A stretch of DNA of 64,000 nt from a virus. Position 1 is the stretch's first letter. Every line of letters starts with the position of its first letter. Location of the stretch: positions 40,151 to 104,150 of the IMG/VR virus record IMGVR_UViG_3300047089_000152, one strand, 5' to 3'. A model generated the notes under the pieces. It saw only the letters and a list, made by a program, of their open reading frames with translations. It was not told where the DNA came from and did no database searches. This document shows, in pieces, positions 1-64,000 of the stretch. Made by a program: the position numbers and the translations under genes.

Positions 1-7
1 ACAATGA

Positions 8-23
8 TGGTACACTGTAGGTA
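8..23 (+). promoter_or_regulatory. Extended -10 promoter with 13-base element
   Basis: TGG followed by TACACT and then GTAGGTA. The same arrangement recurs upstream of many plus-strand genes in this window (for example 6112, 50280, 52251, 60553), which is why it is called a promoter. It would drive the gene starting at 87 with a leader of about 65 bases. No convincing -35 box can be judged because the window begins here. Confidence 0.6.
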
Positions 24-86
24 CGACAAGGGGTAAGTAGGTCGCCGCAGGGTGGCCGCATGCCCCCGGATCTGGAGGAAAAAAAG

Positions 87-506
87 ATGGTGCGTGTATG
101 GCAAGTTCGTCACACCTTCACATCCAGTAATGGTGAGACATACCGTAATGAAAAGGGAGGCGAGGTCGGTATAGAAACAAAGCCCGGAAGTCCGATCTGG
201 GTCAAACCAGATGACCTCGATGAATTGATCGAGTCGCTCCTGGAAGTAAAAAACCATCCTGTGGAGCCATACAAGGCACCGGGATTCAGAGAAAGAACCA
301 GCAGTGACGAGCAGATCGTGCGAGTGGATGGTGGTTACGCCTACACATGGCCAGGCGAGCCGCTCGCGATCGGTGACCGTGTACTGCTTCCCGAGAACTG
401 GCTCAGTGCCGTGAAACACGGTCACGGACCGTTCCAGGGAACGGTAACAGGCTTCGGCACCGACTACGACGGTGTAATGTCAGCCGTTATCAAAAAGATC
501 GACTGA
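87..506 (+). CDS. Conserved phage protein with SH3-like C-terminal region, unknown function
   Basis: 139 residues. The start at 87 is preferred over an upstream ATG at 60 because a strong GGAGG ribosome site lies about 8 bases before it. The C-terminal half (DRVLLPENWLS, then GTVTGFGTDY) looks like a small beta-barrel of the SH3 type seen in actinophage accessory proteins; this is inference from pattern only. Codon and base use are less GC-rich than the neighbours, with many AAA and GAA codons, hinting at a different origin. It sits behind the promoter element at 8-23. I do not recognise a function. Confidence 0.7.
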   Translation: MVRVWQVRHTFTSSNGETYRNEKGGEVGIETKPGSPIWVKPDDLDELIESLLEVKNHPVEPYKAPGFRERTSSDEQIVRVDGGYAYTWPGEPLAIGDRVLLPENWLSAVKHGHGPFQGTVTGFGTDYDGVMSAVIKKID

Positions 507-532
507 CGGGGGCGGCGGGGGGCCTTACTTGC

Positions 533-580
533 CTTGTGCGAAGCAACTACCTGACCTGGGACGCTAAGCGTACACCTGTG
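533..580 (+). repeat. 48-bp direct repeat, copy 1
   Basis: Matches 1668-1715 at 45 of 48 positions. It contains CTTGTGCGAAGCAA followed by an ACGCTAAGCGT near-palindrome. It lies just upstream of the start codon at 599. The palindrome resembles the 13-base promoter element but has GACGCT in place of TACGCT, so it may be an operator or a decayed promoter. Confidence 0.8.
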
Positions 581-598
581 AAGGGGTATGCTGGTGAC

Positions 599-928
599 AT
601 GGCCAAAGGAAACCTCCCGTTCGAGTCCCTCACCGCGGCGACAGCCGCAGGTCCCGGAGCTGTGAACGACCTGCAAGACACCCTCGCGCTGCATTCGCTG
701 ACAGCCCAGATAACCGACTTTGCCGGTACAGGAAACTGGACGATCAGGCTGGAAGCCTCACTTGACAACGTAAACTTCGTGGCATTGCAGAGCCAGACCC
801 TCAACGAAGACGTCAACATTCACTTCGTCGGCGTGGTCACCTTCCCCGCCCGGTACGTCCGCGCTAACCTACTCCTAGACTCCGGGGTGACGAGCATCAC
901 GGTTACCGCCTGGGTGGCAAGCGCCTGA
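599..928 (+). CDS. Putative small virion-type beta protein
   Basis: 109 residues from the ATG at 599; a GTG at 536 is in frame, but starting there would translate the 48-bp repeat, which is unlikely. The protein is rich in beta-forming segments and has the pattern of phage head or tail decoration domains (NWTIRLEASLDN, then VTFPARYVRANL, ending in a short hydrophobic strand). It has no signal peptide or membrane segment. A glycosyltransferase gene follows within seven bases. The structural role is inferred from composition alone. Confidence 0.65.
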   Translation: MAKGNLPFESLTAATAAGPGAVNDLQDTLALHSLTAQITDFAGTGNWTIRLEASLDNVNFVALQSQTLNEDVNIHFVGVVTFPARYVRANLLLDSGVTSITVTAWVASA

Positions 929-934
929 GCTGTG

Positions 935-1645
935 ATGATCGCCCACTTCTACCACACGTGGGTCGACGGCGAATGGGAACGCCCCGCTGCCGCGCATGTG
1001 ATGGCTATGGGTGCGGCCGGTTTGCGCCCGGACGTGTTCGCGGTCGGGGTTGTGGGTTCGGCGGAACGACGTAAGGCCGCGCGGGGCTGGTGGCGTAAGG
1101 CTGCCGTGGCTGATTCGGTTGAGTTCACCGAAGCCGACGCCGGGTACGAGCAGGTGACGTTGCGGCGGTTGCGGGAATGGGTGGCTACAGCGGATCCGGC
1201 CACCCCAGTGCTGTACGCGCATTCTAAGGGTGCATACAACCTGTCACCGATCACGGCGGTACACCGGGACGCTATGACATCAGGTGTGGTACGGCGATGG
1301 CGTGGAGCCGTCGCCGCGCTGACGGACCACGACGTGGCAGGCTGTTTCTGGAGCCTGGGGACACAGCCGCATTTCACGGGGAATTTCTGGTGGGCGCGGG
1401 CGGGGTATCTGGCTGGCCTGCCGGTGGTCGCGGATACGGACCGGTTCGCGGCGGAGTTGTGGTTGGGTCAGGATGACCCGGCTTGGTGTGAGCTGGGGGA
1501 ATTCACTTATGCGGAGATGTGTGAAGCGGTGCTGGGGCGGCCAGAGTTGGACGCTCCGGGGTTGGTGATGCCTCCGGGCGTGTCCCTGCTGGGGTCTCCG
1601 GCACCTGCCGCAACGATTCCGTATGGCCGGGCCGAGCGTATGTGA
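935..1645 (+). CDS. Glycosyltransferase of the YxHSKG/GNFWWAR type
   Basis: 236 residues; a GTG three bases upstream (932) is an alternative start. The features 'YAHSKGAYN', the tryptophan motif around 'RRWRGAV', 'HFTGNFWWARAGYLAGLP' and 'AELWLG' are the conserved blocks of a family of putative GT-A-like sugar transferases found beside capsular and glycan clusters. It would transfer a sugar from a nucleotide-sugar donor to an unknown acceptor. It lies away from the main sugar cluster (30-40 kb) and directly behind a putative virion protein, so it may modify that protein; this last point is inference. Confidence 0.75.
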   Translation: MIAHFYHTWVDGEWERPAAAHVMAMGAAGLRPDVFAVGVVGSAERRKAARGWWRKAAVADSVEFTEADAGYEQVTLRRLREWVATADPATPVLYAHSKGAYNLSPITAVHRDAMTSGVVRRWRGAVAALTDHDVAGCFWSLGTQPHFTGNFWWARAGYLAGLPVVADTDRFAAELWLGQDDPAWCELGEFTYAEMCEAVLGRPELDAPGLVMPPGVSLLGSPAPAATIPYGRAERM

Positions 1646-1667
1646 GGTGCCAATAGTATTTGCTTTG

Positions 1668-1715
1668 CTTGTGCGAAGCAATTAACCGACCTGGGACGCT
1701 AAGCGTACACCTGTG
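1668..1715 (+). repeat. 48-bp direct repeat, copy 2
   Basis: Near-identical to 533-580. Here the left side forms a clean 6-bp hairpin, TTGCTT-gtgcg-AAGCAA (1665-1681). The repeat ends exactly where the extended -10 promoter of the helix-turn-helix gene begins, so any protein binding the ACGCTAAGCGT palindrome would overlap or abut RNA polymerase. Confidence 0.8.
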
Positions 1716-1729
1716 GTACAATAGACCTA
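1714..1729 (+). promoter_or_regulatory. Extended -10 promoter for a leaderless gene
   Basis: TGG then TACAAT, then AGACCTA running into the ATG at 1729. The distance from the end of the -10 box to the ATG is 6 bases, so transcription should begin at or next to the start codon. The 48-bp repeat with its palindrome lies immediately upstream. Confidence 0.7.
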
Positions 1730-2556
1730 TGGCCACCTACAAGACGCTGCGCAGTGACGACCCGAAAGTCCAGCAAGCCCGGCAACGCGCCGGGAAAATC
1801 GTCGGGGCGATGAACGACCTCGCCGCCCTCGTCCAACAGTCGTGGGACGCGAAAGACTGGCGCGTCCTCGGCTATGACTCCTGGCAGAGTTACACGGTCG
1901 GGGAGTTCGGCCACGGCGACACCGCCATCAAAGCCCGGCAGGTCATCGTGTCCATGCTCCGAGGAACCGGACTGTCCCAACGCGCCATCGCCGCGGAGAC
2001 CGGCGCGTCCGTCGCGACCGTCAACAACGACATTGCCGACCTGTCAACCGCACCCCCGGAGGGTGACCCTACGACGATCGACCGGCGACCCCGGCCGACT
2101 GTTCAGGAACCTGAACAGTCACTCAGAGTAACCGGGCTGGACGGTAGGACACAACCCGCCAGCAGAGGAGGCATGACAGGAGACCAGCGCAGAGAACGGG
2201 ACCGGCTACTGCGGGCGCAAAGACGGCAAAGAGAAGCGGCCCTCCGCGAAACCCACGCCGCCGACGCCGCCCGGCCGGTACCTGACATGATCCACGGTCA
2301 CCCCGTGACCGTCACCTGCCCGATGTGCGTAGAACTGGCACGCCCAGCCCGCGAAGCACCCGTTGAACCACTAGCTGGACATTCCGTCGAAACCCGGCTT
2401 CGGCTGCTGTTCGCCGGGTTCCTCGACGGTCTCACCCCCGACCAGCTCACCGCCCTGCACGACCACTGGGACGAGATCATGAACGAAACCGTCACAGACC
2501 GGATCACTAGCTGGGCCGCCGTCGGCCGTACCGTCGCGCAGGAAAGGGCAAGCTGA
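1729..2556 (+). CDS. Helix-turn-helix DNA-binding protein
   Basis: 275 residues. The ATG at 1729 is chosen because it coincides with the expected transcription start of the promoter at 1714. Residues 81-102 (GLSQRAIAAETGASVATVNN) form a clear helix-turn-helix. The middle is charged and likely disordered, and a CPMC motif near residue 203 may bind metal. The C-terminal third is helical. By position and the operator-like repeat in front of it, it may be a regulator that controls its own gene, but a role in replication or partition is equally possible. No ribosome site is present, consistent with a leaderless message. Confidence 0.75.
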   Translation: MATYKTLRSDDPKVQQARQRAGKIVGAMNDLAALVQQSWDAKDWRVLGYDSWQSYTVGEFGHGDTAIKARQVIVSMLRGTGLSQRAIAAETGASVATVNNDIADLSTAPPEGDPTTIDRRPRPTVQEPEQSLRVTGLDGRTQPASRGGMTGDQRRERDRLLRAQRRQREAALRETHAADAARPVPDMIHGHPVTVTCPMCVELARPAREAPVEPLAGHSVETRLRLLFAGFLDGLTPDQLTALHDHWDEIMNETVTDRITSWAAVGRTVAQERAS

Positions 2557-2975
2557 TGAACGGTCAGACTGTCCCCCGGCCCCGGCCGTGCGCGTCGTGT
2601 CCGTACCGTAGAGACGTGCCGTCCGGTGTGTGGGCCGCGGAAGAATATGACAAGCTACCCCGCTACGACGGGGACACGGGTGAGCAGGCGATGGCCGGGG
2701 CGTTCGGCGTGTTCATGTGTCACCAGGCTGACGGGCACCTGTGTTCAGGTTGGGTAGCCGCCCACGACATGCAGCACAACCTGGCGATACGCATGGCCCG
2801 CGACGTGGACATGCCAGCGGTCCTGTCGTACACCACGGACGTGTCGGTGTTTGGTTCCGGTGCGGAAGCCGCGGCGCACGGCAAGGCCGACATCGAGACC
2901 CCGGGGCCGGAAGCTATGCGGACCGTGGAGAAGATCACCGTGGTACGCGGTAGGCGCGGGAAAGGGAAAGGATGA
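2556..2975 (+). CDS. Cysteine-containing conserved protein (DUF6283-like)
   Basis: 139 residues, overlapping the previous stop codon by one base. It starts with CASCPYRRDVPSGVW, continues with AEEYDKLPRYD, then FMCHQADG and LCSGWVAAHD. This ordered set of cysteines and histidines is the hallmark of a family common in actinobacteria and their phages whose biochemical role is not established. The C terminus is basic (GRRGKGKG). Likely co-transcribed with the helix-turn-helix gene before it. Confidence 0.75.
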   Translation: MNGQTVPRPRPCASCPYRRDVPSGVWAAEEYDKLPRYDGDTGEQAMAGAFGVFMCHQADGHLCSGWVAAHDMQHNLAIRMARDVDMPAVLSYTTDVSVFGSGAEAAAHGKADIETPGPEAMRTVEKITVVRGRRGKGKG

Positions 2976-3133
2976 GGCGGCCTAGGACGGAGCTGGAAGC
3001 GTACCGGTGTCCTGATTGCGGGTACACGGCGTTGATACAGCGGCTGGCTAGCCGGAGGAAGCTGACGGGGCATTTGAAGTGGTTGTGGTGTGTGCGGTGT
3101 GAGGTGCCCACGAATCATGTACTGGTCCCCTAG
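2972..3133 (+). CDS. Small zinc-ribbon-like protein
   Basis: 53 residues with ATGA overlap to the preceding gene. Two knuckles, CPDC near residue 13 and CVRC near residue 41, are separated by a basic helical stretch, as expected of a one-metal zinc ribbon. Its tight coupling to the upstream frame supports translation. Last gene of the unit starting at 1729. Confidence 0.6.
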   Translation: MRRPRTELEAYRCPDCGYTALIQRLASRRKLTGHLKWLWCVRCEVPTNHVLVP

Positions 3134-3145
3134 CCTGGACGGTTG

Positions 3146-3161
3146 TGGTACGCTGTGGGTA
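3146..3161 (+). promoter_or_regulatory. Extended -10 promoter in front of GG-repeat element E1
   Basis: TGG TACGCT GTGGGTA, matching the recurrent element. The DNA immediately downstream (3174-3305) is GG repeat rather than an open frame, and a second promoter of the same class lies at 3318. Confidence 0.6.
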
Positions 3162-3173
3162 CAGCAAACGGAC

Positions 3174-3305
3174 CGGAAGGGAAAGGCTGGGCGCGGCAGG
3201 CATCGCAGCGGCCGGGATAGCAGCGGATCGGAGCGGCAGGACAGGATTGGCAGGGCACGGCTGGGCTAGGTGTGGCTGGGCTGGGAACGGAATGGATTGG
3301 ACACT
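3174..3305 (+). repeat. GG-repeat element E1
   Basis: About 130 bases of degenerate units of the form NNNGG with occasional 4-base CAGG units (for example GGATTGGCAGGG near 3247). G is on the plus strand. Bounded left by the promoter at 3146 and right by the promoter at 3318. No reading frame here looks like protein. Confidence 0.8.
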
Positions 3306-3317
3306 AGCCGCACCGCA

Positions 3318-3333
3318 TGCTACAGTAGAGGTA
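3318..3333 (+). promoter_or_regulatory. Extended -10 promoter for 3371 gene
   Basis: TGC TACAGT AGAGGTA. The gene begins at 3371, giving a leader of roughly 40 bases that carries GAAAGGAAC as ribosome site. Confidence 0.65.
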
Positions 3334-3370
3334 TAGTCAACGGACGAGGGCATGAAAGGAACAACGCACC

Positions 3371-4036
3371 ATGCCACCACGCAAGACCACCACAGGCGGA
3401 CCAGTCCAGCTCACCAGGCTGGCAGAAGAAGTCGCCCAAATCCACATCGCCGGGGCTACGCCACTTATTATTCATAAATGGTCGGAAAAGGCGCTCAACC
3501 AGATGCGGATCGCCCAGTCCGGGGCAATTAAGCCGCCCCGCGAACCCAAGAACGCCGAAGAAAACGCCCACGCGGCAACATACTGGGTCGACGTCGCCGA
3601 GACGATCCCCGGCATCCCCAGCGTCTCATTCAAGGCCGCCATGGTCGGAGCCTGCCGGTTCTTCGACGGCCTCCCCATGACGACAGCAAAATTGCTGTTC
3701 TTCGTCGACGGGGTCGTCAGCGAAGCCAAGGGCGACGCGCCAGCACGCGACCTGCTCGTCCCGATTATCTCCGGCCCTGGGGAAATGCGGGAAGACACCC
3801 CGCGCAACGACAACGGAAACCCGGACCTCCGGTACAGGAATCAGTTCTTCCCGTGGAAAGCCGTACTCAACGTGCGGTTCATGCCCGCGAAGATCGCCCC
3901 CGAATCCGTCATCGCGCTAGCTGACGCCGCCGGTCGTGGCGGTGTCGGAGAATGGCGTCCATCCGCACCGAAAAGCGCGACTGGCACATACGGCCAGTTT
4001 CGTGTCATCACCCGGAAGGAATGGGAGTCGGCCTAA
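3371..4036 (+). CDS. Conserved phage protein, unknown function
   Basis: 221 residues. Visible features are an N-terminal 'PLIIHKWSEKAL' block, a central 'VSFKAAMVGACRFF', and a glycine-rich C-terminal 'GRGGVGEWRPSAP' followed by YGQFRV. This order of blocks occurs in uncharacterised proteins of many phages, usually paired with a second small gene as here. The glycine-rich loop recalls RAMP/Cas7-type RNA-binding folds, but that is speculation without a structure prediction. Promoter at 3318; the next gene starts one base after its stop. Confidence 0.65.
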   Translation: MPPRKTTTGGPVQLTRLAEEVAQIHIAGATPLIIHKWSEKALNQMRIAQSGAIKPPREPKNAEENAHAATYWVDVAETIPGIPSVSFKAAMVGACRFFDGLPMTTAKLLFFVDGVVSEAKGDAPARDLLVPIISGPGEMREDTPRNDNGNPDLRYRNQFFPWKAVLNVRFMPAKIAPESVIALADAAGRGGVGEWRPSAPKSATGTYGQFRVITRKEWESA

Positions 4037-4037
4037 A

Positions 4038-4595
4038 ATGGCGACCATCACCGTCGAACAGCAGTGGGCGTTCAAATCGGGTGCGCGTGTCCCGGGTGGC
4101 GTCCACGCCGAGGATGTGGTGCGTGAGAAGGAACAGATGGAAGACCACCTGGGCCGCCTCGCCACCACGGAGGAAGCCGCGGAAATGGTCCTCCGCTGGC
4201 CTACCAAGTACAAGGCGCACCGGGCGTTCGCACCGGCAACCGAGAAAGAAGCACTCCACGAAGCAGTGGTACGCGGTGTTCGGAGCGCCTGGAGTTCCGT
4301 GATTCAGGTCGACGTCGAAATCACCGAGGTCACCAACCGGATTTCCGGTGATATCGAGATCGCAACCAGGCGTGTCGACGCACCCGAAGTGAGATGGTTT
4401 CACGCCGTGCCAGCACGCGTCGGCGACACGCAACGAGTTTATGACTCGTTGCCGAATATCGCAGCCGATGCTGACAAGGAAGCGGCGCTGTCCGAAGATC
4501 TCGCCACGCAAGCACGCAACTTCTCCGCAAAAGTAGCCAGCGTCACTGGCGAGCTGGCGCGGTTGCACAAGTTGCGCAGCACCGCCGGAAATTAG
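4038..4595 (+). CDS. Conserved phage protein paired with the 3371 gene
   Basis: 185 residues. The start at 4038 is chosen because it falls one base after the upstream stop; a longer frame from 3936 would overlap that gene. Mostly alpha-helical by composition, with a likely coiled-coil end (LSEDLATQARNFSAKVASV). No catalytic motif is seen. A perfect-stem terminator follows at 4599. Function not recognised; probably acts with the 3371 product. Confidence 0.65.
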   Translation: MATITVEQQWAFKSGARVPGGVHAEDVVREKEQMEDHLGRLATTEEAAEMVLRWPTKYKAHRAFAPATEKEALHEAVVRGVRSAWSSVIQVDVEITEVTNRISGDIEIATRRVDAPEVRWFHAVPARVGDTQRVYDSLPNIAADADKEAALSEDLATQARNFSAKVASVTGELARLHKLRSTAGN

Positions 4596-4598
4596 ACC

Positions 4599-4636
4599 AC
4601 CAGGTTCCGGCCGGGGAAACTCGGCCGGAACCTGGT
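4599..4636 (+). terminator. Hairpin terminator before the large GG array
   Basis: Perfect 15-bp stem, ACCAGGTTCCGGCCG (4599-4613) with its complement at 4622-4636 and an 8-base loop. There is no T run, as is common for terminators of high-GC actinobacteria. It lies 4 bases past the stop of the 4038 gene and directly before the GG array. Confidence 0.8.
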
Positions 4637-4639
4637 CGG

Positions 4640-5932
4640 TAAGGGGAGTGGAGGGGCAGGGACTGTCGTGGCAAGGAACGGCAGGGCACGGAGTGGATTG
4701 GCAGGATAGGCTCGGCGCGGCCAGGCGGGGAGCGTTTCGGAGTGGCATGGATTGGCTGGGACTGGCAGTATCGGATCGCAGTGGTCAGGGTAGGCAAGGC
4801 CCGGCCAGGCGGGGCTCGGTATGGCCTGCACTGGCGGGGAACGCAATGGAGTGGCAGGACCGGTGTGGAATGGCTGGGACGGGAACGGCGCGGTAGGGAA
4901 TGGAGTGGCAGGAACGGTGGGGCCGGGCGCGGCGCGGCTAGGCTCGGCGCGGACGGGCATGGATTGGCTGGGCAGGACAGGATCGGAGAGCAGGGGGCTG
5001 GCGCGGCATGGCACGGAGAGGCAGGAGAGGAACGGTCGGGACAGGAGCGGCAAGGAGCGCACCGGCAGGCAGCGGCAGGGAATGGCATGGAACGGACTGG
5101 ATTGGCAGGACAGGACCGGCATGGCCAGGAGGGGCATGTCCTGGAATGGAATGGCAGGAATGGCTGGGTACGGCGGGGCCGGGCGAGCATTGGACAGGAC
5201 CGGCAGTCGCGGAAGGGCTCGGCAGGGACCGGATTGCAGCGGCGAGGATGGGCTAGGCAGGAGCGGAACGGCAGGGCATGGCCTGGATCGGAGCGGCTGG
5301 GCAGGATAGGCATGGATCGGCCTGGGTAGGCAAGGAGGGGCTGGGACGGGACCGGATTGGCAGGGCAGCAGTGGAGAGGCAAGCCGTGCAATGGCGGGGC
5401 GGGGCGTGGCATGGACTGGACCGGCAGGACTGGACTGGACTGGATTGGAGAGCAGGGCAGTGGCAGGGATCGTAGGGGTTCGGACGGGCAGGTTAGGCTT
5501 GGACGGGCTAGGCGTGGCATGGGCCGGCAAGGAACGGCTCGGAGCGGCAGGGATTGGCACGGCTCGGAGTGGCAGGACCGGACGGGTACGACGTGGCGTG
5601 GCTGGCATTGGCAAGGACTGGCAGGAGTGGATTGGCAGGGCCGGGCTTGGCATGGCGTGGCTGGGAATGGCGTGGCAGGACAGGTGGGGCTTGGCGGGCC
5701 GGGGATCGGCACGGATGGGCATGGCATGGCCCGGTAGGGCATGGCAGCATTGGACTGGACCGGACCGGCAAGGCTTGGCTTGGCTGGGATCGGATGGGAA
5801 CGGCAGGAGCGGAGCGGACTGTCGTGGCATGGCATGGCCTGGCGTGGCGCGGATCGGACGGGCAGGATAGGTCGGGCGTGGAATGGAACGGACGGGCTGG
5901 GCATGGAACGGCAGGATAGGAGTGACCCGCAG
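4640..5932 (+). repeat. GG-repeat element E2, 1.3-kb array
   Basis: About 1.29 kb made almost entirely of NNNGG pentamers with intermixed 4-base units; the trinucleotides vary (ATT, AAT, CAT, CTG, AGC, ATC, CAC) while GG recurs every 4-5 bases. Consecutive GG pairs separated by 3 bases fit the pattern of two-tier G-quadruplexes. It opens all reading frames on both strands, giving long but meaningless frames of Pro/Ser/Cys or Gly/Arg/Trp. No unit is exactly conserved, which separates it from CRISPR or simple satellite DNA. Flanked by hairpins at 4599 and 5938. Confidence 0.9.
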
Positions 5933-5937
5933 GGCTA

Positions 5938-5966
5938 CTGTCGGGGTGGGCCGCGTGCCCCGGCAG
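5938..5966 (+). terminator. Hairpin at right end of the large GG array
   Basis: CTGTCGGGG pairs with CCCCGGCAG (9 bp including one G-T pair) across an 11-base loop. Its place directly after the array parallels the hairpins next to the small GG elements at 22668, 39432 and 46501. Weak as a terminator since it has no T run. Confidence 0.4.
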
Positions 5967-5980
5967 AAGTTCGGCGGTGG

Positions 5981-6133
5981 ATGATCTTGTGCTCGTGCGG
6001 CCATCCTGCGGTCGAGCATGACCTGAACCGTTCGGAGACTAAGCGAACAGTTTGCCTGACCACCGAACGGACTACGAAATGTCCGTGCGTGCTATATTCA
6101 CCAGACCTTCGTGATACACTAGAGGTACAATGA
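5981..6133 (+). CDS. Small CxCGH zinc-finger-like protein
   Basis: 50 residues with the spaced pattern CSCGHPAVEHD, then C and a final CPCVLYSP. Such CxCGHx5H...CxC peptides are frequent in actinophages and are presumed to bind zinc. The C terminus runs over the promoter and start codon of the next gene, overlapping it by 4 bases. Ribosome site is weak (GGCGGTGG), so the start is uncertain. Confidence 0.5.
   Translation: MILCSCGHPAVEHDLNRSETKRTVCLTTERTTKCPCVLYSPDLRDTLEVQ
6112..6127 (+). promoter_or_regulatory. Extended -10 promoter for near-leaderless ParB-like gene
   Basis: TGA TACACT AGAGGTA, ending 3 bases before the ATG at 6130. The message would carry at most a few untranslated bases. 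Confidence 0.7.
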
Positions 6134-6999
6134 ACGAGACCATAGAACGAGAAGACCGCAGGGCCGTCACCGCGCTCACCTCCGGGGAAAACGCCACGAA
6201 GGTCACCGTCAAAACAAGCGACGGCAACTACGAAGAACGACAGCTAACCGTCCACGGGCTCGCACGGCTGATTCCCGTGATCGCACTGGGCGACATGGAC
6301 CGGCTGATAGACGACGTGCGCGAACACGGCGTCCTCGAACCCCTGATCATGTTCCAGGGACAAGTCCTTGACGGACGCAACCGGCTCGCCGTAGCTTCGG
6401 TCGTCGGCGTACCCGTGCAGCTCACCGAATTCGACGGAGACGAAGCCGCAGCCAGAAACTTCGTCTGGTCCGCGAACGCTGCGAGGCGGCACCTGTCCGT
6501 CCCCCAGATCGCGCTGGCCGCTGAACGGTTCGGTTTCGTCGACGCCGCCAAAGCCGAAGCAGGCCCCGACGACCCCAACCTGGATATCCGCTCGACGGTC
6601 GCACCATGGGCGCGAATCGCCGCGCGAAAGGTCGGTGCGATCACCCCGGCTACACTGGAACGGTTCCAGCAAGCCAGGATCCCCGAGGCACCCGACACGA
6701 TGCGCCGGGTCGATTCCGGTGAGATCCGCCGGGTCGACGTCGCGGTCAAGGAAGCGGTCGCGGAGCGGACCGTGCTCACCGGCCGTCTCATCCAGGTTCC
6801 ACCCCCGGTTGCGCGTACCGCGTGGGACCGGCTGGGCTGCGCGCGGGGTGACGTTCTCGCCGCGGAACGCGCCATCCTGGCAGGGGACTGGGGTGGGATG
6901 GAAAGGGACCAGTTCGCTGTCCGCGCCCGTGAAATCCAGGGAGCCCTGATCAGGATTCAGAATTTGTATCGTTATGGATCGGGCGGCAGGACCGGTTAG
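6130..6999 (+). CDS. ParB-like nuclease-domain protein
   Basis: 289 residues. Residues about 55-125 contain the ParB N-terminal fold signature: MDRLIDDVREHGVLEPL, then QVLDGRNRLAVA (81-85 DGRNR, the phosphate-binding loop) and the FVWSANAARRHLS segment. The C-terminal half is helical and may bind DNA. Phage ParB-like proteins serve in partition, CTP-dependent DNA sliding, or as small nucleases; the sequence does not decide which. The last codons lie in GG-repeat DNA (GSGGRTG), showing that element E3 has grown or inserted right up to the gene end. Confidence 0.75.
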   Translation: MNETIEREDRRAVTALTSGENATKVTVKTSDGNYEERQLTVHGLARLIPVIALGDMDRLIDDVREHGVLEPLIMFQGQVLDGRNRLAVASVVGVPVQLTEFDGDEAAARNFVWSANAARRHLSVPQIALAAERFGFVDAAKAEAGPDDPNLDIRSTVAPWARIAARKVGAITPATLERFQQARIPEAPDTMRRVDSGEIRRVDVAVKEAVAERTVLTGRLIQVPPPVARTAWDRLGCARGDVLAAERAILAGDWGGMERDQFAVRAREIQGALIRIQNLYRYGSGGRTG

Positions 7000-7055
7000 G
7001 ACGGGCTAGGAATGGCTGGGCTGGGCATGGACTGGAATGGCAGGAATGGAATGGC
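6982..7055 (+). repeat. GG-repeat element E3
   Basis: About 70 bases of NNNGG-type repeat (GGCTGGGCATGGACTGG and similar) spanning the stop codon of the ParB-like gene and the start codon of the next gene. No promoter or hairpin accompanies this copy. Confidence 0.7.
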
Positions 7056-7323
7056 TAAGCCGGATTTCGCCCACGGCGTGCAAGGCTACAACTGGCACAA
7101 GTGCCGGTGCGAACAGTGCCGGGCGGCTAACTCCGCCCGGTCCCGTACCTCCCGCGCTGCCCGCAAAGCACGCACCGCGGCGGGTGACCCCGCCGTCCCG
7201 CACGGGACCAGGGGCGGGTACACCAACTGGGCGTGCCGGTGCCTGCCATGCTCCCAGGCCAACAGCGAGGCGTGCCTGGAATACCGGAACGCCCACAGTA
7301 ACCGTCAGGACATCGTGACCTGA
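7051..7323 (+). CDS. Two-repeat Cys-rich protein (HGxxxGYxxWxCRCxxC)
   Basis: 90 residues from the ATG at 7051; an in-frame ATG at 7012 would translate GG repeat. It carries two copies of one unit: HGVQGYNWHKCRCEQCRAAN near residue 7 and HGTRGGYTNWACRCLPCSQA near residue 52. Each has a CxCxxC trio likely to bind zinc. The segment between is very basic (RSRTSRAARKAR), suggesting nucleic-acid binding. Function unknown. Confidence 0.7.
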   Translation: MAKPDFAHGVQGYNWHKCRCEQCRAANSARSRTSRAARKARTAAGDPAVPHGTRGGYTNWACRCLPCSQANSEACLEYRNAHSNRQDIVT

Positions 7324-7399
7324 CACCGTGGCCAGCCCCGTACCACTGGTGTAGTGTGACCGGGGTACGTTCAATGCTGGCGGAAACAGAAGGGCATAC

Positions 7400-8044
7400 A
7401 TGTTTACTTCTCTACGGCGCGGCCTCCTGGTCGCTGCTGCTACCGCTGTCGCGCTGGGTGGTTACGCCCTGAGTGCCAGCGCTGCTACACCTGGCTGTAC
7501 CGCAGTGGCGGGGAACGCCTGCGGGTCCTGGAACACTGAGGTGCCGGGACTGCCCGACCTCGACGTGCAAGGCGGCGCAGCGGTCAGCGGCAACAGCCTG
7601 ATCGTCTTCACCCGCAGCAACCATGACAAGGCCGAGGATTTCATGGTCCAGATCGTCGCACCGGGAGCGACCTCTAAGTACACGGTTGGCGGCTTCACGG
7701 CCGGGGTCACCACTCCTCCCGCTGGCAGCGTGGCTATCCGCTACGCGCCCAATGGCGTGGACTCCGGGCTTTGCGTCTCGACGGTCAACCCGAACGGGCA
7801 CGCTGCCGCGCAGCTTCGCGTGTGCAGCAATAACACCACCCAGTTCAACCCGTTCCAGACTTTCACCTCGCCTGTGGCGTCTGGTGACTTCACGGCGGTT
7901 CAGTTCACCGAGGTGATCCACGGCTACGTGATGACCGACCCCGCCAACAACGGCTCGATTGGCGTCAAGGGCGCTCGCGTCCAGGTGATCTTCGCCAACA
8001 ACCTTCATCACACCGGCCAGTTCTGGGGACAGAACGGCGCATGA
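7400..8044 (+). CDS. Secreted protein with signal peptide, unknown
   Basis: 214 residues. Residues 1-29 form a classic Sec signal peptide: basic start (RR), hydrophobic core, and cleavage after ASA. The mature part has four cysteines, is rich in Ser/Thr/Gly and beta structure, and has no recognised catalytic motif. Secreted accessory proteins in phages can act on the host surface during lysogeny or after lysis. The next gene starts with ATGA overlap, so the three genes 7400-8785 form one unit. Confidence 0.7.
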   Translation: MFTSLRRGLLVAAATAVALGGYALSASAATPGCTAVAGNACGSWNTEVPGLPDLDVQGGAAVSGNSLIVFTRSNHDKAEDFMVQIVAPGATSKYTVGGFTAGVTTPPAGSVAIRYAPNGVDSGLCVSTVNPNGHAAAQLRVCSNNTTQFNPFQTFTSPVASGDFTAVQFTEVIHGYVMTDPANNGSIGVKGARVQVIFANNLHHTGQFWGQNGA

Positions 8045-8157
8045 CGAAACGGCAGGCGGCAGCCGGCGTGGCCTACGTGCTCTGCGCGTTCCTCGCCATC
8101 GCCGGCTTCTGCCTGCTCATCGCCGCGCTGATCATCGCCATGCCCGGCATCGACTAG
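8041..8157 (+). CDS. Small single-span membrane protein
   Basis: 38 residues, starting inside the previous stop codon (ATGA). After a short basic head (MTKRQ) residues 8-33 form one long hydrophobic helix. It lies between two secreted-protein genes and may help anchor or export them, but this is a guess. Confidence 0.6.
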   Translation: MTKRQAAAGVAYVLCAFLAIAGFCLLIAALIIAMPGID

Positions 8158-8170
8158 GAAAGGTTCACGC

Positions 8171-8785
8171 ATGAGATTCAGGAAACGTATTCTGGTAACC
8201 GCGGCGGCCCTGGTAGCGTTCGCCGGCCTGGCGCTGTCCAGCCCAGCTGCCCACGCCTCGACACCGTCGATCTGCGGGAACGGCGGCACCGGGTACTGCC
8301 TCAACGCCTGGGGTGGCGGCGGCACCGACCTGCCAGTCAAGATGTACAACGGCGGGGTAGCCAACGACGCCTACAACTTCCAGCAGATCGTGTTCATGTG
8401 CCACGACGGGCACGTCCACGCAGCCGCCCCGTACGGCCCGTGCCCGTTCAACAACAGCAGCCTGGACTCGCAGATGAACGGCGCGGTGATCTTCGAGATC
8501 GCCTCTGGCAGGGACGGCCTGTGCGTCGGTTCAACGTCCTCAACTGTCGGCTCGACGGAGGAAGCCTGCCCCGATAGTTTCGGTAACTTCGGCGGCTGGG
8601 GCACGATCTACGCGCAGGCGGGTAACTCCAGCTGTCAGAGCCCGAAGTTCTTCGCGGAAAGCCGGTACTGGTCAGACGCCTACGGCGGGCTGTCCAGCCT
8701 CGCGTCCGGAGGGAACGTAGGCAAGCAGGCGTTCACCTCCCCGAACACCTCGGGGGCGACCTGCTGGGGATGGGTCAACACCTAG
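8171..8785 (+). CDS. Secreted lectin-like protein with signal peptide
   Basis: 204 residues; ribosome site GGAAAGG precedes the ATG. Signal peptide 1-29 (RFRKR, hydrophobic core, cleavage near AHA-S). The mature part begins with a 'GTGYCLNAWGGGG' block and later has GLCVGS, SFGNFGGWGTIY and six cysteines, a pattern shared with secreted, possibly sugar-binding beta-trefoil-like proteins of Streptomyces. No catalytic residues are apparent. It ends 13 bases before a strong bidirectional terminator that closes the left plus-strand region. Confidence 0.65.
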   Translation: MRFRKRILVTAAALVAFAGLALSSPAAHASTPSICGNGGTGYCLNAWGGGGTDLPVKMYNGGVANDAYNFQQIVFMCHDGHVHAAAPYGPCPFNNSSLDSQMNGAVIFEIASGRDGLCVGSTSSTVGSTEEACPDSFGNFGGWGTIYAQAGNSSCQSPKFFAESRYWSDAYGGLSSLASGGNVGKQAFTSPNTSGATCWGWVNT

Positions 8786-8790
8786 CCCAC

Positions 8791-8840
8791 GACACAACGA
8801 AGCCCCGCCGGTGGGAACACCGGCGGGGCTTCACTGTGTC
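8791..8840. terminator. Bidirectional terminator between convergent regions
   Basis: Stem GAAGCCCCGCCGGTG (8799-8813) pairs perfectly with 8818-8832 around a GGAA tetraloop, and an outer GACACA/TGTGTC arm extends it. It separates the plus-strand genes ending at 8785 from the minus-strand lysis genes ending at 8867. Confidence 0.9.
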
Positions 8841-8866
8841 AGAGGTCGCGCTGTACAGGGTTCACC

Positions 8867-9328
8867 CTACCAGACGCGGAAGAACATGGTGGGCCCTCCA
8901 CCCCACCAGCCTATCCACCCGATCTGCTGCCCGGTGGAGTGCGCACCGAAAGTCTGATGCCACCACGCGGTCACCAGCTCCACGTGACCCGACCCGTAGA
9001 ACGCCAAATCTCCACGCTGCGGGGCATACACGCGGTGCAGGTGCCCGGACGCCAGCATCGAATACGTCGAATGCGGCAGGGAGATCCCCGCGTGGGCGAA
9101 CGCGACCATCACCAGGCCGGAACAGTCGTAAGACGGCCCGGTGCCACCCCACGCATACCAGTGGCCGTAAGCGTTGGCCGTGGCCCAGTTCAACGCCACG
9201 TTCCCCGCATGCGAACCGCCCAGCACCATCGCATGCGACGTGGCCGCGTGGGCTGGCGGGGCCAGTGCCGGGGTGGCGAACAGCAGCCCACCCAGTATCG
9301 CCGCGACAGCCAGCAGCCGGCGCGTCAC
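8867..9328 (-). CDS. NlpC/P60-type endolysin with signal peptide
   Basis: 153 residues. The GTG at 9328 is chosen because it overlaps the stop of the upstream lysin gene as GTGA. Residues 1-28 are a signal peptide (VTRRLLAV..., cleavage after AHA). The catalytic domain shows YAWGGTGPSYDCSGLV with the nucleophile C69 and GHVELV with H115, the Cys-His pair of NlpC/P60 peptidoglycan endopeptidases. It should cut peptide stems in the host wall after export. Paired with the LysM lysin to form the lysis cassette. Confidence 0.9.
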   Translation of the reverse strand: MTRRLLAVAAILGGLLFATPALAPPAHAATSHAMVLGGSHAGNVALNWATANAYGHWYAWGGTGPSYDCSGLVMVAFAHAGISLPHSTYSMLASGHLHRVYAPQRGDLAFYGSGHVELVTAWWHQTFGAHSTGQQIGWIGWWGGGPTMFFRVW

Positions 9329-10146
9329 TTGCACACCCACTGGGCGAAGGTGTCACCGGACGCCTTGAACTTCGCGACGGCGTTGAGGGCGTTGACGTAC
9401 GGGTTGTAGAGGTTGCCCGGCACCACCTGGCCCAAAATTTGCCAAAGCGAGGTCGCCCCGGAGGGGTTGTATGCGTAGACGTTCCCGCCTGATTCGCATT
9501 CGGCGATCTCCGCGGCGTGCGCCGCCGCCCATGCGGGGCCGCCAGCGCTGATCCACAGGGCTTCCAGCCCCGCGTAGGAGTAGTGCAGCGAACCGGTCAC
9601 CGCGGACCGGCGGACACTGGACTGTCGGGCTACCGCGTGGGCAGCGGCGTGGCACGGCACGTCCCAGCCGTCCCTGTCGTTGTCACCGCACTCGTTGGGG
9701 TAGCCGTACGTGATACCCCACACCTTCCCGTTGCGGGTCACAGCGTGCCGTACAGCGGCATGCGGGGCATGGTAGGTGGACCCGAGGTGGAGCAGCTTCG
9801 GGGGGTCGGTGCACCGGGTCAGGTTCAGGACCTGGCCGGGGAAGATCAGGTTCGGGTTGCGCCCGATGGTCTTCTCGTTCTGGTGGTAGAACCCGGTCCA
9901 GTCGTTCGCGACCCCATGGCAGTACTGTACGGCCAGGCCAGCGAGGGTGTCCCCCGCCCGGACGGTGTGCTGTACGGGGAGTCCCGCGTGGACGGGCAGC
10001 GCAGCGACTGCCAGCCGCAAGCCGACAGTGTCCGGTGCAGGTCGCACAGCTACCGCCGCGGGCGACGCATACGCGGCCGGGATCAGGGTAAACGTGCTAA
10101 CAGTGGTGAAAGCGAGGGCGAGTGCACCCGCCAGCATACGTTTCAT
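9325..10146 (-). CDS. Secreted lysin: LysM plus transglycosylase-like domain
   Basis: 273 residues. Signal peptide 1-28 (KRMLAGALALAF..., cleavage after AYA). Residues about 58-111 are a LysM peptidoglycan-binding domain (HTVRAGDTLAGLA ... FPGQVLNL). The C-terminal region from about 188 has the lysozyme/Rpf-like arrangement AAEIAECESGGN ... SGATSLWQILGQ, with E216 or E218 as likely acid. It would cleave the glycan strand while the downstream NlpC/P60 protein cuts peptides. Ribosome site GAAAGGAAAA lies about 13 bases before the ATG. Confidence 0.88.
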   Translation of the reverse strand: MKRMLAGALALAFTTVSTFTLIPAAYASPAAVAVRPAPDTVGLRLAVAALPVHAGLPVQHTVRAGDTLAGLAVQYCHGVANDWTGFYHQNEKTIGRNPNLIFPGQVLNLTRCTDPPKLLHLGSTYHAPHAAVRHAVTRNGKVWGITYGYPNECGDNDRDGWDVPCHAAAHAVARQSSVRRSAVTGSLHYSYAGLEALWISAGGPAWAAAHAAEIAECESGGNVYAYNPSGATSLWQILGQVVPGNLYNPYVNALNAVAKFKASGDTFAQWVCK

Positions 10147-10308
10147 CGGTGAGGTTTTCCTTTCGGGAAAGGTACCTCGCTGAAACGTAGACCAGCGCTC
10201 CCCTCGCTGTCACCGTTTCGTGATGAGTCTTCCTGATTCACCCGATAGTCCACGATTCACGCAGGTCAGCCGTCTGGGTGAATCGCCGCGGTTCGGTTAC
10301 AAGACGAG
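10147..10308 (-). promoter_or_regulatory. Leader and control region of the lysis genes
   Basis: Non-coding region between the lysin start and the terminator at 10309. It holds the heptamer GATTCAC twice (10235-10241, 10254-10260) and its inverse GTGAATC once (10278-10284), a likely regulator-binding cluster, and a small CCTTTC/GAAAGG hairpin next to the ribosome site. A minus-strand promoter is expected here; no clear -10 box stands out. Confidence 0.5.
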
Positions 10309-10343
10309 AAAATACCCCGCAGCGCAACGCTGCGGGGTATTTT
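10309..10343. terminator. Bidirectional terminator upstream of lysis genes
   Basis: Perfect 16-bp stem AAAATACCCCGCAGCG with its complement around a 3-base CAA loop. The A/T ends give a T run in both directions, making this the most textbook terminator in the window. It ends transcripts of the minus-strand holin-like gene and isolates the lysis promoter. Confidence 0.92.
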
Positions 10344-10376
10344 CAGGGAGCCCAGGGGCAGCCCTTTTTTCGAGTA

Positions 10377-10640
10377 CTAACGCAACCCGCTGAGTGGTCC
10401 GCCGGTCACCCCTGTCACGTCCGGGGTGTTGACACGAGGTCTCAGTCCCGGACGGGAAGTGTGCGGGGCCATGTATGCGGCCACGGTGTGACCGATCCAG
10501 GCGAGCGCGAACGGAAGCACGTCCAGGACCGGCTGCGGGACCCCGTTATGGAACGCCGGGATGTACGATACAAGCGCCCACACGACCAGCCCCGTCACGC
10601 CCCCTGCAACAGCCCCCGCCTTGACCTTGGTCTCTACCAT
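10377..10640 (-). CDS. Holin-like membrane protein
   Basis: 87 residues; the ATG at 10640 is preferred over 10682 because translation from there begins with the amphipathic MVETKVKAG head. Two hydrophobic segments (about 8-31 and 40-63) are joined by a short loop, and the tail is basic and proline-rich, the layout of small actinophage holins. It would pierce the membrane to let lysins act. Its position next to the lysins supports the role. Confidence 0.7.
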   Translation of the reverse strand: MVETKVKAGAVAGGVTGLVVWALVSYIPAFHNGVPQPVLDVLPFALAWIGHTVAAYMAPHTSRPGLRPRVNTPDVTGVTGGPLSGLR

Positions 10641-10647
10641 GGGCGCA

Positions 10648-11433
10648 TCATAACCCGTGCACGAGGGTAATGATAGAGACAATCACCCCGGTAGCGACGA
10701 TAAGCGCTACGACGATCGACACGACCGCGTTCTGAGACAGCCGCTGGTCGGTGCGCGCCTCCGTGTGTCCCCTGTCTGAGCCCTCACCCCGGTCGATGCG
10801 TTCTTTCAGTTCACTGATCCGGTCGGTGAGACTCTTATCCAGCGCGGTGATCTGCGTCCCCACCAGGTCGATCTGCTTGGTGAAGTTCGTCTCCGTCTTC
10901 GTCGCGGCGGTGGTGTTCGCGTCGTTCTGCTGGGACACGGATTCTTTCTGGGCGAGGAGCGCAGCGTCCAGAGCCTCCTTGCTGGACTTCTTGTCTTGCT
11001 CGCCTCGCGTGTCCCGTTCGGTGAACTGCTGCTGGATCGCGTTGAACCGCTCCTCGTGGAGCTGACGCAGCCCTTCGACGGCGATCTTGATGTCTGTCTG
11101 GAGCCGTTCCCGCAGCGCGTCGGACTGCTCAGGGCCCTGGTTGATCACGCCATCCAGGATCTTCATGATCTTCTCAAGCCCGGCGATCCGCTGGGTCAGT
11201 AGCGCTTCCAGGGAGTTGACTGAGTTCGCGATGTCGATCTGCCGCTGGGTGGCACCTTCGCGGATGGTGACCTCGTTGCGGCCGATCCGGGCTTCCAGGA
11301 TTTCTTTGACGGAAACCAGTTCGCGGCGCAGGTCATCCTTGGCCTGGGAGACTGCGTTGTTGGTCAGCTCGGTGGGGTCCTGCGTCACCCACCAGCCTTG
11401 CCCCGGCGGTGGGCTTTGTCCCGGGTCGGTCAT
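10648..11433 (-). CDS. Coiled-coil protein with C-terminal membrane anchor
   Basis: 261 residues. The N-terminal 25 residues are proline-rich; about 30-225 is almost continuous charged helix with heptad character; residues 236-258 (VVSIVVALIVATGVIVSIITLV) form one membrane span. This tail-anchored coiled coil next to the holin-like gene may be a second holin, an antiholin or an envelope-spanning factor. No enzymatic motif. Confidence 0.7.
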   Translation of the reverse strand: MTDPGQSPPPGQGWWVTQDPTELTNNAVSQAKDDLRRELVSVKEILEARIGRNEVTIREGATQRQIDIANSVNSLEALLTQRIAGLEKIMKILDGVINQGPEQSDALRERLQTDIKIAVEGLRQLHEERFNAIQQQFTERDTRGEQDKKSSKEALDAALLAQKESVSQQNDANTTAATKTETNFTKQIDLVGTQITALDKSLTDRISELKERIDRGEGSDRGHTEARTDQRLSQNAVVSIVVALIVATGVIVSIITLVHGL

Positions 11434-11478
11434 GCTTTTATTATCAGGGACCAGCAGTCACGGCGGTGTAACGAAATT

Positions 11479-11784
11479 TTAGGCGGGGCCGCGGACACCA
11501 GCCAGCGCGGAATCGAAGTTGAACGTCGCGGGCTGCGTACCCACCCCGTAGTACACCTGAGCGACCGCGAACAGGTTGTTCGACTTCGTCCAGAACGTCG
11601 CCGCGTCAGCGGAGGAGAACCCGAGCGTTACCAGCGCCGCGGTCTGCGCCGCCTGGTCCGCGCCGAGCGTAGCGATCCAGTTCCACAGCTTCACGACAGC
11701 CGACATGTCGGCCTGCATCCCCTTCGCGACGCTGGTGAGGATGTTGTTGGCCTGGTCGCTGCTCGTAGTGACACCTACGGTCAT
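11479..11784 (-). CDS. Small protein following the minor tail gene
   Basis: 101 residues, starting immediately after the stop of the large tail gene. Helical and hydrophobic-polar in pattern with 'LGFSSADAATFWTKSNNLF' in the middle. Similar small proteins of unknown function sit between the tail and lysis modules of many actinophages. No signal or membrane segment. Confidence 0.65.
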   Translation of the reverse strand: MTVGVTTSSDQANNILTSVAKGMQADMSAVVKLWNWIATLGADQAAQTAALVTLGFSSADAATFWTKSNNLFAVAQVYYGVGTQPATFNFDSALAGVRGPA

Positions 11785-14700
11785 TCAGTTCCTCCTCGTT
11801 TTCCTCGTACGGTACACGATCGCGGAGTGTCCGGTACCGACAGTGCTGGACCAGTTGCAGTACATCGCGATGGAGTGGCTGGCGGTCGTGTCGAACGCGC
11901 AGTTGACGGCCACGTTGTTGATGGTCGCGAACTGGTTGGCGATACCGCCGATGTTGACGCCTTTCCGTGTGACCCCGCCGTCTAGCGCGCAGTTTACGGT
12001 CCCACCGGCCCCGGTCGTCTGGACGGTGGCGCGGAGCCGCAGGCAGAACGCGTAGGTCAGTCCCGTCTGGTTGATGACCGTCCCGACCGTGACAGAAGAC
12101 GTACCGCTGAACGCCACACCGTCAAGGAAAAGGTCCAGTGTGAAGGTGGCCGACGTTCCAGCCGGGGTCGTATACGTCCCGTCGCATTCAAGCTCAAACT
12201 CGGACCCGGCGATGGCCTCATTCGCCACGTAGTTCAGGGTGCTCGACAGGATGTGCGGGATCGTCTGCGTGTTCATCGTGAAGTTCGTCAGGTCGACCAC
12301 GCACCGGTCGATGATCAGGTCGTTCCCGGCGCTGGACAGGTACCGGAGCCTACCCTGCGAGCTGGTATACAGCTGGCTGGCCCCGGACAGCGCCGCGGGT
12401 GCGCCGGACTGGCTGACCAGGGTGAGCTGCTGACCCATGATCCCGACCGGGTAATTGTTCCCGACCGTGTCCGTGCCCGCGACCGGGGCGATCGACGTAA
12501 TCAGGTTCCCCGCCCCGACCGAACCGGTGTAGGCCAGGTAGTCGGGGAGCGTGTCGGTGCTGACCGACAGGAATTCCGCCGCCTGGATGATCGTCGCGTC
12601 GACGAACCCGGCGTAGACCTGCCCGGCGGCGATCAGCGACGCGGTGAGCGTGCCAGTGGCGATGTTGGACGCGACGATGGTGCCCGCCGCGATCAGCGAA
12701 GATATGATCGTCCCCGCCTGGATCGTGTTCGTCGCGTTGAACGTGATCGGGTTCCACGCCGACCCGTTCCACTGGGAGATCAGGCCGGTGGCCGAGTTGA
12801 TCCAGATGTCGTTCAAGTTCGGGTTGGCGGGGGCGTTCACGGAGATCGTAACGGCGTTCCCGCCCAGGGTGTGGATGGTGATCCCCTGGTTCAGCATCGA
12901 CGGGGTGATCGACCCGTTCGCGATCAGCCCGGCCAGGCCCAGCGAGCCCTGCGCCTGGGAGGAGACGGGGCTCCCACCGGGGATCTGCGCGGTCTGGATG
13001 GTCCCCGGGTTGAAACCGGTCTCCCACGGGGTTTCGGGGACTGCGTTGAACGCGAACGTCCACTCCTTCGCGTTCAACGTCTCGTTGTAACCCCACACCA
13101 GCTGCTTGATGACCGTGCTGGTCAGGAACGACGGGGGGTTCGTGATCTGGAAGTAGTCACCCAGGTCAAGGTTCGGGAGGGTGGAGAACAGGGTCGCTGA
13201 CGTCGACCTGATCATCTTGACGGACACGACCGGGAACCGGACCTCGTCGACAGCCCCGACGTTCAGGAGGAAATTAGCTATGCCAGGGCATTGCGTGTCA
13301 ACCGCCGCGTTGACGCTGCGCGTGTACCCGTAACCGTTCCCGATACCGTTTGGCGGGTTCAATATCGACATCGCACCGGCCGTCAAAATAGCCTGCTGCG
13401 TGTACCCCGTCCAGTTCGTGATCGTGATATTGTTCCGGGTCATCTGGTCGTCATACGCCGGGGCGAGGGACGCGTCGATGACCGCCGCGGTGTAGTTGAA
13501 CGTGACCGACACGACCTGGTTCGCCATCGACGCGTTCGTCCGGTACCCCAGGCCGAACTGGTCTTTCGTCTCATACAGCAGCCCGCAGTCGGTGTCCTCA
13601 ATCGACTGGAGCACGTTGGAGATCGTGTCGTCCAGCTGGGGCCCCAGCGAAGCTGACGCGGAACTGGTCCCGATCGTCTCCGTTGCTATGCCCTGCTCGG
13701 CGCAGACGCGGGTGAACCTGTCCAGCGCCTTCTCACCCACATACCCGTTCAGGGCTGTAGCAGCCGCGACCATCGACGTGGGGGCACCGTAGTTGACGTG
13801 GAGATGCCCGAACGCCGTGTCCATCAGCGCGAACGCACGCGAAACCTGAATCCGGGTGACCGCGGCGATCGTCGCGGTGGTCAGCGTGCCCGTCACCGAC
13901 TCGGTGATACCGGAGGCTCCCTGCTGGATAATCCTGAGCGCGAAGTTGATGTTACCACCGGAAGGGACAAGTTCCATGGACACCAGGTACGATGCGCCTT
14001 TGACGTTCGTCGTGGTCGTCCCGGAGAACACCACCGCCCCACCGGAGTTCACCCCCTGCATTTGCAGGGTCCCGGCCGCGTTCAGGTACAGCTCGAACTT
14101 CCGCACCGTCCCCGACGGGGAGTCGATCTCGACCAGGTTCCAGTTCGTGGTCCCAGAACCTGAATCACCCGCAGGGGGCACGGTAAGCAGGAACCGGGTC
14201 ACGTTATTCGTCGGTGTCCCACCGGCAGGGACAGTCGCGATGATAGAAGCCCCGTTAAGGACCGGGATCGCGTCGCTGCCGTGGAACGACTCACTCGACG
14301 CCAGCGACAGTCCCGCCTGCCCCCCCACGAACTGCTGCAACGCGTTTGCTGTGCCAGCCGGTGACCCGAACGGTACCAGCTGCCCCGACCCTGTCCCGTC
14401 CTCGCACGGCCAGTACGCCTGCACCGCAGGGCCCGTCAGGTTGTCCACGTACCGGCGGAACGCAGAACCTATCGTGGTCAGCTGCTGGGAGATGCGCCGC
14501 CAGATCCCCGACGCGACCACGTCCACGGACACGTCCCGGCCGGACGGGTCCCACCGGGGTGGCCACTCTGACACTTCACCCCAGAACCGGAAACCGGCAT
14601 AGTTCTGACCCGCCGTCGACGTGGCCGACAGGAATACCCTGATCTGCGTGTTCCTAGTGATGTTCGGGAAATACGCCCCGGCGCTGTTTTTCGGGGTGAA

Positions 14701-15027
14701 CCGGCCGTCCCGGTCGTTCAGGGTCAAAGTCAGCTGCGCGGGCTGGATTGTCGACGTCCAGTCCGCCCGTCCCATCCCCGTGATCTGCACCGGGTTCCGC
14801 TGGTACACGTACTGGGTGACGTCCGTCCACACACCGCCCAGCAGCAGGTCAACCCGCAGCCCAAGCCGCTGCGCGGGGAACGTCGACGCTGTGACAGTAG
14901 TACCCGGGATCCCCGCCAGCCCCGACGCGGTAGCCAGCTGAGCCAGCACAGCCGTGGTCGACACCGTCGACTGGAGGGCGGTACCCGCACCGGAAGCGAG
15001 CTGCGCGGGGGCATTGGTGGCTGGCAT
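11785..15027 (-). CDS. Large minor tail protein
   Basis: 1,080 residues. The N-terminal third has the beta-rich pattern of distal tail proteins (LRVDLLLGGVWTDVTQYVYQRNPVQI, then LTLTLNDRDGRFTPKN). The region from about 200 to 400 looks like a laminin-G/concanavalin-like jelly roll (AYWPCEDGTGSG ... HLHVNYG). Later it has repeats resembling fibre collars (SLIAAGTIVASNIATGTLTA) and a C-terminal beta domain. It likely sits at the tail tip and contacts the host. Directly downstream of the tape measure gene. Confidence 0.85.
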   Translation of the reverse strand: MPATNAPAQLASGAGTALQSTVSTTAVLAQLATASGLAGIPGTTVTASTFPAQRLGLRVDLLLGGVWTDVTQYVYQRNPVQITGMGRADWTSTIQPAQLTLTLNDRDGRFTPKNSAGAYFPNITRNTQIRVFLSATSTAGQNYAGFRFWGEVSEWPPRWDPSGRDVSVDVVASGIWRRISQQLTTIGSAFRRYVDNLTGPAVQAYWPCEDGTGSGQLVPFGSPAGTANALQQFVGGQAGLSLASSESFHGSDAIPVLNGASIIATVPAGGTPTNNVTRFLLTVPPAGDSGSGTTNWNLVEIDSPSGTVRKFELYLNAAGTLQMQGVNSGGAVVFSGTTTTNVKGASYLVSMELVPSGGNINFALRIIQQGASGITESVTGTLTTATIAAVTRIQVSRAFALMDTAFGHLHVNYGAPTSMVAAATALNGYVGEKALDRFTRVCAEQGIATETIGTSSASASLGPQLDDTISNVLQSIEDTDCGLLYETKDQFGLGYRTNASMANQVVSVTFNYTAAVIDASLAPAYDDQMTRNNITITNWTGYTQQAILTAGAMSILNPPNGIGNGYGYTRSVNAAVDTQCPGIANFLLNVGAVDEVRFPVVSVKMIRSTSATLFSTLPNLDLGDYFQITNPPSFLTSTVIKQLVWGYNETLNAKEWTFAFNAVPETPWETGFNPGTIQTAQIPGGSPVSSQAQGSLGLAGLIANGSITPSMLNQGITIHTLGGNAVTISVNAPANPNLNDIWINSATGLISQWNGSAWNPITFNATNTIQAGTIISSLIAAGTIVASNIATGTLTASLIAAGQVYAGFVDATIIQAAEFLSVSTDTLPDYLAYTGSVGAGNLITSIAPVAGTDTVGNNYPVGIMGQQLTLVSQSGAPAALSGASQLYTSSQGRLRYLSSAGNDLIIDRCVVDLTNFTMNTQTIPHILSSTLNYVANEAIAGSEFELECDGTYTTPAGTSATFTLDLFLDGVAFSGTSSVTVGTVINQTGLTYAFCLRLRATVQTTGAGGTVNCALDGGVTRKGVNIGGIANQFATINNVAVNCAFDTTASHSIAMYCNWSSTVGTGHSAIVYRTRKTRRN

Positions 15028-15035
15028 CTAACGGC

Positions 15036-18000
15036 TCACCTTTCCTGTAAGTGACTGCCCCAGGCGCGCTGGACCGATCCGCCGCCCTTGACCTTGACGT
15101 TTTTCTTCAGCCACGAGATCAGGAACGCGTCGAACGCGTTCCCCGACGGGGTGATCTCGAACGTGACGGTGGGGCCACCTGAAGCGCTGACCGCCTCATT
15201 CCGCCCGGTCCCGTTGTACGCCATCGTCAAACCGGGTTTCAGCCATCCGCCCCGGTCATAATTGACCATCCCGCCCAGCATGAACGGTGCCACCGAGGAG
15301 ATGAAAGCCCCCAGGTTCCCGGCGACGTCACCACCGTACGTGTGGGTCACCGGGGGTAGCACCGGGCCGGGGGGCGGGGGAGTCACCCCGGGGTGCGCCG
15401 CGATGAACGCGTTCGAGTAGCCGAGCATCTTGGAGATAGCGTTGACGGTTGCCTTGTCCCTGCCTAGTTGCGCTTTCCAGCCCTTCACCGGCCCGGCCAG
15501 GGATTTCAGGCTGCCAGCCGCGCGGATCTCCTTGTCCAGGCCGAGTTCGTTCACGCCCAGCTGGCCGCGCCACGCACGTTCAACGGTCAGCTCGCTGCCC
15601 AGCACACCCAGACGGCGGGTCTCATCCGCGGCTGTCGCGGCCCAGAACTTGTGCTGCCCGGAGGATAGTCCCTTAGCCCCGGCCAGCGCCTTGGCCCGGC
15701 TGACCGCTGCTTGCATCGCTGCTATCTGCTGGTTCACCACGACCGGACCCCACGCGGCGCCGAACCCGCCCCCACGCTTAGACTGCCATGCCCTCAGATA
15801 CGCGGACCCGCGTGACGCGACCGACCCGCCGGCAGCGTACCCGGGGACCATGCCACCCGAACCGTAATATCCGACACCGCCAGGGTGCGCGTAATACTGG
15901 TTCCACGCGTTCACCGGGTTGCCGTACCGCTGCGCGATGTACGCGTACATCCAGGACAGCTGCGGGCCTGCGTGCGACCCTCCAGCAGCCTGCGCGGCGA
16001 ACGGCATCTTCGTCGGGGGCAGCGCCTGCGGGATGCCGTACGCACCCGAGGAGGGGTTCCGCGCGAACCGGTTGTATCCGGCCTCGTGCATTTCCAGGGT
16101 GTTGAACGACGGCCACATCGACGAAGGCCACGGGAACATGCTCCTGGCTATGGCCAGGTTGGCTGCCGCATCCCCGCCGGTAGGCCCAGCACCGGACACA
16201 CCCCCTGAAGCAGCCGCGGCAGCCGCGGCCTTCACCGCGGCGGCCTCGGCGGCTTTCAGCGCGGCCCGCATCATCGACACCATCGACGCTTGCATCGTGG
16301 TGCTGAACTGGTGGTACTTATTCACCGCGTACTGGCCGGAAAGCACGGTCCGGTCACCGGCCTGGACCAGGCCACCACCTGAGAACCCGGGTAGCATCCC
16401 CCGCAGGTGATCAACCGCACCGGCGTTGACCATCTTCGTCGGGACGACCACCTCACCGGGCATCAGCATCGCCGCGACACTATCCTTACCGGGCGTACCC
16501 CCGGTGACATACCAGCCCGCCGCGGCCTGCTTCTGCTTCCCTGTCGCCGCGTTGATCTCCGACAGGGAAAACGAACCCTTACCCGTCATGAGCAGCTCGA
16601 ACGCCGCGGACTTAGGTATCCCCAGCACCTTCGCGATCATCCCGGCGATCTTTCCGGTGCTGTCATTCGCGGCGCGGCCAGCGGTGACAATCTTGTTCGC
16701 CGTGTCCACCAGCGCCTGCGACCCGCTATGCGCGGCTGCGGGCAGCTTAGAACCAAGCCTCTGATCCATAGCGTCCAGGACCGCTGTCGCCTGCGGCCCC
16801 TTGATACCCAGGTCTGCGAGGTCTTTCAGCAGGGTCTGGCGGGCCCCGTGCCCGGCCGCTGTTGCTTGCGTCCCGTGAATGACAGATTTCGCGTACGCGT
16901 TCATCGCGCCCTGCAACCCGACCGCGTTCTCCACCGCGACCGCCATGTCCTTCGACAGGTCCTGAGCCAGCGTCGCACCCAGCTTCTGCGCGTCCAGGGA
17001 CATGTTCGAGAACGAGATCGCCGCTGCCGCGGCGGCCTTCTGAGCCGCACCCAGCGGGTCCTTCGTTTTACCCGCCCATTTAGATAGCAGCTGAAGGTTC
17101 GTGGTGGCCGGACCCCCCGCTTCCTGCGCCAGAGCAGAGATCTCCGCCGCGGCCACCTTCGATGTCCCGGCCATCGGGATCATCACCTGCACGACTTCCT
17201 TGATCGCCGCGATCTGCTGAGACGAAGCAGTCCCGGTCAGCCGGAACGCGTCAGCCATCTGCGTCGCAGCGTTGAACGTGTCCTGGAAGTCGGTTTGCAG
17301 CTGCAACGACGCGTCCGTGACCCTGCGGGACACACCCGTCAGGCCGGTGCCCAGCCCGGAAATCGCCGCGCCCGCCACACCCGCGTCGTTGCTGAACCGT
17401 TTCAGCGTGTTCGCGAACGTCAAGAACCCGGATACGGGGCCCGCCACGATCTTGTCGAAGGTGTCAAACGCCGTGTTCAGCGACTGGACGTTCTTCAGCT
17501 GGTCGGACTGCGCGATAGTCAGCACGTTGATCGCGCTGCCCAGCTGGGTCGCGCCCACCCCCATGTTCGCGTAACCCTGAACGACACCGTTGATCTGAGT
17601 AAGTGCCTGCGTCCACTGCTTGCTGTTCCCCAGGAAATCGGAGACCTTCACCCCGGCCAGCGCCGCCAGGGCCATCGCCCCGGACAGCCCGTCAGTCCCG
17701 AACGCGTGCGTGATACCAGCTAGCCGGCCCGTCACCAGGGTCAGCTGGCCCGCCAGCTTGTTATGCTCCTCAGCTAGCCGCTGCACGTCCTGCGCCGCGT
17801 TGGATATGCCGCTAGCCTGCAACGCGATCTGCAACGCGGCCAGGTTACCCCCGGACGTTTTCAGCGCGCCGCTGAGCTTGCCCGTCTCATTCGACAGTTT
17901 CGCTGTCGTCTGCGACAGGGCGTTACTGAGCGTGTTGATGAGATTCAGGGGGGTCGCGTGGGCGACCAGCCGGTCCATTGACTCGTTGAACCTGTCAACC

Positions 18001-19778
18001 GCCGACTTGCCCCGGCCCAGCCACAGGTACAGAGCCGTCAGCGCCGCGACCGCGACCACCCCGATCGCGATCCACGGGTTAGCGGCGATCAGCCCCCCGA
18101 AAGACTTCGCCAAAGCAACCACCCGGCCCGGGAGAGCCTTAAGGTTGTTACCCAAGTCGCGGAACGTCGCCCCGAGGACAGCGAATTTCGTCCCCCCGCC
18201 CGCCGCTGCCAGGTCCTTCACAGCGGTCCCGGCCAGTCTCGTCCCCACCGCCGTCGCGGCGAGCTGTTCCAGCGGTCGCAGCAACCCGATCAGCGCGGTT
18301 GTTGCCAGCCCTGACCACAACCAGATCCCGTGGACAGCCACGACCACCGCGAGTATCGGCAACGGCAGTTTCGTGAAAATGTCGAAGAGTCTCGCGGCGG
18401 CACCGACGATGCTCAGCAGAGCCTCAGCGATACCGGTCTGCTGGGTGACCCGGATCAGTCTCCCGAACGCGTCACCCAGCGACACGGCGATACGGCCGAA
18501 CTCTTGCAGGTCACGCTTACCCGCGGCCAGGAAGTTCGACAGGCCGGAACCGCTAGTCGTAGCCAGGACGGTGATCTTAGCGGCCAGCCGGTCGATGAAA
18601 GCGCCCGTATCGACGGCGAGCTTGTTGAAAAGCCCGGTCTTGGTCCCTACGATCGCGATCGCGTCACCGTACAGCTGCCACACCTGCGGCCGGACCGTGT
18701 TGTGAAGCTTCTCCAGGTTCCCCGTCATCGGCGGGATCGTCGCGTTCAAAGCGTCGGAGACCGTGTGAATGTTCTGGAGCCTGTTGAACACTGCGCGGGC
18801 CGCGTCAGCCCCCGCGATACCGAACGCTGCCAGCCCCGCAGCTGCGGTGACCAGCGCCGGGATGATCACGGCGAGGGTTTCTATAACGGTATCCAGGGCG
18901 ATATGCCACCCCGACACGGCGGACAGCCCCCCGAACAGCGCCACCCGGGCGGTCAGCGCCCCGATACCGAACCGGCCGAACGCCCCAGCCCCCTGTATCA
19001 GCCTGTTGTTCGTCGCCGCGACCACAGGGTTGAGCCGTTTAAACGCCTCCTCCAGCCCGAGGAGCTGCCCCTCAGCCGCGGCTAGCCCCGCCAGGTCGAC
19101 CTTCCCGCCCAGCTTCAGGTCAGCGGCCTCACGTTTAAGCTGATCTATCGCCCCTTCAGACACCGCGATAGCCGTTATCAGCGCCTTGGCGTCGGCGCCC
19201 ACCACGATTTTCCTCGCGTAACCCTTCAGCAGCGCGATCTGCGCGAGGACAGCGTCGAGTTCCTTCTCAGCCTTGTTCCTGTCGACGTCCAGGGGCAGAC
19301 CTTCAGGGTCACCCAGCGAAGCGCGCAGGTGGAACGCTTTTTGTTCCAGCCTCGCGATCTGCAACAGGGCCTGCTTCGCGTCCGCGTCGATCTTCAGACC
19401 CGAAGCGTCCTCCCGCAGCTGCGCCAGGTTCGCGCGTTCCTTCGCGATCGCAGCGTCTATCTTCCTGGTGTCCGCGTCCATCGCGATTTTCGCGACCGTA
19501 TCCGCTAGCCCCTTAAGTTGCAGCTGCAACTTGCGGATAGTAGCCTCTGCGGGTTTCCCGTTCGCCCCGATCTTAACCTCGGCGAGCTGCCTGTTCAGGT
19601 CAGTCATCCGCGCTTTCAACGCGGCTATCTGCCCGCGGGCCTGCGTGGTGTCCGCGGTGACAGGGATTTTCCCCTCAAGCCCCGCCAGGGCCTTCGTCAC
19701 ACCGGCGATCGCCTGGCTGCGGAACATCTTCGTGTCCGCCTCAATCGAGACGAACACCTCACCGATACGGCTAGCCAC
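15036..19778 (-). CDS. Tape measure protein with embedded lysozyme-like domain
   Basis: 1,580 residues. The N-terminal 250 residues are coiled coil; residues 270-330 and 460-600 hold several hydrophobic segments (AVIIPALVTAAAGLAAF, WIAIGVVAVAALTALYLWLG); a region near 1,225-1,330 (EMHEAGYNRFARNPSSGAYG ... ARRYG-like, NQYYAHPGGVGYYGSGG) matches the transglycosylase/lysozyme-like domain found in actinophage tape measures. The length predicts a tail near 240 nm at about 0.15 nm per residue. It follows the tail chaperones and the gp10-like gene, the expected order. Confidence 0.93.
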   Translation of the reverse strand: MASRIGEVFVSIEADTKMFRSQAIAGVTKALAGLEGKIPVTADTTQARGQIAALKARMTDLNRQLAEVKIGANGKPAEATIRKLQLQLKGLADTVAKIAMDADTRKIDAAIAKERANLAQLREDASGLKIDADAKQALLQIARLEQKAFHLRASLGDPEGLPLDVDRNKAEKELDAVLAQIALLKGYARKIVVGADAKALITAIAVSEGAIDQLKREAADLKLGGKVDLAGLAAAEGQLLGLEEAFKRLNPVVAATNNRLIQGAGAFGRFGIGALTARVALFGGLSAVSGWHIALDTVIETLAVIIPALVTAAAGLAAFGIAGADAARAVFNRLQNIHTVSDALNATIPPMTGNLEKLHNTVRPQVWQLYGDAIAIVGTKTGLFNKLAVDTGAFIDRLAAKITVLATTSGSGLSNFLAAGKRDLQEFGRIAVSLGDAFGRLIRVTQQTGIAEALLSIVGAAARLFDIFTKLPLPILAVVVAVHGIWLWSGLATTALIGLLRPLEQLAATAVGTRLAGTAVKDLAAAGGGTKFAVLGATFRDLGNNLKALPGRVVALAKSFGGLIAANPWIAIGVVAVAALTALYLWLGRGKSAVDRFNESMDRLVAHATPLNLINTLSNALSQTTAKLSNETGKLSGALKTSGGNLAALQIALQASGISNAAQDVQRLAEEHNKLAGQLTLVTGRLAGITHAFGTDGLSGAMALAALAGVKVSDFLGNSKQWTQALTQINGVVQGYANMGVGATQLGSAINVLTIAQSDQLKNVQSLNTAFDTFDKIVAGPVSGFLTFANTLKRFSNDAGVAGAAISGLGTGLTGVSRRVTDASLQLQTDFQDTFNAATQMADAFRLTGTASSQQIAAIKEVVQVMIPMAGTSKVAAAEISALAQEAGGPATTNLQLLSKWAGKTKDPLGAAQKAAAAAAISFSNMSLDAQKLGATLAQDLSKDMAVAVENAVGLQGAMNAYAKSVIHGTQATAAGHGARQTLLKDLADLGIKGPQATAVLDAMDQRLGSKLPAAAHSGSQALVDTANKIVTAGRAANDSTGKIAGMIAKVLGIPKSAAFELLMTGKGSFSLSEINAATGKQKQAAAGWYVTGGTPGKDSVAAMLMPGEVVVPTKMVNAGAVDHLRGMLPGFSGGGLVQAGDRTVLSGQYAVNKYHQFSTTMQASMVSMMRAALKAAEAAAVKAAAAAAASGGVSGAGPTGGDAAANLAIARSMFPWPSSMWPSFNTLEMHEAGYNRFARNPSSGAYGIPQALPPTKMPFAAQAAGGSHAGPQLSWMYAYIAQRYGNPVNAWNQYYAHPGGVGYYGSGGMVPGYAAGGSVASRGSAYLRAWQSKRGGGFGAAWGPVVVNQQIAAMQAAVSRAKALAGAKGLSSGQHKFWAATAADETRRLGVLGSELTVERAWRGQLGVNELGLDKEIRAAGSLKSLAGPVKGWKAQLGRDKATVNAISKMLGYSNAFIAAHPGVTPPPPGPVLPPVTHTYGGDVAGNLGAFISSVAPFMLGGMVNYDRGGWLKPGLTMAYNGTGRNEAVSASGGPTVTFEITPSGNAFDAFLISWLKKNVKVKGGGSVQRAWGSHLQER

Positions 19779-19781
19779 AGG

Positions 19782-20219
19782 TCACACCTGACCCTGGAGA
19801 GCCCACAAGGACTCCATCAAGAACGGGTACGGCCTCGCACCAGGATGATGCACGAGCGGCCCGAAATACCCCGTCGCGTAATTCGACAGCGACCAGGCCC
19901 CAGACGATTCGATGACGTGCGGTTTCGTGCCCCTCTCCAGGAACTGCGCCGCACCCGACGCGGACACCTCAGACCACGGCGTATCCGAACCGATCGCATG
20001 CAGATACGAATGGATCGAAGCGGCCGTCCCACCCGGTGGGGTCGACGTCCCCGGCCGCCCGCTCTTACCCGGCGACCCCACCACCCGCTTACGGACCTTC
20101 GCCCGGGCATACACCGCCGCCCGGCCACCCAGCTCCTGCATCAGATGCGCGACAGGGCCAAGAGGGTCATTCAGGAAAGCGCGGATCTCAGCCTCGCTGA
20201 ACTTCACGCGTACACCCAT
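19782..20219 (-). CDS. HK97 gp10-like tail completion protein
   Basis: 145 residues. The ATG at 20219 overlaps the stop of the frameshifted chaperone frame (TGATG) and has GGGGAGG 5 bases upstream. The pattern 'AAVYARAKVRKRV', then 'HVIESSGAWSL' and 'GPLVHHPGARPYPFL' is typical of the HK97 gp10 family that closes the head-tail or tail tube. Its place after the chaperones, between them and the tape measure, is less usual; gp10-like genes normally precede the major tail gene. Confidence 0.75.
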   Translation of the reverse strand: MGVRVKFSEAEIRAFLNDPLGPVAHLMQELGGRAAVYARAKVRKRVVGSPGKSGRPGTSTPPGGTAASIHSYLHAIGSDTPWSEVSASGAAQFLERGTKPHVIESSGAWSLSNYATGYFGPLVHHPGARPYPFLMESLWALQGQV

Positions 20220-20934
20220 CAGACCTCCCCGTCCCATTCGACACCCAGCGAAGCCATATGCTCGCGGAGCTGATCCTTCGCCGTCGATTCCGCACCCTGA
20301 TCTGCGTACAGCTCGTCCATGAACTGCTTCTTCTGCTCCTCATCCAGCGGGTTAGTGATACACGCCAGGGCTAGGTTGCACGCTTGCCGCGGGGTGAGCG
20401 ACGTGATACCGCGGCCTGTCTTGTAGATCTGACCGCCGTCGATTTCCGCGAAGTGCTCTGCCGCCCAGCCGAGGAGCTGGAAGGCGACTCGGTAGGGCGC
20501 GCCGCGATCAGCTTGATCGCCTGGGCCACCACATCCATCAGTTCCTCAGCATCAGCCTTGCACCGCACCGCATGATCCTGGAACCTGTCCCAGTCACCTT
20601 CACCTGCGAACGCGCAGTCCCGGGCAGCGGCACTTTTCCCCGCTTCCTTACAGCCAGGGCAGTTACCGCACGGATCCTCATCTTCCAGGATCACGTCCCG
20701 CAGGATCTCATACATCGCCGCGTACGCCCGGTCATCATCGGTCCGCAGGTTCGCCGCGTGGCTGAACTTCAGCAGCGGCATCAACCCGACCTTCTCCGAA
20801 ACGCGGAAAGACTCCCCGGCCAGCGTGATAACCCTGGCCGGGGAGATGACTTCCCCGGACAGCTCCGGGTCTGTTGCCTGCTGTAGCTCGATCGCGCCGC
20901 GTTCCGCAGCGTCGTCCATCTCTTCGTAGTCCAC
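20219..20934 (-). CDS. Tail assembly chaperone, -1 frameshift product (G-T type)
   Basis: The frame of the 20371-20934 gene loses sense after about KLIAARP, while the -1 frame then reads PYRVAFQLLGWAAEHFAE and continues cleanly to a stop at 20219-20221 (ends EHMASLGVEWDGEV). That second frame has no start codon of its own. The switch is consistent with a -1 slip of a proline tRNA from CCT to CCC at 20494-20497. The fused product would be about 238 residues. Long tailed phages make such a chaperone pair to load the tape measure protein; the gene position is exactly right. Confidence 0.8.
20371..20934 (-). CDS. Tail assembly chaperone (G-type, unshifted)
   Basis: 187 residues from a GTG at 20934 with AGGAGG upstream; an ATG at 20964 is an alternative. 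The core (VITLAGESFRVSEKVGLMPLLKFSHAAN) is typical of phage chaperones that bind the tape measure protein. An unusual insert CGNCPGCKEAGKSAAARDC carries four cysteines. The last 30 residues (SRKSTAVRSTRQAAVSRRSP) have the composition of an out-of-frame tail, since the true coding there is the -1 frame. Confidence 0.82.
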   Translation of the reverse strand: MDYEEMDDAAERGAIELQQATDPELSGEVISPARVITLAGESFRVSEKVGLMPLLKFSHAANLRTDDDRAYAAMYEILRDVILEDEDPCGNCPGCKEAGKSAAARDCAFAGEGDWDRFQDHAVRCKADAEELMDVVAQAIKLIAARPTESPSSSSAGRQSTSRKSTAVRSTRQAAVSRRSPRGKRAT

Positions 20935-20987
20935 CGGGACAGAACCTCCTTGCCTGAGTAGCATGAATGGTGCCGTTCCCCAGCGGC

Positions 20988-21018
20988 GTGGCAGCGCCCC
21001 TTACCGGGGCGCTGCCAC
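20988..21018 (-). terminator. Hairpin between major tail and chaperone genes
   Basis: Perfect 13-bp stem GTGGCAGCGCCCC with its complement around a 5-base loop, 8 bases after the major tail protein stop. Such a hairpin after a highly expressed structural gene probably attenuates transcription so the chaperone is made in smaller amounts. Confidence 0.8.
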
Positions 21019-21025
21019 TTACGGA

Positions 21026-21484
21026 TCAGGTACCAGCGATACCGGAAGACGGGTAGCGGATGATCGGCGTTGCAGCATTCCACGTCGACTTCAGGCTGAC
21101 CGCAGCGGAGACACCACCAGCAACCGAGTAGTCCGGCAGGACCGCGCCGAAGAAGTACTGGCCGGGGGCGGTGCCCTGCGCACCGATAGTCGACGGGTAC
21201 AGGTACATGTTCCGCGAAAGACCATCCGTCGCAGCCACATACGTCTGCGCCGTGGCCGTGTCATAGAACCCCGAGAAGTCACCCGACGCGTCGGGCAGGC
21301 CAGCGACCCAGATCAGGTTCGGGTCACCCATCGCGGTCACGTCAACCTTGTTCACCACGAAGTTGATAGACCAGTCAGTCAGAAACGCCATCGGCGACGC
21401 GATAGCCGTACCGGTAGCGAGACCACCACCGGGACCGGTGACCCCGACGTAAACGATCCCGTTACGACCGTGGATACGTGACAT
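21026..21484 (-). CDS. Major tail protein
   Basis: 152 residues. N-terminal 'NGIVYVGVTGPGG' followed by 'SPMAFLTDWSINFVVNKVDVTAMGD' and 'GDFSGFYDTATAQTYVAATDG' show the tail-tube fold with its central loop. Followed by a hairpin and the chaperones, the canonical order. Comparatively short for the family. Confidence 0.85.
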   Translation of the reverse strand: MSRIHGRNGIVYVGVTGPGGGLATGTAIASPMAFLTDWSINFVVNKVDVTAMGDPNLIWVAGLPDASGDFSGFYDTATAQTYVAATDGLSRNMYLYPSTIGAQGTAPGQYFFGAVLPDYSVAGGVSAAVSLKSTWNAATPIIRYPSSGIAGT

Positions 21485-21502
21485 TTGCTGTGCTCCTTCT
21501 AC

Positions 21503-22558
21503 TCAGTGTTCCAGGAGTTCCAGCAGGCGTTTCGCGTTGCTGGTGAACGTGCGGTCAGCGATAGCCTCACGCGCTTTGTATGCCGCCTGTTCCCGTTCAC
21601 TATCGTGGGCGAGCCACCAGCGGATCTGATCCCCTGCCTCTTCCGGGCTGGAGAACGTAGGGAGCATGTCCAGCACCGAATCCCCCTCCGCGCGGGGATC
21701 GCGGAGGTAGAAAAGCCCGCACGCCGCTTGTTCCACCTCACGGGGCCCCATCGCCCACGGGACGGCGGTGCTGTCAGCGTCCGCGTCGTCGTATTCGCGG
21801 CGGTAAAAGTTGATGCCGCACTTCGCGTTGCGGTACACCTCGGCCACTTCGCTGTTGTCGACACAGTCGTCAATGTCATGGCCCATGAACCTGCGCAGCG
21901 GAGACTTCGACGCCCCCGGCCAGCAGCCCCCCAGCAGCACGTCCAGGCCGTCCAGGTTCATCCGCTCGAAAAAGTCGATGCGGGACTGGAACCCCGTCCC
22001 GATGAACGCCAGGTCCGCCGCGAGGTCCACGTTGACAGGGCCCGTGCGAGGGTAATGCACGGAAGGCCGGTACGCGTGCGGCGCATACTCCGCGACGGCA
22101 CCTAGCTCCCGGTACTGCTCAATGTTCACCGGGTCGTTCAGCAAGACGATGTCGCTGCATTCCGCGCGTTCCAGCTGCATCTTTTCCTGGTACGGCGACT
22201 CGGTGGCGAGCAGGACAACTTTCATCCGCCGCTGCTGAAGCAGGGCCATCAGCCCCGGGGTGACGAAGAAACCGGAAACGAAAATAACCGCGTCTGGCCA
22301 GAACGTGAAAGCCGCATGAGAGATGCCCTGCATCGCCATGCGCAGCGCGTCCTCGTCGTTCATCGCCCGGCGTACCAGCGGGTGCCCCGACTCGTCCACG
22401 TCCCCCGTGGAAATCAAAGCATGACCGTAAAATTGTATACGATCATCAGAATTAAAACTGGCAACTTCACACCCAAGCTCCCGCAGCGCCTCACACCAAC
22501 CGTCATGCACATCAGCCACAGAAAAATTTGGGCCTGGATGTACCACTAGTATGCGCAC
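21503..22558 (-). CDS. CgeB-like glycosyltransferase
   Basis: 351 residues from the GTG at 22558; the open frame extends upstream through GG-repeat DNA but that part is low-complexity. N-terminal 'RILVVHPGPNFSVADVHDGW' and C-terminal 'GINFYRREY', 'PREVEQAACGLFYLRDPR' and 'SPEEAGDQIRWWLAHD' are blocks of the CgeB/GT4-like group with the conserved E near the donor site. Located between the tail completion gene and the major tail protein gene, so its target may be the tail tube. The 5' portion (22430-22560) is distinctly AT-richer than neighbours, a sign of transfer. Confidence 0.85.
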   Translation of the reverse strand: MRILVVHPGPNFSVADVHDGWCEALRELGCEVASFNSDDRIQFYGHALISTGDVDESGHPLVRRAMNDEDALRMAMQGISHAAFTFWPDAVIFVSGFFVTPGLMALLQQRRMKVVLLATESPYQEKMQLERAECSDIVLLNDPVNIEQYRELGAVAEYAPHAYRPSVHYPRTGPVNVDLAADLAFIGTGFQSRIDFFERMNLDGLDVLLGGCWPGASKSPLRRFMGHDIDDCVDNSEVAEVYRNAKCGINFYRREYDDADADSTAVPWAMGPREVEQAACGLFYLRDPRAEGDSVLDMLPTFSSPEEAGDQIRWWLAHDSEREQAAYKAREAIADRTFTSNAKRLLELLEH

Positions 22559-22582
22559 GGAAGCATCATCCTGTCCTAAGTG

Positions 22583-22598
22583 TGGTAGGATAGTAATT
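22583..22598 (+). promoter_or_regulatory. Extended -10 promoter of GG element E4
   Basis: TGG TAGGAT AGTAATT, a diverged member of the plus-strand element, pointing against all surrounding genes. The next features downstream on this strand are GG repeat and an 18-bp hairpin. Confidence 0.5.
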
Positions 22599-22718
22599 GC
22601 ATTGGAGGGGCATGGCATGGCACGGCCCGGAGTGCTGGGGTGGGGAACGGAATGGATGGGCAGGATAGATCCAGGTTGGTGCGCATCTTTTACAGGTGCG
22701 CACCAACCTGGATCAGAA
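22598..22718 (+). ncRNA. Candidate short RNA: GG-repeat element E4
   Basis: Between the promoter at 22583 and the hairpin at 22668 lies about 65 bases of (NNN)GG repeat (22604-22667). The predicted transcript of about 120 bases runs opposite to the genes on both sides and would be antisense to the 3' end of the 22690-23100 gene. There is no open frame of note. The arrangement is repeated at 39328 and, in part, at 46425 and 50280. Confidence 0.45.
22668..22714. terminator. 18-bp hairpin overlapping a gene end
   Basis: GATCCAGGTTGGTGCGCA (22668-22685) pairs perfectly with 22697-22714; the loop contains TCTTTT. It covers the last codons and stop of the minus-strand gene 22690-23100, and also ends the GG element on the plus strand. 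Confidence 0.8.
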
Positions 22719-23100
22719 ATGAGCATCCCATGTATTGCTGGCCGGCGTATTCGGTGAGTCCGTAGGTCATCACCTGCAATACGACCGTGAACTCCACCGC
22801 CCCGCCCAGGGTCGGGTCAGCCTGCACCGCCGCGTTGATGCTTTTAGTACCGGACGTGGACACGTAGTCGTCGATTACGTCCTGGCCGGAAGCGTCGTTC
22901 GCGGCGGATACCAGCACGACGGCGAGGAGATTGACCTGGGTTTCGCCGTCCATCGTGATGCCGTAATTGACCGCTGGCCGGTTCGGGATTATGACCGCGC
23001 ATGGCGGTATGACCTGCCCGGGTGCGATCGCGTGTACGTTCAGCCCGGTGGTGGATAGCCGGGTTGCGAGCGCGACCCTGATCGCTTTGACGTTAGCCAT
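22690..23100 (-). CDS. Head-tail joining or tail terminator protein
   Basis: 136 residues, starting directly after the stop of the small gene at 23101. The pattern 'VKAIRVALATRLSTTGLNVHA', 'IPPCAVIIP', 'NLLAVVLVSAAND' and the C-terminal 'YMGCSFLIQV' fits the tail terminator/neck family that caps the tail tube. Its final 9 codons form one arm of the 22668 hairpin. Assignment rests on order (between connector and major tail protein) and fold pattern. Confidence 0.65.
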   Translation of the reverse strand: MANVKAIRVALATRLSTTGLNVHAIAPGQVIPPCAVIIPNRPAVNYGITMDGETQVNLLAVVLVSAANDASGQDVIDDYVSTSGTKSINAAVQADPTLGGAVEFTVVLQVMTYGLTEYAGQQYMGCSFLIQVGAHL

Positions 23101-23181
23101 CTACGGGCGGTCCTTGCATGTATGGCCCTTCTTGGTCCAGTAGACCTTCCCGCATATGCCGCACGCTTTCGTCATCCCCAT
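23101..23181 (-). CDS. 26-residue zinc-knuckle peptide
   Basis: Fits exactly, with no spare base, between the stop of the connector gene and the start of the tail terminator gene. The sequence contains CGIC and HTC with basic residues (KKGHTCKDRP), a likely metal site. Exact packing argues for a translated gene despite its size. Confidence 0.5.
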   Translation of the reverse strand: MGMTKACGICGKVYWTKKGHTCKDRP

Positions 23182-24117
23182 CTATACGCCGACTTTCCCG
23201 CGGCCTCTGATGTAGCAGCGGAGCTGCTCCGCGATCCACGGGTTAGGATTCAACCGGACAATGCCGAGGTCAGCCATACCCATGACACCCCAGGGGGCGT
23301 CTTTCAGCTTGAACCAGTCCGAGGCGATCAGCAGCGCCGCCTGGGTAACCACGGGCGGGACCTGCGGCCAGCCGAACACGCCGGTGATCTGGACCCGGTC
23401 GAGGTGGACGAACGGCCAGATGAACGGGAACCAGTTCGACTGCCCGATCACCTGAACCTGCGTGTACGGTTTCGGTTCACCGGAGGCGAGCTGGTTGAAC
23501 TGGCCGTCGCCGACGCGGAGCATGTAGTTGGTGTTCTGCGTCCATGTCGTCTCGTACACCCCGTCCCCGTCACTGTCGATTTTCAGGGACGTGACGGACA
23601 CCAGGTCATCGACGGGGAGCAGCCAGATGTCCTGCGGCTGGTATGTGCGCGTGTCGGTGAACCGGAAGAAATGCCTCCCGCAGTACGTGTCAATCCACCG
23701 TGACGTCGCCAGGCAAACCGAAGCGATCACCGAATCGGTGGCAGGGTCGGTTTGCCCGAGTCGGTCTTTCAGCTCCTCGGGTCCCACGTACCAGCGTGGC
23801 TGGTCCAGCGCCAGTACCCGCCACGTTCCGGGCTGCACATCTGATGCGGTACCAGTGCCGATGAAGGCGTAAGACCAGAGGCCGTCGATGTTTGCGACCG
23901 CGGGGGAGCACGGCACGATCAGCTGGTACACGCCCGTGCTGGTCTTGGTGATGTCAGCCGGGGCAGTGCCAGCGAAGGTGTGGATTGTCTGGGTTGCGGC
24001 CGGGTCGGTGATTACGCACGACACGGCGGTCGGGTCGGTGGGGGTGCCGGACACGGTGAATGTCGCGACGATCGTGGCAAGCTCGTTCACATTGTCGTAA
24101 AACACCGTCGCAGTCAA
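23182..24117 (-). CDS. Head-tail connector with N-terminal Ig-like domain
   Basis: 311 residues. Residues 1-105 form a beta-sandwich-like segment of virion decoration type (TATVFYDNVNELATIVATF). From about 110 the helical connector starts: 'VGPEELKDRLGQTDPATDSVIASVCLATSRWIDTYCGRHF', the signature of HK97 gp6-like adaptors, followed by beta strands and a basic C terminus. It should join portal and tail. The fusion of an Ig-like head to the connector is notable but seen in actinophages. Confidence 0.78.
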   Translation of the reverse strand: MTATVFYDNVNELATIVATFTVSGTPTDPTAVSCVITDPAATQTIHTFAGTAPADITKTSTGVYQLIVPCSPAVANIDGLWSYAFIGTGTASDVQPGTWRVLALDQPRWYVGPEELKDRLGQTDPATDSVIASVCLATSRWIDTYCGRHFFRFTDTRTYQPQDIWLLPVDDLVSVTSLKIDSDGDGVYETTWTQNTNYMLRVGDGQFNQLASGEPKPYTQVQVIGQSNWFPFIWPFVHLDRVQITGVFGWPQVPPVVTQAALLIASDWFKLKDAPWGVMGMADLGIVRLNPNPWIAEQLRCYIRGRGKVGV

Positions 24118-24129
24118 ACGTGCCTCCTG

Positions 24130-25839
24130 TCAGGTCACTGATCCTGTTCCGGTATTCCCGGTCACCTTCGTCGTGCCATCTCTCGGGTCGCTGACCCCGC
24201 TGACGCCCGCCTTTCCGGTGACACTGCCCGCACCAGAATTACCGGTGACGGTGCCCGCACCGGTCTGACCGGTCACCGTTACTGTCACCTCGGCGCTTAC
24301 CAGCAGCGGAGGCGGTATGAAAACGTACGTCCCGGCTCGCCATTCCGCCCGCCCTGTGAGGACCGGTTTCTGCGGCTGCGCGCGGAGCGCGTGACCGAGT
24401 GGCCTGACGGGTGGCCCGGTCTGCGCGTACGGGCCACGCTGCGAACCGACACGACCCCGGGTGGGTGGCGGCGGCTGCCTGCGGTAGATCCCCACAGGAC
24501 CGGACTGCGGTTTGACCGGTGGCCCGGCTTGCGCATAGGTTCCTGCGGCGCGGATTACCCGTCCGCCTGCTGTCGGGAACCTGCGGGCTACGACCGGATG
24601 CCCAAGCGGGTATATCGGGGGCCCGGCTTGTGCTGAGATCGCGGTGAACGTCCCGGCCCGGCTGGATACCCGACCGTGCGGTAGTAGCGGCTGCCTGGCC
24701 TGGACCGGACCCGTAGCGGGCTTGACCGGTGGCCCGGCCTGCGCGAAGGTTCCGCGCCGTGTGGAGGTGACACCGCCACGGGTCGGGAACCGTCGTGCCT
24801 GAACCGGGTGACCCAGCGGGTAGACGGGTGGCCCGGCACCGATGATGACCAGGGTGAACGTGCCTGCACGGCTGGTGGTGCTGCCACCGCGTCGTGCTGC
24901 TGGCTGCGCCCGCACCGGACCCGTAGCCGGTTTGACGGGTGGGCCGAGCTGAGCGTATGTTCCGTGCTGGGATGCGACCCTGCCCCGGACGGGCAGCGGT
25001 GGCTGCCTGCGTCCCAGGCCGACAGGCCCAGATGCGGGTTTTACCGGTGCACCCAGCTGCGCGTAGACGCCAGCCCGGGTGCTGGTACTACCACCACGTA
25101 CCGGGAACCTGCGCGCCGCAACAGGATGACCCAGCGGATAGACCGGAGGGCCGAAACCGGTGACGACCGTGGTGAACGTGCCGGCCCGGTTAGCTACCCG
25201 GCCGACACGCTGTGCCGCTGGTTGCGCGCGGACTGGCCCGGTAGCGGGTTTAATCTGCGCACCTAGCTGCGCGTAAACACCAGCGCGGCTGCTGGTGCGG
25301 CCACGTGGCGGAAGCCCGCGTAGCTGTGTTGCGACCGGGGCAACCAGTCGCCGTACAGGTGCGCCGAGTTGGGCGTAGACCCCGGCGCGGTTCTTGACGC
25401 GGCCGGTCAGGAACGGGACAGCGGGTTGCGCCTTGACGGGGCCGCGTAGCTGCCTTACTGGGGCACCCAGCTGGGCGTAAACCCCGGCCCGGCTGGTGGT
25501 GCTGCCACCGCGGGCCGGGAGCCTGCGTGCCTGTACCGGCCTCCCGGTCGGATAGACCGGTGGGCCCGCCTGCGCTGCTGTAGCGGTGAACGTCCCGTCG
25601 CGGGACAGTACCCTGCCACCGGCCTGCGCGCCCGGCTGAGCCTTTACTGGTGCGCGCAGGACCCGTACTGGTGCGCCCAGCTGGGCGTAGACACCGGCAC
25701 GGTTCGCGACCCTGCCGCCACGGGCGGGTAGCTGTACTGGTGCGCGGACCGGCTTATGGAGAGCGCTTGCGGGTGCGCCGGGTGGCTGCGCCCGGATCAG
25801 TACCGGCTGGATTGGCTGGCCGCGCCCGAGGATAGCCAT
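24130..25839 (-). CDS. 569-residue tandem-repeat protein rich in Gly, Pro and Arg
   Basis: Residues 30-500 consist of about 13 repeats of roughly 34 residues. Two types alternate: A, 'RAGVYAQLGAPVKPATGPV' followed by xAQP; and B, 'RAGTFT' followed by six variable residues, then 'GPPVYPLGHPVxARRFP'. Each ends in a GRV or GGS link. The protein is strongly basic with almost no acidic residues. The last 60 residues switch to a Thr/Gly/Val repeat (VTGNTGTGSVT). No signal peptide or catalytic motif. It lies between the connector and a run of virion proteins, so it is probably structural or displayed on the particle, perhaps as a fibre or sugar acceptor. Not recognised. Confidence 0.8.
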   Translation of the reverse strand: MAILGRGQPIQPVLIRAQPPGAPASALHKPVRAPVQLPARGGRVANRAGVYAQLGAPVRVLRAPVKAQPGAQAGGRVLSRDGTFTATAAQAGPPVYPTGRPVQARRLPARGGSTTSRAGVYAQLGAPVRQLRGPVKAQPAVPFLTGRVKNRAGVYAQLGAPVRRLVAPVATQLRGLPPRGRTSSRAGVYAQLGAQIKPATGPVRAQPAAQRVGRVANRAGTFTTVVTGFGPPVYPLGHPVAARRFPVRGGSTSTRAGVYAQLGAPVKPASGPVGLGRRQPPLPVRGRVASQHGTYAQLGPPVKPATGPVRAQPAARRGGSTTSRAGTFTLVIIGAGPPVYPLGHPVQARRFPTRGGVTSTRRGTFAQAGPPVKPATGPVQARQPLLPHGRVSSRAGTFTAISAQAGPPIYPLGHPVVARRFPTAGGRVIRAAGTYAQAGPPVKPQSGPVGIYRRQPPPPTRGRVGSQRGPYAQTGPPVRPLGHALRAQPQKPVLTGRAEWRAGTYVFIPPPLLVSAEVTVTVTGQTGAGTVTGNSGAGSVTGKAGVSGVSDPRDGTTKVTGNTGTGSVT

Positions 25840-25842
25840 GGC

Positions 25843-26700
25843 TTACCAGACCGACCCGTCCATGCCAGCGGTCGTCGGCGTGGACAGAAGTTTGGGTATC
25901 GCGGTTGTGGCCGGAGGTATCGTAGCCGGCCAGGGTTCCTGCCTGCGGCTACGGCGGCTACGGCGGCTACGTCGGCTCACCACGAATGGCTGCGGCGAGT
26001 TCGGTGCGGACTCTGTGACGCGGACAATAAAGTCCATCGCGTCGATGGCGACGCTCGATGTTCCACCACCGGGCGCTGACTGATTCGTGCCCCAGCCCAT
26101 GCCGATTACGCCGCCATTACCGCTAAGCGTGTTACACGTAGCTGGGAAGTTAGATAGGGCGCTGGGCCCCGTACCCGTGATGTTCTCCGTGCCAGACAGG
26201 GCCGCGTTCTGCCCGCCGTAACCCCACACAGTCAGGTCGGTTGCGTTCCCGGCCAGCGAGGCGTCAGGGAGTGCCGTGGTGTAGGTCGCCTGGGTGTGGA
26301 CATTGCTGCTTACTACACCGGCCCCCACCGTGGACCGCAAGGCCATGATGTCGAATTCAGCCCACGTGGTCGCGCCGAACGTGACAGTGAACGTACTGTC
26401 CGAGGTGGCCGAGCCGACCGCACCCGCCGCTACCCGGTAGCCAAGCCAGAACGCGTCGTTGGTGCTGGCCCCGCCGACGATCTGGTTTTGCAACGCGGTG
26501 AACCCGGCCACTGTGCAGGTTGAGTGCCCGGAGCCGGTGGTGTTCGGGATGGCGATGACGATGAAGTCGCCGCCGTTGACGGCGCTGCCGGTCCAGGTGA
26601 CCACCGTGCTGCTGGTGATGATTCCTGCGGTGCCCGTTAGGCCGCCGTTGATAGTCCAGCCGGTGCCGGCGGTCTGCCTGCCGATAAAGGACCAGCTCAC
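25843..26700 (-). CDS. Putative virion beta protein with Arg-rich tail
   Basis: 285 residues. The first 230 residues have jelly-roll-like strands (MSWSFIGRQTAGTGWTINGG, TSSTVVTWTGSAVNGGDFIV, SDSTFTVTFG). Near residue 245 a triplet expansion of GCTACGGCG DNA yields RRSRRSRRSRRQ, an arginine cluster, then a proline-rich end. The Arg run mirrors the basic nature of the neighbouring repeat protein. Probable decoration or fibre-base protein; function inferred from composition and context. Confidence 0.68.
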   Translation of the reverse strand: MSWSFIGRQTAGTGWTINGGLTGTAGIITSSTVVTWTGSAVNGGDFIVIAIPNTTGSGHSTCTVAGFTALQNQIVGGASTNDAFWLGYRVAAGAVGSATSDSTFTVTFGATTWAEFDIMALRSTVGAGVVSSNVHTQATYTTALPDASLAGNATDLTVWGYGGQNAALSGTENITGTGPSALSNFPATCNTLSGNGGVIGMGWGTNQSAPGGGTSSVAIDAMDFIVRVTESAPNSPQPFVVSRRSRRSRRSRRQEPWPATIPPATTAIPKLLSTPTTAGMDGSVW

Positions 26701-26766
26701 GTGGGCTCACCCCCTCCGATCAGGCGGGTGGCCCGCGACGGCTGGCTTTCTTCACCTAACTGCTAG

Positions 26767-27252
26767 TTACGGGGCGTCAGGAGGTAGCGCATAGGCGTCG
26801 AACGGGAACCCTACGGTACCCGGAAGGCTCCCAGGCTCCCAGGCTGCCAGCATCCCCCAGAACCCGAGAGGCAGAGAGTGGCTTAGCCCGGAAGTGGCCA
26901 GCCGGGCCCTGGCGAGGATACCGGAACCAGTATCTGCGATAGTCACTCCTGTGACGTCCGTCGATATGAAGGCCACGATGCCGCCTGCTGGTGACAGCTG
27001 AATACCTCCTGAGAAGGTATTCCCTGCTGTGGCCGGTGTCCAGGTGCTGCCGCTATCGTTGGAAAGGTCGATGCCCAAAACCACGTGCACCGAGGCGTCC
27101 TGGTAGTTAATCCCGTTGACTACGTTCTTGTCTATGAGTATTGCGATCAATCCGGTGGTAGCGGAGATTGTTAGTGCATCAGAATCAAAGGTAGGAGAAT
27201 GTGCGGTTACCTGATTGTACTGGATAGTAAGACGGTAGTCAGCGGTACCCAT
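26767..27252 (-). CDS. Putative virion beta protein
   Basis: 161 residues, four bases downstream of the 27256 gene. Alternating beta strands (ADYRLTIQYNQVTAHS, GLIAILIDKNV, VHVVLGIDLSNDSGSTW) without catalytic motif. Base composition is less GC-rich than flanking structural genes. Likely a minor head or tail component. Confidence 0.65.
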   Translation of the reverse strand: MGTADYRLTIQYNQVTAHSPTFDSDALTISATTGLIAILIDKNVVNGINYQDASVHVVLGIDLSNDSGSTWTPATAGNTFSGGIQLSPAGGIVAFISTDVTGVTIADTGSGILARARLATSGLSHSLPLGFWGMLAAWEPGSLPGTVGFPFDAYALPPDAP

Positions 27253-27255
27253 TTC

Positions 27256-27864
27256 TTAGCTCTCTCCGTAGAGTTTCGCATAGTTCGTAATGACCGTGTT
27301 ACCCGCTGTCGCTGCACCGAGAGACAGGGCGGGCCACAGCGTGTACGACTGGCTGGTGTCGTAGGTGGCAAATGTGGACGTGCCCGCAGGACCCGGCATC
27401 AGGACCGTGTTGGTTGCTACGACGTTGTACGCGGCGGTGACGAACGCATTGGAGATGTACCGGCCGAACGTCACCAGGGTACTGCCCGTACCGAGCGCCA
27501 GGGTTCGTATCCCGATGTTGATAATGGCATCCCACGCCACGGTGGTCGCGGCCTGCCCGGGGGTGAAAATTGCTGTGCTACCCAGCGTGCTCGTCGTGGC
27601 GAACGCAGGGTTAGCGACCAGCGGTGTGGTGTATAGGAAAAACTGCCACGTCGGAATTGTCGCTGTCGCTGTCGCTGTCCCGCCCATTTCGAGTTTCAGC
27701 GACGATGACCAGCTGCCCACCTTGTCGAAGTACCCGGCGGGGATGATGATCGGCGGGTATGTCAGGATCATGGATGAGCCCGGCGTGGTCGTCGGTGAGG
27801 ACACCGTGGCCGCTCCGAAGAAAGCGTACAGCAGCTCGACGCCGACAGGCTTGTAACCGGACAT
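27256..27864 (-). CDS. Putative virion beta protein (fibre or decoration)
   Basis: 202 residues. N-terminal 'GYKPVGVELLYAFFGAATVSS' and repeated Thr-rich strands (GGTATATATIPTWQFFLYTT) suggest a beta-sandwich of phage surface proteins. Same operon direction and tight spacing as its neighbours. Function not recognised. Confidence 0.65.
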   Translation of the reverse strand: MSGYKPVGVELLYAFFGAATVSSPTTTPGSSMILTYPPIIIPAGYFDKVGSWSSSLKLEMGGTATATATIPTWQFFLYTTPLVANPAFATTSTLGSTAIFTPGQAATTVAWDAIINIGIRTLALGTGSTLVTFGRYISNAFVTAAYNVVATNTVLMPGPAGTSTFATYDTSQSYTLWPALSLGAATAGNTVITNYAKLYGES

Positions 27865-27877
27865 TCAGTGTCCCTTC

Positions 27878-28348
27878 TTACTCGTGCCAGCTCAGGTTGA
27901 ACGCCAGGTTCGGGGACACCCCGGCCGTGGTCGAAGCCCGCACACCAGTCCACACGTTCGCCCCGGACACAAGGTAATCCTCACGGGACAGCGGCCACTG
28001 TATCAGCACCCCCCCGGTCGGGGGCAGATACCACGTCTTCGTGACGACCGGGCCAGTATTAGCCCCGGGCGTGATAGGCGGCACCCACGCGATCATGGTG
28101 GCCGCGACCGCCTGCGCAGCCGCGGACAACCTGTTCGGTGTGTACGTCGTGTTGGTCGGGGGACCAGCCGTGTACCGGACCAGGTCGATCTTCACGCCCT
28201 GCGCCGGGGTGGACGCGTCCATCGTGACATCCAGCCACGTGATAATCGCGTCGCTAGTAGAACCGGCGGACACCACGGCGCAGACAAGCTGGTTCGCGGT
28301 GTTCGCAGTCAGCGCCAGCGACCCCGTGATCCCGTAGATGGCACCCAT
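27878..28348 (-). CDS. Putative virion beta protein
   Basis: 156 residues from the ATG at 28348, which overlaps the upstream stop (TGATG); a longer frame from 28366 is unlikely. Beta-rich with 'TGSLALTANTANQLVCAVVSA', a style shared with the three genes around it, indicating a family of related surface proteins that arose by duplication or joint capture. Confidence 0.65.
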   Translation of the reverse strand: MGAIYGITGSLALTANTANQLVCAVVSAGSTSDAIITWLDVTMDASTPAQGVKIDLVRYTAGPPTNTTYTPNRLSAAAQAVAATMIAWVPPITPGANTGPVVTKTWYLPPTGGVLIQWPLSREDYLVSGANVWTGVRASTTAGVSPNLAFNLSWHE

Positions 28349-28614
28349 CAGGCGCTCGCACCCCACACAAGGAGCCAGCCAGCATCAGCAGCCAGCCCCG
28401 CCGGGATCGTCAGGACCGTCCCGGTGATCGTGATGAACGCAGCCGTGCCGATCACCGTCGCACCCATGATGAACGCCTGCTTCGGGGAAGAAAAATCAGC
28501 CGACAAGTCGACAGTGTCAGCGCTAGTGACCTTCCGCAGCGCATACAGGCAGCACCGGTCCGCTTCCCCGCTGGAGAACGCCTTGACGACCTGCGAGCCA
28601 GTCAGAACAGCCAT
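28348..28614 (-). CDS. Small virion-type protein
   Basis: 88 residues. After a helical head with two cysteines (EADRCCLYALRKV) come strands 'QAFIMGATVIGTAAFITITG' and 'GWLLVWGASA'. Coupled by start-stop overlap to the 27878 gene. Role unknown. Confidence 0.6.
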   Translation of the reverse strand: MAVLTGSQVVKAFSSGEADRCCLYALRKVTSADTVDLSADFSSPKQAFIMGATVIGTAAFITITGTVLTIPAGLAADAGWLLVWGASA

Positions 28615-28653
28615 CGCGTACCCCTCTCGTTTCTCGGAACCGCGCGGAAAGGG

Positions 28654-29169
28654 TTACTCGGTGAACTCGATTTCCCCGGTGAACGTCGTAGCCGTGCCCG
28701 CCGAGGACGCGGTGACGAAAATCCCGAACTGGGTCGAGATCGGGATGTTGATCTCAAAGCTGGGCGTCACCCATTCACCCCAGTTGGAGCCCGCGGTGAA
28801 CGGCACCGGCTGCGACCACCATTCCGTGGTCGCAGTCAGGCCAGTGATCGCCGCGGCTGACGTGCCACCAGCAGTGAAAAACGTCGTAGCCGCGGCACGT
28901 GCGACACCGGACAGCTGCTTAGCGACGGCTGCCTGACCACCCGCCTGCGCGCCGGTGTTCGTGTTGATGGAGAACACGACGGAGGCGTTCGCAGGGAACG
29001 AAGCAGCACCCATCACGCCACAGCGGATCGCGGAAATGTTACAGTCAACAGTCGCCGTGGTCACCCCGTACAAGATCGGGATCGGGGTCGCCACCGTGGA
29101 GGTAGCACCGGTAGGAAGCCACGTCGACGTGTCGAAAACGCCGATCTTGTAAGCGCGCGCAACAGCCAT
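28654..29169 (-). CDS. Putative virion surface protein
   Basis: 171 residues, ribosome site GGAGAAC before the ATG. Beta-rich with 'FPANASVVFSINTNTGAQAGGQ', 'GSNWGEWVTPSFEINIPIST' and a closing 'TGEIEFTE' strand, consistent with a jelly roll. Thr and Ser are abundant, making it a plausible acceptor for O-linked sugars from the nearby cluster; this is inference. Confidence 0.65.
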   Translation of the reverse strand: MAVARAYKIGVFDTSTWLPTGATSTVATPIPILYGVTTATVDCNISAIRCGVMGAASFPANASVVFSINTNTGAQAGGQAAVAKQLSGVARAAATTFFTAGGTSAAAITGLTATTEWWSQPVPFTAGSNWGEWVTPSFEINIPISTQFGIFVTASSAGTATTFTGEIEFTE

Positions 29170-29228
29170 CTTGTTCTCCTACTAGGTGGTTCCGAGCAGA
29201 TGGCAACCGCCATGCCGCCGTTTTAGTG

Positions 29229-29747
29229 TCAGACCGTGACGTTGAACACGGCTGTGACAGCCCCGCCAGCTGGCGTAGGCCAAAGGATCGTGAAAGTCCC
29301 CGCGGTGACACCCTGAGCCCCGCCGAAGTAGTTGAAGCACAAACCCTGCTTCGCGACCGTGCCCGCGGTGATCGTGGAGTCGTACACGAAACACCCGAAC
29401 ACGTTCGCGAGGGTGACGTTACCGCCACCGGCGAGGTTCGCCCCGCTGAAACAGACCGACGAGGAGCCCGTGTCAATCGCGAACGTCTTCGTGCCCAGCG
29501 CCCGGCCGCCGGAAACCCAGTTGGTTACGTCGGTGACCTCGTTGGTGGTCGTCCAAGTCCCGGTGTTGAAACCGGTCGAGCCGACCGCGGCTGTCTTGTC
29601 CGGGGCTGTCGTGTTGTTGAACAGGGCCACGTTGATCGTGTCAGCGCTCAGGTTCGCGAATGTGGTCGGCGCGGCGGTCGTCCACAACCTGCCGAGCATC
29701 GGGTTGAGCATCGCCTGCTGGAAGATGCCGCTCACGGTCCAGGCCAC
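29229..29747 (-). CDS. Putative virion beta protein
   Basis: 172 residues from a GTG at 29747 with GAGGAG upstream; the frame is open further to 29885 but that stretch is occupied by the small gene 29749-29889 in another frame. It begins with a helix (FQQAMLNPMLGRLW) then strands 'DTINVALFNNTTAPD' and ends 'TFTILWPTPAGGAVTAVFNV'. Such proteins are seen in actinophage structural operons with no assigned function. Confidence 0.65.
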   Translation of the reverse strand: MAWTVSGIFQQAMLNPMLGRLWTTAAPTTFANLSADTINVALFNNTTAPDKTAAVGSTGFNTGTWTTTNEVTDVTNWVSGGRALGTKTFAIDTGSSSVCFSGANLAGGGNVTLANVFGCFVYDSTITAGTVAKQGLCFNYFGGAQGVTAGTFTILWPTPAGGAVTAVFNVTV

Positions 29748-29748
29748 G

Positions 29749-29889
29749 TCACTCCTCGTCTTCCTGTTCGGGGGGTGGTGGCACGCCGCCGGTCGCTGTG
29801 GCGAGCTGAGCCTGAACCATGACACCCGGCGTGTGCGTTTCCCCGGTGTCCCCGCCGTATTCGTGGGTGACTTCGGGTAGTTCACTCAC
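29749..29889 (-). CDS. Small acidic proline-containing protein
   Basis: 46 residues from a GTG overlapping the previous stop as GTGA. Begins SELPEVTHEYGGDTG and ends in PPPPEQEDEE, strongly acidic. Exact coupling to both neighbours supports translation. No function recognised. Confidence 0.6.
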   Translation of the reverse strand: MSELPEVTHEYGGDTGETHTPGVMVQAQLATATGGVPPPPEQEDEE

Positions 29890-30218
29890 CGGGCGTCTCC
29901 TAGCCGGGCCTGCGCGAGCCCTGCGTTGACCGCCACGTCCGTTCCGTCGCGTCTGGTGGTCCGGACCGCCATGTACGGTTTCCCGTCGTCTCCGCGCGAC
30001 TGGACCTCACAGGCGAGGTAGTCGGCGCGTTCAACCGCCTCAACCTTGCAGTCGGTGCCCACCCGGACCAGGGGGGCTGTCAGCGCGTGCAGACCCGGGC
30101 AGGTGTGGAACCGGGACCCGTTCGGTGGCAGCGCCGGGGTCCGCTCAGTCAGGTCACAGTTCGGGCAGAACCAGTCATCGAACGTGCGGAGCAGCGGGAC
30201 GGTCACAACCGCAGCCAC
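29886..30218 (-). CDS. Conserved structural-region protein with CPNC motif
   Basis: 110 residues. N-terminal 'LLRTFDDWFCPNCDLTERT' with CPNC and a later 'HTCPGLHALTAPLV' suggest a zinc ribbon; a C-terminal 'MAVRTTRRDGTDVAVNAGLA' closes. Proteins of this layout recur in actinophage structural operons. It overlaps the 3' end of the methyltransferase gene by 16 bases, marking the boundary between virion genes and the sugar cluster. Confidence 0.7.
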   Translation of the reverse strand: MAAVVTVPLLRTFDDWFCPNCDLTERTPALPPNGSRFHTCPGLHALTAPLVRVGTDCKVEAVERADYLACEVQSRGDDGKPYMAVRTTRRDGTDVAVNAGLAQARLGDAR

Positions 30219-30733
30219 ACACCCCGCCGCGACTCCCAGTCATCCGTGACAACCAGGTACTTCTCCGCTGGCGGCTGGGTTTCCAGGTTCATGCAGATGA
30301 TCACCGCGCCACGGCGCACCTTGGAATACACCAGCCGTTCCAGGTCACGTTGCACCTCACGGTCCCGGAACGGCCGGTTGAAAAACACGATGTCGAACTT
30401 GCCGTAAGCCTGGAAATCAAACGCGTCACACTCCGCCACGTTCAAGCCCTGCCCCTTAGCGGCCTGCACGAACTCCGCGACCCGGTCGAACCCCGTCACA
30501 TCCAAGCCGAACAGGTCCCGGGCCAGCATCATCTTCGTACCCGGGCCGCACCCGACCTCAAGGAACCCCGCACCCGGAGCCTCCGCGATCGCCTCGATCA
30601 GCAGCACCAGGTACTGCGCCACATCCGAAGGCATCCACCCGGCGAACATTTTCTCGTCGCCGATATCAACCTTCTTCTGCCATTCCCGTTCGATCTGCCG
30701 GACGCTGGTCAGCAGGCCACGAACGTCGCTCAT
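30203..30733 (-). CDS. Class I SAM-dependent methyltransferase
   Basis: 176 residues. Motif I 'FLEVGCGPGTKMMLARDLFG' at about 57-76 followed by 'DVTGFDRV' (acidic end of strand 2) and 'FDIVFFNRPF' (motif IV region, with N-R-P-F). It transfers a methyl group from S-adenosylmethionine to an unknown acceptor, probably a sugar or a virion protein given the glycosyltransferases around it. Start codon overlaps the stop of the 45-residue gene upstream. Confidence 0.82.
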   Translation of the reverse strand: MSDVRGLLTSVRQIEREWQKKVDIGDEKMFAGWMPSDVAQYLVLLIEAIAEAPGAGFLEVGCGPGTKMMLARDLFGLDVTGFDRVAEFVQAAKGQGLNVAECDAFDFQAYGKFDIVFFNRPFRDREVQRDLERLVYSKVRRGAVIICMNLETQPPAEKYLVVTDDWESRRGVWLRL

Positions 30734-30867
30734 TCCGCGTTACCCTCCGGGGTGCCGTACCTGTCCTTGATGTACGCGATCATCACCGCGATCTGCGCTG
30801 ACCTAGCCGCCGCTTCACCCGACACGTGCCATTCCCCTGGCTGTTCCCCGCCACGGGTCTCGGTCAC
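30730..30867 (-). CDS. Small protein linking glycosyltransferase and methyltransferase
   Basis: 45 residues from a GTG overlapping the glycosyltransferase stop (GTGA), ending with ATGA overlap to the methyltransferase. Contains 'EAAARSAQIAVMIAYIKDRYGT', a short amphipathic helix. Fully coupled on both sides, hence likely real. Function unknown. Confidence 0.6.
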   Translation of the reverse strand: MTETRGGEQPGEWHVSGEAAARSAQIAVMIAYIKDRYGTPEGNAE

Positions 30868-31877
30868 CGGAACAGGTTCTGGTACGTGGTCTCCCACAGC
30901 TTCCAGCCCTCCTCTATGGTGTACTGCCGGGCCTGTTCACGGGCCGCCGCGCCCATCTTCTCCCGCAGCGAATCATCGGAGGCCAGCTCCGACATGTAAC
31001 CCAGCCATTCGTGGTCCCGTTTCACCAGGAACCCCGTCTCGCCGTGCTTCACGAAATCACGGTACGGATGCCAGTCCGACGCGATCACCGGGATACCCAG
31101 CGCCCCGTACTCCAGCGCTTTCAGGTACGACTTGGACGCGTTAAACCGGGTAGGCGCGACCGGGGCCAGGCCGATGTCCCAGTCCGGGGACGTGTAAAAC
31201 CCCCGCGGGTTATCAGTGACATGCACCCACGGGGTGAACACCACCCGGCCCCCAGCCTTGAACGTCGGCCGGTAATCAGTGCCGCCCAACCGCAGGTCCC
31301 AACCGGGGAACCGTTTCAGGAAACGGCGGACCGCGGGTGACACCAGTCCCACATCCGCGCCGTGAGAAGCACCACCAGCCCACCCGACCGCAGGACGTTC
31401 CCGCCGTTTCCGCGGATAGTCACACACCCATGCGGGGATGTGGTTCGGCAAGACCACGACGTTACTGTTGTACTCCGACAGGACCTCCGCCAGCGGCTCC
31501 GTGGAACACGTCACCACATCAGAAACTTCCACCGCGTGGATGGCCGCGTCCAGAATGTCCGGGCGCTGCCACATGTGGTATGCGACGAAATTCTCCGGGG
31601 TGACATGGAACACGTCGTCGTCCAGCTCATACACCAGCCGGGTAGCGGGCGTGCGGGCGTCCCGGAAAATATGCACCCCACCCGGCTTGTTGAACCTCTG
31701 CCCCACGATCACGTCATGCCCGGCCATCGACGTGGCGTTGATTCCCACCCCGCCGTCGTCGACGCTCCCAGACGTTGTCGTCACGTCGTAGCCGTGCGCT
31801 GCGAACTGCTCCATCGGCAGGATCATCCGGTACCAGGCACACCCAGAACCACCGTCGTGACCCGCGAAGATCCTCAC
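30864..31877 (-). CDS. GT4-type glycosyltransferase
   Basis: 337 residues from a GTG at 31877. GT-B layout: an N-terminal domain 'MRIFAGHDGGSGCAWYRMILPM' and 'LVYELDDDVFH', then the donor-binding C-terminal half with 'GWAGGASHGAD', 'DIGLAPVAPTRFNASKSYLKALEYGALGIPVIAS'-like blocks including the conserved E of the EX7E motif. It would add a sugar from a nucleotide donor, with retention. Central member of the sugar cluster. Confidence 0.88.
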   Translation of the reverse strand: MRIFAGHDGGSGCAWYRMILPMEQFAAHGYDVTTTSGSVDDGGVGINATSMAGHDVIVGQRFNKPGGVHIFRDARTPATRLVYELDDDVFHVTPENFVAYHMWQRPDILDAAIHAVEVSDVVTCSTEPLAEVLSEYNSNVVVLPNHIPAWVCDYPRKRRERPAVGWAGGASHGADVGLVSPAVRRFLKRFPGWDLRLGGTDYRPTFKAGGRVVFTPWVHVTDNPRGFYTSPDWDIGLAPVAPTRFNASKSYLKALEYGALGIPVIASDWHPYRDFVKHGETGFLVKRDHEWLGYMSELASDDSLREKMGAAAREQARQYTIEEGWKLWETTYQNLFR

Positions 31878-31993
31878 TCCCCGTCAGTGTCCTTCCACCA
31901 GTGGTTATTCTCGCATTCATAGTAAGGCTGCTCGGTATTGTCGTCCTGGCTCGTCGCTGTCGGGGGAAGACCGCACGACGGGCACACAGACAC
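31874..31993 (-). CDS. Small zinc-ribbon protein
   Basis: 39 residues, GTG start, GTGA overlap to the glycosyltransferase. CPSCGLPP near the start and YYECENNHWWK later give a C2-CH knuckle as in many phage zinc ribbons. Acidic overall. Confidence 0.6.
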   Translation of the reverse strand: MSVCPSCGLPPTATSQDDNTEQPYYECENNHWWKDTDGE

Positions 31994-31997
31994 GACG

Positions 31998-32051
31998 CTA
32001 GTCCTTCGGCTTCTTAGGCTTAGGCTTCTTCTTCAAGATCTGCTTACCCAC
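31998..32051 (-). CDS. Very short lysine-rich peptide
   Basis: 17 residues (GKQILKKKPKPKKPKD) starting at a GTG inside the end of the upstream gene. Repeated KKP pattern and strict overlap are the only support; it could equally be a translation-coupling artefact. Confidence 0.35.
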   Translation of the reverse strand: MGKQILKKKPKPKKPKD

Positions 32052-32268
32052 GCTGCCCCTCCTGCGCCTCGGCTATGGTGTACCTCACGTAGGACTCGTC
32101 CAAGCCCACGTCAATACCAGCCTGGGCGACCTTCGCCACCTCAGCCGGTGGCAGCCCAGACTCAGCCGCGGTCGAAGCAGCCCAGAAAAACCCCTTATGC
32201 CGCTCCCCCACGGGCAGCCCCGCCACGAACGCGGCGAGACCATCCGCGTTACGCGCCGGCGTCGTCAT
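32044..32268 (-). CDS. Small helical protein resembling a primase C-terminal segment
   Basis: 74 residues. The pattern 'GERHKGFFWAASTAAESGLPPAEVAKVAQAG'-like helices followed by 'GLDESYVRYTIAEAQ' resembles the C-terminal helical part of actinobacterial bifunctional primase-polymerases, here as an isolated domain inside a sugar cluster. It has no catalytic residues. Possibly a DNA-binding regulator; the similarity is from memory of the motif and needs a profile search. Confidence 0.55.
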   Translation of the reverse strand: MTTPARNADGLAAFVAGLPVGERHKGFFWAASTAAESGLPPAEVAKVAQAGIDVGLDESYVRYTIAEAQEGQRG

Positions 32269-32869
32269 CCGGTACCAGACCCCAGGCCAGGCAGCCGATC
32301 ACGTCGGTGACCCCGAACTCATCCGCGACACCCGTGATCTCAAACCCCGGGTGTCCCGTGCTACCCGACCGGCCATAGTCGTGGAACGCTATCCACCCGC
32401 CCGGCTTCACCAGCATCAAAGCCAGCCCCAGATCGCGGGTCACGGACTCCGCGGAATGGTGACCGTCCAGGAAAGCACCGTCGACCCGGACGCCGTTAGC
32501 GGCCAGCTTCGGGACCTCTTCCTCGAACCGGCCCCGGATCGCGACAACCCTGTCGTCAACCTTGTAACCGATCAGGTTCGCGATGAAACCGTCCCACGTT
32601 TCGTACGGCCCGGCATGGTCATCGCCCATGTGCCAGTCGACGGAGTAGACCTTCTCAGCGACGCTGGCCATAACGATCGTGGAGTAGCCGTAAAACGAAC
32701 CCAGCTCCAGGACCGTGCACCCCGCGGCGAGGCGGGCCAGCTCCGCAGCCTCCGTGATAGTGACCGCGGACTGGAGGCCCCCGGCGGGGAAGATCGGGGT
32801 CCGGTCAGATTCCCCACGTGCTGCGGCCCGCCACCGTCCAGTACGAGATACCCGGTTCGGCGTGCTCAT
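32249..32869 (-). CDS. Class I SAM methyltransferase (Methyltransf_24 type)
   Basis: 206 residues. The first plausible start is the ATG at 32869, which overlaps the preceding glycosyltransferase by 65 bases; there is no nearer ATG, GTG or TTG in frame. Motif I 'TVLELGSFYGYSTIVMAS' at about 52-69, then 'VYSVDWHMGDD' and 'VDGAFLDGHHSAESVTRDL' match cephalosporin-hydroxylase/macrocin O-methyltransferase-like enzymes that methylate sugar hydroxyls. The same domain is fused to a glycosyltransferase at 34753. Confidence 0.8.
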   Translation of the reverse strand: MSTPNRVSRTGRWRAAARGESDRTPIFPAGGLQSAVTITEAAELARLAAGCTVLELGSFYGYSTIVMASVAEKVYSVDWHMGDDHAGPYETWDGFIANLIGYKVDDRVVAIRGRFEEEVPKLAANGVRVDGAFLDGHHSAESVTRDLGLALMLVKPGGWIAFHDYGRSGSTGHPGFEITGVADEFGVTDVIGCLAWGLVPDDDAGA

Positions 32870-33476
32870 GGTACCAGCGTAGCTCCTCATCCAAGTCGGA
32901 GTAATCCTCGTACCAGGCGACGTGATCCGCGACGTACGGGTGCCCCGTGCGGATCGCGGACAGCGTGATGTCGAATCCTTCTTGCAACGGCCGGTACATC
33001 GCCAGGGTCGTGTCGACCGGGGCCTTGTACACACCGTCATCCAGGGGGGTGTCCCAGAATTGCTGTTCCCACTTCAGCACGTGGTCCTTGCGCTGGTACG
33101 TATCAGGGATGCGGTCCAGTCGCAATCCCATCCCAGCTTTGCCGTACTCCGGGTAGGCGTCCAGCAGCCGGTACAGCCTGTCGGGCCAGTCCAGCGGGCA
33201 GTCATCAGACGGGATCACGTCACAGTCGGTGACCACGTACAGGTCGTCGCTGCACAACTGGCGGAACGGCTCCCAGCCCCACAGGCTCCTCGGGTGGCCG
33301 CCACCGTGGAGCAGTATCTCCACCCCCGCAGCGTTCATCGCTTTCAGCCAGTCCCCCGCGAGGGGCCAGCTGGATCCCATGTCGATGATGACAGGTTTCA
33401 GTCCGGCTTCGGTCATCGCGGTCAGGCACAGGTGGGCGTATGTCACACGGTCCCGGCAGATAATGAAGGCGCGCAT
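32805..33476 (-). CDS. GT-A glycosyltransferase
   Basis: 223 residues from the ATG at 33476 (MRAFIICRDR). The metal-binding DxD is D84-C-D86 in 'LYVVTDCDVIPSDDCP'. A conserved 'KAPVDTTLAMYRP' and 'AWYEDYSD' follow. It uses a nucleotide-sugar donor with a divalent metal. The upstream GT2 frame overlaps its first 257 bases in another frame. Confidence 0.82.
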   Translation of the reverse strand: MRAFIICRDRVTYAHLCLTAMTEAGLKPVIIDMGSSWPLAGDWLKAMNAAGVEILLHGGGHPRSLWGWEPFRQLCSDDLYVVTDCDVIPSDDCPLDWPDRLYRLLDAYPEYGKAGMGLRLDRIPDTYQRKDHVLKWEQQFWDTPLDDGVYKAPVDTTLAMYRPLQEGFDITLSAIRTGHPYVADHVAWYEDYSDLDEELRWYHEHAEPGISYWTVAGRSTWGI

Positions 33477-34101
33477 ACCGGCATTGTAAGCGGAACACGG
33501 ACGGATAGACATCGCTGGTTTCCGCGTCGACGTTCGCGTACTTCACTCCAGCGTCAAGCCACTTCTCCACCAGGTTCCAGTCTTCAATCCAGCTTGGCGG
33601 TCCCCACGTCCCGTATTCCAGCGTCGACCTGCGGTGCATGATCATCGGTGAACCAAGATTCCCGCAGGCCAGCGGGCCCCAGCCGAGCACGGTCTGATGG
33701 GCGTGGTGGGATACCATCCTGGATACCGCGAATCCCGCTTCCGGGTCCGCTTCCAACGCGGCGACCAGCAGCGAGCAGTGTTCCGGGCGCAAAGCGTCGT
33801 CATCGTCGCAGTAGGTGATGTACTCGCCTGCTGCGGCTTCGACCCCGTGGACCCGCGCCCAGTGGCCGTAGTTTTCTTGTTCGTTGGTGACGTGGTAGTC
33901 CATCTGGTAGTACGCAAGGTTCCGCCACCCGGCCAGCCACGGCTTGCGGAGCTGCCCGCCGAGTATCTCGTCGGGCCCGTCGGAGACCACGATGTGTTCC
34001 ACAGCCGGGTATGTCTGGGCTTGCACAGCGGGGACGCACCGGCCGAGGAGCAGTTCATGCCTGCGCCACGTCGGGGTGATCACTGAGACCAGAGGGATCA
34101 T
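33220..34101 (-). CDS. Family 2 glycosyltransferase with out-of-frame tail
   Basis: 293 residues as an open frame; ATG at 34101 overlaps the upstream stop (ATGA). GT2 hallmarks: 'LVSVITPTWRRHELL', 'HIVVSDGPD', and the acidic D99-D102 in 'YITYCDDDDALRP', then 'WIEDWNLVEKWL'. Family-like sequence ends near 'DAETSDVYPSVFR' (about 33,485); the remaining 85 residues overlap the next gene and have the arginine/proline look of a wrong frame. A missing stop or an indel near 33,480 is likely, or the gene tolerates a long overlap. Confidence 0.8.
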   Translation of the reverse strand: MIPLVSVITPTWRRHELLLGRCVPAVQAQTYPAVEHIVVSDGPDEILGGQLRKPWLAGWRNLAYYQMDYHVTNEQENYGHWARVHGVEAAAGEYITYCDDDDALRPEHCSLLVAALEADPEAGFAVSRMVSHHAHQTVLGWGPLACGNLGSPMIMHRRSTLEYGTWGPPSWIEDWNLVEKWLDAGVKYANVDAETSDVYPSVFRLQCRYARLHYLPGPCDIRPPVPDRDDRSRTETCHHRHGIQLAPRGGLAESDERCGGGDTAPRWRPPEEPVGLGAVPPVVQRRPVRGHRL

Positions 34102-34760
34102 GCCAGGGATGCTAGCAGCCGTGGCAGGTCTGCGGGCCACTGATTGTTCAGGAACTGGGAGTAGGCGATCTCATCCCGTGAGTACGCTTCGATGCAGTTG
34201 GCCTTCTCGTATCCCAGGTCCCATGCGCCTTTACCGGCGGAGGGGTGCATGTGTTCCATGATCACCCCGGGGCAGTATGCGAGGTGGGTTGCCTGCCCGA
34301 GGACCTTCCAGAAACAATCCTGGTACAGGTGCTCAACATTAGGCGGGACCATGTAACCCAGTCCGAGGATCAGGTTGGATGTCATGACGCACGCGGTCGG
34401 GACTTTCGCGGACTGGAACAGGTCATCCCCGTACGACACGCCCGGCCACCCGCCCAGCGCCGCGGTCAGGATCACATCCCACTTAGGTGTCCTGGGACGG
34501 TGGTCGTCGCCGAGGAAACCGATGAACTCGTACTTCGGGGCGTATTCCACGGCGAGCACGTTGATGATCCGGCCCAGGCCGCGGGGTTCGGAAAGAACCC
34601 GCACGTCACCTGCTTCAAGATAGCCGGGTAGTTCCGGGTCGTCGTCGTCGACAGCGACCAGCAGCTCAGCGTCGACGGTCACATCCCCCCACGTTTCGCG
34701 GAGCTGCTTGATGTTACCGGGCCGGCCCCGGGAAGGGCACAGCATCAAGGTGCTAGCCAC
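34098..34760 (-). CDS. GT-A glycosyltransferase
   Basis: 220 residues from the GTG at 34760 inside the end of the upstream gene. It has 'LMLCPSRGRPGNIKQL', 'LLVAVDDDDPELPGY' and 'FIGFLGDDHRPRTPKW' with the DD metal site at 85-86, then 'HLYQDCFWKVLG'. The 'SRGRP' opening is shared with the fusion protein next to it, so the two transferases are probably related by duplication. Confidence 0.82.
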   Translation of the reverse strand: MASTLMLCPSRGRPGNIKQLRETWGDVTVDAELLVAVDDDDPELPGYLEAGDVRVLSEPRGLGRIINVLAVEYAPKYEFIGFLGDDHRPRTPKWDVILTAALGGWPGVSYGDDLFQSAKVPTACVMTSNLILGLGYMVPPNVEHLYQDCFWKVLGQATHLAYCPGVIMEHMHPSAGKGAWDLGYEKANCIEAYSRDEIAYSQFLNNQWPADLPRLLASLA

Positions 34761-36096
34761 GGATACCCTCGGGGACGCGGATTGTACCCAGCCCGTAGAA
34801 CGGCCGTCCTTCAGCGGGTGCGGGGCGTTCCGTCTGCCGTTCCCACGCAAGTCCCGTCTCGGCGCAGTAGTCGTCCAGCGCCGCGGCTACAGGGAAGTCG
34901 GGGCCGCCCGCTACCTGCGCGACCCACGGGGCACCCATCACGTAGTCGCCCTTGGACAGCTCCGGGTCGTGACACAGGATCGTGCCGCCCGGTTTGACGC
35001 GGGGCGCGTACCGTCGCAGCTCAGCCATCGTATGGTCGTAGGTGTGGGACGTGTCGATGAAAAGCACGTCCAGCACGCCGGGGATGAAATCGGCTGCTTC
35101 TTCGCTCATGTCGTCGCCCGGCAAGAACGACCATAGCTCAGTGTCAGCCCACCAGGGCGGCACCATCACCGGGCCGATGTCCATGCTGTACACGTGCCCG
35201 CCGGTGGCGCTAGCACCGGCTAGGAGAGCGGAGGTTGACTGTCCCGTCCGGGTTCCCAGCTCCGCTACGACCGGCTTGTCATACTGGCGGACCGCTTCGC
35301 GGATCAGGGGCATCTGCTCTACGATGTCGGACCATTCGACCATACGAGCCTGGTATTCCGCTTCGAGTTCTTTATGCCACTTCAGGGCCATGGTGTCCTC
35401 TCGACGCCACCCGGTGTACGGCTCCCGGTGAAAAGCCTGGTCGTTCAGGTTCATGCTGGCGCGCCACCCGCCGCCACCTTCAACGTAAGTCTGGTCGGGC
35501 GGGAACCCGTTGATGTCCGGGCGGTCCTGGTGCACGTAAATACCGGGGTAGACCAGGACTCGCGCTTCCCGCCCCGCATACTCGAACCAGGTATCCAACG
35601 CTGGCAGCGGTGTCAGCCTCCCGACCGCACCCAGCGCGTCGGCGTGGACGGCAGGGAAACACGTCAGCCCCGGGTAGTTCCCGTCCAGGTAGGCGATGCT
35701 CCCCGGGGGCTGGGCGCGGAGCAGGTCATCCCACCCTTGCGTCTGCATGGTCGCGTCGTCGGACCACGTCGGGAGAAACCATTCCCCGGTCGCGCGTTCA
35801 CACAGAGCCGCCCAGTAATGCGCCGACCTCGCATACCCGTACCGTTCGGGCGACTCCCAGACAAGGTCGGCTTTCAGCTGGAACGCAGCCGCCGCGGTCG
35901 GGAGGTCGTCGGGGTCGCGGGCAACCAGGATTTCCAGCAGGTCCGGTCGTTTCGCTGCTTCCCGCAGCGACAGTATCGAAGCGGTCAGCCTGTCCGGGCG
36001 GCCCCGGGACGGTACCGTCACCGAGATCACCCCCGGCCGCCGCCGCGCCGGGGGGCACAGCCGCAGCGGGATCATCGGCTCGTCAGTCACGGACAA
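34753..36096 (-). CDS. Fused glycosyltransferase-methyltransferase
   Basis: 447 residues. Residues 20-250: GT-A domain with 'VISVTVPSRGRPDRLTASI' and 'FLPTWSDDATMQ' (SDD 112-114) and a substrate region 'YVHQDRPDINGFPPDQTY'. Residues 255-440: SAM methyltransferase with 'VVAELGTRTGQSTSALLA' (277-294), 'VLDVLFIDTSHTYDHTM' and 'VKPGGTILCHDPELSKG', Methyltransf_24 type. One chain could add a sugar and methylate it. Neither domain seems truncated. Overlaps the C-methyltransferase gene upstream by 14 bases. Confidence 0.85.
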   Translation of the reverse strand: MSVTDEPMIPLRLCPPARRRPGVISVTVPSRGRPDRLTASILSLREAAKRPDLLEILVARDPDDLPTAAAAFQLKADLVWESPERYGYARSAHYWAALCERATGEWFLPTWSDDATMQTQGWDDLLRAQPPGSIAYLDGNYPGLTCFPAVHADALGAVGRLTPLPALDTWFEYAGREARVLVYPGIYVHQDRPDINGFPPDQTYVEGGGGWRASMNLNDQAFHREPYTGWRREDTMALKWHKELEAEYQARMVEWSDIVEQMPLIREAVRQYDKPVVAELGTRTGQSTSALLAGASATGGHVYSMDIGPVMVPPWWADTELWSFLPGDDMSEEAADFIPGVLDVLFIDTSHTYDHTMAELRRYAPRVKPGGTILCHDPELSKGDYVMGAPWVAQVAGGPDFPVAAALDDYCAETGLAWERQTERPAPAEGRPFYGLGTIRVPEGIRG

Positions 36097-37237
36097 TCCT
36101 CGGTTCGGGTAGCGGCACGATGAACGTGCCCGTGTACCCGCGTTTACGCAGCACCGGTATCAGGCCGCCCGCGATGTCCCACGCCAGGATCAGCGCGTGG
36201 GGTGGCTGATCGGTGAACAGCCGTTCCTCATCCACGATCGGCACGTCCGTGCCGGGGATGACAGCCCCGATCTTCTCACTACCGGCAATCTCACACGCGC
36301 ACGTCAGGTACCTGGCTATGTTCGCGTAGTTGATTAGCGGGGTGGCGCGGGTCGGGGCGGTGACGGCGTAGACCGGGCCGTCTTCCGCGGCCCGCTCCAG
36401 TATTTTGTTCAACGCCAAAGCCAAATAGCCTGCGCGTTCTTCAAGGTCTGCTTTTTCCCACCGGGCAACCACGCGGAACGAACCACCGTGCATCCCGATC
36501 CGGTTCCAGGACACCACCAGCAGCCCATGCTGTGCCAGCAGCCACGACAGGGAAGCCGGCGAGAAATACCGCAGGTGCTCATGGTAGATCGTGTCGATCT
36601 GAAGGTCCTGGACGACGTTGTGCCAGTCCTGGTTGTCGATGATCAGCGTCCCGTCAGGGGCGAGTAGTTCTTCCACCCCGTCCAGGAAATCGTGCGGGTC
36701 ACCGACGTGCCCGAACACGTTCGACGCGGTGATCACCTTCGCGACCCCGTGCTCCTCGGCTATCTCCGCGGCCAGCCTGTCAGTGAAATATGCCTGGACC
36801 ACTTTGATTGACGTGTCGTCGCACCGTTTCGCCTGGTCCGTCGGTTCGATTAGCATCAGCCGCGGTTCGGGGTCGATCTTACGCAACGCCCGTAGCATCG
36901 TCCCGTCGTTACCGCCGATGTCGATGACAAGATCACCCGGCATCACCAGATCCGAAACCGCGCGGGCCTGTTCAGCGAAATGGTCCCGCAGCGCCCCCGT
37001 GTTCCCCGTGATGTACGGGTAGTCGGCGGGGAAACGTTCTTTCTCCAGCACGATGTAGTCCAGCTGGACCAGGGTGCACCGCCCGCAGCGGACCAGCCGC
37101 AGCGGGTACCGGCGGGACGTGTCCTTGCCGGGCATCGCCTGTGGTAGCGGCTGCTCCCCCATGTCCAGGACCGGGCCCAGGTAAGGGCTGCCACACGACC
37201 CGCACTCGGTGACCGGTCCCTCATGCACGGTCCGCAC
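36083..37237 (-). CDS. NDP-sugar C-methyltransferase, zinc-binding
   Basis: 384 residues (a GTG at 37228 is an equally good start). Order of domains is diagnostic: zinc site C12-C15...C51-C54 (CGSC, CGRC), SAM site 'DLVIDIGGNDGTMLRAL' (103-119), catalytic-region 'YHEHLRYFSPASLSWLLAQ' (218-236), and the C-terminal Rossmann-like domain ending 'FIVPLPEPRIV'. This matches TylC3/NovU-type enzymes that place a methyl branch on a keto-deoxysugar. It implies a branched sugar, yet no dehydratase gene is visible, so the phage may rely on a host sugar intermediate. Confidence 0.88.
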   Translation of the reverse strand: MRTVHEGPVTECGSCGSPYLGPVLDMGEQPLPQAMPGKDTSRRYPLRLVRCGRCTLVQLDYIVLEKERFPADYPYITGNTGALRDHFAEQARAVSDLVMPGDLVIDIGGNDGTMLRALRKIDPEPRLMLIEPTDQAKRCDDTSIKVVQAYFTDRLAAEIAEEHGVAKVITASNVFGHVGDPHDFLDGVEELLAPDGTLIIDNQDWHNVVQDLQIDTIYHEHLRYFSPASLSWLLAQHGLLVVSWNRIGMHGGSFRVVARWEKADLEERAGYLALALNKILERAAEDGPVYAVTAPTRATPLINYANIARYLTCACEIAGSEKIGAVIPGTDVPIVDEERLFTDQPPHALILAWDIAGGLIPVLRKRGYTGTFIVPLPEPRIVRD

Positions 37238-37364
37238 CCCGCAAATCTGCCAGCATCTCCGCGATCTCGCGCCGCTCCACGCCGGTATCTGTTGCGTAAC
37301 TCAGCTGCGACAGAGCCAGCCTGGCTATCGTAACCTGTCGACAATCCCAGATCAGGTTAACCAT
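37221..37364 (-). CDS. Small helical protein between epimerase and C-methyltransferase
   Basis: 47 residues; its ATG lies inside the epimerase stop region and its stop overlaps the next start. Sequence 'VTIARLALSQLSYATDTGVE' then 'EIAEMLADLRGADRA' is amphipathic helix. Both overlaps argue that it is translated. No known function. Confidence 0.6.
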   Translation of the reverse strand: MVNLIWDCRQVTIARLALSQLSYATDTGVERREIAEMLADLRGADRA

Positions 37365-38319
37365 CGGGGTGCTCCCGGTACCAGTCAGACGTCAATGCCA
37401 GCCCAGCTTCAAAGCTGACCTGGGGTCCGTCGTAGCCCAGTGCCATGATCTTCCCGATGTCCGGTAGCCGCCGCGAAGGACTGCCCTGCGGGAGGATACC
37501 AGTCTCGATTTTGATCCGCCGGAAATACCGTTGCGCCACGGCGTAGGCCACATCCGCGACAGTCCGCTCATCCATCGTGCCCAGGTGGTAGATCTCCGCG
37601 CCACGCGGCGACTTGTCCAGCAGCGTCACGAACTGTTCCACGCAGTCACTGATGTAGCAGAACGACCGGGTTTCCTCACCGCTACCCTGGATCAGGAACG
37701 GGACCGGGTCCAGGGTGGAATTCGCCAGGCCGTTCATGCGCTGGCAGAACTCCGGTATCACATGCCGGGTGCCCATGTCCGGCCCGTAAATGTTGTGGGG
37801 CCGGACGATGATCAGCCGGTCCAGGATCCCGGTCCGCTGCCACGCCAGCGCGGCCAGCTCGGAAGCGATCTTCCCGCCCCCGTAGGAGTAGCGGGGGTTC
37901 AGCGGGTCAGGGACTACCAGCGGCACGGTCTCCGGGGTCGGCCACACCGGGGGTGTCTCGTACGCCTCGGAAGAGGAGACCAGCAGAAGTTCCCGGCAGC
38001 CCGTCACCCGGCACGCTTCCAGGACGTTCACGATGCCGCGCAACGCCACGTCCAGAACCTGCCGGGGTTCAGAATAGAAAGTCTGGGTGCCTTGCAGATA
38101 CGCCAGGTGCAGGACCCGTTCACAGCCGTGCATCGCCCGGGTCACCACGTCAGGGTCGCGGACATCACCGTTGACGATCTCGCAGGCTACCCCCGCCAGG
38201 CGGTCCGGCCGGCCGCGGCTCATGTCATCCAGCACCACAACGTCGTGGCCGTCACCGGCAAGCCGCCGGGTCAAAGCCGAGCCGATGAAACCGGCACCGC
38301 CGGTAATCAGGTATCTCAT
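37357..38319 (-). CDS. NAD-dependent NDP-sugar epimerase/dehydratase
   Basis: 320 residues, extended short-chain dehydrogenase fold. Nucleotide site G7-G8-A-G10-F-I-G13, 'NGDVRDPD', 'LLLVSSSEAY' and the catalytic Y146-x3-K150 in 'YSYGGGK', then 'RPHNIYGPDMGTRHVIPEF' for the sugar nucleotide. Closest in style to UDP-glucose 4-epimerase and related enzymes. It would supply the modified NDP-sugar to the cluster's glycosyltransferases. Confidence 0.88.
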   Translation of the reverse strand: MRYLITGGAGFIGSALTRRLAGDGHDVVVLDDMSRGRPDRLAGVACEIVNGDVRDPDVVTRAMHGCERVLHLAYLQGTQTFYSEPRQVLDVALRGIVNVLEACRVTGCRELLLVSSSEAYETPPVWPTPETVPLVVPDPLNPRYSYGGGKIASELAALAWQRTGILDRLIIVRPHNIYGPDMGTRHVIPEFCQRMNGLANSTLDPVPFLIQGSGEETRSFCYISDCVEQFVTLLDKSPRGAEIYHLGTMDERTVADVAYAVAQRYFRRIKIETGILPQGSPSRRLPDIGKIMALGYDGPQVSFEAGLALTSDWYREHPDG

Positions 38320-39239
38320 CCGGTCATGCTATCCGCACGGGGACGGAACCAGCCAGCCGGGCAACGTCTTTCATGGACCCACCGGGGCCACGTATCGTCC
38401 ACGTCCACCGGGATCATGCCGCCCTGATACCCGAACCGGCCGAACGGGTTCGCACCGTCATGGTAGAACCGGTCATCTTCGTACCCAGCCGCCAAGTCGG
38501 GGTTGCATTCGACATGACAGTGCGCGTCCATCTTCGCGGCGATACTATCCCGGCCGCCCAGCCACGTCAGGTGGTGACCAGCATCGGGGATCACCGGGCC
38601 GCGGCTCCACGTGTCCCGACGCACCGACGACAAAGGCCCCGTAATACCGGCAGGGCACAGCGTGGACGTGCGCAGCGGCGCACCCCACAGCCAGTCGACC
38701 GCGAACATGCAGCAAGCCATTTCCAGGACACCCGTCCTGTGTTCTCCCACCGCGCGCATCGCCGCGTAGTTCGGTATCTCATCGACGTCAGCCAGGATCA
38801 GCCAGTCATCAGCAGACGCCCCGTCCAGCCCAGCCCGGATAGCGTCACGCTGCGCAGCCTCACGGTCCATCGGGGCGGCCCCTGCCATCCCCGGGAGGCT
38901 GTCAGCGACCACGTGGACGATGCGGTCTTTCCACGGCGCGAACCGCTCCTTATTCGCCGCGTAAACGAGAGGTTTCGGGTGTCCCTGATGGTCGACCCTG
39001 GCCTCAACCAGGACGTGCCGGTAGATAGGCCAGTCTTCCATCTGCACCAGCCGGCATTCCAGCACGTCCAGCTCGTCGCGGAACAGGAACGTGTCCCAGA
39101 TTTTCACGCCGCCCATGACCTCCGGTCGTGCCGGGCTACAGCGGGACCGCGCCCACCGGGACACGCACCGCGTGCACATGACGGTCGGGTCGTACGGGTC
39201 CAGTCGCGTCCATGCGCCACACCAGAAACAGTACCCCAC
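38316..39239 (-). CDS. GT17-like glycosyltransferase with N-terminal zinc ribbon
   Basis: 307 residues. Residues 1-40 hold CFWC and CTRC knuckles; family sequence starts at 'VKIWDTFLFRDELDVLECRL', typical of GT17 (beta-1,4-N-acetylglucosaminyltransferase-like), with 'HVLVEARVDHQGHPKPL', 'ILADVDEIPN' (metal-binding DVDE) and 'HCHVECNPDLAAGYEDDRFYH'. The ATG at 39116 (MGGVKIW) is an alternative start that would leave the zinc ribbon as a separate small protein. Confidence 0.82.
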   Translation of the reverse strand: MGYCFWCGAWTRLDPYDPTVMCTRCVSRWARSRCSPARPEVMGGVKIWDTFLFRDELDVLECRLVQMEDWPIYRHVLVEARVDHQGHPKPLVYAANKERFAPWKDRIVHVVADSLPGMAGAAPMDREAAQRDAIRAGLDGASADDWLILADVDEIPNYAAMRAVGEHRTGVLEMACCMFAVDWLWGAPLRTSTLCPAGITGPLSSVRRDTWSRGPVIPDAGHHLTWLGGRDSIAAKMDAHCHVECNPDLAAGYEDDRFYHDGANPFGRFGYQGGMIPVDVDDTWPRWVHERRCPAGWFRPRADSMTG

Positions 39240-39327
39240 GGCATAAGCCCTCCACGGACAGGCTGCCGGGGTCTAGGACAGCGGTTATGTATAACCCTGA
39301 CCGTCGTTAGCATCATAGCGTCCCATG

Positions 39328-39343
39328 TGGTACGCTTAGAGTC
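39328..39343 (+). promoter_or_regulatory. Extended -10 promoter of GG element E5
   Basis: TGG TACGCT TAGAGTC, antisense to all adjacent genes; followed by GG repeat and hairpin as at 22583. Confidence 0.55.
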
Positions 39344-39470
39344 CGAGCCGAGGCAGGATGGGATTGGCATGGCGCGGCAAGGTAGGGCTCGGATCGGCAA
39401 GGAATGGATAGGAACGGCAGGAGTGGCAGGGTGCGGTCCTCTCGTATCGGGAGGACCGCATCTCCATTTT
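39343..39470 (+). ncRNA. Candidate short RNA: GG-repeat element E5
   Basis: The gap between the radical SAM gene and the GT17 gene (39240-39477) has no minus-strand frame. On the plus strand it carries the promoter at 39328, about 85 bases of (NNN)GG repeat from 39345, and the hairpin at 39432 followed by CATTTT. Predicted RNA length is about 120 bases. Confidence 0.45.
39432..39460. terminator. Hairpin between radical SAM gene and GG element E5
   Basis: TGCGGTCCTC pairs perfectly with GAGGACCGCA around a 9-base loop. It lies 18 bases past the stop of the minus-strand radical SAM gene and at the end of the plus-strand GG element, so it can end both. Confidence 0.75.
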
Positions 39471-39477
39471 CCAACCG

Positions 39478-40761
39478 TCATCCTGCCGCCATATGTGAGT
39501 CGAAGAAATTATCCTTCGGGCCGATATGGGAACGGAACTTGTACTTACGGATCAATTCCTCGCGGATTCCCACGAGGTCTTCTGAACTGAGTTCCGCCGT
39601 GCGGACCACGGAATCGGTACCCATGTTCTTTTGCCCGTAGGCGCCAAGTCCTTCTCCAGTAAATATCAGGTCGGTAGCTATTCCCTCGTCCATTTCCCGC
39701 CTGAATTCTGTGCCGCGATAAGGATAATAGATAGCAATCTGCGCATCATCTATCCCTGACGTGCAGATGAACCGTTCAGTCTCCGCGATCGTAGCGCGTG
39801 TCTCGCCGGGTAGCCCGATCATCACGAATGCTTTCACGGTGATGCCCGCATCCTTGCAGTACCGGACACAATCGTAATTCTGCGTGGCGGTTGTCTTCTT
39901 ATCCATCCGGTCTAGCATCTGCTGCGACCCGGATTCCGCACCAAACGCCACCTCGACACACCCCGCATCGGCTAGCGCCGCGGCGAACTCCGCGGTCATG
40001 AATTTCGCGTGCACATTGCAGCGAAATCTTAGCCCGGAGCGCTTGAGTAGGTCCAGGTACGGCTGGCACTTCCCCAAATTAATTGCAAAAAGATCATCAT
40101 ACAAATACACGCCCTCATACCCGAGCGTCACGATGTCGTCCAGTTCGGCCTCGGCGTTGCCCAGCGAAGTCCACCTGGTCAGCGTCCGCGCGTCTTCACA
40201 GAACTTGCACGCCATCGGACAGCCCCGGCCGAGCATCATCGTGGTCGAGTTCAGCCCGGCCAGGGTGTACGAGTAGTTTTTCAGGAACCCAGGCTCACCC
40301 AGCCGGTCCGGGCGGGGCATCGCCGCTAGTTCCTGCCGGGGGATCTGGTCGTTGCTCATGACAGGAACCGTTTTGTTCTGCACGATGCCTGGCAGTGCCC
40401 GCTCCCCGTCGCCTGCCACCAGGTAGTCCCACAGCCCGGCCTGGTCGTCTGCGTTCATCTCCCGGCCGTAATGCCGGACGTGCGGGCCGCCTGCCACCAG
40501 AACTTTGGACGGCCAGCGGCTCCTGATCGCGCGGGCTATCCGGTTAGCCTCGGCGCGCTGCGGTGTCATCACCGAGACGCCTACTATGTCAGCGTCCGCG
40601 AACTGGTCCAGATCCTCGACGTCGTATTCGTCTACGACGCTGATCTTAGTACCGGGGGCCTGCGCGGCCACCGCGGATTTCAGGTACAGCAGGCCGAGGG
40701 GCGGGTAGATACGGTCGTCGTCCAGGAACGGGGACCGGCAGGAAACCAGGGACAGTTTCAT
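39478..40761 (-). CDS. Cobalamin-binding radical SAM enzyme
   Basis: 427 residues. Residues 1-130 are a B12-binding Rossmann domain (YPPLGLLYLKSAVAAQAPG, DADIVGVSVMTPQ, KVLVAGGPHV). C181-x3-C185-x2-C188 in 'GRGCPMACKFCED' binds the 4Fe-4S cluster; 'YLYDDLFAIN', 'VEVAFGAESGS' and 'VKAFVMIGLPGET' complete the radical SAM barrel. Class B enzymes of this type methylate unactivated carbons or rearrange sugars and phosphonates. Codon use between 39,480 and 40,100 is visibly AT-richer than neighbours, suggesting acquisition. It probably modifies the glycan or a virion protein. Confidence 0.88.
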   Translation of the reverse strand: MKLSLVSCRSPFLDDDRIYPPLGLLYLKSAVAAQAPGTKISVVDEYDVEDLDQFADADIVGVSVMTPQRAEANRIARAIRSRWPSKVLVAGGPHVRHYGREMNADDQAGLWDYLVAGDGERALPGIVQNKTVPVMSNDQIPRQELAAMPRPDRLGEPGFLKNYSYTLAGLNSTTMMLGRGCPMACKFCEDARTLTRWTSLGNAEAELDDIVTLGYEGVYLYDDLFAINLGKCQPYLDLLKRSGLRFRCNVHAKFMTAEFAAALADAGCVEVAFGAESGSQQMLDRMDKKTTATQNYDCVRYCKDAGITVKAFVMIGLPGETRATIAETERFICTSGIDDAQIAIYYPYRGTEFRREMDEGIATDLIFTGEGLGAYGQKNMGTDSVVRTAELSSEDLVGIREELIRKYKFRSHIGPKDNFFDSHMAAG

Positions 40762-40773
40762 GCACGCAGACTA

Positions 40774-40953
40774 CTATGTCTGCTTCCACACGCCAGGGCC
40801 GGACTCGAAATCGGACGTGGCGTGACCTGACATGTCACACGGGCCACCCTCGATCGCGTCGTCCCATCCTGCCACGGAACCCTCCGCGGTAGCGTCGTAA
40901 GGCTGGCCGGGCACGTTAGGCGGTGACGTGATCGGGTCCGGTGCTTTAGCCAT
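40774..40953 (-). CDS. Small acidic head-region protein
   Basis: 59 residues from the ATG at 40953. Proline/glycine-rich with two DATAEGSVAGW/DAIEGGPCDM segments. It ends 12 bases before the radical SAM gene. Shares the 'YDATAEG' phrase with the neighbouring 40958 product (YDPTAEG), so the two are probably related. Confidence 0.6.
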   Translation of the reverse strand: MAKAPDPITSPPNVPGQPYDATAEGSVAGWDDAIEGGPCDMSGHATSDFESGPGVWKQT

Positions 40954-40957
40954 AGTT

Positions 40958-41230
40958 TCAGACTCCCTTCCATCGGGAAGCGTCAGAGGTTCCGTCTGGC
41001 GCCCACCCGGCGCCTGTCGGCTGGCCGCTGTCCATGTTAGCGGCCCCGCCGTCGATTGTTTTACGCCACCGGTCCCACGTGTAATTACTTCCCGGTGTCG
41101 CGTCGTAGGCATGTTCAGGTTCGGACTGCTCGGCGGGGTCCTGCTGACCTTCCGCCGTAGGGTCGTAGCCTTCCTCATCCTGGTACGGCTGAATGTTCGT
41201 GTCAACAACCGGGAACTGGACGTACGGCAT
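40958..41230 (-). CDS. Small acidic head-region protein
   Basis: 90 residues, low-complexity, acidic and Gln/Pro-rich, with aromatic residues scattered (VQFPVVDTNIQPYQDEEGYD, YTWDRWRKTIDGG). Unstructured proteins like this often follow the capsid gene in actinophages. Function unknown. Confidence 0.6.
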   Translation of the reverse strand: MPYVQFPVVDTNIQPYQDEEGYDPTAEGQQDPAEQSEPEHAYDATPGSNYTWDRWRKTIDGGAANMDSGQPTGAGWAPDGTSDASRWKGV

Positions 41231-41236
41231 GGCGTA

Positions 41237-41563
41237 TCACTTCTCCCGTACAACTTCAGGTACGGTCGTGGGTTTCCACGAAGGGGCACCCGGGGGTGTC
41301 CAGTTCTCACCCTTGGCTTGCGGTTTGCCGTCCTCACCGGGCTGGACTGACTGCTGCGTCTCCACTACCGGGGCTTTCGACACGACCGGGGCACCCACGT
41401 TCCAGCCCAGGTCACCCGACGCGCCACCCGGGGCGGTCATCGCGTTGTTCTCGAAGATCTGATCCCCGGCATGCTGAGACGTGGGCACCAGCACCGACAC
41501 CGGGTCTGGTTTCAGCGCCCCTGACAGGTCAGCGTAGCTGCCCTTGTTCACCCAGTCAGCCAT
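41237..41563 (-). CDS. Small head-region protein
   Basis: 108 residues. N-terminal 'ADWVNKGSYADLSGALKPD' then 'TSQHAGDQIFENNAMTAPGG' and a proline-rich tail. Ribosome site GGAGG is present before the ATG. Not recognised; possibly a capsid accessory. Confidence 0.6.
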   Translation of the reverse strand: MADWVNKGSYADLSGALKPDPVSVLVPTSQHAGDQIFENNAMTAPGGASGDLGWNVGAPVVSKAPVVETQQSVQPGEDGKPQAKGENWTPPGAPSWKPTTVPEVVREK

Positions 41564-41585
41564 ACGGCCCTCCTGTGGTCCCTTT

Positions 41586-41864
41586 TCACCCGCGGCCCGG
41601 CTTGTCCCCGGTATACAAGTGGTAGTGCTCGCGTATGCTGTCGCGTTCCGGGGGGTCCGGGTGGTGCCGGTGACAAGCCACCCACGCGGTGCCCTCCACC
41701 GGGAACCGTCCTATCCGCAGGCACCGGGGTTCGTGGCAGTTGTTCTTCCGCACATGCACGTACACGTTCGTCACGATACCCACCGTGAACACTGTCACCG
41801 CGAAAAAACCCGACCAGAACAAATACCACGGGCTGTTCGCGCTGTCCAGGCCCATCCAGTGCAT
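41586..41864 (-). CDS. Membrane protein with Cys/His-rich cytoplasmic tail
   Basis: 92 residues. One hydrophobic span (about 12-34, WYLFWSGFFAVTVFTVGIVTNVYV-type) is followed by a tail with C43, C48, C64 and a HRHH cluster (WVACHRHHPDPPERD) that may bind metal. Membrane proteins inside head operons are unusual and may influence the host envelope. Confidence 0.65.
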   Translation of the reverse strand: MHWMGLDSANSPWYLFWSGFFAVTVFTVGIVTNVYVHVRKNNCHEPRCLRIGRFPVEGTAWVACHRHHPDPPERDSIREHYHLYTGDKPGRG

Positions 41865-41866
41865 GA

Positions 41867-42037
41867 CTACTTGGTCCGGTCATCCTTGTAATCATGACAC
41901 TTGTCGCCGTTAGCGACAGTGGCCAGTTCCTTACCTGCCTGCGCCACCAGCCCCGCCCCGGCCGTGTTCGACGCTGCCGTCCCGGAAATCAGGCCCGGCG
42001 CGCTAGCCGGGGGGTAGACACGCGCCAGGTCACTCAC
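41867..42037 (-). CDS. Small protein, Ala-rich, unknown
   Basis: 56 residues from a GTG that overlaps the stop of the 42034 gene (GTGA). Sequence 'ARVYPPASAPGLISGTAASN' then 'LVAQAGKELATVANGDKCHD'. Ends 2 bases before the next start. Tight packing supports it. Confidence 0.6.
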   Translation of the reverse strand: MSDLARVYPPASAPGLISGTAASNTAGAGLVAQAGKELATVANGDKCHDYKDDRTK

Positions 42038-42582
42038 CCGTGATACCTGCCACCGCGCAGCACCCGGCCCGAACCCGGCTGGAACTTCCCGCCAGGAACC
42101 GGTTCGTTACCCGCGATGCCGGGCAGCTGCGGGCCACCCGTCCCGTACCCCTGGTCGTTGGCCTGGGTGGAATCGTGCGGGCCTTCCAGGTCATCGGAGA
42201 CCATGTCGGACTTGTACGTCCCCGAAAACGGGGAACCCGGCCTGGTGTAACTCACCGAAGATGCACCACCCGCATTATTCGGGGTCGTGCCGGTACCCGG
42301 AGCACCCGTCTGCGTGATCTCCGCGTCGGTGATACCAGTCAGCCCGTCAACCAGCTGACCCGGTTCGACCGTCGGGTCGGTGTCACCGGCCCCGCCAGTC
42401 GTCCCCGGCGCGCCCGTCCCAGTAGGCAGCGGCCCACCGAAAATCGCTGCGCCCCAGTCACCAACCGGGTACTGTCCCGGCTCGTTCGTCGGGTCATTCG
42501 ACGCCGACGTCCCCGACTGCCTGTTTCCCTTACCGGAAACCTGGCCGCCACCGTCAGGAGTCTGACTCGGCTCAATAGGCAT
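42034..42582 (-). CDS. Low-complexity Gly/Pro/Thr-rich head-region protein
   Basis: 182 residues, mostly disordered by composition (GTGAPGTTGGAGDTDPT and similar), acidic in the middle and ending 'GGKFQPGSGRVLRGGRYHG'. Repeated 'DPTNEPGQ' and 'DPTVEPGQ' phrases are visible. Abundant Ser/Thr/Pro make it a candidate glycan acceptor; inference only. Confidence 0.62.
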   Translation of the reverse strand: MPIEPSQTPDGGGQVSGKGNRQSGTSASNDPTNEPGQYPVGDWGAAIFGGPLPTGTGAPGTTGGAGDTDPTVEPGQLVDGLTGITDAEITQTGAPGTGTTPNNAGGASSVSYTRPGSPFSGTYKSDMVSDDLEGPHDSTQANDQGYGTGGPQLPGIAGNEPVPGGKFQPGSGRVLRGGRYHG

Positions 42583-42630
42583 AACTGCCTCCTTCTGCCC
42601 CCCGAAGGGAGCGACCCTTTTGATCTGCTT

Positions 42631-42927
42631 TCACCCCTGGCGGGGCAGCCCGAACTTCGCGTTACCGAACTGCACCGCAACCGGCGAGCACGCCACGCAC
42701 TGCTTCGTACTGTGATCGTCGCTGTCCGTGCTGACCAGCTGCCCGGGCAGCGCGTAATGCCCGCACGCCAGCCGCGGTATCTCACCGAACTGGCGGCACT
42801 TCGGGCAGATCACCTGACCGGTCCGCAACCTCAAAGCGTCAGCCGTAGCGCCGATGCGCCGCCCGCAGGAAGTACAGCGTTCCGCGGGCGTCGTATCTGC
42901 GCCCTTCAGCTTCCGCTTGTTACTCAC
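42631..42927 (-). CDS. Two-knuckle zinc-ribbon protein
   Basis: 98 residues. CTSC and CPKC (residues about 18-44) form one ribbon and CGHYALP ... CVAC a second. Basic N terminus. Overlaps the stop of the 42924 gene. Probably nucleic-acid or protein binding. Confidence 0.65.
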   Translation of the reverse strand: MSNKRKLKGADTTPAERCTSCGRRIGATADALRLRTGQVICPKCRQFGEIPRLACGHYALPGQLVSTDSDDHSTKQCVACSPVAVQFGNAKFGLPRQG

Positions 42928-43307
42928 GGACGCTGACCGTATGTCTCCATCAGCTGCTGCTTCGTCGACCCGGCCGCCTCATCCGGGTCCGCTCCCTGAG
43001 TAACCGCATGGTCGACCCAGTCCTGCTTCGGTGCCGCAGGGCGTGGCGGTCCGTCCGCCGGTGCAGGCTCAGGTTCCTCTTCTTCAGTATCCACGGGGCC
43101 CGCACCAGTATTCGCCGGTTCCGAAACGGGCACCTGCGGGGGAACGTATGCAGGCGGGTCATCTGAATCCGACACCCACACTGCCAGGCCACCCCGGATC
43201 AGGTCCGCGCCCTCAGCCGCCGAAACTTCCAGCTGCCCGTACGGGGGCTGCGGCCACGCCGCGTCGTTACGGCTCCCCGAAATCCCGACAATCATCCGCA
43301 CAATCAC
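42924..43307 (-). CDS. Head completion-type protein with SAP/Rho-like tail
   Basis: 127 residues from a GTG at 43307 with GAGGGAG 8 bases upstream. N-terminal 'VGISGSRNDAAWPQPPYGQLEVSAAEGADLIRGGLA' is a pattern found right after major capsid genes in actinophages. An acidic linker leads to 'DHAVTQGADPDEAAGSTKQQLMETYG', a short helical DNA- or protein-binding end. Role uncertain. Confidence 0.65.
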   Translation of the reverse strand: MIVRMIVGISGSRNDAAWPQPPYGQLEVSAAEGADLIRGGLAVWVSDSDDPPAYVPPQVPVSEPANTGAGPVDTEEEEPEPAPADGPPRPAAPKQDWVDHAVTQGADPDEAAGSTKQQLMETYGQRP

Positions 43308-43340
43308 GATAAGACTCCCTCAGCGACGGCCCCGTTGAAG

Positions 43341-43372
43341 CCAGGGGAGCGGGCTGCTGCCCGCCCCCCTGG
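43341..43372 (-). terminator. Hairpin after the major capsid gene
   Basis: CCAGGGGAGCGGGC pairs with GCCCGCCCCCCTGG around TGCT with one mismatch. It sits 8 bases past the capsid stop and probably lowers read-through, giving the capsid protein the highest level in the operon. Confidence 0.8.
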
Positions 43373-43379
43373 ACGTATA

Positions 43380-44621
43380 CTACGTGGCCGCGCCAGCGAA
43401 GTACTTCAGAGCACCGGTCTGGTCCACGAGGACCCCGTCACCACGCAGGATGGCGCGGAAGGTCACCAGGTCGGTGGAGAACGCGAAGTCGTCGGACCGC
43501 TCGAACCGGACCCCGCCGACCAGACGCACGAAGTACTGCGAGAAGTCACCGAAAACAATGGACTTCGCGGACAGCGCCTGCGCGGGCATGAACGGGTCAG
43601 CGACCAGCGGCTTACCCAGCAGAAGGTCCGGGGACCCGAGCACCGCGGAAGGCTCCCAGATGGGGCGGCCGACAGTGTCGGTGATCTTCCTGAACCCGCC
43701 GATCGTCTTGTCAGCCGCCAGCCAGTAGCAGCTGCGGGACTGACGGTACGGGGCGATCACGGAGTATTCCAGGTCGACCAGGTTCGCATAGCTGGGCGCA
43801 CCGGAAACACCGGTCGTGGTGCCGGTAACGCCGAGGGTCGCACCGGTGATGACACCACCGGATACACCGTTGATGCCGTTGACCAGAGACGTGCCGAACA
43901 CGTTACCGATCGCCCGCCCGGCCTGCATCGCGAGATAACCCAGCAGGTCAACCGCGGTGTCGTCGATCAGTTCACGCGCCGCCTGGATCATGATGCCGAA
44001 CTTCACCGCACCGAGGGTCTGCATCGAGAACGCAGGGTCGGACAGGGGAAGCGCGGAAGCCTGCGAAGCGGTCAGCGCCGTCGAATGCGCAGTCGTCTTC
44101 GGAACCTGGAGCGTTTCACCACCACCAGTGTTCAAAACGGTCGGCCCGCACTGCATGACACCCGAAACCTCAATGAGGTGGGAAATCAGCTGGTCGTAGA
44201 AGTCCGTCGGGATAATACCCGAAACGGCTCCCTGCGTGGACTGCAAAACACGGTAGTTGATCGGACCCGGCGCCTGCCGGCGGATCTCCAGCGCCCGCGG
44301 GGCACCTTCCTCACCACGCGCCCACTTGCGGATCTCATCGTTCATGTTCCGCTGCGCCGGGCTACCAGCACCACCCTCACGCGGGCGGCCCTCAAGGTCG
44401 TTGAACGCGTCGTCGGCGGCCTTCGCGCGCTTCTCCGTCTCCAGAACCGCGCCGATGCGCGTGTCCAGCGTGCGCATCTCCTCCTGCATCGCGTCCCACT
44501 TACCCTGCTCCTCCGGGGTAAACGAGCGGTTCTCCGCAGCGGCGTCCTCGGCGATCTTCTTCGCCTCGTTCCACACGCCGAGCCTGCGGTCACGCAGCCT
44601 CTTCGCGACTTCACTAGCCAT
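43380..44621 (-). CDS. Major capsid protein, HK97 fold
   Basis: 413 residues. Residues 1-100 form a charged coiled coil that acts as built-in scaffold (delta domain), ending at 'GGAGSPAQRNMNDE'. The mature part begins near 110-130 with 'GAVSGIIPTDFYDQLISHLIEVSG' (N-arm/E-loop side), then 'LGAVKFGIMIQAARELIDDTAVDLLGYLAMQAGRAIG'-type spine helix and 'GFRKITDTVGRPIWEP' and 'FGDFSQYFVRLVGGVRFER' P-domain strands. Preceded by the protease gene and followed by a hairpin. Confidence 0.95.
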   Translation of the reverse strand: MASEVAKRLRDRRLGVWNEAKKIAEDAAAENRSFTPEEQGKWDAMQEEMRTLDTRIGAVLETEKRAKAADDAFNDLEGRPREGGAGSPAQRNMNDEIRKWARGEEGAPRALEIRRQAPGPINYRVLQSTQGAVSGIIPTDFYDQLISHLIEVSGVMQCGPTVLNTGGGETLQVPKTTAHSTALTASQASALPLSDPAFSMQTLGAVKFGIMIQAARELIDDTAVDLLGYLAMQAGRAIGNVFGTSLVNGINGVSGGVITGATLGVTGTTTGVSGAPSYANLVDLEYSVIAPYRQSRSCYWLAADKTIGGFRKITDTVGRPIWEPSAVLGSPDLLLGKPLVADPFMPAQALSAKSIVFGDFSQYFVRLVGGVRFERSDDFAFSTDLVTFRAILRGDGVLVDQTGALKYFAGAAT

Positions 44622-44721
44622 GACTGGCCCTTTCCCTTGGTACGGACAGATCTGTAAGAACCTGCTCCGTCCGCACCCGGGGAGGGTGGCTACGGCCGAG
44701 GTAACAATATTCAGTTGTACG

Positions 44722-44802
44722 TCATCTACCGCACATGGGGCATTTGCCCACGGGCGGGTAACACTGGAGGTGCCCGCATTTACTGCATCTCCAGTGCCTC
44801 AT
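44722..44802 (-). CDS. 26-residue zinc-ribbon peptide
   Basis: MRHWRCSKCGHLQCYPPVG then KCPMCGR: two CxxC knuckles, a complete minimal zinc ribbon. It starts 1 base after the stop of the 44804 gene. The region 44640-44721 between it and the capsid start holds no frame, only a partial GGAC/GTCC hairpin. Confidence 0.6.
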   Translation of the reverse strand: MRHWRCSKCGHLQCYPPVGKCPMCGR

Positions 44803-44803
44803 G

Positions 44804-45016
44804 TCACACCGGGTTGGGTCGGCCCACGTCGGTGTGCGGGTCGCTGCCCGCGAACCCGGCGTCGGTGTGGTCGACGTGCTCCGCCCCGATCCCGGACGTT
44901 TCCGTTCCGAGGACGACACCCAGGTTCCCGGGCTCACCGATTTCCCCTTTCGGGTCGGTGCCGGTGAACACGTTCGTGTCCGACGTCGCCGGATGCGGTA
45001 CCCCCACGTCAGGCAT
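44804..45016 (-). CDS. Small protein between protease and capsid genes
   Basis: 70 residues, acidic and glycine/proline-rich (FTGTDPKGEIGEPGNLGVVL, then TDAGFAGSDPHTDVG). Disordered by composition, similar in style to 40958 and 42034 products. Function unknown. Confidence 0.55.
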   Translation of the reverse strand: MPDVGVPHPATSDTNVFTGTDPKGEIGEPGNLGVVLGTETSGIGAEHVDHTDAGFAGSDPHTDVGRPNPV

Positions 45017-45022
45017 GGCCGG

Positions 45023-46018
45023 TCACTCGTCGTTGGCGTAGGGGTCTTCGGCGTTGTCCAGCAGGTCCAGCATGGCCAGCGCACCCGTCAGGGTCTTCTT
45101 CCGCTCCTGCTTGGCCTTCGCCTGCCGCGGGCCAGTATTGTCGGTCCGCTTGAAGAACTCCATCGCCCTGTTCTCGACCAGACGCTCCCGGACCTCTTCC
45201 GGTTCGGCCTGCGCCCACTGAGCCAGCGAGTACACGGCACCGTTGATAGCCCGCGCCGCCGCTGTCGCGTCCGGATAGGCAGGGTCCAGTACCGGGGCCA
45301 CGTCGATCAGCTGCACCGCGTGCAACGTCCGCATCGGATACCCGAACTGGTCCGAAACCCCCCACTCATCCCCACCCGGGAACACCCGGAAAGCGAAAGA
45401 CGAGTGGCAGATGTCGCCGCGCTGCACATATTCCAGCACGTCCCTGCGGGCCTGCGGGGGTTCCACGTCATACATCAGCCCGGTCGAGTCGATACCCAGC
45501 TTCAGCGTGTTCGCCCGGGTAGTACCCAGCAGCGCGTCGTCGCTGTGGTTGTACCGGCACACCACATCCGGCCACCCGTCCTGCTTGGATTCATCGAACG
45601 CGTTCCGGTTCACCTGCTCCACGAAACCGCCCAGCTTCCTGGACAGCTTATCGAAACACGCCGCGTAACCCCAGATGTGCTGCGCCTTGTCCTGTTCCGT
45701 CCGCACTTCCAGCGGGAACCGGACGAACCGCCGCTCAGGGAACGAACCAGAATCCGGTTCCATCCCCCCGAACGCACGCGCCGCGCCCGTCACGTTCACG
45801 CCATGCTTACGCGCAGCACCGATGATCGCCGGCATCGCGTCCTTACCGAACGGCGAATTAGGAGCCTGCGACAGCGATAGCCGCACCGCGGCGGCATCGT
45901 GTATCGGGAAGTGACGCTTGTCCCGCGGCGTTGTGCGCCCGCTCATGTCACGCATCCCGCCAGGCTCAATCAAAGCGAACTGACTGTCAAGCAGGTTGTG
46001 GGTGTCCAGCTCAGCCAT
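45023..46018 (-). CDS. Prohead protease, HK97 type
   Basis: 331 residues. The protease core spans about 105-250: 'FVRFPLEVRTEQDKAQHIWG', 'NRNAFDES', catalytic-His region 'VVCRYNHSDDALLGTT', and the serine in 'GDICHSSFAFRV', followed by 'HAVQLIDVAPVLDPAYPDA'. An N-terminal extension of 100 residues and a charged C-terminal coil are present. It cleaves the scaffold part of the capsid protein during maturation. Confidence 0.9.
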   Translation of the reverse strand: MAELDTHNLLDSQFALIEPGGMRDMSGRTTPRDKRHFPIHDAAAVRLSLSQAPNSPFGKDAMPAIIGAARKHGVNVTGAARAFGGMEPDSGSFPERRFVRFPLEVRTEQDKAQHIWGYAACFDKLSRKLGGFVEQVNRNAFDESKQDGWPDVVCRYNHSDDALLGTTRANTLKLGIDSTGLMYDVEPPQARRDVLEYVQRGDICHSSFAFRVFPGGDEWGVSDQFGYPMRTLHAVQLIDVAPVLDPAYPDATAAARAINGAVYSLAQWAQAEPEEVRERLVENRAMEFFKRTDNTGPRQAKAKQERKKTLTGALAMLDLLDNAEDPYANDE

Positions 46019-46049
46019 GTCTCCTGTCCTTCTCTTTGTACTACGCCGG

Positions 46050-46406
46050 TCAGGATTTCCTGGCGGGCCGGGCCTTATTCATAGATTTCGCGGGCTTTTT
46101 AGCCGCGGGCTTAGCCGCAGCAGGCTTCGCTTCGGCAGCAGGCTTCGCGGTCTTCGCGGCAGCTGAATCGCCCTTACCCTGCGAGGATGGCAACTCCGGG
46201 TATTTCCGACGGACCGCTGCCTGAACTTTTGCCTTCTCCGCAGGCGTCCCATTCGCCGCAACTCGTGACAGGGCGTTAGCGCCCCGTGCCTTAGAGTTAA
46301 TAGGGTATGCGTCAGCACCACCAGGACCACCACCAGGCAGCGCATACGACCCAGCCGGCGCGGCAGTATTAGGCGCAGGCTTACCGGTCTTCTTCCTCGG
46401 TGGCAT
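46050..46406 (-). CDS. Basic Ala/Lys-rich protein with YPINSKARGANALSR motif
   Basis: 118 residues from the ATG at 46406 with AGGGAG upstream; the open frame continues leftward into GG repeat, which is not coding. Centre 'ADAYPINSKARGANALSRVA' and 'AAVRRKYPELP' is a recurring phage block. The C-terminal half is a KPAA-type repeat (AAAKPAAKKPAKSM), histone-H1-like and strongly basic, suggesting DNA binding in the head. Confidence 0.7.
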   Translation of the reverse strand: MPPRKKTGKPAPNTAAPAGSYALPGGGPGGADAYPINSKARGANALSRVAANGTPAEKAKVQAAVRRKYPELPSSQGKGDSAAAKTAKPAAEAKPAAAKPAAKKPAKSMNKARPARKS

Positions 46407-46424
46407 ATAATCTCCCTTAGTGCC

Positions 46425-46500
46425 AGGTATGGAGGGGTGCGGCTTGGCGTGGCTTGGCGGGGCGCGGCGGGGATTGCATTGGATTGGATTGGCAGGAACG
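46425..46500 (+). repeat. GG-repeat element E6
   Basis: About 75 bases of (NNN)GG repeat, ending GGATTGGATTGGCAGG as in E7. Located between the portal stop and the start of the 46050 gene, G on the plus strand. A TATAAT at 46406-46411 could serve as its promoter but it coincides with the minus-strand start codon, so this is doubtful. Confidence 0.75.
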
Positions 46501-46535
46501 TCACTGACCTGCACCTACGCGGTGCAGGTCAGTGA
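46501..46535. terminator. 15-bp hairpin at portal gene end
   Basis: TCACTGACCTGCACC (46501-46515) pairs perfectly with 46521-46535, loop of 5. It covers the portal stop codon (46529-46531) on the minus strand and closes the GG element on the plus strand. Confidence 0.8.
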
Positions 46536-48164
46536 TTCCCGTTGTGTCCGTTTGAGCTGGCCTTCGGCGGAATCCACGGCCCGACGAACTCGGGGCCAAG
46601 CGCATCATCACGTTCCGCCTGGCGGACCGCTGCGACAATCTTCGCGAACACTTCCGGGTGGACACTGGAACCATCGCCGCGCACGGACGTGATCTCCTTG
46701 ACGATCTCCTGGAGAACATTCGGCGGGACGAACCCGCCCGCACCCGCAGCACCAGCCGCACCCGCCACGGCAGGCCCGTTCGCGCCCAGAGCACCAGGCA
46801 CGTTTATCCCAGGCGGGGCGTTCCCCGCACCAGGCCCCGACGGCTGACCCGTACCCGGCGGCAACCCCACCGGCTCCTGACCAGCCTGGAGTTCTTGCAG
46901 ATACTCGACCAGCAGCCGCTGTTCCAGGGTGACCTGCGGGAGGAACGAATTCGGGATCGCCCGCGTCGACCGGGCCATCGCGACAATCGCGTCCAGCGGG
47001 ATCGTGTCCTTACCCATCTGCTGCGGCAACGGCTCCAGGTCCTCCGTGTCACGCATCTCATCAATCGACTTGAACCCGATGTCCCGCCACGTCTTGTAAA
47101 TGTTCGCCCGTTCAGCCAGGTCAGCTTTCAGCAGCGCGTCAGTAGCGAACCGGGCGTAACGGTTCGCCGGTAGCAGCTTGAAGAACGCGGTCTCCAGCCG
47201 GACCAGCCACGGGCGCAGCGCCTCGATGATCTGCAACGCACCCTGCTGCACCGTGGAATACGTCAGCGAGTCGCCACGCTTACCACCCACCCGGTCAGGA
47301 GGCAATCCATAAACAGCGGCGAGCTGCGTCGCGTTCATCTGCATCGCCTCAATAAACTGCGCCTCCGACGGCGGAACAGTCACCGGGTGATAATCCCAGT
47401 CACGACCGTATACCAAGGGGGTCCTGTTGCGAATCGACTGGTTCAGTGCGCTGCGGATCTCCGCAGCCTGCGACGGGTCGATCTCGATCTCGTTGTTCTT
47501 GAACGTACCCGGAGGGAACCCGCCGGCCTTGAACCAGTCCGTCCCGAACCGGGTAGCCTCCAGGCCATTCAGGATCGTCAACGCGAACGCGCGCAGCGGA
47601 GAGATACCCTCCGTGCGGCCAGCAAGACTGAATGCCTTGATGTGGAAATATTCGTCGCGCTGCATCAACCGCCCGTAAAAATACACGCGGGACCGAAGCG
47701 GATTGTACGGCTGCGACTCGTCGTCAATGACCGTGATCATCTCCGGGGGCATCCACTGGATCTGCGTCGGATACCCGTACCCGTCACGCCCCAGAATGTA
47801 TCCCCACGCGTTACCGTGCAGCAAAAGCGCGGTCAAGCATTCATAAAGCCAATCCATAAGATTTGTTGACGGGGACGGGTCGTCGAATATCGACGGGCCA
47901 TCCCACTTCTTCTGCCCCGCACCCGGCGTTTTAATGTAAACTTTCAGCGGCAACGACGCGATGTACTCAGCGATCATCCGCACGCACGCGTACAGCGGTG
48001 TCAGTCTTAGCGCCTCGTCGGCCCCGTAAAACGAACGGGACGGATGCGCAGGGCCACCAGCACTGAAGGGAAAGTAAATACGGCGAGTCCCACGGCCTCC
48101 AGGGCACGCCAGAAATAACACGACTCTCAGTTTTACTCGCCAGTACCCGCTCGACCAGACCCAC
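46529..48164 (-). CDS. Portal protein, apparently frameshifted near its N terminus
   Basis: The body (about 515 residues) is a clear HK97-type portal: 'LTPLYACVRMIAEYIASLPL', 'HGNAWGYILGRDGYGYPTQ', 'MNATQLAAVYGLPPDRVGG', with a Gly/Pro-rich C-terminal extension. Upstream of 'FPFSAGGPAHPSRSFYGADE' this frame turns into Trp-rich nonsense with no good start. In another frame a GTG at 48164 with AAGGGGGG before it reads MGLVERVLASKTESR, then 'GVPWRPWDSPY', a typical portal N terminus. Joining them needs a +1 shift at 48068-48080 (TATTTACTTTCCC). Either programmed shifting or an indel. Confidence 0.88.
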
Positions 48165-48221
48165 CAGATCACCCCCCTTCTTTATCTTGCGTTCCCTGCT
48201 AGATACCCTTATTATTGATTC

Positions 48222-48917
48222 ATGTCACGAACAGCGATAGACCTCACTGGGCAACGCTTCGGGCGTCTGACCGTACTGATACGCGACCGCACACGCCGAG
48301 GAGCTACATACTGGCGCTGCCTCTGTGATTGCGGCAACGAAAAGACCGTCGCTAGTGCTTCGCTACGCCGTAGCGCCACGACAAGCTGCGGCTGCGCCCA
48401 CCGCGAGATGCTGATAGCGCGCAACACCGGGCGCTGGCCCGAGCCGTTCTCAGTCCCTGGATCGCCATCCGCGCCGAAACCAGGATCAGGGCCGAAACCA
48501 AGCGTGCTGCATAAACCGACGTACCACTCCTGGTACGGCGCGGTCCGTCGATGCACCAGACATGACGACCCTGGATGGCCACGATACGGAGGTCGCGGTA
48601 TCACGGTCTGCGAACGCTGGCTCGATTACAAAAACTTCCTGGCCGATATGGGCGAGAGGCCCCCCGACAGGACACTCGACCGGATCAACAACGACGGGGA
48701 CTACGAGCCAGGCAACTGCCGCTGGGCCACGATCCAGCAGCAGTCCCGCAACACAAGCACCTTCAAGCTGACCCCTGCCAAGATCAGAGAGATACTGGAC
48801 CTTAGCAAGGCAGGTCTGGGTCCGGGGCAGATCGCCATACAGACGGACATCAGCTACAGGAATACGCGACTCGTCATCTCGATCGCGGAGGTTGTACGGG
48901 CGGCCTTGGTCGCGTAG
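48222..48917 (+). CDS. HNH-type homing endonuclease-like protein
   Basis: 231 residues on the strand opposite to the head operon. N-terminal zinc part with 'CLCDCGNEKT' and 'TSCGCAHRE'; centre 'TYHSWYGAVRRCTRHDDPGW', 'YGGRGITVCERW' and 'DRINNDGDYEPGNCRWAT' is the HNH-like core of intronless homing enzymes; C-terminal 'LTPAKIREILDLSKAGLGPGQIA' is a helix-turn-helix. TATTAT at 48210 lies 6 bases before the ATG, so it is predicted leaderless. It cuts DNA at or near its own insertion site and moves as a selfish gene. Confidence 0.82.
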   Translation: MSRTAIDLTGQRFGRLTVLIRDRTRRGATYWRCLCDCGNEKTVASASLRRSATTSCGCAHREMLIARNTGRWPEPFSVPGSPSAPKPGSGPKPSVLHKPTYHSWYGAVRRCTRHDDPGWPRYGGRGITVCERWLDYKNFLADMGERPPDRTLDRINNDGDYEPGNCRWATIQQQSRNTSTFKLTPAKIREILDLSKAGLGPGQIAIQTDISYRNTRLVISIAEVVRAALVA

Positions 48918-48926
48918 TATGTCCGT

Positions 48927-48961
48927 GCCGGGTTACCTCACGGAAGTCACGGTAGCCCGGC
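48927..48961 (+). terminator. Terminator of the HNH gene
   Basis: GCCGGGTTACC pairs with GGTAGCCCGGC (one G-T) around 13 bases, 10 bases after the HNH stop. The following 48962-49058 holds two AAGCTTT(T)AA copies and no frame. Confidence 0.7.
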
Positions 48962-49058
48962 TCAGGCCCCCGCCTGTATGGGTACACGCGTATCCCGAAG
49001 CTTTTAAACGGAGGGAACGGGCGTGGTCCGCCGTCACACGCGGAGGGGGCACAAAGCT

Positions 49059-49118
49059 TTAACGCGGGTCCCAGTGCTCGTAGTATCCGCGTGACTGGTC
49101 GGCTAGCGTGCAGGTCAT
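49059..49118 (-). CDS. Possible 19-residue peptide
   Basis: MTCTLADQSRGYYEHWDPR, ATG 2 bases after the stop of the 49121 gene. The only support is position. Confidence 0.25.
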   Translation of the reverse strand: MTCTLADQSRGYYEHWDPR

Positions 49119-49120
49119 GG

Positions 49121-49360
49121 TCAGCCCCGTTCTGGTTGCGGTGCGGGTGTGACGGTCACGTGCGCGCCGACACGGTAGCCGTACCGGACGGCGAGGCAGC
49201 AGAACACTACGCTGCGCCACAGCGAACCCGTCAGCCAGCCGATCGCGAAGAAAAACGCCGTGACCAGCGTGATGATCATCACGCCCGCGCGGACCTGGCT
49301 GGCGTGTTCAGCTATCTGCTCGACGGGTACGGCTGATAGTGGCCGGGTCGCGGTTGCCAT
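49121..49360 (-). CDS. Small membrane protein
   Basis: 79 residues. A helical head (VEQIAEHASQVRAG) precedes one long or two short hydrophobic segments (VMIITLVTAFFFAIGWLTG, SVVFCCLAV). Size and layout are compatible with a holin, and the gene follows a secreted-type protease-like gene, but the lysis genes are 39 kb away. Other role possible. Confidence 0.65.
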   Translation of the reverse strand: MATATRPLSAVPVEQIAEHASQVRAGVMIITLVTAFFFAIGWLTGSLWRSVVFCCLAVRYGYRVGAHVTVTPAPQPERG

Positions 49361-49367
49361 GTTCCTC

Positions 49368-50267
49368 CTACAATCCCTTGTCGGTCATCCACGTCTGCGC
49401 GGCCTTGGCTACCTTCGCGTTTCCGCCGATGTGGTGGAGCTGCACCCACGGGTGGAGCAGCGTGGCGAACGCGACGTCGTCGGTGTTGTGACCCGGGACA
49501 GGCACCGGGGGTACCGGGACAGGGACGGGTGCGGGGGCGGTCAACGGCAGGGACACGGTCGCGTCACCCTGTTCGGCTAGCAGCCGTTCCAGTGTCGCGT
49601 AGGAGTAGCAGAATGAGCCGTCGACACCGAACCCTGTGCCCCACGAATTGTCCAGGAACAGGATCTTCTTGTCGACGTCCTTGCCGCGGCACAGATATTC
49701 GTGGCCACCCCGGATCTGCGCGCCAGGGCTGACGGCTACGAGGCCGCTGCTATCGGGTCGGTCCATCGAGTCATACCAATTCGACCCGATGCCTACCGGG
49801 CCTGCTTCCAGCGCGTCGAGGACGTCTGCGAGGGAGAAGCAGTGCAGGTACCCCGAAATCCAGCCCATGTTCTTCGCGACCTGCGCCGCCGACGGCCCCG
49901 ACGAACCATTGTCGTTGGGAGGGTAGGGACCATCCCCGTCGATGGTCTCAGCCCCACTGTAGATCCGCAGCGCCAGCGGCTCATCCAGAGGGATGTGACC
50001 GGCTGGTAGCGCGTCGAACAGGGGTCCCGTGCCGAGCGCACCAACCTGCTCGTTTCCGGTGCAGGACCCGACGTTGCCCTGATCCAGGATGGGGATCTGC
50101 CGGGGCCACAGCTGGGTCGTTAGCCCCGCCGCGGTCCGCTGCCACGGATATGCGCGGTTCCGCTCGTCATGATACAGATTCCGCCCCAAGGGCAGGGGGT
50201 TCTCGGCTGATGCAGCCTGCCAAGGGATGCGGGCACGCTGGGTGGACCATGCGGTCACTACAACCAT
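49368..50267 (-). CDS. Papain-like cysteine protease (C1 fold)
   Basis: 299 residues with AGGAGAC before the ATG. Catalytic residues are in the papain order: C69 in 'LDQGNVGSCTGNEQ', H189 in 'GAQIRGGHEYLCRG', N207 in 'FLDNSWGTGFG'. Supporting blocks 'PSAAQVAKNMGWISGY' and 'GPVGIGSNWYDSM' occur between. A PVPVP linker leads to a C-terminal 40-residue helical module (DDVAFATLLHPWVQLHHIGG). No signal peptide. Target unknown; lying directly after terminase, it may process a virion protein or be packaged. Confidence 0.85.
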   Translation of the reverse strand: MVVVTAWSTQRARIPWQAASAENPLPLGRNLYHDERNRAYPWQRTAAGLTTQLWPRQIPILDQGNVGSCTGNEQVGALGTGPLFDALPAGHIPLDEPLALRIYSGAETIDGDGPYPPNDNGSSGPSAAQVAKNMGWISGYLHCFSLADVLDALEAGPVGIGSNWYDSMDRPDSSGLVAVSPGAQIRGGHEYLCRGKDVDKKILFLDNSWGTGFGVDGSFCYSYATLERLLAEQGDATVSLPLTAPAPVPVPVPPVPVPGHNTDDVAFATLLHPWVQLHHIGGNAKVAKAAQTWMTDKGL

Positions 50268-50279
50268 GAGTCTCCTACG

Positions 50280-50295
50280 TGGTACACTGTAGGTA
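50280..50295 (+). promoter_or_regulatory. Extended -10 promoter of GG element E7
   Basis: TGG TACACT GTAGGTA, identical in core to 8-23 and antisense to the terminase and protease genes. Confidence 0.65.
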
Positions 50296-50375
50296 CAGAA
50301 AGGGGATAGGAGCGGCAGGGCTTGGCCTGGAGAGGATCGGCTGGGATTGGATTGGCAGGCTTTTAGCCGATAGAT
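50295..50375 (+). ncRNA. Candidate short RNA: GG-repeat element E7
   Basis: After the promoter at 50280 about 65 bases of (NNN)GG repeat run to the terminase stop. A 7-bp ATCGGCT/AGCCGAT stem (50336-50342, 50365-50371) encloses the last repeats and is followed by no T run; a TTTT lies inside the loop. RNA ends are less clear than for E4 and E5. Confidence 0.4.
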
Positions 50376-51934
50376 CGCAACGGGTTATAGCCTCGCCTCA
50401 GTCTGTTATATGCCCAGTGGGCGATGGTCGCGGAGGTCAGCGCGGTGATGTTTGACGCGCTGTTCTTCCGCGACCATCCTCGCATCCCGTCGCCGATGTC
50501 CCTGGTCTCCGCGCGGGCCACAGCGGACCGCAGATAGGGTGCCTCGTCGGGTCCCAGCTGCCCGAGCTGTTTATCGCGGATCGCGGTGACCATCAGGGTG
50601 AACGCCTGCGCCTCCTCAGCGGAGGTCACCTTCATCAGCTCGATCCCGCGGTTTTCCGCGTCGTCCATCAACGCGGAGGCGGGTGCTGTCTTCGGGATCG
50701 CGATACCCAGAGGCCGCCACTTCTTCCGCAGCTCCATTAGTTTCGGGACGACCCACGCGGTACCGGGCCGGAAGCAGTCCTGGGGTTGTTCCACGATGAC
50801 GATCCCGTCGGAGGGACGCATCCACGCCACGGAGATACACGCGGCGGTCAGGTCTGGTGTCACGTCGACAGCGAAACATACCGGGGTCGCGGTCCCGCCG
50901 AGGATAGACGTTTCGCATGCGTTCCACTGGTCCTCGGAGACGGCCAGCCATCCTTCTTCGTCGGTGGGCCAGTGTCCCGCGCCGAGACGTTCCACGTTGA
51001 ACGCGTCCTCGGGCATGCTATTCAGTTCCCACGCCACATGCTCAGCGGTGATCCGGTAGCCCAGAGCGGGGTTCGCTTTCGCCCAGGACAGCGGGTCGTC
51101 CCGGTCGTCATGCTCGGGGCAGACGATGAACTCGTTGGACCGGCGTCCGGTCCGCTCGTCGCGGGGGCATAGCTCGTTGTGCGGCCGGATCGACCACTCG
51201 AAGTAGGCGAGCCGTTCATCGTCGCCGCGGATACCGCGCCTGCGCACGGATGCTAGCTGGGTGGAGTCAGGGTAGCCAGCCGAGGCAAGGTACCACAGTT
51301 GCGGGTTCGGGACCGCGGACATGGTAGGCATAGAAGCGCCGACCTGGTCGACTGTCAAAATCATCGCCTCGTCCCAGACCAGGCAGTTACACGTAAACGA
51401 ACGGCCTGAACCACGGGACCGGGCGAGGAACCGGAGCCGGGGCGCGACTGTCTTGCGGATCAGTTTCGCGCGGGACCCGAAGATCAGCGCGGGGGAGGGT
51501 CGTAGCAGGACCGCTTCCTCACCGTGTGAGGTGATCACCGATTTGATCCGGCGGGACAGTTCCTCGGAGTTACTGATCCGGTCTTTCAACCGGAGGAAAT
51601 GCTCGTTGGACGCCTTGAATTCGTGGGCCGTGTGAATGATCAACGGCTCCGATAGCTCGAACAGGCCGAATAGTTCCCGGCCCTCCACGATGGCGTTTTT
51701 CCCGTTCTGCCGGGATAGTACCTCGGCGACTTCTTTCGCCGCCCATGTCCCGTTCGGTCGGGTGCCGAGCGCGTTTTCCAGTGACCAAGCCTGCCACGGG
51801 TCCCACTCGAAACCGACCGATTCGCAGAACTCGACGCACTCCAGCCCCGTCTGGTTCGAGGCGCTGACGGGCAGTGAGGAGATCCTTGGTTCCTGCACCC
51901 CGTACAGTTCGTCGGGTAGCGCGGGCATTGCCAC
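50363..51934 (-). CDS. terL: Terminase large subunit
   Basis: 523 residues. Walker A-like 'LSRQNGKNAIVEGRELFG' with SRQNGKN at 74-80; Walker B 'CNCLVWDEA' near 182-190; then the coupling region 'PQLWYLASAGYPDS'. The C-terminal nuclease starts at 'PVCFAVDVTPDLTAACISVAW' with its first acidic residue, and 'GIAIPKTAPASALMDDAENRGI' continues. It packages DNA into the prohead using ATP. Small subunit gene lies 2 bases upstream. Confidence 0.93.
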   Translation of the reverse strand: MAMPALPDELYGVQEPRISSLPVSASNQTGLECVEFCESVGFEWDPWQAWSLENALGTRPNGTWAAKEVAEVLSRQNGKNAIVEGRELFGLFELSEPLIIHTAHEFKASNEHFLRLKDRISNSEELSRRIKSVITSHGEEAVLLRPSPALIFGSRAKLIRKTVAPRLRFLARSRGSGRSFTCNCLVWDEAMILTVDQVGASMPTMSAVPNPQLWYLASAGYPDSTQLASVRRRGIRGDDERLAYFEWSIRPHNELCPRDERTGRRSNEFIVCPEHDDRDDPLSWAKANPALGYRITAEHVAWELNSMPEDAFNVERLGAGHWPTDEEGWLAVSEDQWNACETSILGGTATPVCFAVDVTPDLTAACISVAWMRPSDGIVIVEQPQDCFRPGTAWVVPKLMELRKKWRPLGIAIPKTAPASALMDDAENRGIELMKVTSAEEAQAFTLMVTAIRDKQLGQLGPDEAPYLRSAVARAETRDIGDGMRGWSRKNSASNITALTSATIAHWAYNRLRRGYNPLRSIG

Positions 51935-51936
51935 GG

Positions 51937-52230
51937 TCAGCCCTGACCGCCGTGTTCGCGGAGTAGCCGTTCCTCGCGCTTCTTGCGCAGCTCGTCGATT
52001 TTGTCTCCCTCAGCGCCGGGTGGTGCCATCTCGCGGAGCTGTACGGAGCAGAGCCGTAGTTCGCGGAGGATGACGGACAGGTCGCGGGGTTCGAGGTGCC
52101 GGGTGTCTGCTTCGGCGGCGAGGGTGAGCATGGCCTGTGCCACGGTGCCGCTGGCTACGGTTTCGGGGAAGGTGCGGAGGTCTCTGCGTACGGCTCGTTC
52201 GATCGCTCCGATTTTGCGTCTGGCTGGCAT
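51937..52230 (-). CDS. Terminase small subunit-like protein
   Basis: 97 residues from the ATG at 52230; upstream frame sequence overlaps a divergent promoter region and is not coding. Helical with 'GAIERAVRRDLRTFPETVASGTVAQAMLTLA' and 'RDLSVILRELRLCSVQLREMAP', the pattern of actinophage small terminase proteins that recognise the packaging site. Start of the late minus-strand operon. Confidence 0.75.
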   Translation of the reverse strand: MPARRKIGAIERAVRRDLRTFPETVASGTVAQAMLTLAAEADTRHLEPRDLSVILRELRLCSVQLREMAPPGAEGDKIDELRKKREERLLREHGGQG

Positions 52231-52250
52231 GCCCCTCCCCCGGTCTCCGG

Positions 52251-52266
52251 TGATACACTGTAGGTA
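52251..52266 (+). promoter_or_regulatory. Extended -10 promoter for right-hand plus-strand genes
   Basis: TGA TACACT GTAGGTA. The same stretch on the minus strand reads TACCTACAGTGTATC, and TACACTGTA is palindromic, so the site could also influence the divergent terminase operon, whose start codon is 20 bases away. Confidence 0.65.
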
Positions 52267-52381
52267 ACGGCGAGTGGTGCACGCCCCTACCAGGTGCACG
52301 AATGTGAGACTCATAGAAGGGCGCTGGCAACCCTGGACCTCGCCAGAAACCAGCACTTATTCGCTGGTAAAGGAGTGTGCG
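52267..52381 (+). promoter_or_regulatory. Structured 5' leader of the HicA-like gene
   Basis: 115-base untranslated leader with three hairpins in a row: GTGCAC/GTGCAC (from about 52278), CTGGC/GCCAG, and ACCAGC/GCTGGT ending just before the AAAGGAG ribosome site. Most promoters of this class in the window give leaderless messages, so a long folded leader is unusual and suggests translational control. Confidence 0.45.
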
Positions 52382-52738
52382 GTGGCTAAGGAACACGAAC
52401 AGTACCTGCGTGAGCTGCGACGACAAGGCTACATCACGGTCCGTAAGACACGCAGCAACCACCTGCGTATCTTCTGCCCGTGCGGGTGCCTCGTCTCGAC
52501 CCACTCCGTGAACGGCGGCACCGACCACCGTGGCCTGCTGAACTTGAAATCAGAGGTCAAACGGCACGAGCTACGGCATCGCGACAGCGACAGCCAGGCA
52601 CAGCAAACCGGTCGGGGGAACCCAGTCGGGGATAGTGAAACCGGACGCCACGACCGAGATGAACCACAACGCGCCGAACACCAGCGCCGCGACGATCAGC
52701 ACCCAGCGAAGCAGATTACGGTCGAAAGCCACTGGTAA
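52382..52738 (+). CDS. HicA-like small RNA-binding-fold protein
   Basis: 118 residues from the GTG at 52382, with AAAGGAG upstream. The first 60 residues (EQYLRELRRQGYITVRKTRSNHLRIFCPCGCLVSTHSV, quoted as blocks 'RRQGYITVRKTRSNHLRI' and 'CPCGCLVS') follow the HicA/dsRBD pattern with the conserved H at the catalytic strand. The C-terminal half is hydrophilic, His/Gln/Arg-rich. HicA proteins are mRNA-cleaving toxins, but phage relatives are often solitary as here; no HicB-type partner is adjacent. Confidence 0.65.
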   Translation: MAKEHEQYLRELRRQGYITVRKTRSNHLRIFCPCGCLVSTHSVNGGTDHRGLLNLKSEVKRHELRHRDSDSQAQQTGRGNPVGDSETGRHDRDEPQRAEHQRRDDQHPAKQITVESHW

Positions 52739-52762
52739 CCACCACCTATAGGAGAGAGCTAC

Positions 52763-53110
52763 ATGAGCGTCAACCTGAGCGGAGCACTCCCGTCCGGCGA
52801 CGGGAACGGGCTGTCAGAGATCGTCTATGACCTGAACGACGCCGGGAAGATTCACGTGTGTATCTGCCTGGTCTCCGGTAAGAAAGCCACCACGGACATC
52901 GAGTCGGGTGACACGGTGACGACGGCGCGTATCCGCCGGATTGAGGTGATACGCGACGAGGAAGACATGCGGCTAGCGGAGAACCTGATGCGGCGGGCGC
53001 TGGACCGTCGGACCGGTCGTGAGGCCCTGCCGTATGACCTGGAAGAGGAAATCCGGGGGGCGTTCCCTGAGAATGTCGAGGATCTGTCGTCTGAAGACCC
53101 GGGTCAGTGA
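52763..53110 (+). CDS. Conserved phage protein, unknown
   Basis: 115 residues, GGAGAGAG ribosome site. 'IVYDLNDAGKIHVCICLVSGKKATTDIESGDTVTTARIRRIEVI' is a beta-rich core (quoted in part: 'GKIHVCICLVSG', 'TARIRRIEVI'), followed by a helical 'AENLMRRALDRRTG' and acidic tail. It ends in SSEDPGQ, the same seven residues with which the next protein begins, from different codons. Confidence 0.65.
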   Translation: MSVNLSGALPSGDGNGLSEIVYDLNDAGKIHVCICLVSGKKATTDIESGDTVTTARIRRIEVIRDEEDMRLAENLMRRALDRRTGREALPYDLEEEIRGAFPENVEDLSSEDPGQ

Positions 53111-53176
53111 CCCTAAGACAGACTCCTCCAATGCCACAATAATCCACGGAAAAAAGAAATGCAAGAGGTGAGGCGC

Positions 53177-53473
53177 GTGAGTTCAGAAGATCCTGGGCAG
53201 ATCTCTCTGCTTGACGCGATGTTCGGGTCGAATACCGTCCTGATCCACAAGTCCGGAGAGTCCGCGCCGGGTGATTACGCCCGGGCGCTGCTCGGCCAGC
53301 AGGTCCGGGTAGTGCTGGGCTACGAAGACAGCGAGGGTGACGTGGACCGCGGTATCCCCGTGATCACCGAGGGGCAGCTGCTCGGGTTCGGGCAGGGCGG
53401 CGATTTCGAGATCCTCGAAGATGACGGTTTTGTGCATTACTGCTGGCCGATGCTGAAGGTCGAGCGGCGCTAG
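53177..53473 (+). CDS. Small phage protein, unknown
   Basis: 98 residues from a GTG at 53177 (ribosome site AGAGGTGAGG); an ATG at 53159 is possible. Starts SSEDPGQISLLDAMFGS; beta-rich core 'QVRVVLGYEDSEGDVD' and 'LLGFGQGGDFEILEDDGFVHY' suggests a small barrel. Not recognised. Confidence 0.65.
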   Translation: MSSEDPGQISLLDAMFGSNTVLIHKSGESAPGDYARALLGQQVRVVLGYEDSEGDVDRGIPVITEGQLLGFGQGGDFEILEDDGFVHYCWPMLKVERR

Positions 53474-53500
53474 ACTGTCGGTAGCCATTGGGGAGGCACC

Positions 53501-54088
53501 GTGAGACAGCCGAAGCATAAGCGGACAGTGGCGCAGGCAGCCGCGGCGCATAAGTTCGCAGCGGCGGGCCGCGCGTCGCAGGCTAGGACACGGGCGGCTG
53601 CGATCGCGAAGACGGGTAAGCCGCCGCCCGTGTCGAAGAAACGGCATCAGGCCGCGTTGAAGTGGGCTGCTGCGGGACGCGCGTCGCAGGCCCGGGCGCG
53701 TGCACATCTCAAACCGCTGCCGAAGAAGCAGCCGACGCTGGGTGAGTTGCCGTGCGCACCGGCCGCTATCGCGGAGCACCTGTTCGCCGCTACCGGTGTG
53801 GCCGTGCCGGACGCGGATATACTGGCGTTGGGTGAGAACATGCCCGGTGGCTGTCTCTGGGAGTACCTGGAGGCAGCCGCCACAGCCGGGCTGGGCGGTG
53901 TGCGGCTGGCCGGTTTCTGGCAGTGTGACGAGGATCTTTTTATCCCTGGCCTGGTCTACGGGGTGGGGATGCTGGGCGGGTATCACGCTGTTCTGTCTCA
54001 CCCGCGCGGGCTGGTTTCGTGGGGGCTGCTACTGCCCCGGCTGGGTGTCCCGCGTGAGGCGTGGCACCTGGAGTGGGCCACCGCATAG
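53501..54088 (+). CDS. Protein with AAAGRASQAR repeats and YHAV domain
   Basis: 195 residues. The first 70 residues are basic and hold a duplicated unit: HKFAAAGRASQARTRAAA and LKWAAAGRASQARARAHL. The rest (DADILALGENMPGGCLWEYL, then FWQCDEDLFIPGLVYGVGML, GGYHAVLSHPRGLVSWG) resembles a papain-like or transglutaminase-like fold seen in phage proteins that keep the YHAV histidine but lack an obvious nucleophile. The N-terminal repeats may bind DNA or RNA. Confidence 0.65.
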   Translation: MRQPKHKRTVAQAAAAHKFAAAGRASQARTRAAAIAKTGKPPPVSKKRHQAALKWAAAGRASQARARAHLKPLPKKQPTLGELPCAPAAIAEHLFAATGVAVPDADILALGENMPGGCLWEYLEAAATAGLGGVRLAGFWQCDEDLFIPGLVYGVGMLGGYHAVLSHPRGLVSWGLLLPRLGVPREAWHLEWATA

Positions 54089-54100
54089 CTGCTACACTCG

Positions 54101-54116
54101 TGGTACGCTAAGCGTA
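54101..54116 (+). promoter_or_regulatory. Extended -10 promoter, leaderless start
   Basis: TGG TACGCT AAGCGTA with the last A being the A of the ATG at 54116. TACGCTAAGCGTA is an almost perfect palindrome. Confidence 0.75.
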
Positions 54117-54361
54117 TGACGAATCCTTCGTTGTTCACTGCGCGGCCAGCGAACCGGCCACCCCCACCCGGCCCCCGGCACGACCCCCTCCACATGGCCG
54201 AAGGGCTGAGATACTGCTGGTGCATATGCCCCCGCTGCTTCATCCGGTACGGAGAAGGTCACGGGGGCATCTGCTGCTGCCGGGAATGCCCCTGCGCCGC
54301 ATCCTACGAGGCCACCAAACCCATGTACGTCCCGCGTAAGACCGGAGAATCCGATGGCTAA
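54116..54361 (+). CDS. Cys-rich leaderless protein
   Basis: 81 residues. Proline-rich head, then CWCICPRCFIRYGEGHGG and CCCRECPC, nine cysteines and a histidine in 30 residues, surely metal-binding. The start is fixed by the promoter, whose +1 falls at the ATG. Overlaps the next gene by 8 bases. Confidence 0.7.
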   Translation: MTNPSLFTARPANRPPPPGPRHDPLHMAEGLRYCWCICPRCFIRYGEGHGGICCCRECPCAASYEATKPMYVPRKTGESDG

Positions 54362-54611
54362 CCCGAACTCAGTGCTGACCCGGGCCCGGTTCATTATCGC
54401 CCAGTGGCTTGACCCGTACCCGGACCGGGGTGAAGCATGGTGCATGGACTGTGAGCTGAACGGCGGCCGGACCCTGATCCTGAACGCCGCCGGGCACGTG
54501 AACCACGTCGAGAAGCACCGCGAAACCAGCGTCGACGGGACCGCCAGCAGCATCGGCATGCGCGTCAACTGGGGTAACGTAACCCCCACCGAAGATGAGG
54601 ACCTTTTGTGA
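54354..54611 (+). CDS. Small C-C-H-H finger protein
   Basis: 85 residues. 'EAWCMDCELNGGRTLILNAAGHVNHVEKHRE' (blocks 'WCMDC' and 'GHVNHVEKH') has the CxxC...HxxH spacing of a classical zinc finger, frequent in Streptomyces phage proteins. Coupled by ATGA-type overlap to the DNA methyltransferase; it may assist DNA recognition. Confidence 0.68.
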   Translation: MANPNSVLTRARFIIAQWLDPYPDRGEAWCMDCELNGGRTLILNAAGHVNHVEKHRETSVDGTASSIGMRVNWGNVTPTEDEDLL

Positions 54612-55999
54612 GAGTCGCTGCTGTCGTCATCCGCGGTGACGCCCGGAACCTGCCCCTGCCCGATGGCAGCGTCGACCTGATCGTCACGTCCCCGCCGTAC
54701 TTCTCGCTGCGTTCCTATATCGACGCCGACGGGATGCACTATGACGGGCAGATTGGGTCGGAGACGACACCCCGCCAGTTCATCGACGCGCTCCTTGCGT
54801 GCACGGTGGAGTGGCGGCGGGTGCTGAAACCGTCCGGGTCGATGTTCATCAACCTGGGCGACACGTACTCGTCGTGGCAGGGGGAACGCAAACACCACCC
54901 GCGTGACCTGACAGGGGAACGTGCCTCACGCGGGGAAGGTGGCGGGAACCTGCGCAGCGCCCCCGGGGTGTGGGGTGTCCCGGCGAAGTCGCTGATCGGG
55001 GTTCCGTGGCGGTACGCGCTGGGCTGCGTCGACGAACTCGGGTTGATCCTGCGGCGGGACATCATCTGGTCCAAGTCCAACGGCATCCCCGAATCAGTCA
55101 AAGACCGGGCCCGGACCGCGCACGAATACATCTTCCACCTGACCAAGCAGCAGCGCTACTTTTCGGCGGTAGATGAGATACGGGAGGACCACGCCCCGGA
55201 GTCGTTCGCGCGGTTCGCGCCCGGGCAGAAGCAAGCGGGGCTGTCCCGTCGCAGCAACTACGGGGGGCAGCCAGCTCACACGCTGAGCCTGGAAAATAGC
55301 CTGCACCCCCTAGGCCGGCTACCAGGGTCGGTGTGGGAGTTCCCGGTGCAGCCTCTTGTCGGCCCGGCCTGCCGGATAGTGTGGGACGGCCGGACGATCC
55401 GCTGGTTCGGGACGTGGGCTGAGGGTGAGAAGCACATGCGGATGCTCGCCCGGGAATGGTGGTCGTGGCCGCCCGGGTCGGGTCGTCCCAGCCTGCGCAG
55501 CGAGGCTGAGCATTTCGCTGCGTTCCCGATGGAGCTGCCCCGGCGTATCATCCAGGGCTGGTCCCCGGACGGTATCTGCGTCGCGTGCGGGCAGGGCCGC
55601 CGCCCGGTCAGTGTTGTCACGGATAAGAAAGCCACCGGCTACGACACGCGCATCGTTCCCATGTCACGCGACACGGTCCACGGCCACGACGGCAGGGGCG
55701 GGAAGAAAATCCTCACCACCCGGGGTATTACCGGGTATGCGTGTGACTGCCCGGACACGTCCGCGCCGACCCGTCCCGCTGTGGTACTCGACCCGTTCGG
55801 TGGTACGGGGTGCACCGCGATGGTCGCCGCGGCGAACGGCCGCATCGGTATCACCGTCGACTACTCCCACACCTACTCCCGGTTCGCACGGTGGCGGACC
55901 AGCGACGCGTCCGAACGGGCCAAGGCCATGCAGGTCCGTAAACCCCCGCCACCGCCGGACCCTCGGCAGCAGCCGCTGTTCGACATGGAGGAACTGTGA
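54608..55999 (+). CDS. DNA methyltransferase (N4-cytosine or N6-adenine, beta type)
   Basis: 463 residues from a GTG overlapping the previous stop. Catalytic TSPPY at 27-31 comes first, and the SAM-binding 'VLDPFGGTGCTAMVAAANG' comes near 393-411, the beta-class order. The TSPPY form favours N4-cytosine. Between them a long insert (about 245-345) contains 'VGPACRIVWDGRTIRWFG' and a zinc-like 'CVACGQGRRP' with 'YACDCP'. No restriction endonuclease is next to it, so it probably protects phage DNA from host restriction. Confidence 0.87.
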   Translation: MRVAAVVIRGDARNLPLPDGSVDLIVTSPPYFSLRSYIDADGMHYDGQIGSETTPRQFIDALLACTVEWRRVLKPSGSMFINLGDTYSSWQGERKHHPRDLTGERASRGEGGGNLRSAPGVWGVPAKSLIGVPWRYALGCVDELGLILRRDIIWSKSNGIPESVKDRARTAHEYIFHLTKQQRYFSAVDEIREDHAPESFARFAPGQKQAGLSRRSNYGGQPAHTLSLENSLHPLGRLPGSVWEFPVQPLVGPACRIVWDGRTIRWFGTWAEGEKHMRMLAREWWSWPPGSGRPSLRSEAEHFAAFPMELPRRIIQGWSPDGICVACGQGRRPVSVVTDKKATGYDTRIVPMSRDTVHGHDGRGGKKILTTRGITGYACDCPDTSAPTRPAVVLDPFGGTGCTAMVAAANGRIGITVDYSHTYSRFARWRTSDASERAKAMQVRKPPPPPDPRQQPLFDMEEL

Positions 56000-56157
56000 C
56001 ACTATGCGAGCAGTGCGGCCTGTCACCGCCAGCGTTCCCCGGTGCCAGGGGAGCGGGCGGCAGTTTCTGCGCGTCCTGCATTGACGAGAAAGCGCACCTG
56101 ATCCTGGACGTGCTAGAAGTCATCCGCAACTACAGCCCTGACGTGGAGGAAATGTAA
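55996..56157 (+). CDS. Small zinc-ribbon protein
   Basis: 53 residues, GTG start overlapping the methyltransferase stop. CEQC and CASC knuckles, then helix 'HLILDVLEVIRNYSPDVEEM'. Tight coupling supports it. Confidence 0.62.
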   Translation: MTLCEQCGLSPPAFPGARGAGGSFCASCIDEKAHLILDVLEVIRNYSPDVEEM

Positions 56158-56294
56158 TGTCAGTATCCACGATACTCATCGCCGGGTTCCTGATCATGCT
56201 GGCCGTGCTGGGGCATACCGTGTGGCATGGTGGGGAGATCGCAGTGGCGAATTTTGTCGTGCAGCTGTTCACCGGCGGGCACGTCACCGGCTGA
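56157..56294 (+). CDS. Small membrane protein
   Basis: 45 residues starting in the previous stop (TAATG). A hydrophobic span 'TILIAGFLIMLAVLGHTVW' followed by an amphipathic end. Converges with the HNH gene on the other strand, overlapping its last 11 bases. Confidence 0.55.
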   Translation: MSVSTILIAGFLIMLAVLGHTVWHGGEIAVANFVVQLFTGGHVTG

Positions 56295-56661
56295 GACGGT
56301 CGCGACGGGCTCGCTGGTAATCACGGCGCTTCGCCTTACATAGTCCACAGCGGCAGTTACGTTTGCCTGTCTTTCCGCCGCCGTGTGCTACCGCCCTGTT
56401 TTCCCCGGTCTCGGCAGATTTCTCCTGGTGACAGGGCCTGCATAGAAGCTGACACTTGTCTACTTCCGTCAGGAACCTGACCAGGGACCAGTTAGTCGAC
56501 TCGGAGATTTTCCTTATCTTGCTACCAGGAATCACATGATCAAAGTCCAGATCCTCGCTGCTACCGCAGCGAGCGCACTGGCCACCCAGACGCTCCCGTG
56601 CCAGAGCTAGTCTTTCTGTACATCGCCGGCGCTGATACTCACGGTGCCACTCCACACTCAT
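56284..56661 (-). CDS. HNH endonuclease
   Basis: 125 residues from the ATG at 56661 (an in-frame ATG 6 bases upstream also exists). C29-x2-C32 and a later CRPCHQ bind zinc; 'DLDFDHVIPGSKIRKI' holds the HNH histidine, then 'FLTEVDKCQLLCRPCHQEKS'. The tail is basic with CRCGLC. It is an isolated minus-strand gene among plus-strand genes and is AT-richer than they are, the usual signs of a homing-type mobile gene. A tRNA gene lies 8 bases upstream. Confidence 0.85.
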   Translation of the reverse strand: MSVEWHREYQRRRCTERLALARERLGGQCARCGSSEDLDFDHVIPGSKIRKISESTNWSLVRFLTEVDKCQLLCRPCHQEKSAETGENRAVAHGGGKTGKRNCRCGLCKAKRRDYQRARRDRLSR

Positions 56662-56669
56662 GGCCATAG

Positions 56670-56744
56670 TAGCGGAGACGGGATTTGAACCCGTGTCCCA
56701 GGATTATGAGCCCTGGATGGTGACCGAACTCCAACACTCCGCAC
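56670..56744 (-). tRNA. tRNA with CAT anticodon (Met or Ile2)
   Basis: On the minus strand a cloverleaf is visible: T arm ACGGG-TTCAAAT-CCCGT, anticodon arm CAGGG-CTCATAA-TCCTG with anticodon CAT at 56706-56708, and acceptor strands GCGGAG/CTCCGC. The first acceptor pair is a T-T mismatch and the D arm is short. No CCA is encoded. Discriminator A fits Met; Ile2 with modified C cannot be excluded. Confidence 0.85.
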
Positions 56745-56854
56745 GGCCACTGTAGCGCAGGACGTCATAAACCACAAGGGGGGTTGGAGCGTGCCCGGCA
56801 CCCGACGCACGGCGCGAACCGGGCACATCTCCGCGGTCAGCGTATCATGGCCGG

Positions 56855-57091
56855 GTGGCAGGGAAGAGGGTAGTGATCAGTGTCCGTGTTTCTGAGGCTG
56901 AGGCTGAGGCTATCGACGGTGTCCGTGGCGGTCTGGGTCGTGCGGCGTGGGTTGAGACTGTTGTGGAGGCGGCGTTGCGGCAGGGTGAGACGGCGAAGAA
57001 GAAGGTGAAGCGGGACGCTGATGCGTGTCCGCACCCGCGGGGCCGGGTGATCAAGGGGTTCTGTTACCGTTGTGGCGGGCCAGCTACCTGA
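56855..57091 (+). CDS. Ribbon-helix-helix-like protein with zinc tail
   Basis: 78 residues from a GTG at 56855. 'RVVISVRVSEAEAEAIDGV' followed by 'RAAWVETVVEAALRQGE' is a ribbon-helix-helix DNA-binding unit; the C-terminal CPHPRGRVIKGFCYRCGG adds a possible zinc knuckle. A GTGCCCGG/CCGGGCAC hairpin lies upstream (about 56791-56826). A likely transcriptional regulator. Confidence 0.68.
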   Translation: MAGKRVVISVRVSEAEAEAIDGVRGGLGRAAWVETVVEAALRQGETAKKKVKRDADACPHPRGRVIKGFCYRCGGPAT

Positions 57092-57095
57092 CCGG

Positions 57096-57221
57096 GTGCC
57101 GGTCACCTACCAGTGCTGCAAGTGCGGGGCTGCGTTCATTGTGTGGCAGGGTGACGGCGAACCGGACGAAGACATCTGTCTATGCTGGGGTTGCATCGAC
57201 AGGTTGCTTCCGCCACGTTAG
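57096..57221 (+). CDS. Small zinc-ribbon protein
   Basis: 41 residues; a GTG at 57072 in the same frame would add 8 residues. CCKCGAAF and CLCWGC give a CxxC...CxxC ribbon. Starts 4 bases after the regulator's stop. Confidence 0.55.
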   Translation: MPVTYQCCKCGAAFIVWQGDGEPDEDICLCWGCIDRLLPPR

Positions 57222-57392
57222 GGCTTTGCGAATCCGGGTGTTCTCCTTTCCGCCCGGGCGGAACCCCGGGGATACCACCGTGCAGGAGCCGGGTATACAG
57301 AGGCCCGGTAGGACGCTTGATGTTGGCGCACCACGTCCCGTGCACCACGCGGCAGGTCTCCGGGTTATCCGCTTGCCCCCCTCGGACGCTAG
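57222..57392. other. Non-coding gap with perfect palindrome
   Basis: No supported frame on either strand over about 170 bases. It holds TTCCGCCCGGGCGGAA (a perfect 16-base palindrome near 57248-57265) followed by CCCCGGGG, then an unstructured stretch up to the promoter at 57393. The palindromes could be a terminator for the upstream genes or an operator. Confidence 0.5.
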
Positions 57393-57408
57393 TGGTACAG
57401 TAAGCGTA
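57393..57408 (+). promoter_or_regulatory. Extended -10 promoter, leaderless start
   Basis: TGG TACAGT AAGCGTA, the last A being the first base of the ATG at 57408. Confidence 0.75.
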
Positions 57409-57638
57409 TGAGCTACTTGTGTGACAGTTACTGCTCGCACGGTGGCCGGTGCGAGGGCATGCCCGGCCACGACGGTGCCCACGACAGCGGGTACTGCACC
57501 TGGGCTGACGCTGAGGCGCTGACCAGGGAAGCCGCTGACAAGGTGCTGCGGCGCAGCCCGGCAGGCGCTGAATACCTGGACATATTGCAGCCCCTCGCGG
57601 ACGAGATCGAAGCCAGCCTGGAACAAGGATCGGAGTAG
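57408..57638 (+). CDS. Leaderless Cys/His protein
   Basis: 76 residues. 'CDSYCSHGGRCEGMPGHDGAHDSGYCTWAD' (in part: 'CSHGGRCEGMPGHDGAH') is a compact Cys/His array probably binding zinc, followed by a helix 'ALTREAADKVLRRSPAG'. Start defined by the promoter. Confidence 0.7.
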   Translation: MSYLCDSYCSHGGRCEGMPGHDGAHDSGYCTWADAEALTREAADKVLRRSPAGAEYLDILQPLADEIEASLEQGSE

Positions 57639-57642
57639 AGGC

Positions 57643-58056
57643 ATGTGTAACCCGGTTTCGACCCTGCACCCTGACATGCTGCTCGACAAGGGCACCCATC
57701 TGGGCTACGAGTTTGAAGTCACGTCGAACCGGCTGGGGTACCGGTGCGGTTATGTCCGCGTCCCGGCCGGGCATCCGTGGCACGGTAAGGGCTACGACGA
57801 TGTCGAGCCGTACCCGGAGGTGCACGGCGGGCTGACGTTCGCCGATGCGGACATGGACTGCGGGAAGGGCGGTGAAGATTCCGCGTGGTGGTTCGGTTTC
57901 GACTGCGCACACCACATGGACGCCCCGGACCCGAACCTGCCCGGCTACAGCAAGCATTACATGTCCGAGCTGCACGCGTTCGGCACGGTCAAGACCACAG
58001 AGTACGTCGCCGCTGAATGCCGTCGTCTGGCTGAGCAGGCAGCGTCGGCCGCGTGA
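57643..58056 (+). CDS. Conserved actinophage protein (HGGLTFA/FGFDCAH)
   Basis: 137 residues. 'GYVRVPAGHPWHGKGYDDV', 'VHGGLTFAD' and 'WWFGFDCAHHMD' are conserved blocks seen widely in actinobacterial and phage proteins of unknown function. Conserved His, Asp and Cys could form a metal site. Four bases after the previous stop. Confidence 0.75.
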   Translation: MCNPVSTLHPDMLLDKGTHLGYEFEVTSNRLGYRCGYVRVPAGHPWHGKGYDDVEPYPEVHGGLTFADADMDCGKGGEDSAWWFGFDCAHHMDAPDPNLPGYSKHYMSELHAFGTVKTTEYVAAECRRLAEQAASAA

Positions 58057-58154
58057 ACGAACGTTCCAGGCTGCTGGTACAGCTGACGGTCGCGTCGGTC
58101 GTTATCATGGGTCTCGTTCTGGTTTTCCTGCTGCTGCTGGGCGGGGTTATCTGA
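58053..58154 (+). CDS. Small single-span membrane protein
   Basis: 33 residues from a GTG overlapping the previous stop (GTGA). Basic head, then 'LTVASVVIMGLVLVFLLLLG' as a membrane helix. Confidence 0.58.
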   Translation: MNERSRLLVQLTVASVVIMGLVLVFLLLLGGVI

Positions 58155-58309
58155 ACGGTTTCGGGTTTGATCACCCGGGTGTCCGGCGATTGCCTGTAGG
58201 AGCCGTCCTGCCATAACGGATCGGGGCAACAGGAAACAGACCGTCACAATTGAAGGGAGTACCGCTATGAGGAAGCAGGTCCTGCCGGGCAGGTAACGCC
58301 TAGCAGGAA

Positions 58310-58326
58310 GGGAGGTGAACCCTCCC
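58310..58326 (+). promoter_or_regulatory. Hairpin masking a ribosome site
   Basis: GGGAGG-tgaac-CCTCCC places the Shine-Dalgarno of the 58328 gene in a stem 1 base before the ATG. Upstream (58155-58309) there is only a 9-codon mini-frame at 58267 with its own GAAGGGAG and an internal CCTGCC/GGCAGG hairpin. A translated mini-frame plus a masked site resembles a translation-coupled switch. Confidence 0.5.
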
Positions 58327-58327
58327 G

Positions 58328-58468
58328 ATGCCACCGCACAAGGGCGGTAAGAAGAACCGCAAGTGGGGCCGCAACCGCGTCAAATGCGCACGGTACGCCG
58401 CTGAGCACCGCCGGACCCGTAACAACCCGGCGCGTACCCGCCGCGAGAAAGAGCGCACCCCGCACTAA
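58328..58468 (+). CDS. Small very basic protein
   Basis: 46 residues, about half Arg/Lys/His (PPHKGGKKNRKWGRNRVKC). This 'KNRKxGRNRxKCxRY' type recurs in actinophages, presumed to bind nucleic acid. Strong GGGAGG site, held in the hairpin at 58310. Confidence 0.65.
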   Translation: MPPHKGGKKNRKWGRNRVKCARYAAEHRRTRNNPARTRREKERTPH

Positions 58469-58481
58469 CGAGGTGAGCACG

Positions 58482-58781
58482 ATGGATACCGCACATGAGG
58501 GGACGGGAGCCCTGGTCCGCCGGGGCTACCCGCCGTGCCCGCTTGGCTGGGCGTGCAAATATTTCAGCACCGTGCACAGCGACGCGCTCATCCGAGACAT
58601 ACTGGAGTCGCTGTGCGTACGTGATGGTCTGTCCCTCCAAAGCACGGCTGAACCGGGTGATCCCGCTAGGAACTATGAACTCGCTCAACGCCTCGGCATC
58701 GGTCACGTATTCGGCTTGCCCCGTGCCGGGTTACAGCATCAGCGACGGGTGGCTATTGTATGTCGGGCGGCTGGGCGGTAA
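58482..58781 (+). CDS. Unknown protein, C terminus overlapped by next gene
   Basis: 99 residues from the ATG at 58482 (GAGGTGA upstream; GTG at 58473 possible). 'GTGALVRRGYPPCPLGWACKY' and 'SDALIRDILESLCVRDG' look protein-like, but the last 35 residues overlap the 58675 gene in another frame and look random. One of the two boundaries is probably wrong. Confidence 0.5.
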   Translation: MDTAHEGTGALVRRGYPPCPLGWACKYFSTVHSDALIRDILESLCVRDGLSLQSTAEPGDPARNYELAQRLGIGHVFGLPRAGLQHQRRVAIVCRAAGR

Positions 58782-59100
58782 GGATGTCACTGTCGTCGGG
58801 GATGTGAGCCACGTAGAGATCACTATCGCATCGGGTGGTTTCCCCTATACCCAGAACAACATGTACGTCAACGCCACCATGATCCCGGCCGGGCAAGGTG
58901 CACTGTTGTGGGACACCACCGATAGCGATGACAGCGCTGGGCGGGCTTTGTGGGAGAGGGTCAGGGACTGGACTGACCGCCGGAAGGAACGCAAGGTGCC
59001 TGTCGAACTCCAGGCGCTGCTGGACCTCGCCCGGCGGCACCAGGCCGAGTACGATGATCTGCGTGAGAAGCTGGCTATCCTGCGCGCCTTGGGGGGATAA
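58675..59100 (+). CDS. Unknown protein with helical C terminus
   Basis: 141 residues from the ATG at 58675 with AGGA upstream; earlier in-frame starts exist. 'GWLLYVGRLGGKDVTVVGDVSHVEITI' (quoted in part 'GGKDVTVVGDVSHVEITI') is beta-rich; the end 'QALLDLARRHQAEYDDLREKL' is a coiled helix. Not recognised. Confidence 0.58.
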   Translation: MNSLNASASVTYSACPVPGYSISDGWLLYVGRLGGKDVTVVGDVSHVEITIASGGFPYTQNNMYVNATMIPAGQGALLWDTTDSDDSAGRALWERVRDWTDRRKERKVPVELQALLDLARRHQAEYDDLREKLAILRALGG

Positions 59101-59194
59101 CAGGCCCCGGTGCTCACATTGTCACGGTTTGCTTGTCAACGGGAGATGCCCGATGGGGCATCCTCAGTACTACACACCGCCGTCCGGGCGTTAA
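59063..59194 (+). CDS. Possible zinc-ribbon peptide
   Basis: 43 residues from a GTG at 59063; the useful part is 'RPRCSHCHGLLVNGRCPMGH', a CxxC...CxxxH ribbon, which lies after the stop of the previous gene. No nearer start codon exists, so the N terminus overlaps that gene. Confidence 0.4.
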   Translation: MRSWLSCAPWGDNRPRCSHCHGLLVNGRCPMGHPQYYTPPSGR

Positions 59195-59203
59195 ACGGCT
59201 GAT

Positions 59204-59404
59204 ATGCCACGACATGACTGGAACACGAACTCAGCCCATTCTCAGAAGCCGCACCACAAGCGGATGCATTCCCCCGCCCGGGGTAAGGGCGGGGACAGGA
59301 AACTGAAAGCGGTCAAGCGGGGGCTGCCTGAACTGGCCAGGAAGTTCGACGGGCCGCACCGCCGTGACAGGACGGAAACTGACAGCCAGGGGCAGCGCGG
59401 GTGA
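59204..59404 (+). CDS. Small basic protein
   Basis: 66 residues, His/Lys/Arg-rich (HHKRMHSPARGKGGDRKLKA). No ribosome site stands out. Unknown. Confidence 0.5.
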   Translation: MPRHDWNTNSAHSQKPHHKRMHSPARGKGGDRKLKAVKRGLPELARKFDGPHRRDRTETDSQGQRG

Positions 59405-59428
59405 GTACGCGCGGGTTACGATGCTGTC

Positions 59429-60544
59429 ATGGGACTGATACCTGCCGCTGCTTTCCCCCTGTCAACGTCGGGGGCTCATATCGTCGGTGCTGACTCGGTG
59501 AACTACCGGCTCGCCGGGGTGAACTGGGAGGGTGCGCACCAGGACAACCGTGTCGCGGGTGGGCTGGACAAGCTACCCCGGTCTGAGATAATCTCCCGGA
59601 TCGTGTCGTGGGGGATGAACCATGTCCGGTTCCCGTTCTCCACCGGGATGATCAACAACAGCAACGGCACCCCTTACACCACGCCGGTACCGTTGTCCCG
59701 GGTCGCGGCCAACCCGGACCTGGTCGGGCTGACCCCGTGGGAGGCGTATCAGCAGATTGTCGCGGACATGACCGCGGCCGGGTTGTATGTCATCCCCAAC
59801 AAGCACCTCAACTACCCGGGGTGGTGCTGCTCGGACGTCGACGTGAACGGGTTCTGGTACAACGACAACTGGCCCAGTTCGGTGTTCCTGAACACGTGGT
59901 CGCAGGTCGCGTCGGCGTTTGCTGGTAACCCGATGGTCGGCTACGACATTCACAACGAGCCCCGCAGCGCGGTTATCAGCGGGGTCACCCGGCAGCCGTC
60001 GTGGGGTGACGGCAACGGCCTGACCGATTTCCGGCAGATGTACCAGACCACCATGGGCAGGATCCGGGCGGCTGACCCGGACTGCCTGGTTTTCTGCGAG
60101 GGCCTGTCTTACGCGGGGGACCTGACCGGCTGGGCGTCGCACCCGGTCACCGGGGCGAATATTGTCGCGTCGATGCACGACTATGCGTGGTTCCACCCGT
60201 CGGGGCAGTCGCGGACGGCTTATTACAACCAGATGGACACTAGCGGCGGGTACCTCGTGCAGAACGGCACGGTCCCGTTGTGGATCGGGGAGTTCGGCCA
60301 GAACATGGACACCCGCGCCGCGATGACGACCGGGTGGATCGCGAACTTCATGTCCTACGCCGGGGCGCGGAACCTGAACTGGTGCTGGTGGTCGCTGTCC
60401 GCGCAGGCTGTGAAGGGCACCGAGCCGGGTACGAACGTGGTGAAGGTGCTGGACGGGAGCCGTGAGGGTTTCGGGCTGATGTGCGGGCAGGACTGGGAGG
60501 GGTCTAACAGCGAGATGATCGGCCTGCTCCAGACCATCATGTAA
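59429..60544 (+). CDS. GH5-family glycoside hydrolase (cellulase-like)
   Basis: 371 residues. TIM-barrel landmarks: 'NYRLAGVNWEGAH', 'GMNHVRFPFS', 'VIPNKHLNYPGWCC', acid/base E177 in 'VGYDIHNEPRS', 'ASMHDYAWFHP', nucleophile E288 in 'LWIGEFGQNMD', and 'NLNWCWWSLSAQAVKGTEP'. All key GH5 elements are intact. It should cleave beta-linked glucans or related polysaccharides. There is no signal peptide and it lies 30 kb from the tail genes, so it is either packaged, released on lysis, or used on host exopolysaccharide. Rare in phages. Confidence 0.88.
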   Translation: MGLIPAAAFPLSTSGAHIVGADSVNYRLAGVNWEGAHQDNRVAGGLDKLPRSEIISRIVSWGMNHVRFPFSTGMINNSNGTPYTTPVPLSRVAANPDLVGLTPWEAYQQIVADMTAAGLYVIPNKHLNYPGWCCSDVDVNGFWYNDNWPSSVFLNTWSQVASAFAGNPMVGYDIHNEPRSAVISGVTRQPSWGDGNGLTDFRQMYQTTMGRIRAADPDCLVFCEGLSYAGDLTGWASHPVTGANIVASMHDYAWFHPSGQSRTAYYNQMDTSGGYLVQNGTVPLWIGEFGQNMDTRAAMTTGWIANFMSYAGARNLNWCWWSLSAQAVKGTEPGTNVVKVLDGSREGFGLMCGQDWEGSNSEMIGLLQTIM

Positions 60545-60552
60545 GACACCCG

Positions 60553-60568
60553 TGGTACACTAAGGGTA
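60553..60568 (+). promoter_or_regulatory. Extended -10 promoter, leaderless start
   Basis: TGG TACACT AAGGGTA, last A equals the A of the ATG at 60568. It begins a long run of overlapping small genes reaching at least 62,600. Confidence 0.75.
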
Positions 60569-60708
60569 TGACATGCCTTAAATGTTCGTGTGGTAAGACG
60601 ATCACCCGCCGCGAGAACAAGCTGAACGCCGGGCTGTGTAACAAATGCTTCGAGCAGGCGCTAAGAGTCACGGCCCGGGAAGTCGCGAAGCGGCTGGGTA
60701 AGAAGTGA
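60568..60708 (+). CDS. Leaderless zinc-ribbon protein
   Basis: 46 residues: CLKCSCGKTITRRENKLN then LCNKCFEQALR, two CxxC pairs, and a basic helical tail. Start fixed by the promoter. Confidence 0.68.
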   Translation: MTCLKCSCGKTITRRENKLNAGLCNKCFEQALRVTAREVAKRLGKK

Positions 60709-60824
60709 ACTGTCCCGAGTGCGGCAGCAGCAAAACCGGGTGCTACAAGACCATCCGGCATAAGCACGGCTACGCGCACTACTGGCGGTGCGACACGTGC
60801 GGGGCCGGATGGCAGACAGGATGA
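60705..60824 (+). CDS. Zinc-ribbon protein
   Basis: 39 residues from a GTG overlapping the previous stop. 'NCPECGSSKTGCYKTIRH' and 'YWRCDTCGAGWQ' form a TFIIS/NrdR-like ribbon. Ends with ATGA overlap to the phosphatase gene. Confidence 0.65.
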   Translation: MNCPECGSSKTGCYKTIRHKHGYAHYWRCDTCGAGWQTG

Positions 60825-61318
60825 CGAACGTGACCAAAGCTGTCCTGTGGGACCTGGATTCCACGATCTGCAACACCAGGCACCGGCAGCCGATGATCCC
60901 CGCGATCCGCGCCAAGGCAGGGCCCACGTGGGAGGATTACTCCAGGGCCTGCACGGATGACACGCCCGTCGAAGGGACCATCGCGCTGGTCCGGCTGCTG
61001 GACAGCATGGACCCCTTGGCCGCTGTCCGGCAGTACGCCGTGTCCGGCCGCAGCGAATGCGCCCGGGACGCGACCCTGGAATGGTTCAAACGCCACCAGG
61101 TCCCCATCGACGACGTGTTCCTCCGCCCGGACGGGGACCACACCCCCAACGGCCGGTACAAGGTCGGTGTCATCCGGCGGCTCCGCGAATCCGGCATCGA
61201 CGTCGTGCTGCTTGTCGAAGACTGGAAGCAGACCGCGGATTACATCCGCGAGAAGACCGGGGTGCCCGTCCTGCTCGTCCAGGGCGACTACGACCCCGAA
61301 GCGGGGGATAACCCGTGA
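60821..61318 (+). CDS. HAD-family phosphatase
   Basis: 165 residues from the ATG at 60821 that overlaps the previous stop. 'AVLWDLDSTICNTRHRQPMIP' holds D11 and D13 (DxDST), 'AVSGRSECARDATLEWFKRH' the motif II serine, and 'YKVGVIRRLRESGIDVVLLVEDW' motif III/IV with E and D. This order matches phage polynucleotide 3'-phosphatases (Pnkp/PseT C-terminal type) and other HAD phosphatases; without the kinase domain the substrate is open. Confidence 0.82.
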   Translation: MTNVTKAVLWDLDSTICNTRHRQPMIPAIRAKAGPTWEDYSRACTDDTPVEGTIALVRLLDSMDPLAAVRQYAVSGRSECARDATLEWFKRHQVPIDDVFLRPDGDHTPNGRYKVGVIRRLRESGIDVVLLVEDWKQTADYIREKTGVPVLLVQGDYDPEAGDNP

Positions 61319-61446
61319 AGCGCACCTGGAAGCCTAAACGCAGCCGCCGCCTGTGGTTCCCGTTCCGCGTCAAACTTGACCCGCCCGGGGCGTGGTCCAG
61401 GCGTTCACGCCGGCAGAAGCGGAACAAGCCGGAGGCCCCGGGATGA
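61315..61446 (+). CDS. Small very basic protein
   Basis: 43 residues from a GTG overlapping the phosphatase stop. Arg/Lys-rich (KRTWKPKRSRRLWFPFRVK). Probably nucleic-acid binding. Confidence 0.55.
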   Translation: MKRTWKPKRSRRLWFPFRVKLDPPGAWSRRSRRQKRNKPEAPG

Positions 61447-61526
61447 GGAACCTGCTGACCACGATCAACTGTGCCGCGCTCGTCCCGGTCACGAACCTGC
61501 GCGGCGGGAAAGGAAAAGGACGATGA
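61443..61526 (+). CDS. Short peptide in overlapping gene chain
   Basis: 27 residues, ATGA overlaps on both sides. Ends GGKGKGR; its tail DNA provides the GGAAAAGGA ribosome site of the HNH-like gene. It may exist mainly for translational coupling. Confidence 0.4.
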   Translation: MRNLLTTINCAALVPVTNLRGGKGKGR

Positions 61527-61867
61527 GCGCCCTACTCGAATACGCTGGTGTCCCCGCAACGCGATGCGACGCCAGCGGCACCCACAACCCGCGCCCGCTC
61601 CGGTTCGTGTGGCATCACGTGCAACCCCACGAAGCCGGCGGCCCCACCGTCCCCGCTAATCTGGTACAGGTCTGCGACTCGTGTCACTACACCATCCACC
61701 GGATCCTGTGGGTCATGGCGCAGATCGCGTTGCAGAAACCCGTCACCGATGTGCAGCGCGCATACATCACCAACCCGCCCCGGCAGGCGCAGCTCGCCCT
61801 GGCATCCAAAGGTTACGACGCGTGCGTCGCCGCGGGTACCATCGCGCAGATACCCAACGAAGGATGA
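61523..61867 (+). CDS. HNH-like nuclease domain protein
   Basis: 114 residues from the ATG at 61523. 'FVWHHVQPHEAGGPTVPANLVQVCDSCHYTIHRIL' (blocks 'WHHVQP', 'NLVQVCDSCHYTIH') is the treble-clef HNH pattern with the catalytic histidine pair and CxxCH. Only one Cys pair is present at this end, with another single C earlier. Phage HNH proteins like this often act with terminase, but here the gene is remote from it. Confidence 0.72.
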   Translation: MSALLEYAGVPATRCDASGTHNPRPLRFVWHHVQPHEAGGPTVPANLVQVCDSCHYTIHRILWVMAQIALQKPVTDVQRAYITNPPRQAQLALASKGYDACVAAGTIAQIPNEG

Positions 61868-62298
61868 GGATCCTGGTGACCGGGTCCAGGGACTGGCCTG
61901 CCGGGTTCCTGTCCTGGTCCAAGATCGCCATAAAGATCACCGAAGCGGCCGGTGACACGCCCCGCAGCACGGTCACCGTCGTGCACGGCGCGGCCCGCGG
62001 GGTCGACACGTACGCCCATCAGGCCGCGACCGTCCTAGGGTTCACCACCGAACCCCACCACGCCGACTGGGACGCACCGTGCCAACCGGAATGTGACCAC
62101 GGCGGACGCAGGCAACGCAAAGACGGACGCACCTACTGTCCCGCCGCGGGTAACTACCGGAACCAGGAAATGGTCGACGCAGGGGCAGACGTGTGCCTCG
62201 CGTTTTACATCCCCGGCCTGCCCTGCGTCGGGACCAGCGACTGCGACCGGCGGGCCACCGAAGCGGGTATCCCCGTCGTCAGGATCGGGAAGACGTGA
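61864..62298 (+). CDS. SLOG-fold protein (YspA/DUF2493-like)
   Basis: 144 residues. 'MRILVTGSRDW' begins the Rossmann-like fold, 'VVHGAARGVDTYAHQAA' is the phosphate-binding glycine motif, and 'NYRNQEMVDAGADVCLAFY' the second hallmark. A Cys/His insert (CQPECDHGGR, TYCP) is unusual. SLOG proteins bind nucleotides or nucleotide-derived signals, in some defence systems; phage copies may sequester such signals, which is speculation. Confidence 0.8.
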   Translation: MRILVTGSRDWPAGFLSWSKIAIKITEAAGDTPRSTVTVVHGAARGVDTYAHQAATVLGFTTEPHHADWDAPCQPECDHGGRRQRKDGRTYCPAAGNYRNQEMVDAGADVCLAFYIPGLPCVGTSDCDRRATEAGIPVVRIGKT

Positions 62299-62420
62299 GC
62301 TGCTTCAAGGAGTACTGCCGGTGTCTGTGCGAGAAGTGCCTCCGCGCCCGGCAACGTAAACCCCGGTCCCGGCACTGCAAAATCCACTCCAACAACTGCC
62401 ACCTGAACTGCGGGAAATAA
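62295..62420 (+). CDS. Cys/His-rich peptide (CxCxxCLxARxR family)
   Basis: 41 residues from a GTG overlapping the previous stop. Pattern YCRCLCEKCLRARQRK then HCKIHSNNCHLNCGK. The 63773 product has the same order of residues, so the two are paralogues. Confidence 0.62.
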   Translation: MSCFKEYCRCLCEKCLRARQRKPRSRHCKIHSNNCHLNCGK

Positions 62421-62611
62421 TGAACCTCAACGACGAAGACCGACGCTGGCTGGACAAGGCCGGACGGAAACACCGCGCGCAGCAGGCAGACGCCCGCCGC
62501 GGCCTGTACACCATGCGGAGGGGACTGTCCGCGTACTGCGCCTGCTGCTCATGCGTCAAACGGTACTGCAACTGCACCAGGTGCAGCTGCGGATGCGAAC
62601 GGCGACGGTGA
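62420..62611 (+). CDS. Cys-rich basic protein
   Basis: 63 residues starting in the previous stop (TAATG). Basic helical head (DRRWLDKAGRKHRAQQ) and a C-terminal run YCACCSCVKRYCNCTRCSCGC with ten cysteines. Metal-binding or disulfide-rich. Confidence 0.62.
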   Translation: MNLNDEDRRWLDKAGRKHRAQQADARRGLYTMRRGLSAYCACCSCVKRYCNCTRCSCGCERRR

Positions 62612-62615
62612 CAGC

Positions 62616-62798
62616 GTGGACGCCCACGAGAAACGCCTCACCGACAAGTACAACAAGGCCGTCGACCGGCTCAACCAGGTCAGGAAAGGCGATCCGGCGC
62701 ACATCCCCGCCGCCGCCGCGGTCAGCGCCACGCTCCGCGCCCTGCGGAAATACCAGGCCGACAAGAAAAAATTCGATGCCACCAGGAAGTCCCGCTAA
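62616..62798 (+). CDS. Small helical protein
   Basis: 60 residues from a GTG at 62616. Charged helices 'EKRLTDKYNKAVDRLNQVRK' and 'TLRALRKYQADKKKFDATRK'. Unknown. Confidence 0.6.
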   Translation: MDAHEKRLTDKYNKAVDRLNQVRKGDPAHIPAAAAVSATLRALRKYQADKKKFDATRKSR

Positions 62799-62891
62799 CC
62801 GGAGGGTCGCGGTTCATCACTTTCTTACCGGCCCGTGGGCGAACCTAACTCACCCCAGGTCACAGCGACACACCTAAACGGAGGCTCACCC

Positions 62892-62966
62892 GTGAGAGGC
62901 TGCGGGAAACACTGCGACCGGTCCATCCCCTACCACTGCCCCCACACCTGCTGCCACGGAAAATGA
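62892..62966 (+). CDS. 24-residue Cys/His peptide
   Basis: RGCGKHCDRSIPYHCPH then TCCHGK; five cysteines and five histidines. A good GGAGG site lies 8 bases upstream and the stop overlaps the next start (ATGA). Confidence 0.55.
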   Translation: MRGCGKHCDRSIPYHCPHTCCHGK

Positions 62967-63220
62967 CACTAGGCACCGTCGTCATCGCAGGCCGCACTTA
63001 CCAGGTCACCGGCCTGCGGCTCCACGGCGGGAAAATCCGTATCACCGCCCACGGACTCGGCCCAGCACCAGCAGTCACCGGCCAGCCCGCCACCATATTC
63101 GGCGACGACGGCATTGGCGTCTGCCAATCCTGGGACTGCAACCTCCCCGGACTAGCCGAAGACGAATGCGTCCACATCGACCTCCCCATCCAAATCGCCC
63201 ACCTGGAAGTAGTACCGTGA
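62963..63220 (+). CDS. Small beta protein, unknown
   Basis: 85 residues. 'LGTVVIAGRTYQVTGLRLHGG' and 'KIRITAHGLGP' suggest a small barrel; two cysteines. Overlaps both neighbours by 4 bases. Confidence 0.6.
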   Translation: MTLGTVVIAGRTYQVTGLRLHGGKIRITAHGLGPAPAVTGQPATIFGDDGIGVCQSWDCNLPGLAEDECVHIDLPIQIAHLEVVP

Positions 63221-63543
63221 CCTGCGACTGCCCCGACCCTGTCGTATTCGGCTGCCACTGCGCACCACTCACCTTCAACACCGGGGAAACCTTCACCATC
63301 AGTGGCGGCTGCGGATACATCAACGACGCCGGCTACCACGTCACCTACGACAGCCGCGCCAGCCGCTACACCGCCACCCCGATTCCGATCCCGATCCCAA
63401 TCCAGTTCAGCTACGGCAACGCCACCCTCTACATCAACAACCAGGAAATCGGCGTCACCACCGGCCCCATCCAAATCCAGTACACCCGATGCGAATCCGG
63501 CACCGACGTGTACGGCAACGTAATCGAAGCACACGGCCTCTGA
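63217..63543 (+). CDS. Protein with MTCxCxDPxVFG head and beta body
   Basis: 108 residues from a GTG overlapping the previous stop. N-terminal 'TCDCPDPVVFGCHCAP' recurs in the next gene. The body is beta-rich and includes PIPIPIPI, encoded by a GATCCCAATC-like DNA repeat (63388-63402). Confidence 0.6.
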   Translation: MTCDCPDPVVFGCHCAPLTFNTGETFTISGGCGYINDAGYHVTYDSRASRYTATPIPIPIPIQFSYGNATLYINNQEIGVTTGPIQIQYTRCESGTDVYGNVIEAHGL

Positions 63544-63545
63544 CC

Positions 63546-63800
63546 ATGACCTGCTACTGCCACGACCCCCTCGTCTTCGGCCACCTGTTCTGCGCACACT
63601 GGGAAACCCAACCCAAAACCGCCAACCCCCTCACAACATACTGGCGTCCCCCAGACTTCCACCAAGCCGCCACAGCCGCCCGGGCCTTCCACAACCTAGC
63701 CCAAGCCCTCCGAACCCCCCCAAAGCCGCCACAACCCCCTGCAACCCCCCCAGAACGGAGACAACCACCCCCATGTGCGTCAGAACCCGCTGCAACCTAA
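63546..63800 (+). CDS. Protein with MTCxCxDPxVFG head and proline-rich tail
   Basis: 84 residues. N-terminal 'TCYCHDPLVFGHLFCAHW' is a paralogue of the head of the 63217 product; the rest is helical, then proline-rich (PPKPPQPPATPPERRQPP). The tail overlaps the next gene and may be unimportant. Confidence 0.55.
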   Translation: MTCYCHDPLVFGHLFCAHWETQPKTANPLTTYWRPPDFHQAATAARAFHNLAQALRTPPKPPQPPATPPERRQPPPCASEPAAT

Positions 63801-63919
63801 CCTACTGCGGCTGCGGCTGCCCAGACTGCCTCACAGCACGCCGCAACCGCCGCACCATGTCACACAAACACTGCCGACGCCACACCAAAGACTGCCACTG
63901 GAACCGAGGCGCAACATGA
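63773..63919 (+). CDS. Cys/His-rich peptide, paralogue of 62295 product
   Basis: 48 residues: CNLTYCGCGCPDCLTARRNR then HKHCRRHTKDCHWN. Cysteine and histidine spacing matches 62295. ACGGAGACAACC upstream supplies GGAG. Confidence 0.58.
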   Translation: MCVRTRCNLTYCGCGCPDCLTARRNRRTMSHKHCRRHTKDCHWNRGAT

Positions 63920-64000
63920 CCCCCGAACAAAAAGCACTCGACGCGAAACTCTGGTGGACCACCGTCAGACCCTGGCTCGCCCAAATCACCGGCTCCTGGC
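63916..64000 (+). CDS. Partial gene at window end
   Basis: Opens with ATGA overlap: MTPEQKALDAKLWWTTVRPW and continues past the window edge. Unknown. Confidence 0.5.
   Translation, partial: MTPEQKALDAKLWWTTVRPWLAQITGSW

Follow-up and report, generated by a model that had tools for sequence, protein, structure and literature searches.

Analysis of a 64,000-nucleotide stretch of a metagenomic actinophage record (hereafter the window; positions 40151-104150 of a record of 104,150 bases) identifies the E5 cassette, as judged from its sequence, as a solitary and presumably expressed vrRNA of a VIPR system. The guide of this vrRNA probably silences the allele of the neighboring radical-SAM gene in rival phages, with the linked own allele being spared. 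The terminase of the phage is nearest to those of Rhodococcus and Arthrobacter phages (~36%). VIPR itself is already known: it was first described in 2026, for two systems, and, according to the main text of the preprint, it pairs Vipr, a RAMP protein, with vrRNAs in which GGY and NN alternate and which skip one base as they read DNA; its action is DNA binding and transcriptional repression on either strand (PMC13142463).

E5 lies in the 238 bp that separate a GT17 gene (38316-39239, minus strand) from the radical-SAM gene and, as the initial annotation had noted, runs in the direction opposite to both flanking genes. The locus comprises the following elements:

39328-39336, plus strand: extended -10 promoter-like element TGGTACGCT of E5 (sequence, shuffles)
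39352-39355, plus strand: upstream 4-nt GGCA unit of E5 (phase-slip boundary)
39356-39415, plus strand: E5 guide region, NN = TG TT AT GC AA AG TC TC AA AT TA AC
39416-39419, plus strand: downstream GGCA boundary unit of E5
39432-39460, plus strand: E5 13-bp hairpin, 3' end or terminator candidate
39478-40761, minus strand: radical-SAM / B12-binding gene, this phage's allele of the gene targeted by E5
40076-40110, plus strand: E5 target site in the own allele, matching 20/24 guide bases, encoding VYLYDDLFAINL, GC3 0.25

The promoter, previously written as TGG-TACGCT, opens the cassette; TGGTACGCT occurs three times in the window compared to 0.46 expected, a count that was reached in 0 of 100 shuffles, and the E5 copy lacks the GGTA found after the motif at other sites. 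The ~85 bases of GG repeat reported after the promoter are present as well, with 17 GG at exact 5-nt spacing in strict register. The guide comprises 12 GG[A/C/T]NN units with GGCA flanking each end: after AGGCA, units 1-6 read GGATG GGATT GGCAT GGCGC GGCAA GGTAG and units 7-12 read GGCTC GGATC GGCAA GGAAT GGATA GGAAC, followed by GGCA and then by GGAGT GGCAG GGTGC GGTCC. A Markov-2 model and shuffles of unit order served as nulls throughout, in place of plain GG counts. The chain score, which rewards 5-nt steps, was 15.5 for E5, compared to a maximum of 7 and a median of 5 in 30 Markov-2 genomes of the same size, in agreement with the earlier assertion that the cassette is not a product of chance. 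A 10-bp perfect hairpin near a TTTT had also been described; the hairpin and the TTTT (39467-39470, starting 6 nt past the stem) are there, but the stem is actually 13 bp long and includes one G-U pair (-24.3 kcal/mol, z -6.2). The repeat tract itself folds no more strongly than its shuffles, and scans of E5 for a standard terminator and a sigma-70 site yielded none that passed.

The 104-kb record carries eight GGNNN arrays, E5 among them; six short arrays and one of 1.28 kb are in the window, all on the plus strand, and the eighth is outside of it, on the minus strand. The initial annotation spoke of two independent copies of one layout: the recurrence at separate loci holds, the number had to be revised, and the view that layout rather than sequence is common to the loci was borne out. 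Specifically, the arrays have the GG register in common but not the intervening sequence, unit positions 4 and 5 are mixed, the hairpins are unrelated, and the only common 3' sequence of the cassettes is GGCAGG. The third unit base is A in 46%, C in 45%, T in 7% and G in 2% of 274 units. The 5-nt register is interrupted by a 4-nt GGCA unit where guides meet, and GGCA accounts for 107 of the 130 4-nt slips in all arrays collected, including arrays of GGT or GGA units. The promoter motif TGNTA[CG][AG]NTNNNGGTA is phage-wide (12 sites in the whole record, compared to ~0.2 expected for the extended form) and also precedes the vipr and ParB-like genes. The relevant loci are:

3146-3302, plus strand: promoter TGGTACGCT and vrRNA array upstream of vipr
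3371-4036, plus strand: vipr gene, RAMP/Cas7-like, 221 aa (profile, predicted fold)
4038-4595, plus strand: gene directly downstream of vipr, 185 aa, candidate vipr-accessory protein
4645-5920, plus strand: 1.28-kb array of ~20 concatenated guides, GGCA-separated, beside the RAMP gene
50280-50366, plus strand: promoter TGGTACACT and solitary vrRNA v50354

An IMG/VR scan for GGNNNx14 returned more than 100 contigs, most of them with non-repetitive versions of the pattern. The loci were chosen by this pattern alone, not by protein content, and clustering of the surrounding proteins produced one dominant real family, present at 60 of ~119 loci and including window ORF 3371-4036; another cluster, common to 44 loci, was rejected as an artefact of antisense translation of the arrays. 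The family profile matches PDB 36pp, "SUSP1 Vipr protein", with an E-value of 7e-36, and the ORF as a single sequence matches Vipr weakly (phmmer E 0.56). The AlphaFold model of this protein (pLDDT 91.6) is closest in fold to Csm3, Cmr and type VII Cas7 subunits, and the conserved motifs of the family are GxxPLLxH near the N-terminus, RxRP..W, and a glycine-rich GxGDxRP..GRF. It is the vipr-family gene beside an array, the profile match to SUSP1 Vipr and the Cas7-type fold that assign E5 to the solitary VIPR vrRNAs. A vap accessory gene is listed among VIPR features in the main text of the preprint (PMC13142463); for the 4038-4595 protein, no family or homolog was found.

Comparison of the record with VIPR shows agreement in the RAMP-family Vipr encoded in the same genome, in the 12 tandem 5-nt GG units of E5 with hypervariable NN (9-16 units being typical of vrRNAs), and in a target read with a 1-nt skip that falls on the wobble position. 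The pyrimidine third base of GGY is not preserved, 91% of units having A or C, and there is no invariable structured 3' tail. The GG[A/C] consensus is a VIPR variant rather than a ground for exclusion, because the preprint permits "a related consensus" among its seven types; its main text describes a structured vrRNA tail for both the SUSP1 system and that of P. fulva and notes that array architecture varies in other types (PMC13142463). The identical repeats and unique spacers at a RAMP gene that define class 1 CRISPR-Cas are absent, their place being taken by GGNNN units and GGCA boundaries.

The guide was decoded by taking the NN of the 12 units as 24 guide bases and skipping one target base between pairs. 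The best own-genome match of E5 is the site at 40076-40110, in the adjacent radical-SAM gene ~0.6 kb away; shuffles of unit order reached 17/24 at most, and skips of 0 and 2 performed at chance. In six relatives, IMG/VR contigs that were taken solely for a radical-SAM homolog (75-78%), the guide matches 22/24 bases in 6/6, at the homologous site encoding VYLFDDLFAIN, and the skipped base is the codon wobble position. All VIPR loci collected together supplied 343 guides; 150 have 12 units, and within this group only E5 comes to three mismatches or fewer at any place in 2.4 Mb (skip 0, 1 or 2). No exact match to the E5 pattern, at 12 units or at 10, was found in the viral and GTDB genome collections, because the relatives deviate at two guide bases; these 2/24 mismatches also imply that the actual rival of E5 may be a phage outside the sampled relatives. 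An 8-unit E5 core gave 60 matches, none extendable, and these were dismissed as chance. Exact scans with the guides of other cassettes found nothing or chance matches in unrelated frames, the 17 guides parsed from the 1.28-kb array had no match in the own genome or the six relatives, and the third unit base, judged by eye, did not predict the skipped target base.

The own allele is altered at the target. Its site reads VYLYDDLFAIN, compared to VYLFDDLFAIN in the relatives; two guide-read bases differ between them, one internal (F to Y) and one terminal. The GC3 of the own site is far below that of the whole gene (0.74) and of the relatives (0.75-0.92), ranking 6 of 415 windows, with A or T at 9 of 12 wobble positions. 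According to the main text of the preprint, wobble bases are unread in VIPR decoding (PMC13142463). Either the wobble base counts for this variant, or the site was acted on by some other guide or defence. Codons ~336-348 and ~359-371 of the same gene have GC3 as low as the E5 site and were possibly recoded against other guides. The initial annotation would have been contradicted by relatives that keep the gap but lack the promoter and repeat; the E5 cassette is absent from 6/6 relatives, and none has a gap at the locus (in L130, the GT17 gene directly adjoins the radical-SAM gene). The observation behind the annotation is confirmed and its interpretation supported; the 5-nt code, the partner protein and the target had escaped it. 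No Vipr was found in the contigs of the six relatives, which may be incomplete.

Three further solitary cassettes in the window resemble E5 in this respect:

6984-7060, plus strand: solitary vrRNA v7039, abutting its own match 6948-6977 in the ParB-like gene 6130-6999
22598-22719, plus strand: solitary, hairpin-bearing vrRNA v22659; closest match in the own genome at 22982-23016, within the tail-terminator gene (22690-23100, minus strand)
46426-46537, plus strand: solitary, hairpin-bearing vrRNA v46491; closest match in the own genome at 46354-46391

The last match is in a neighboring small minus-strand gene beside the portal gene. For all three cassettes, the best own-genome match is in the neighbor gene, antisense, and in the same wobble-skip register as in E5, and the top protein-level matches of the four cassettes are likewise all antisense and in the wobble register. 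For example, v7039 decodes to I[RS]I[HQ][HQ][IM]YRYG, and the own protein reads IRIQNLYRYG; v22659 decodes to Q[IM]VPPTGV[IM][IM]P[KN], compared to QVIPPCAVIIPN, and v46491 to KKKKPAP[KN]T[KN]AP[IM], compared to KTGKPAPNTAAPA. The own site of v7039 has a GC3 of 0.40 vs 0.75 (rank 3 of 279); those of v22659 and v46491 have 5-7 NN mismatches and GC3 that is not low, and no target better than the own site was found for either.

Of the 17 solitary cassettes in 124 records, 4 match a site no more than 1.2 kb away at p<=0.01 with skip 1, compared to none with skips of 0, 2 or 3, and the neighbor matches of 246 array guides are at chance. It should be noted that adjacency was first noticed in a set that includes E5 and v7039. 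Cassettes v22659 and v46491 fail this stricter test, probably due to a broken unit in each that the parser cut, and are supported by the own-genome and protein-level matches. When 285 guides of other phages were compared to their own loci, the matches were no better than shuffles. A possible independent case, by its sequence, of a guide beside its own target gene is L020 (9846-9972 in another phage), a solitary vrRNA with a terminator hairpin 3' of the capsid gene: its guide nearly spells the capsid C-terminus GIAWLTPAWK, scoring only one base above its shuffles. L043 carries one more solitary cassette (2871-3071, reverse strand), and a skip-1 match lies near it at p<=0.01.

From these data, we infer the following course of events. 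E5 would be transcribed from its own promoter into an RNA of ~120 nt, in which the GG[A/C] triplets would be held by Vipr subunits in a ribonucleoprotein, whereas the NN pairs would read DNA with one base skipped between pairs. Aimed at the conserved VYLFDDLFAIN segment, the complex would exert CRISPRi-like repression on the radical-SAM gene of related phages when both phages are in one cell; the own allele, altered by the F to Y change and wholesale wobble recoding, would tolerate it. Since the targets belong to the relatives' versions of the genes and the phage keeps a diverged allele alongside, repression of rivals with self-sparing is the likeliest reading, and the altered allele beside the guide suggests a weapon coupled to immunity against it, that is, an attack-plus-immunity unit.

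The same adjacency could instead reflect autoregulation, with solitary vrRNAs repressing the adjacent own gene to set timing or dose and the likeness to relatives resulting from gene homology. The four best own-genome matches beside their cassettes, all antisense, are consistent with it, as is the own E5 site, where two of the 4/24 mismatches are in the terminal unit; self-targeting is conceivable given that own and rival sites differ at just two guide-read bases. We nevertheless consider autoregulation unlikely: a self-regulator is expected to match perfectly, whereas the four own sites have 2, 4, 5 and 7 mismatches, all six relatives match E5 better than its own gene does (22 vs 20), and the own sites of E5 and v7039 are recoded. 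Absence of E5 from the relatives points to recent gain here or easy loss, as would be expected of a decayed or transferred vrRNA that went out of use and came to its place by recombination-borne insertion with a segment of the neighboring gene. Such a relic is improbable in view of the intact 12-unit register, promoter motif and hairpin, the match kept in the homologous gene of relatives, and the intact vipr in the same genome.

TRAP sites have a 5-nt period, and the E5 strand is G-rich with the same period, so that the tract might not be a guide at all but GG-periodic RNA or DNA bound by a TRAP-like ring or filament protein, or an R-loop or G-quadruplex origin element. This is hardly credible, given that Vipr homologs co-occur with GGNNN arrays and that reading the NN positions yields a specific in-frame target under skip 1 only; instead of (G/U)AG triplets 2-3 nt apart, as in TRAP leaders, the element is GG[A/C] and the partner is a RAMP protein.

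Returning to rival repression with self-sparing, a tentative extension, nearly as likely to hold as to fail, is that solitary vrRNAs are linked weapon-plus-immunity units with drive-like co-transfer, in which the wobble base is also read in this variant. The guide would attack the ancestral allele of the neighboring gene in rival phages, and recombination transferring the cassette would carry the recoded allele along, as in homing or toxin-antidote drive. Wobble recognition would account for the wobble-position recoding seen for E5 and v7039, whose own sites have few NN mismatches.

Compared to the SUSP1 system as given in the main text of the preprint (PMC13142463; PDB 36pp), the RAMP protein is of the same family, the tandem 5-nt GG units occur in 9-16 repeats as in type II vrRNAs, and 1-nt skip decoding, the skip on the codon wobble and anti-phage targets are in common; the array search used here recovers the vrRNAs of Escherichia phage SUSP1. 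The differences from that description are GG[A/C]NN instead of GGY, GGCAGG with unrelated hairpins instead of a common structured tail, guides scattered across tens of kb with their own promoters, and several solitary guides adjoining an own diverged target allele. The GGM consensus, the GGCA boundary and the linked guide-plus-allele layout appear to be new relative to the main text, and some may be listed in its supplement. As in class 1 CRISPR crRNAs with a Cas7 backbone, RAMP subunits on a guide RNA leave periodic target bases unread, but there is no spacer-repeat array and the code is noncontiguous. The PhiPA3 intron endonuclease gp210, which acts against PhiKZ, is similarly a weapon encoded at its own non-susceptible gene copy, and the attacked gene belongs to a related co-infecting phage (PMC11620839); gp210 is a protein nuclease inside an intron, whereas E5 is a guide RNA beside an altered allele, with presumed repression and no cleavage. 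These results amount to an independent, sequence-only confirmation of the VIPR skip code in an unrelated actinophage, with the target gene named; they suggest that keeping a guide beside the own altered allele is a route to hitting close relatives and not self, and they make self/non-self discrimination in VIPR directly testable.

Similar loci exist in Mycobacterium phages (Saal, Gorge and others) and Gordonia phages (UmaThurman, ODay), with 36-48% identical Vipr homologs, GGYNN arrays beside them, and GGCA slips; solitary cassettes were not seen in the 12-kb stretches examined. Unannotated vrRNA arrays are located beside the Vipr homolog in Saal (L127, 5598-5841), UmaThurman (L128, 6617-6933) and ODay (L129, 6629-6787). 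The Vipr homologs of all these Mycobacterium and Gordonia phages are annotated as hypothetical proteins, and in UmaThurman the vrRNA array is annotated as gene 40.
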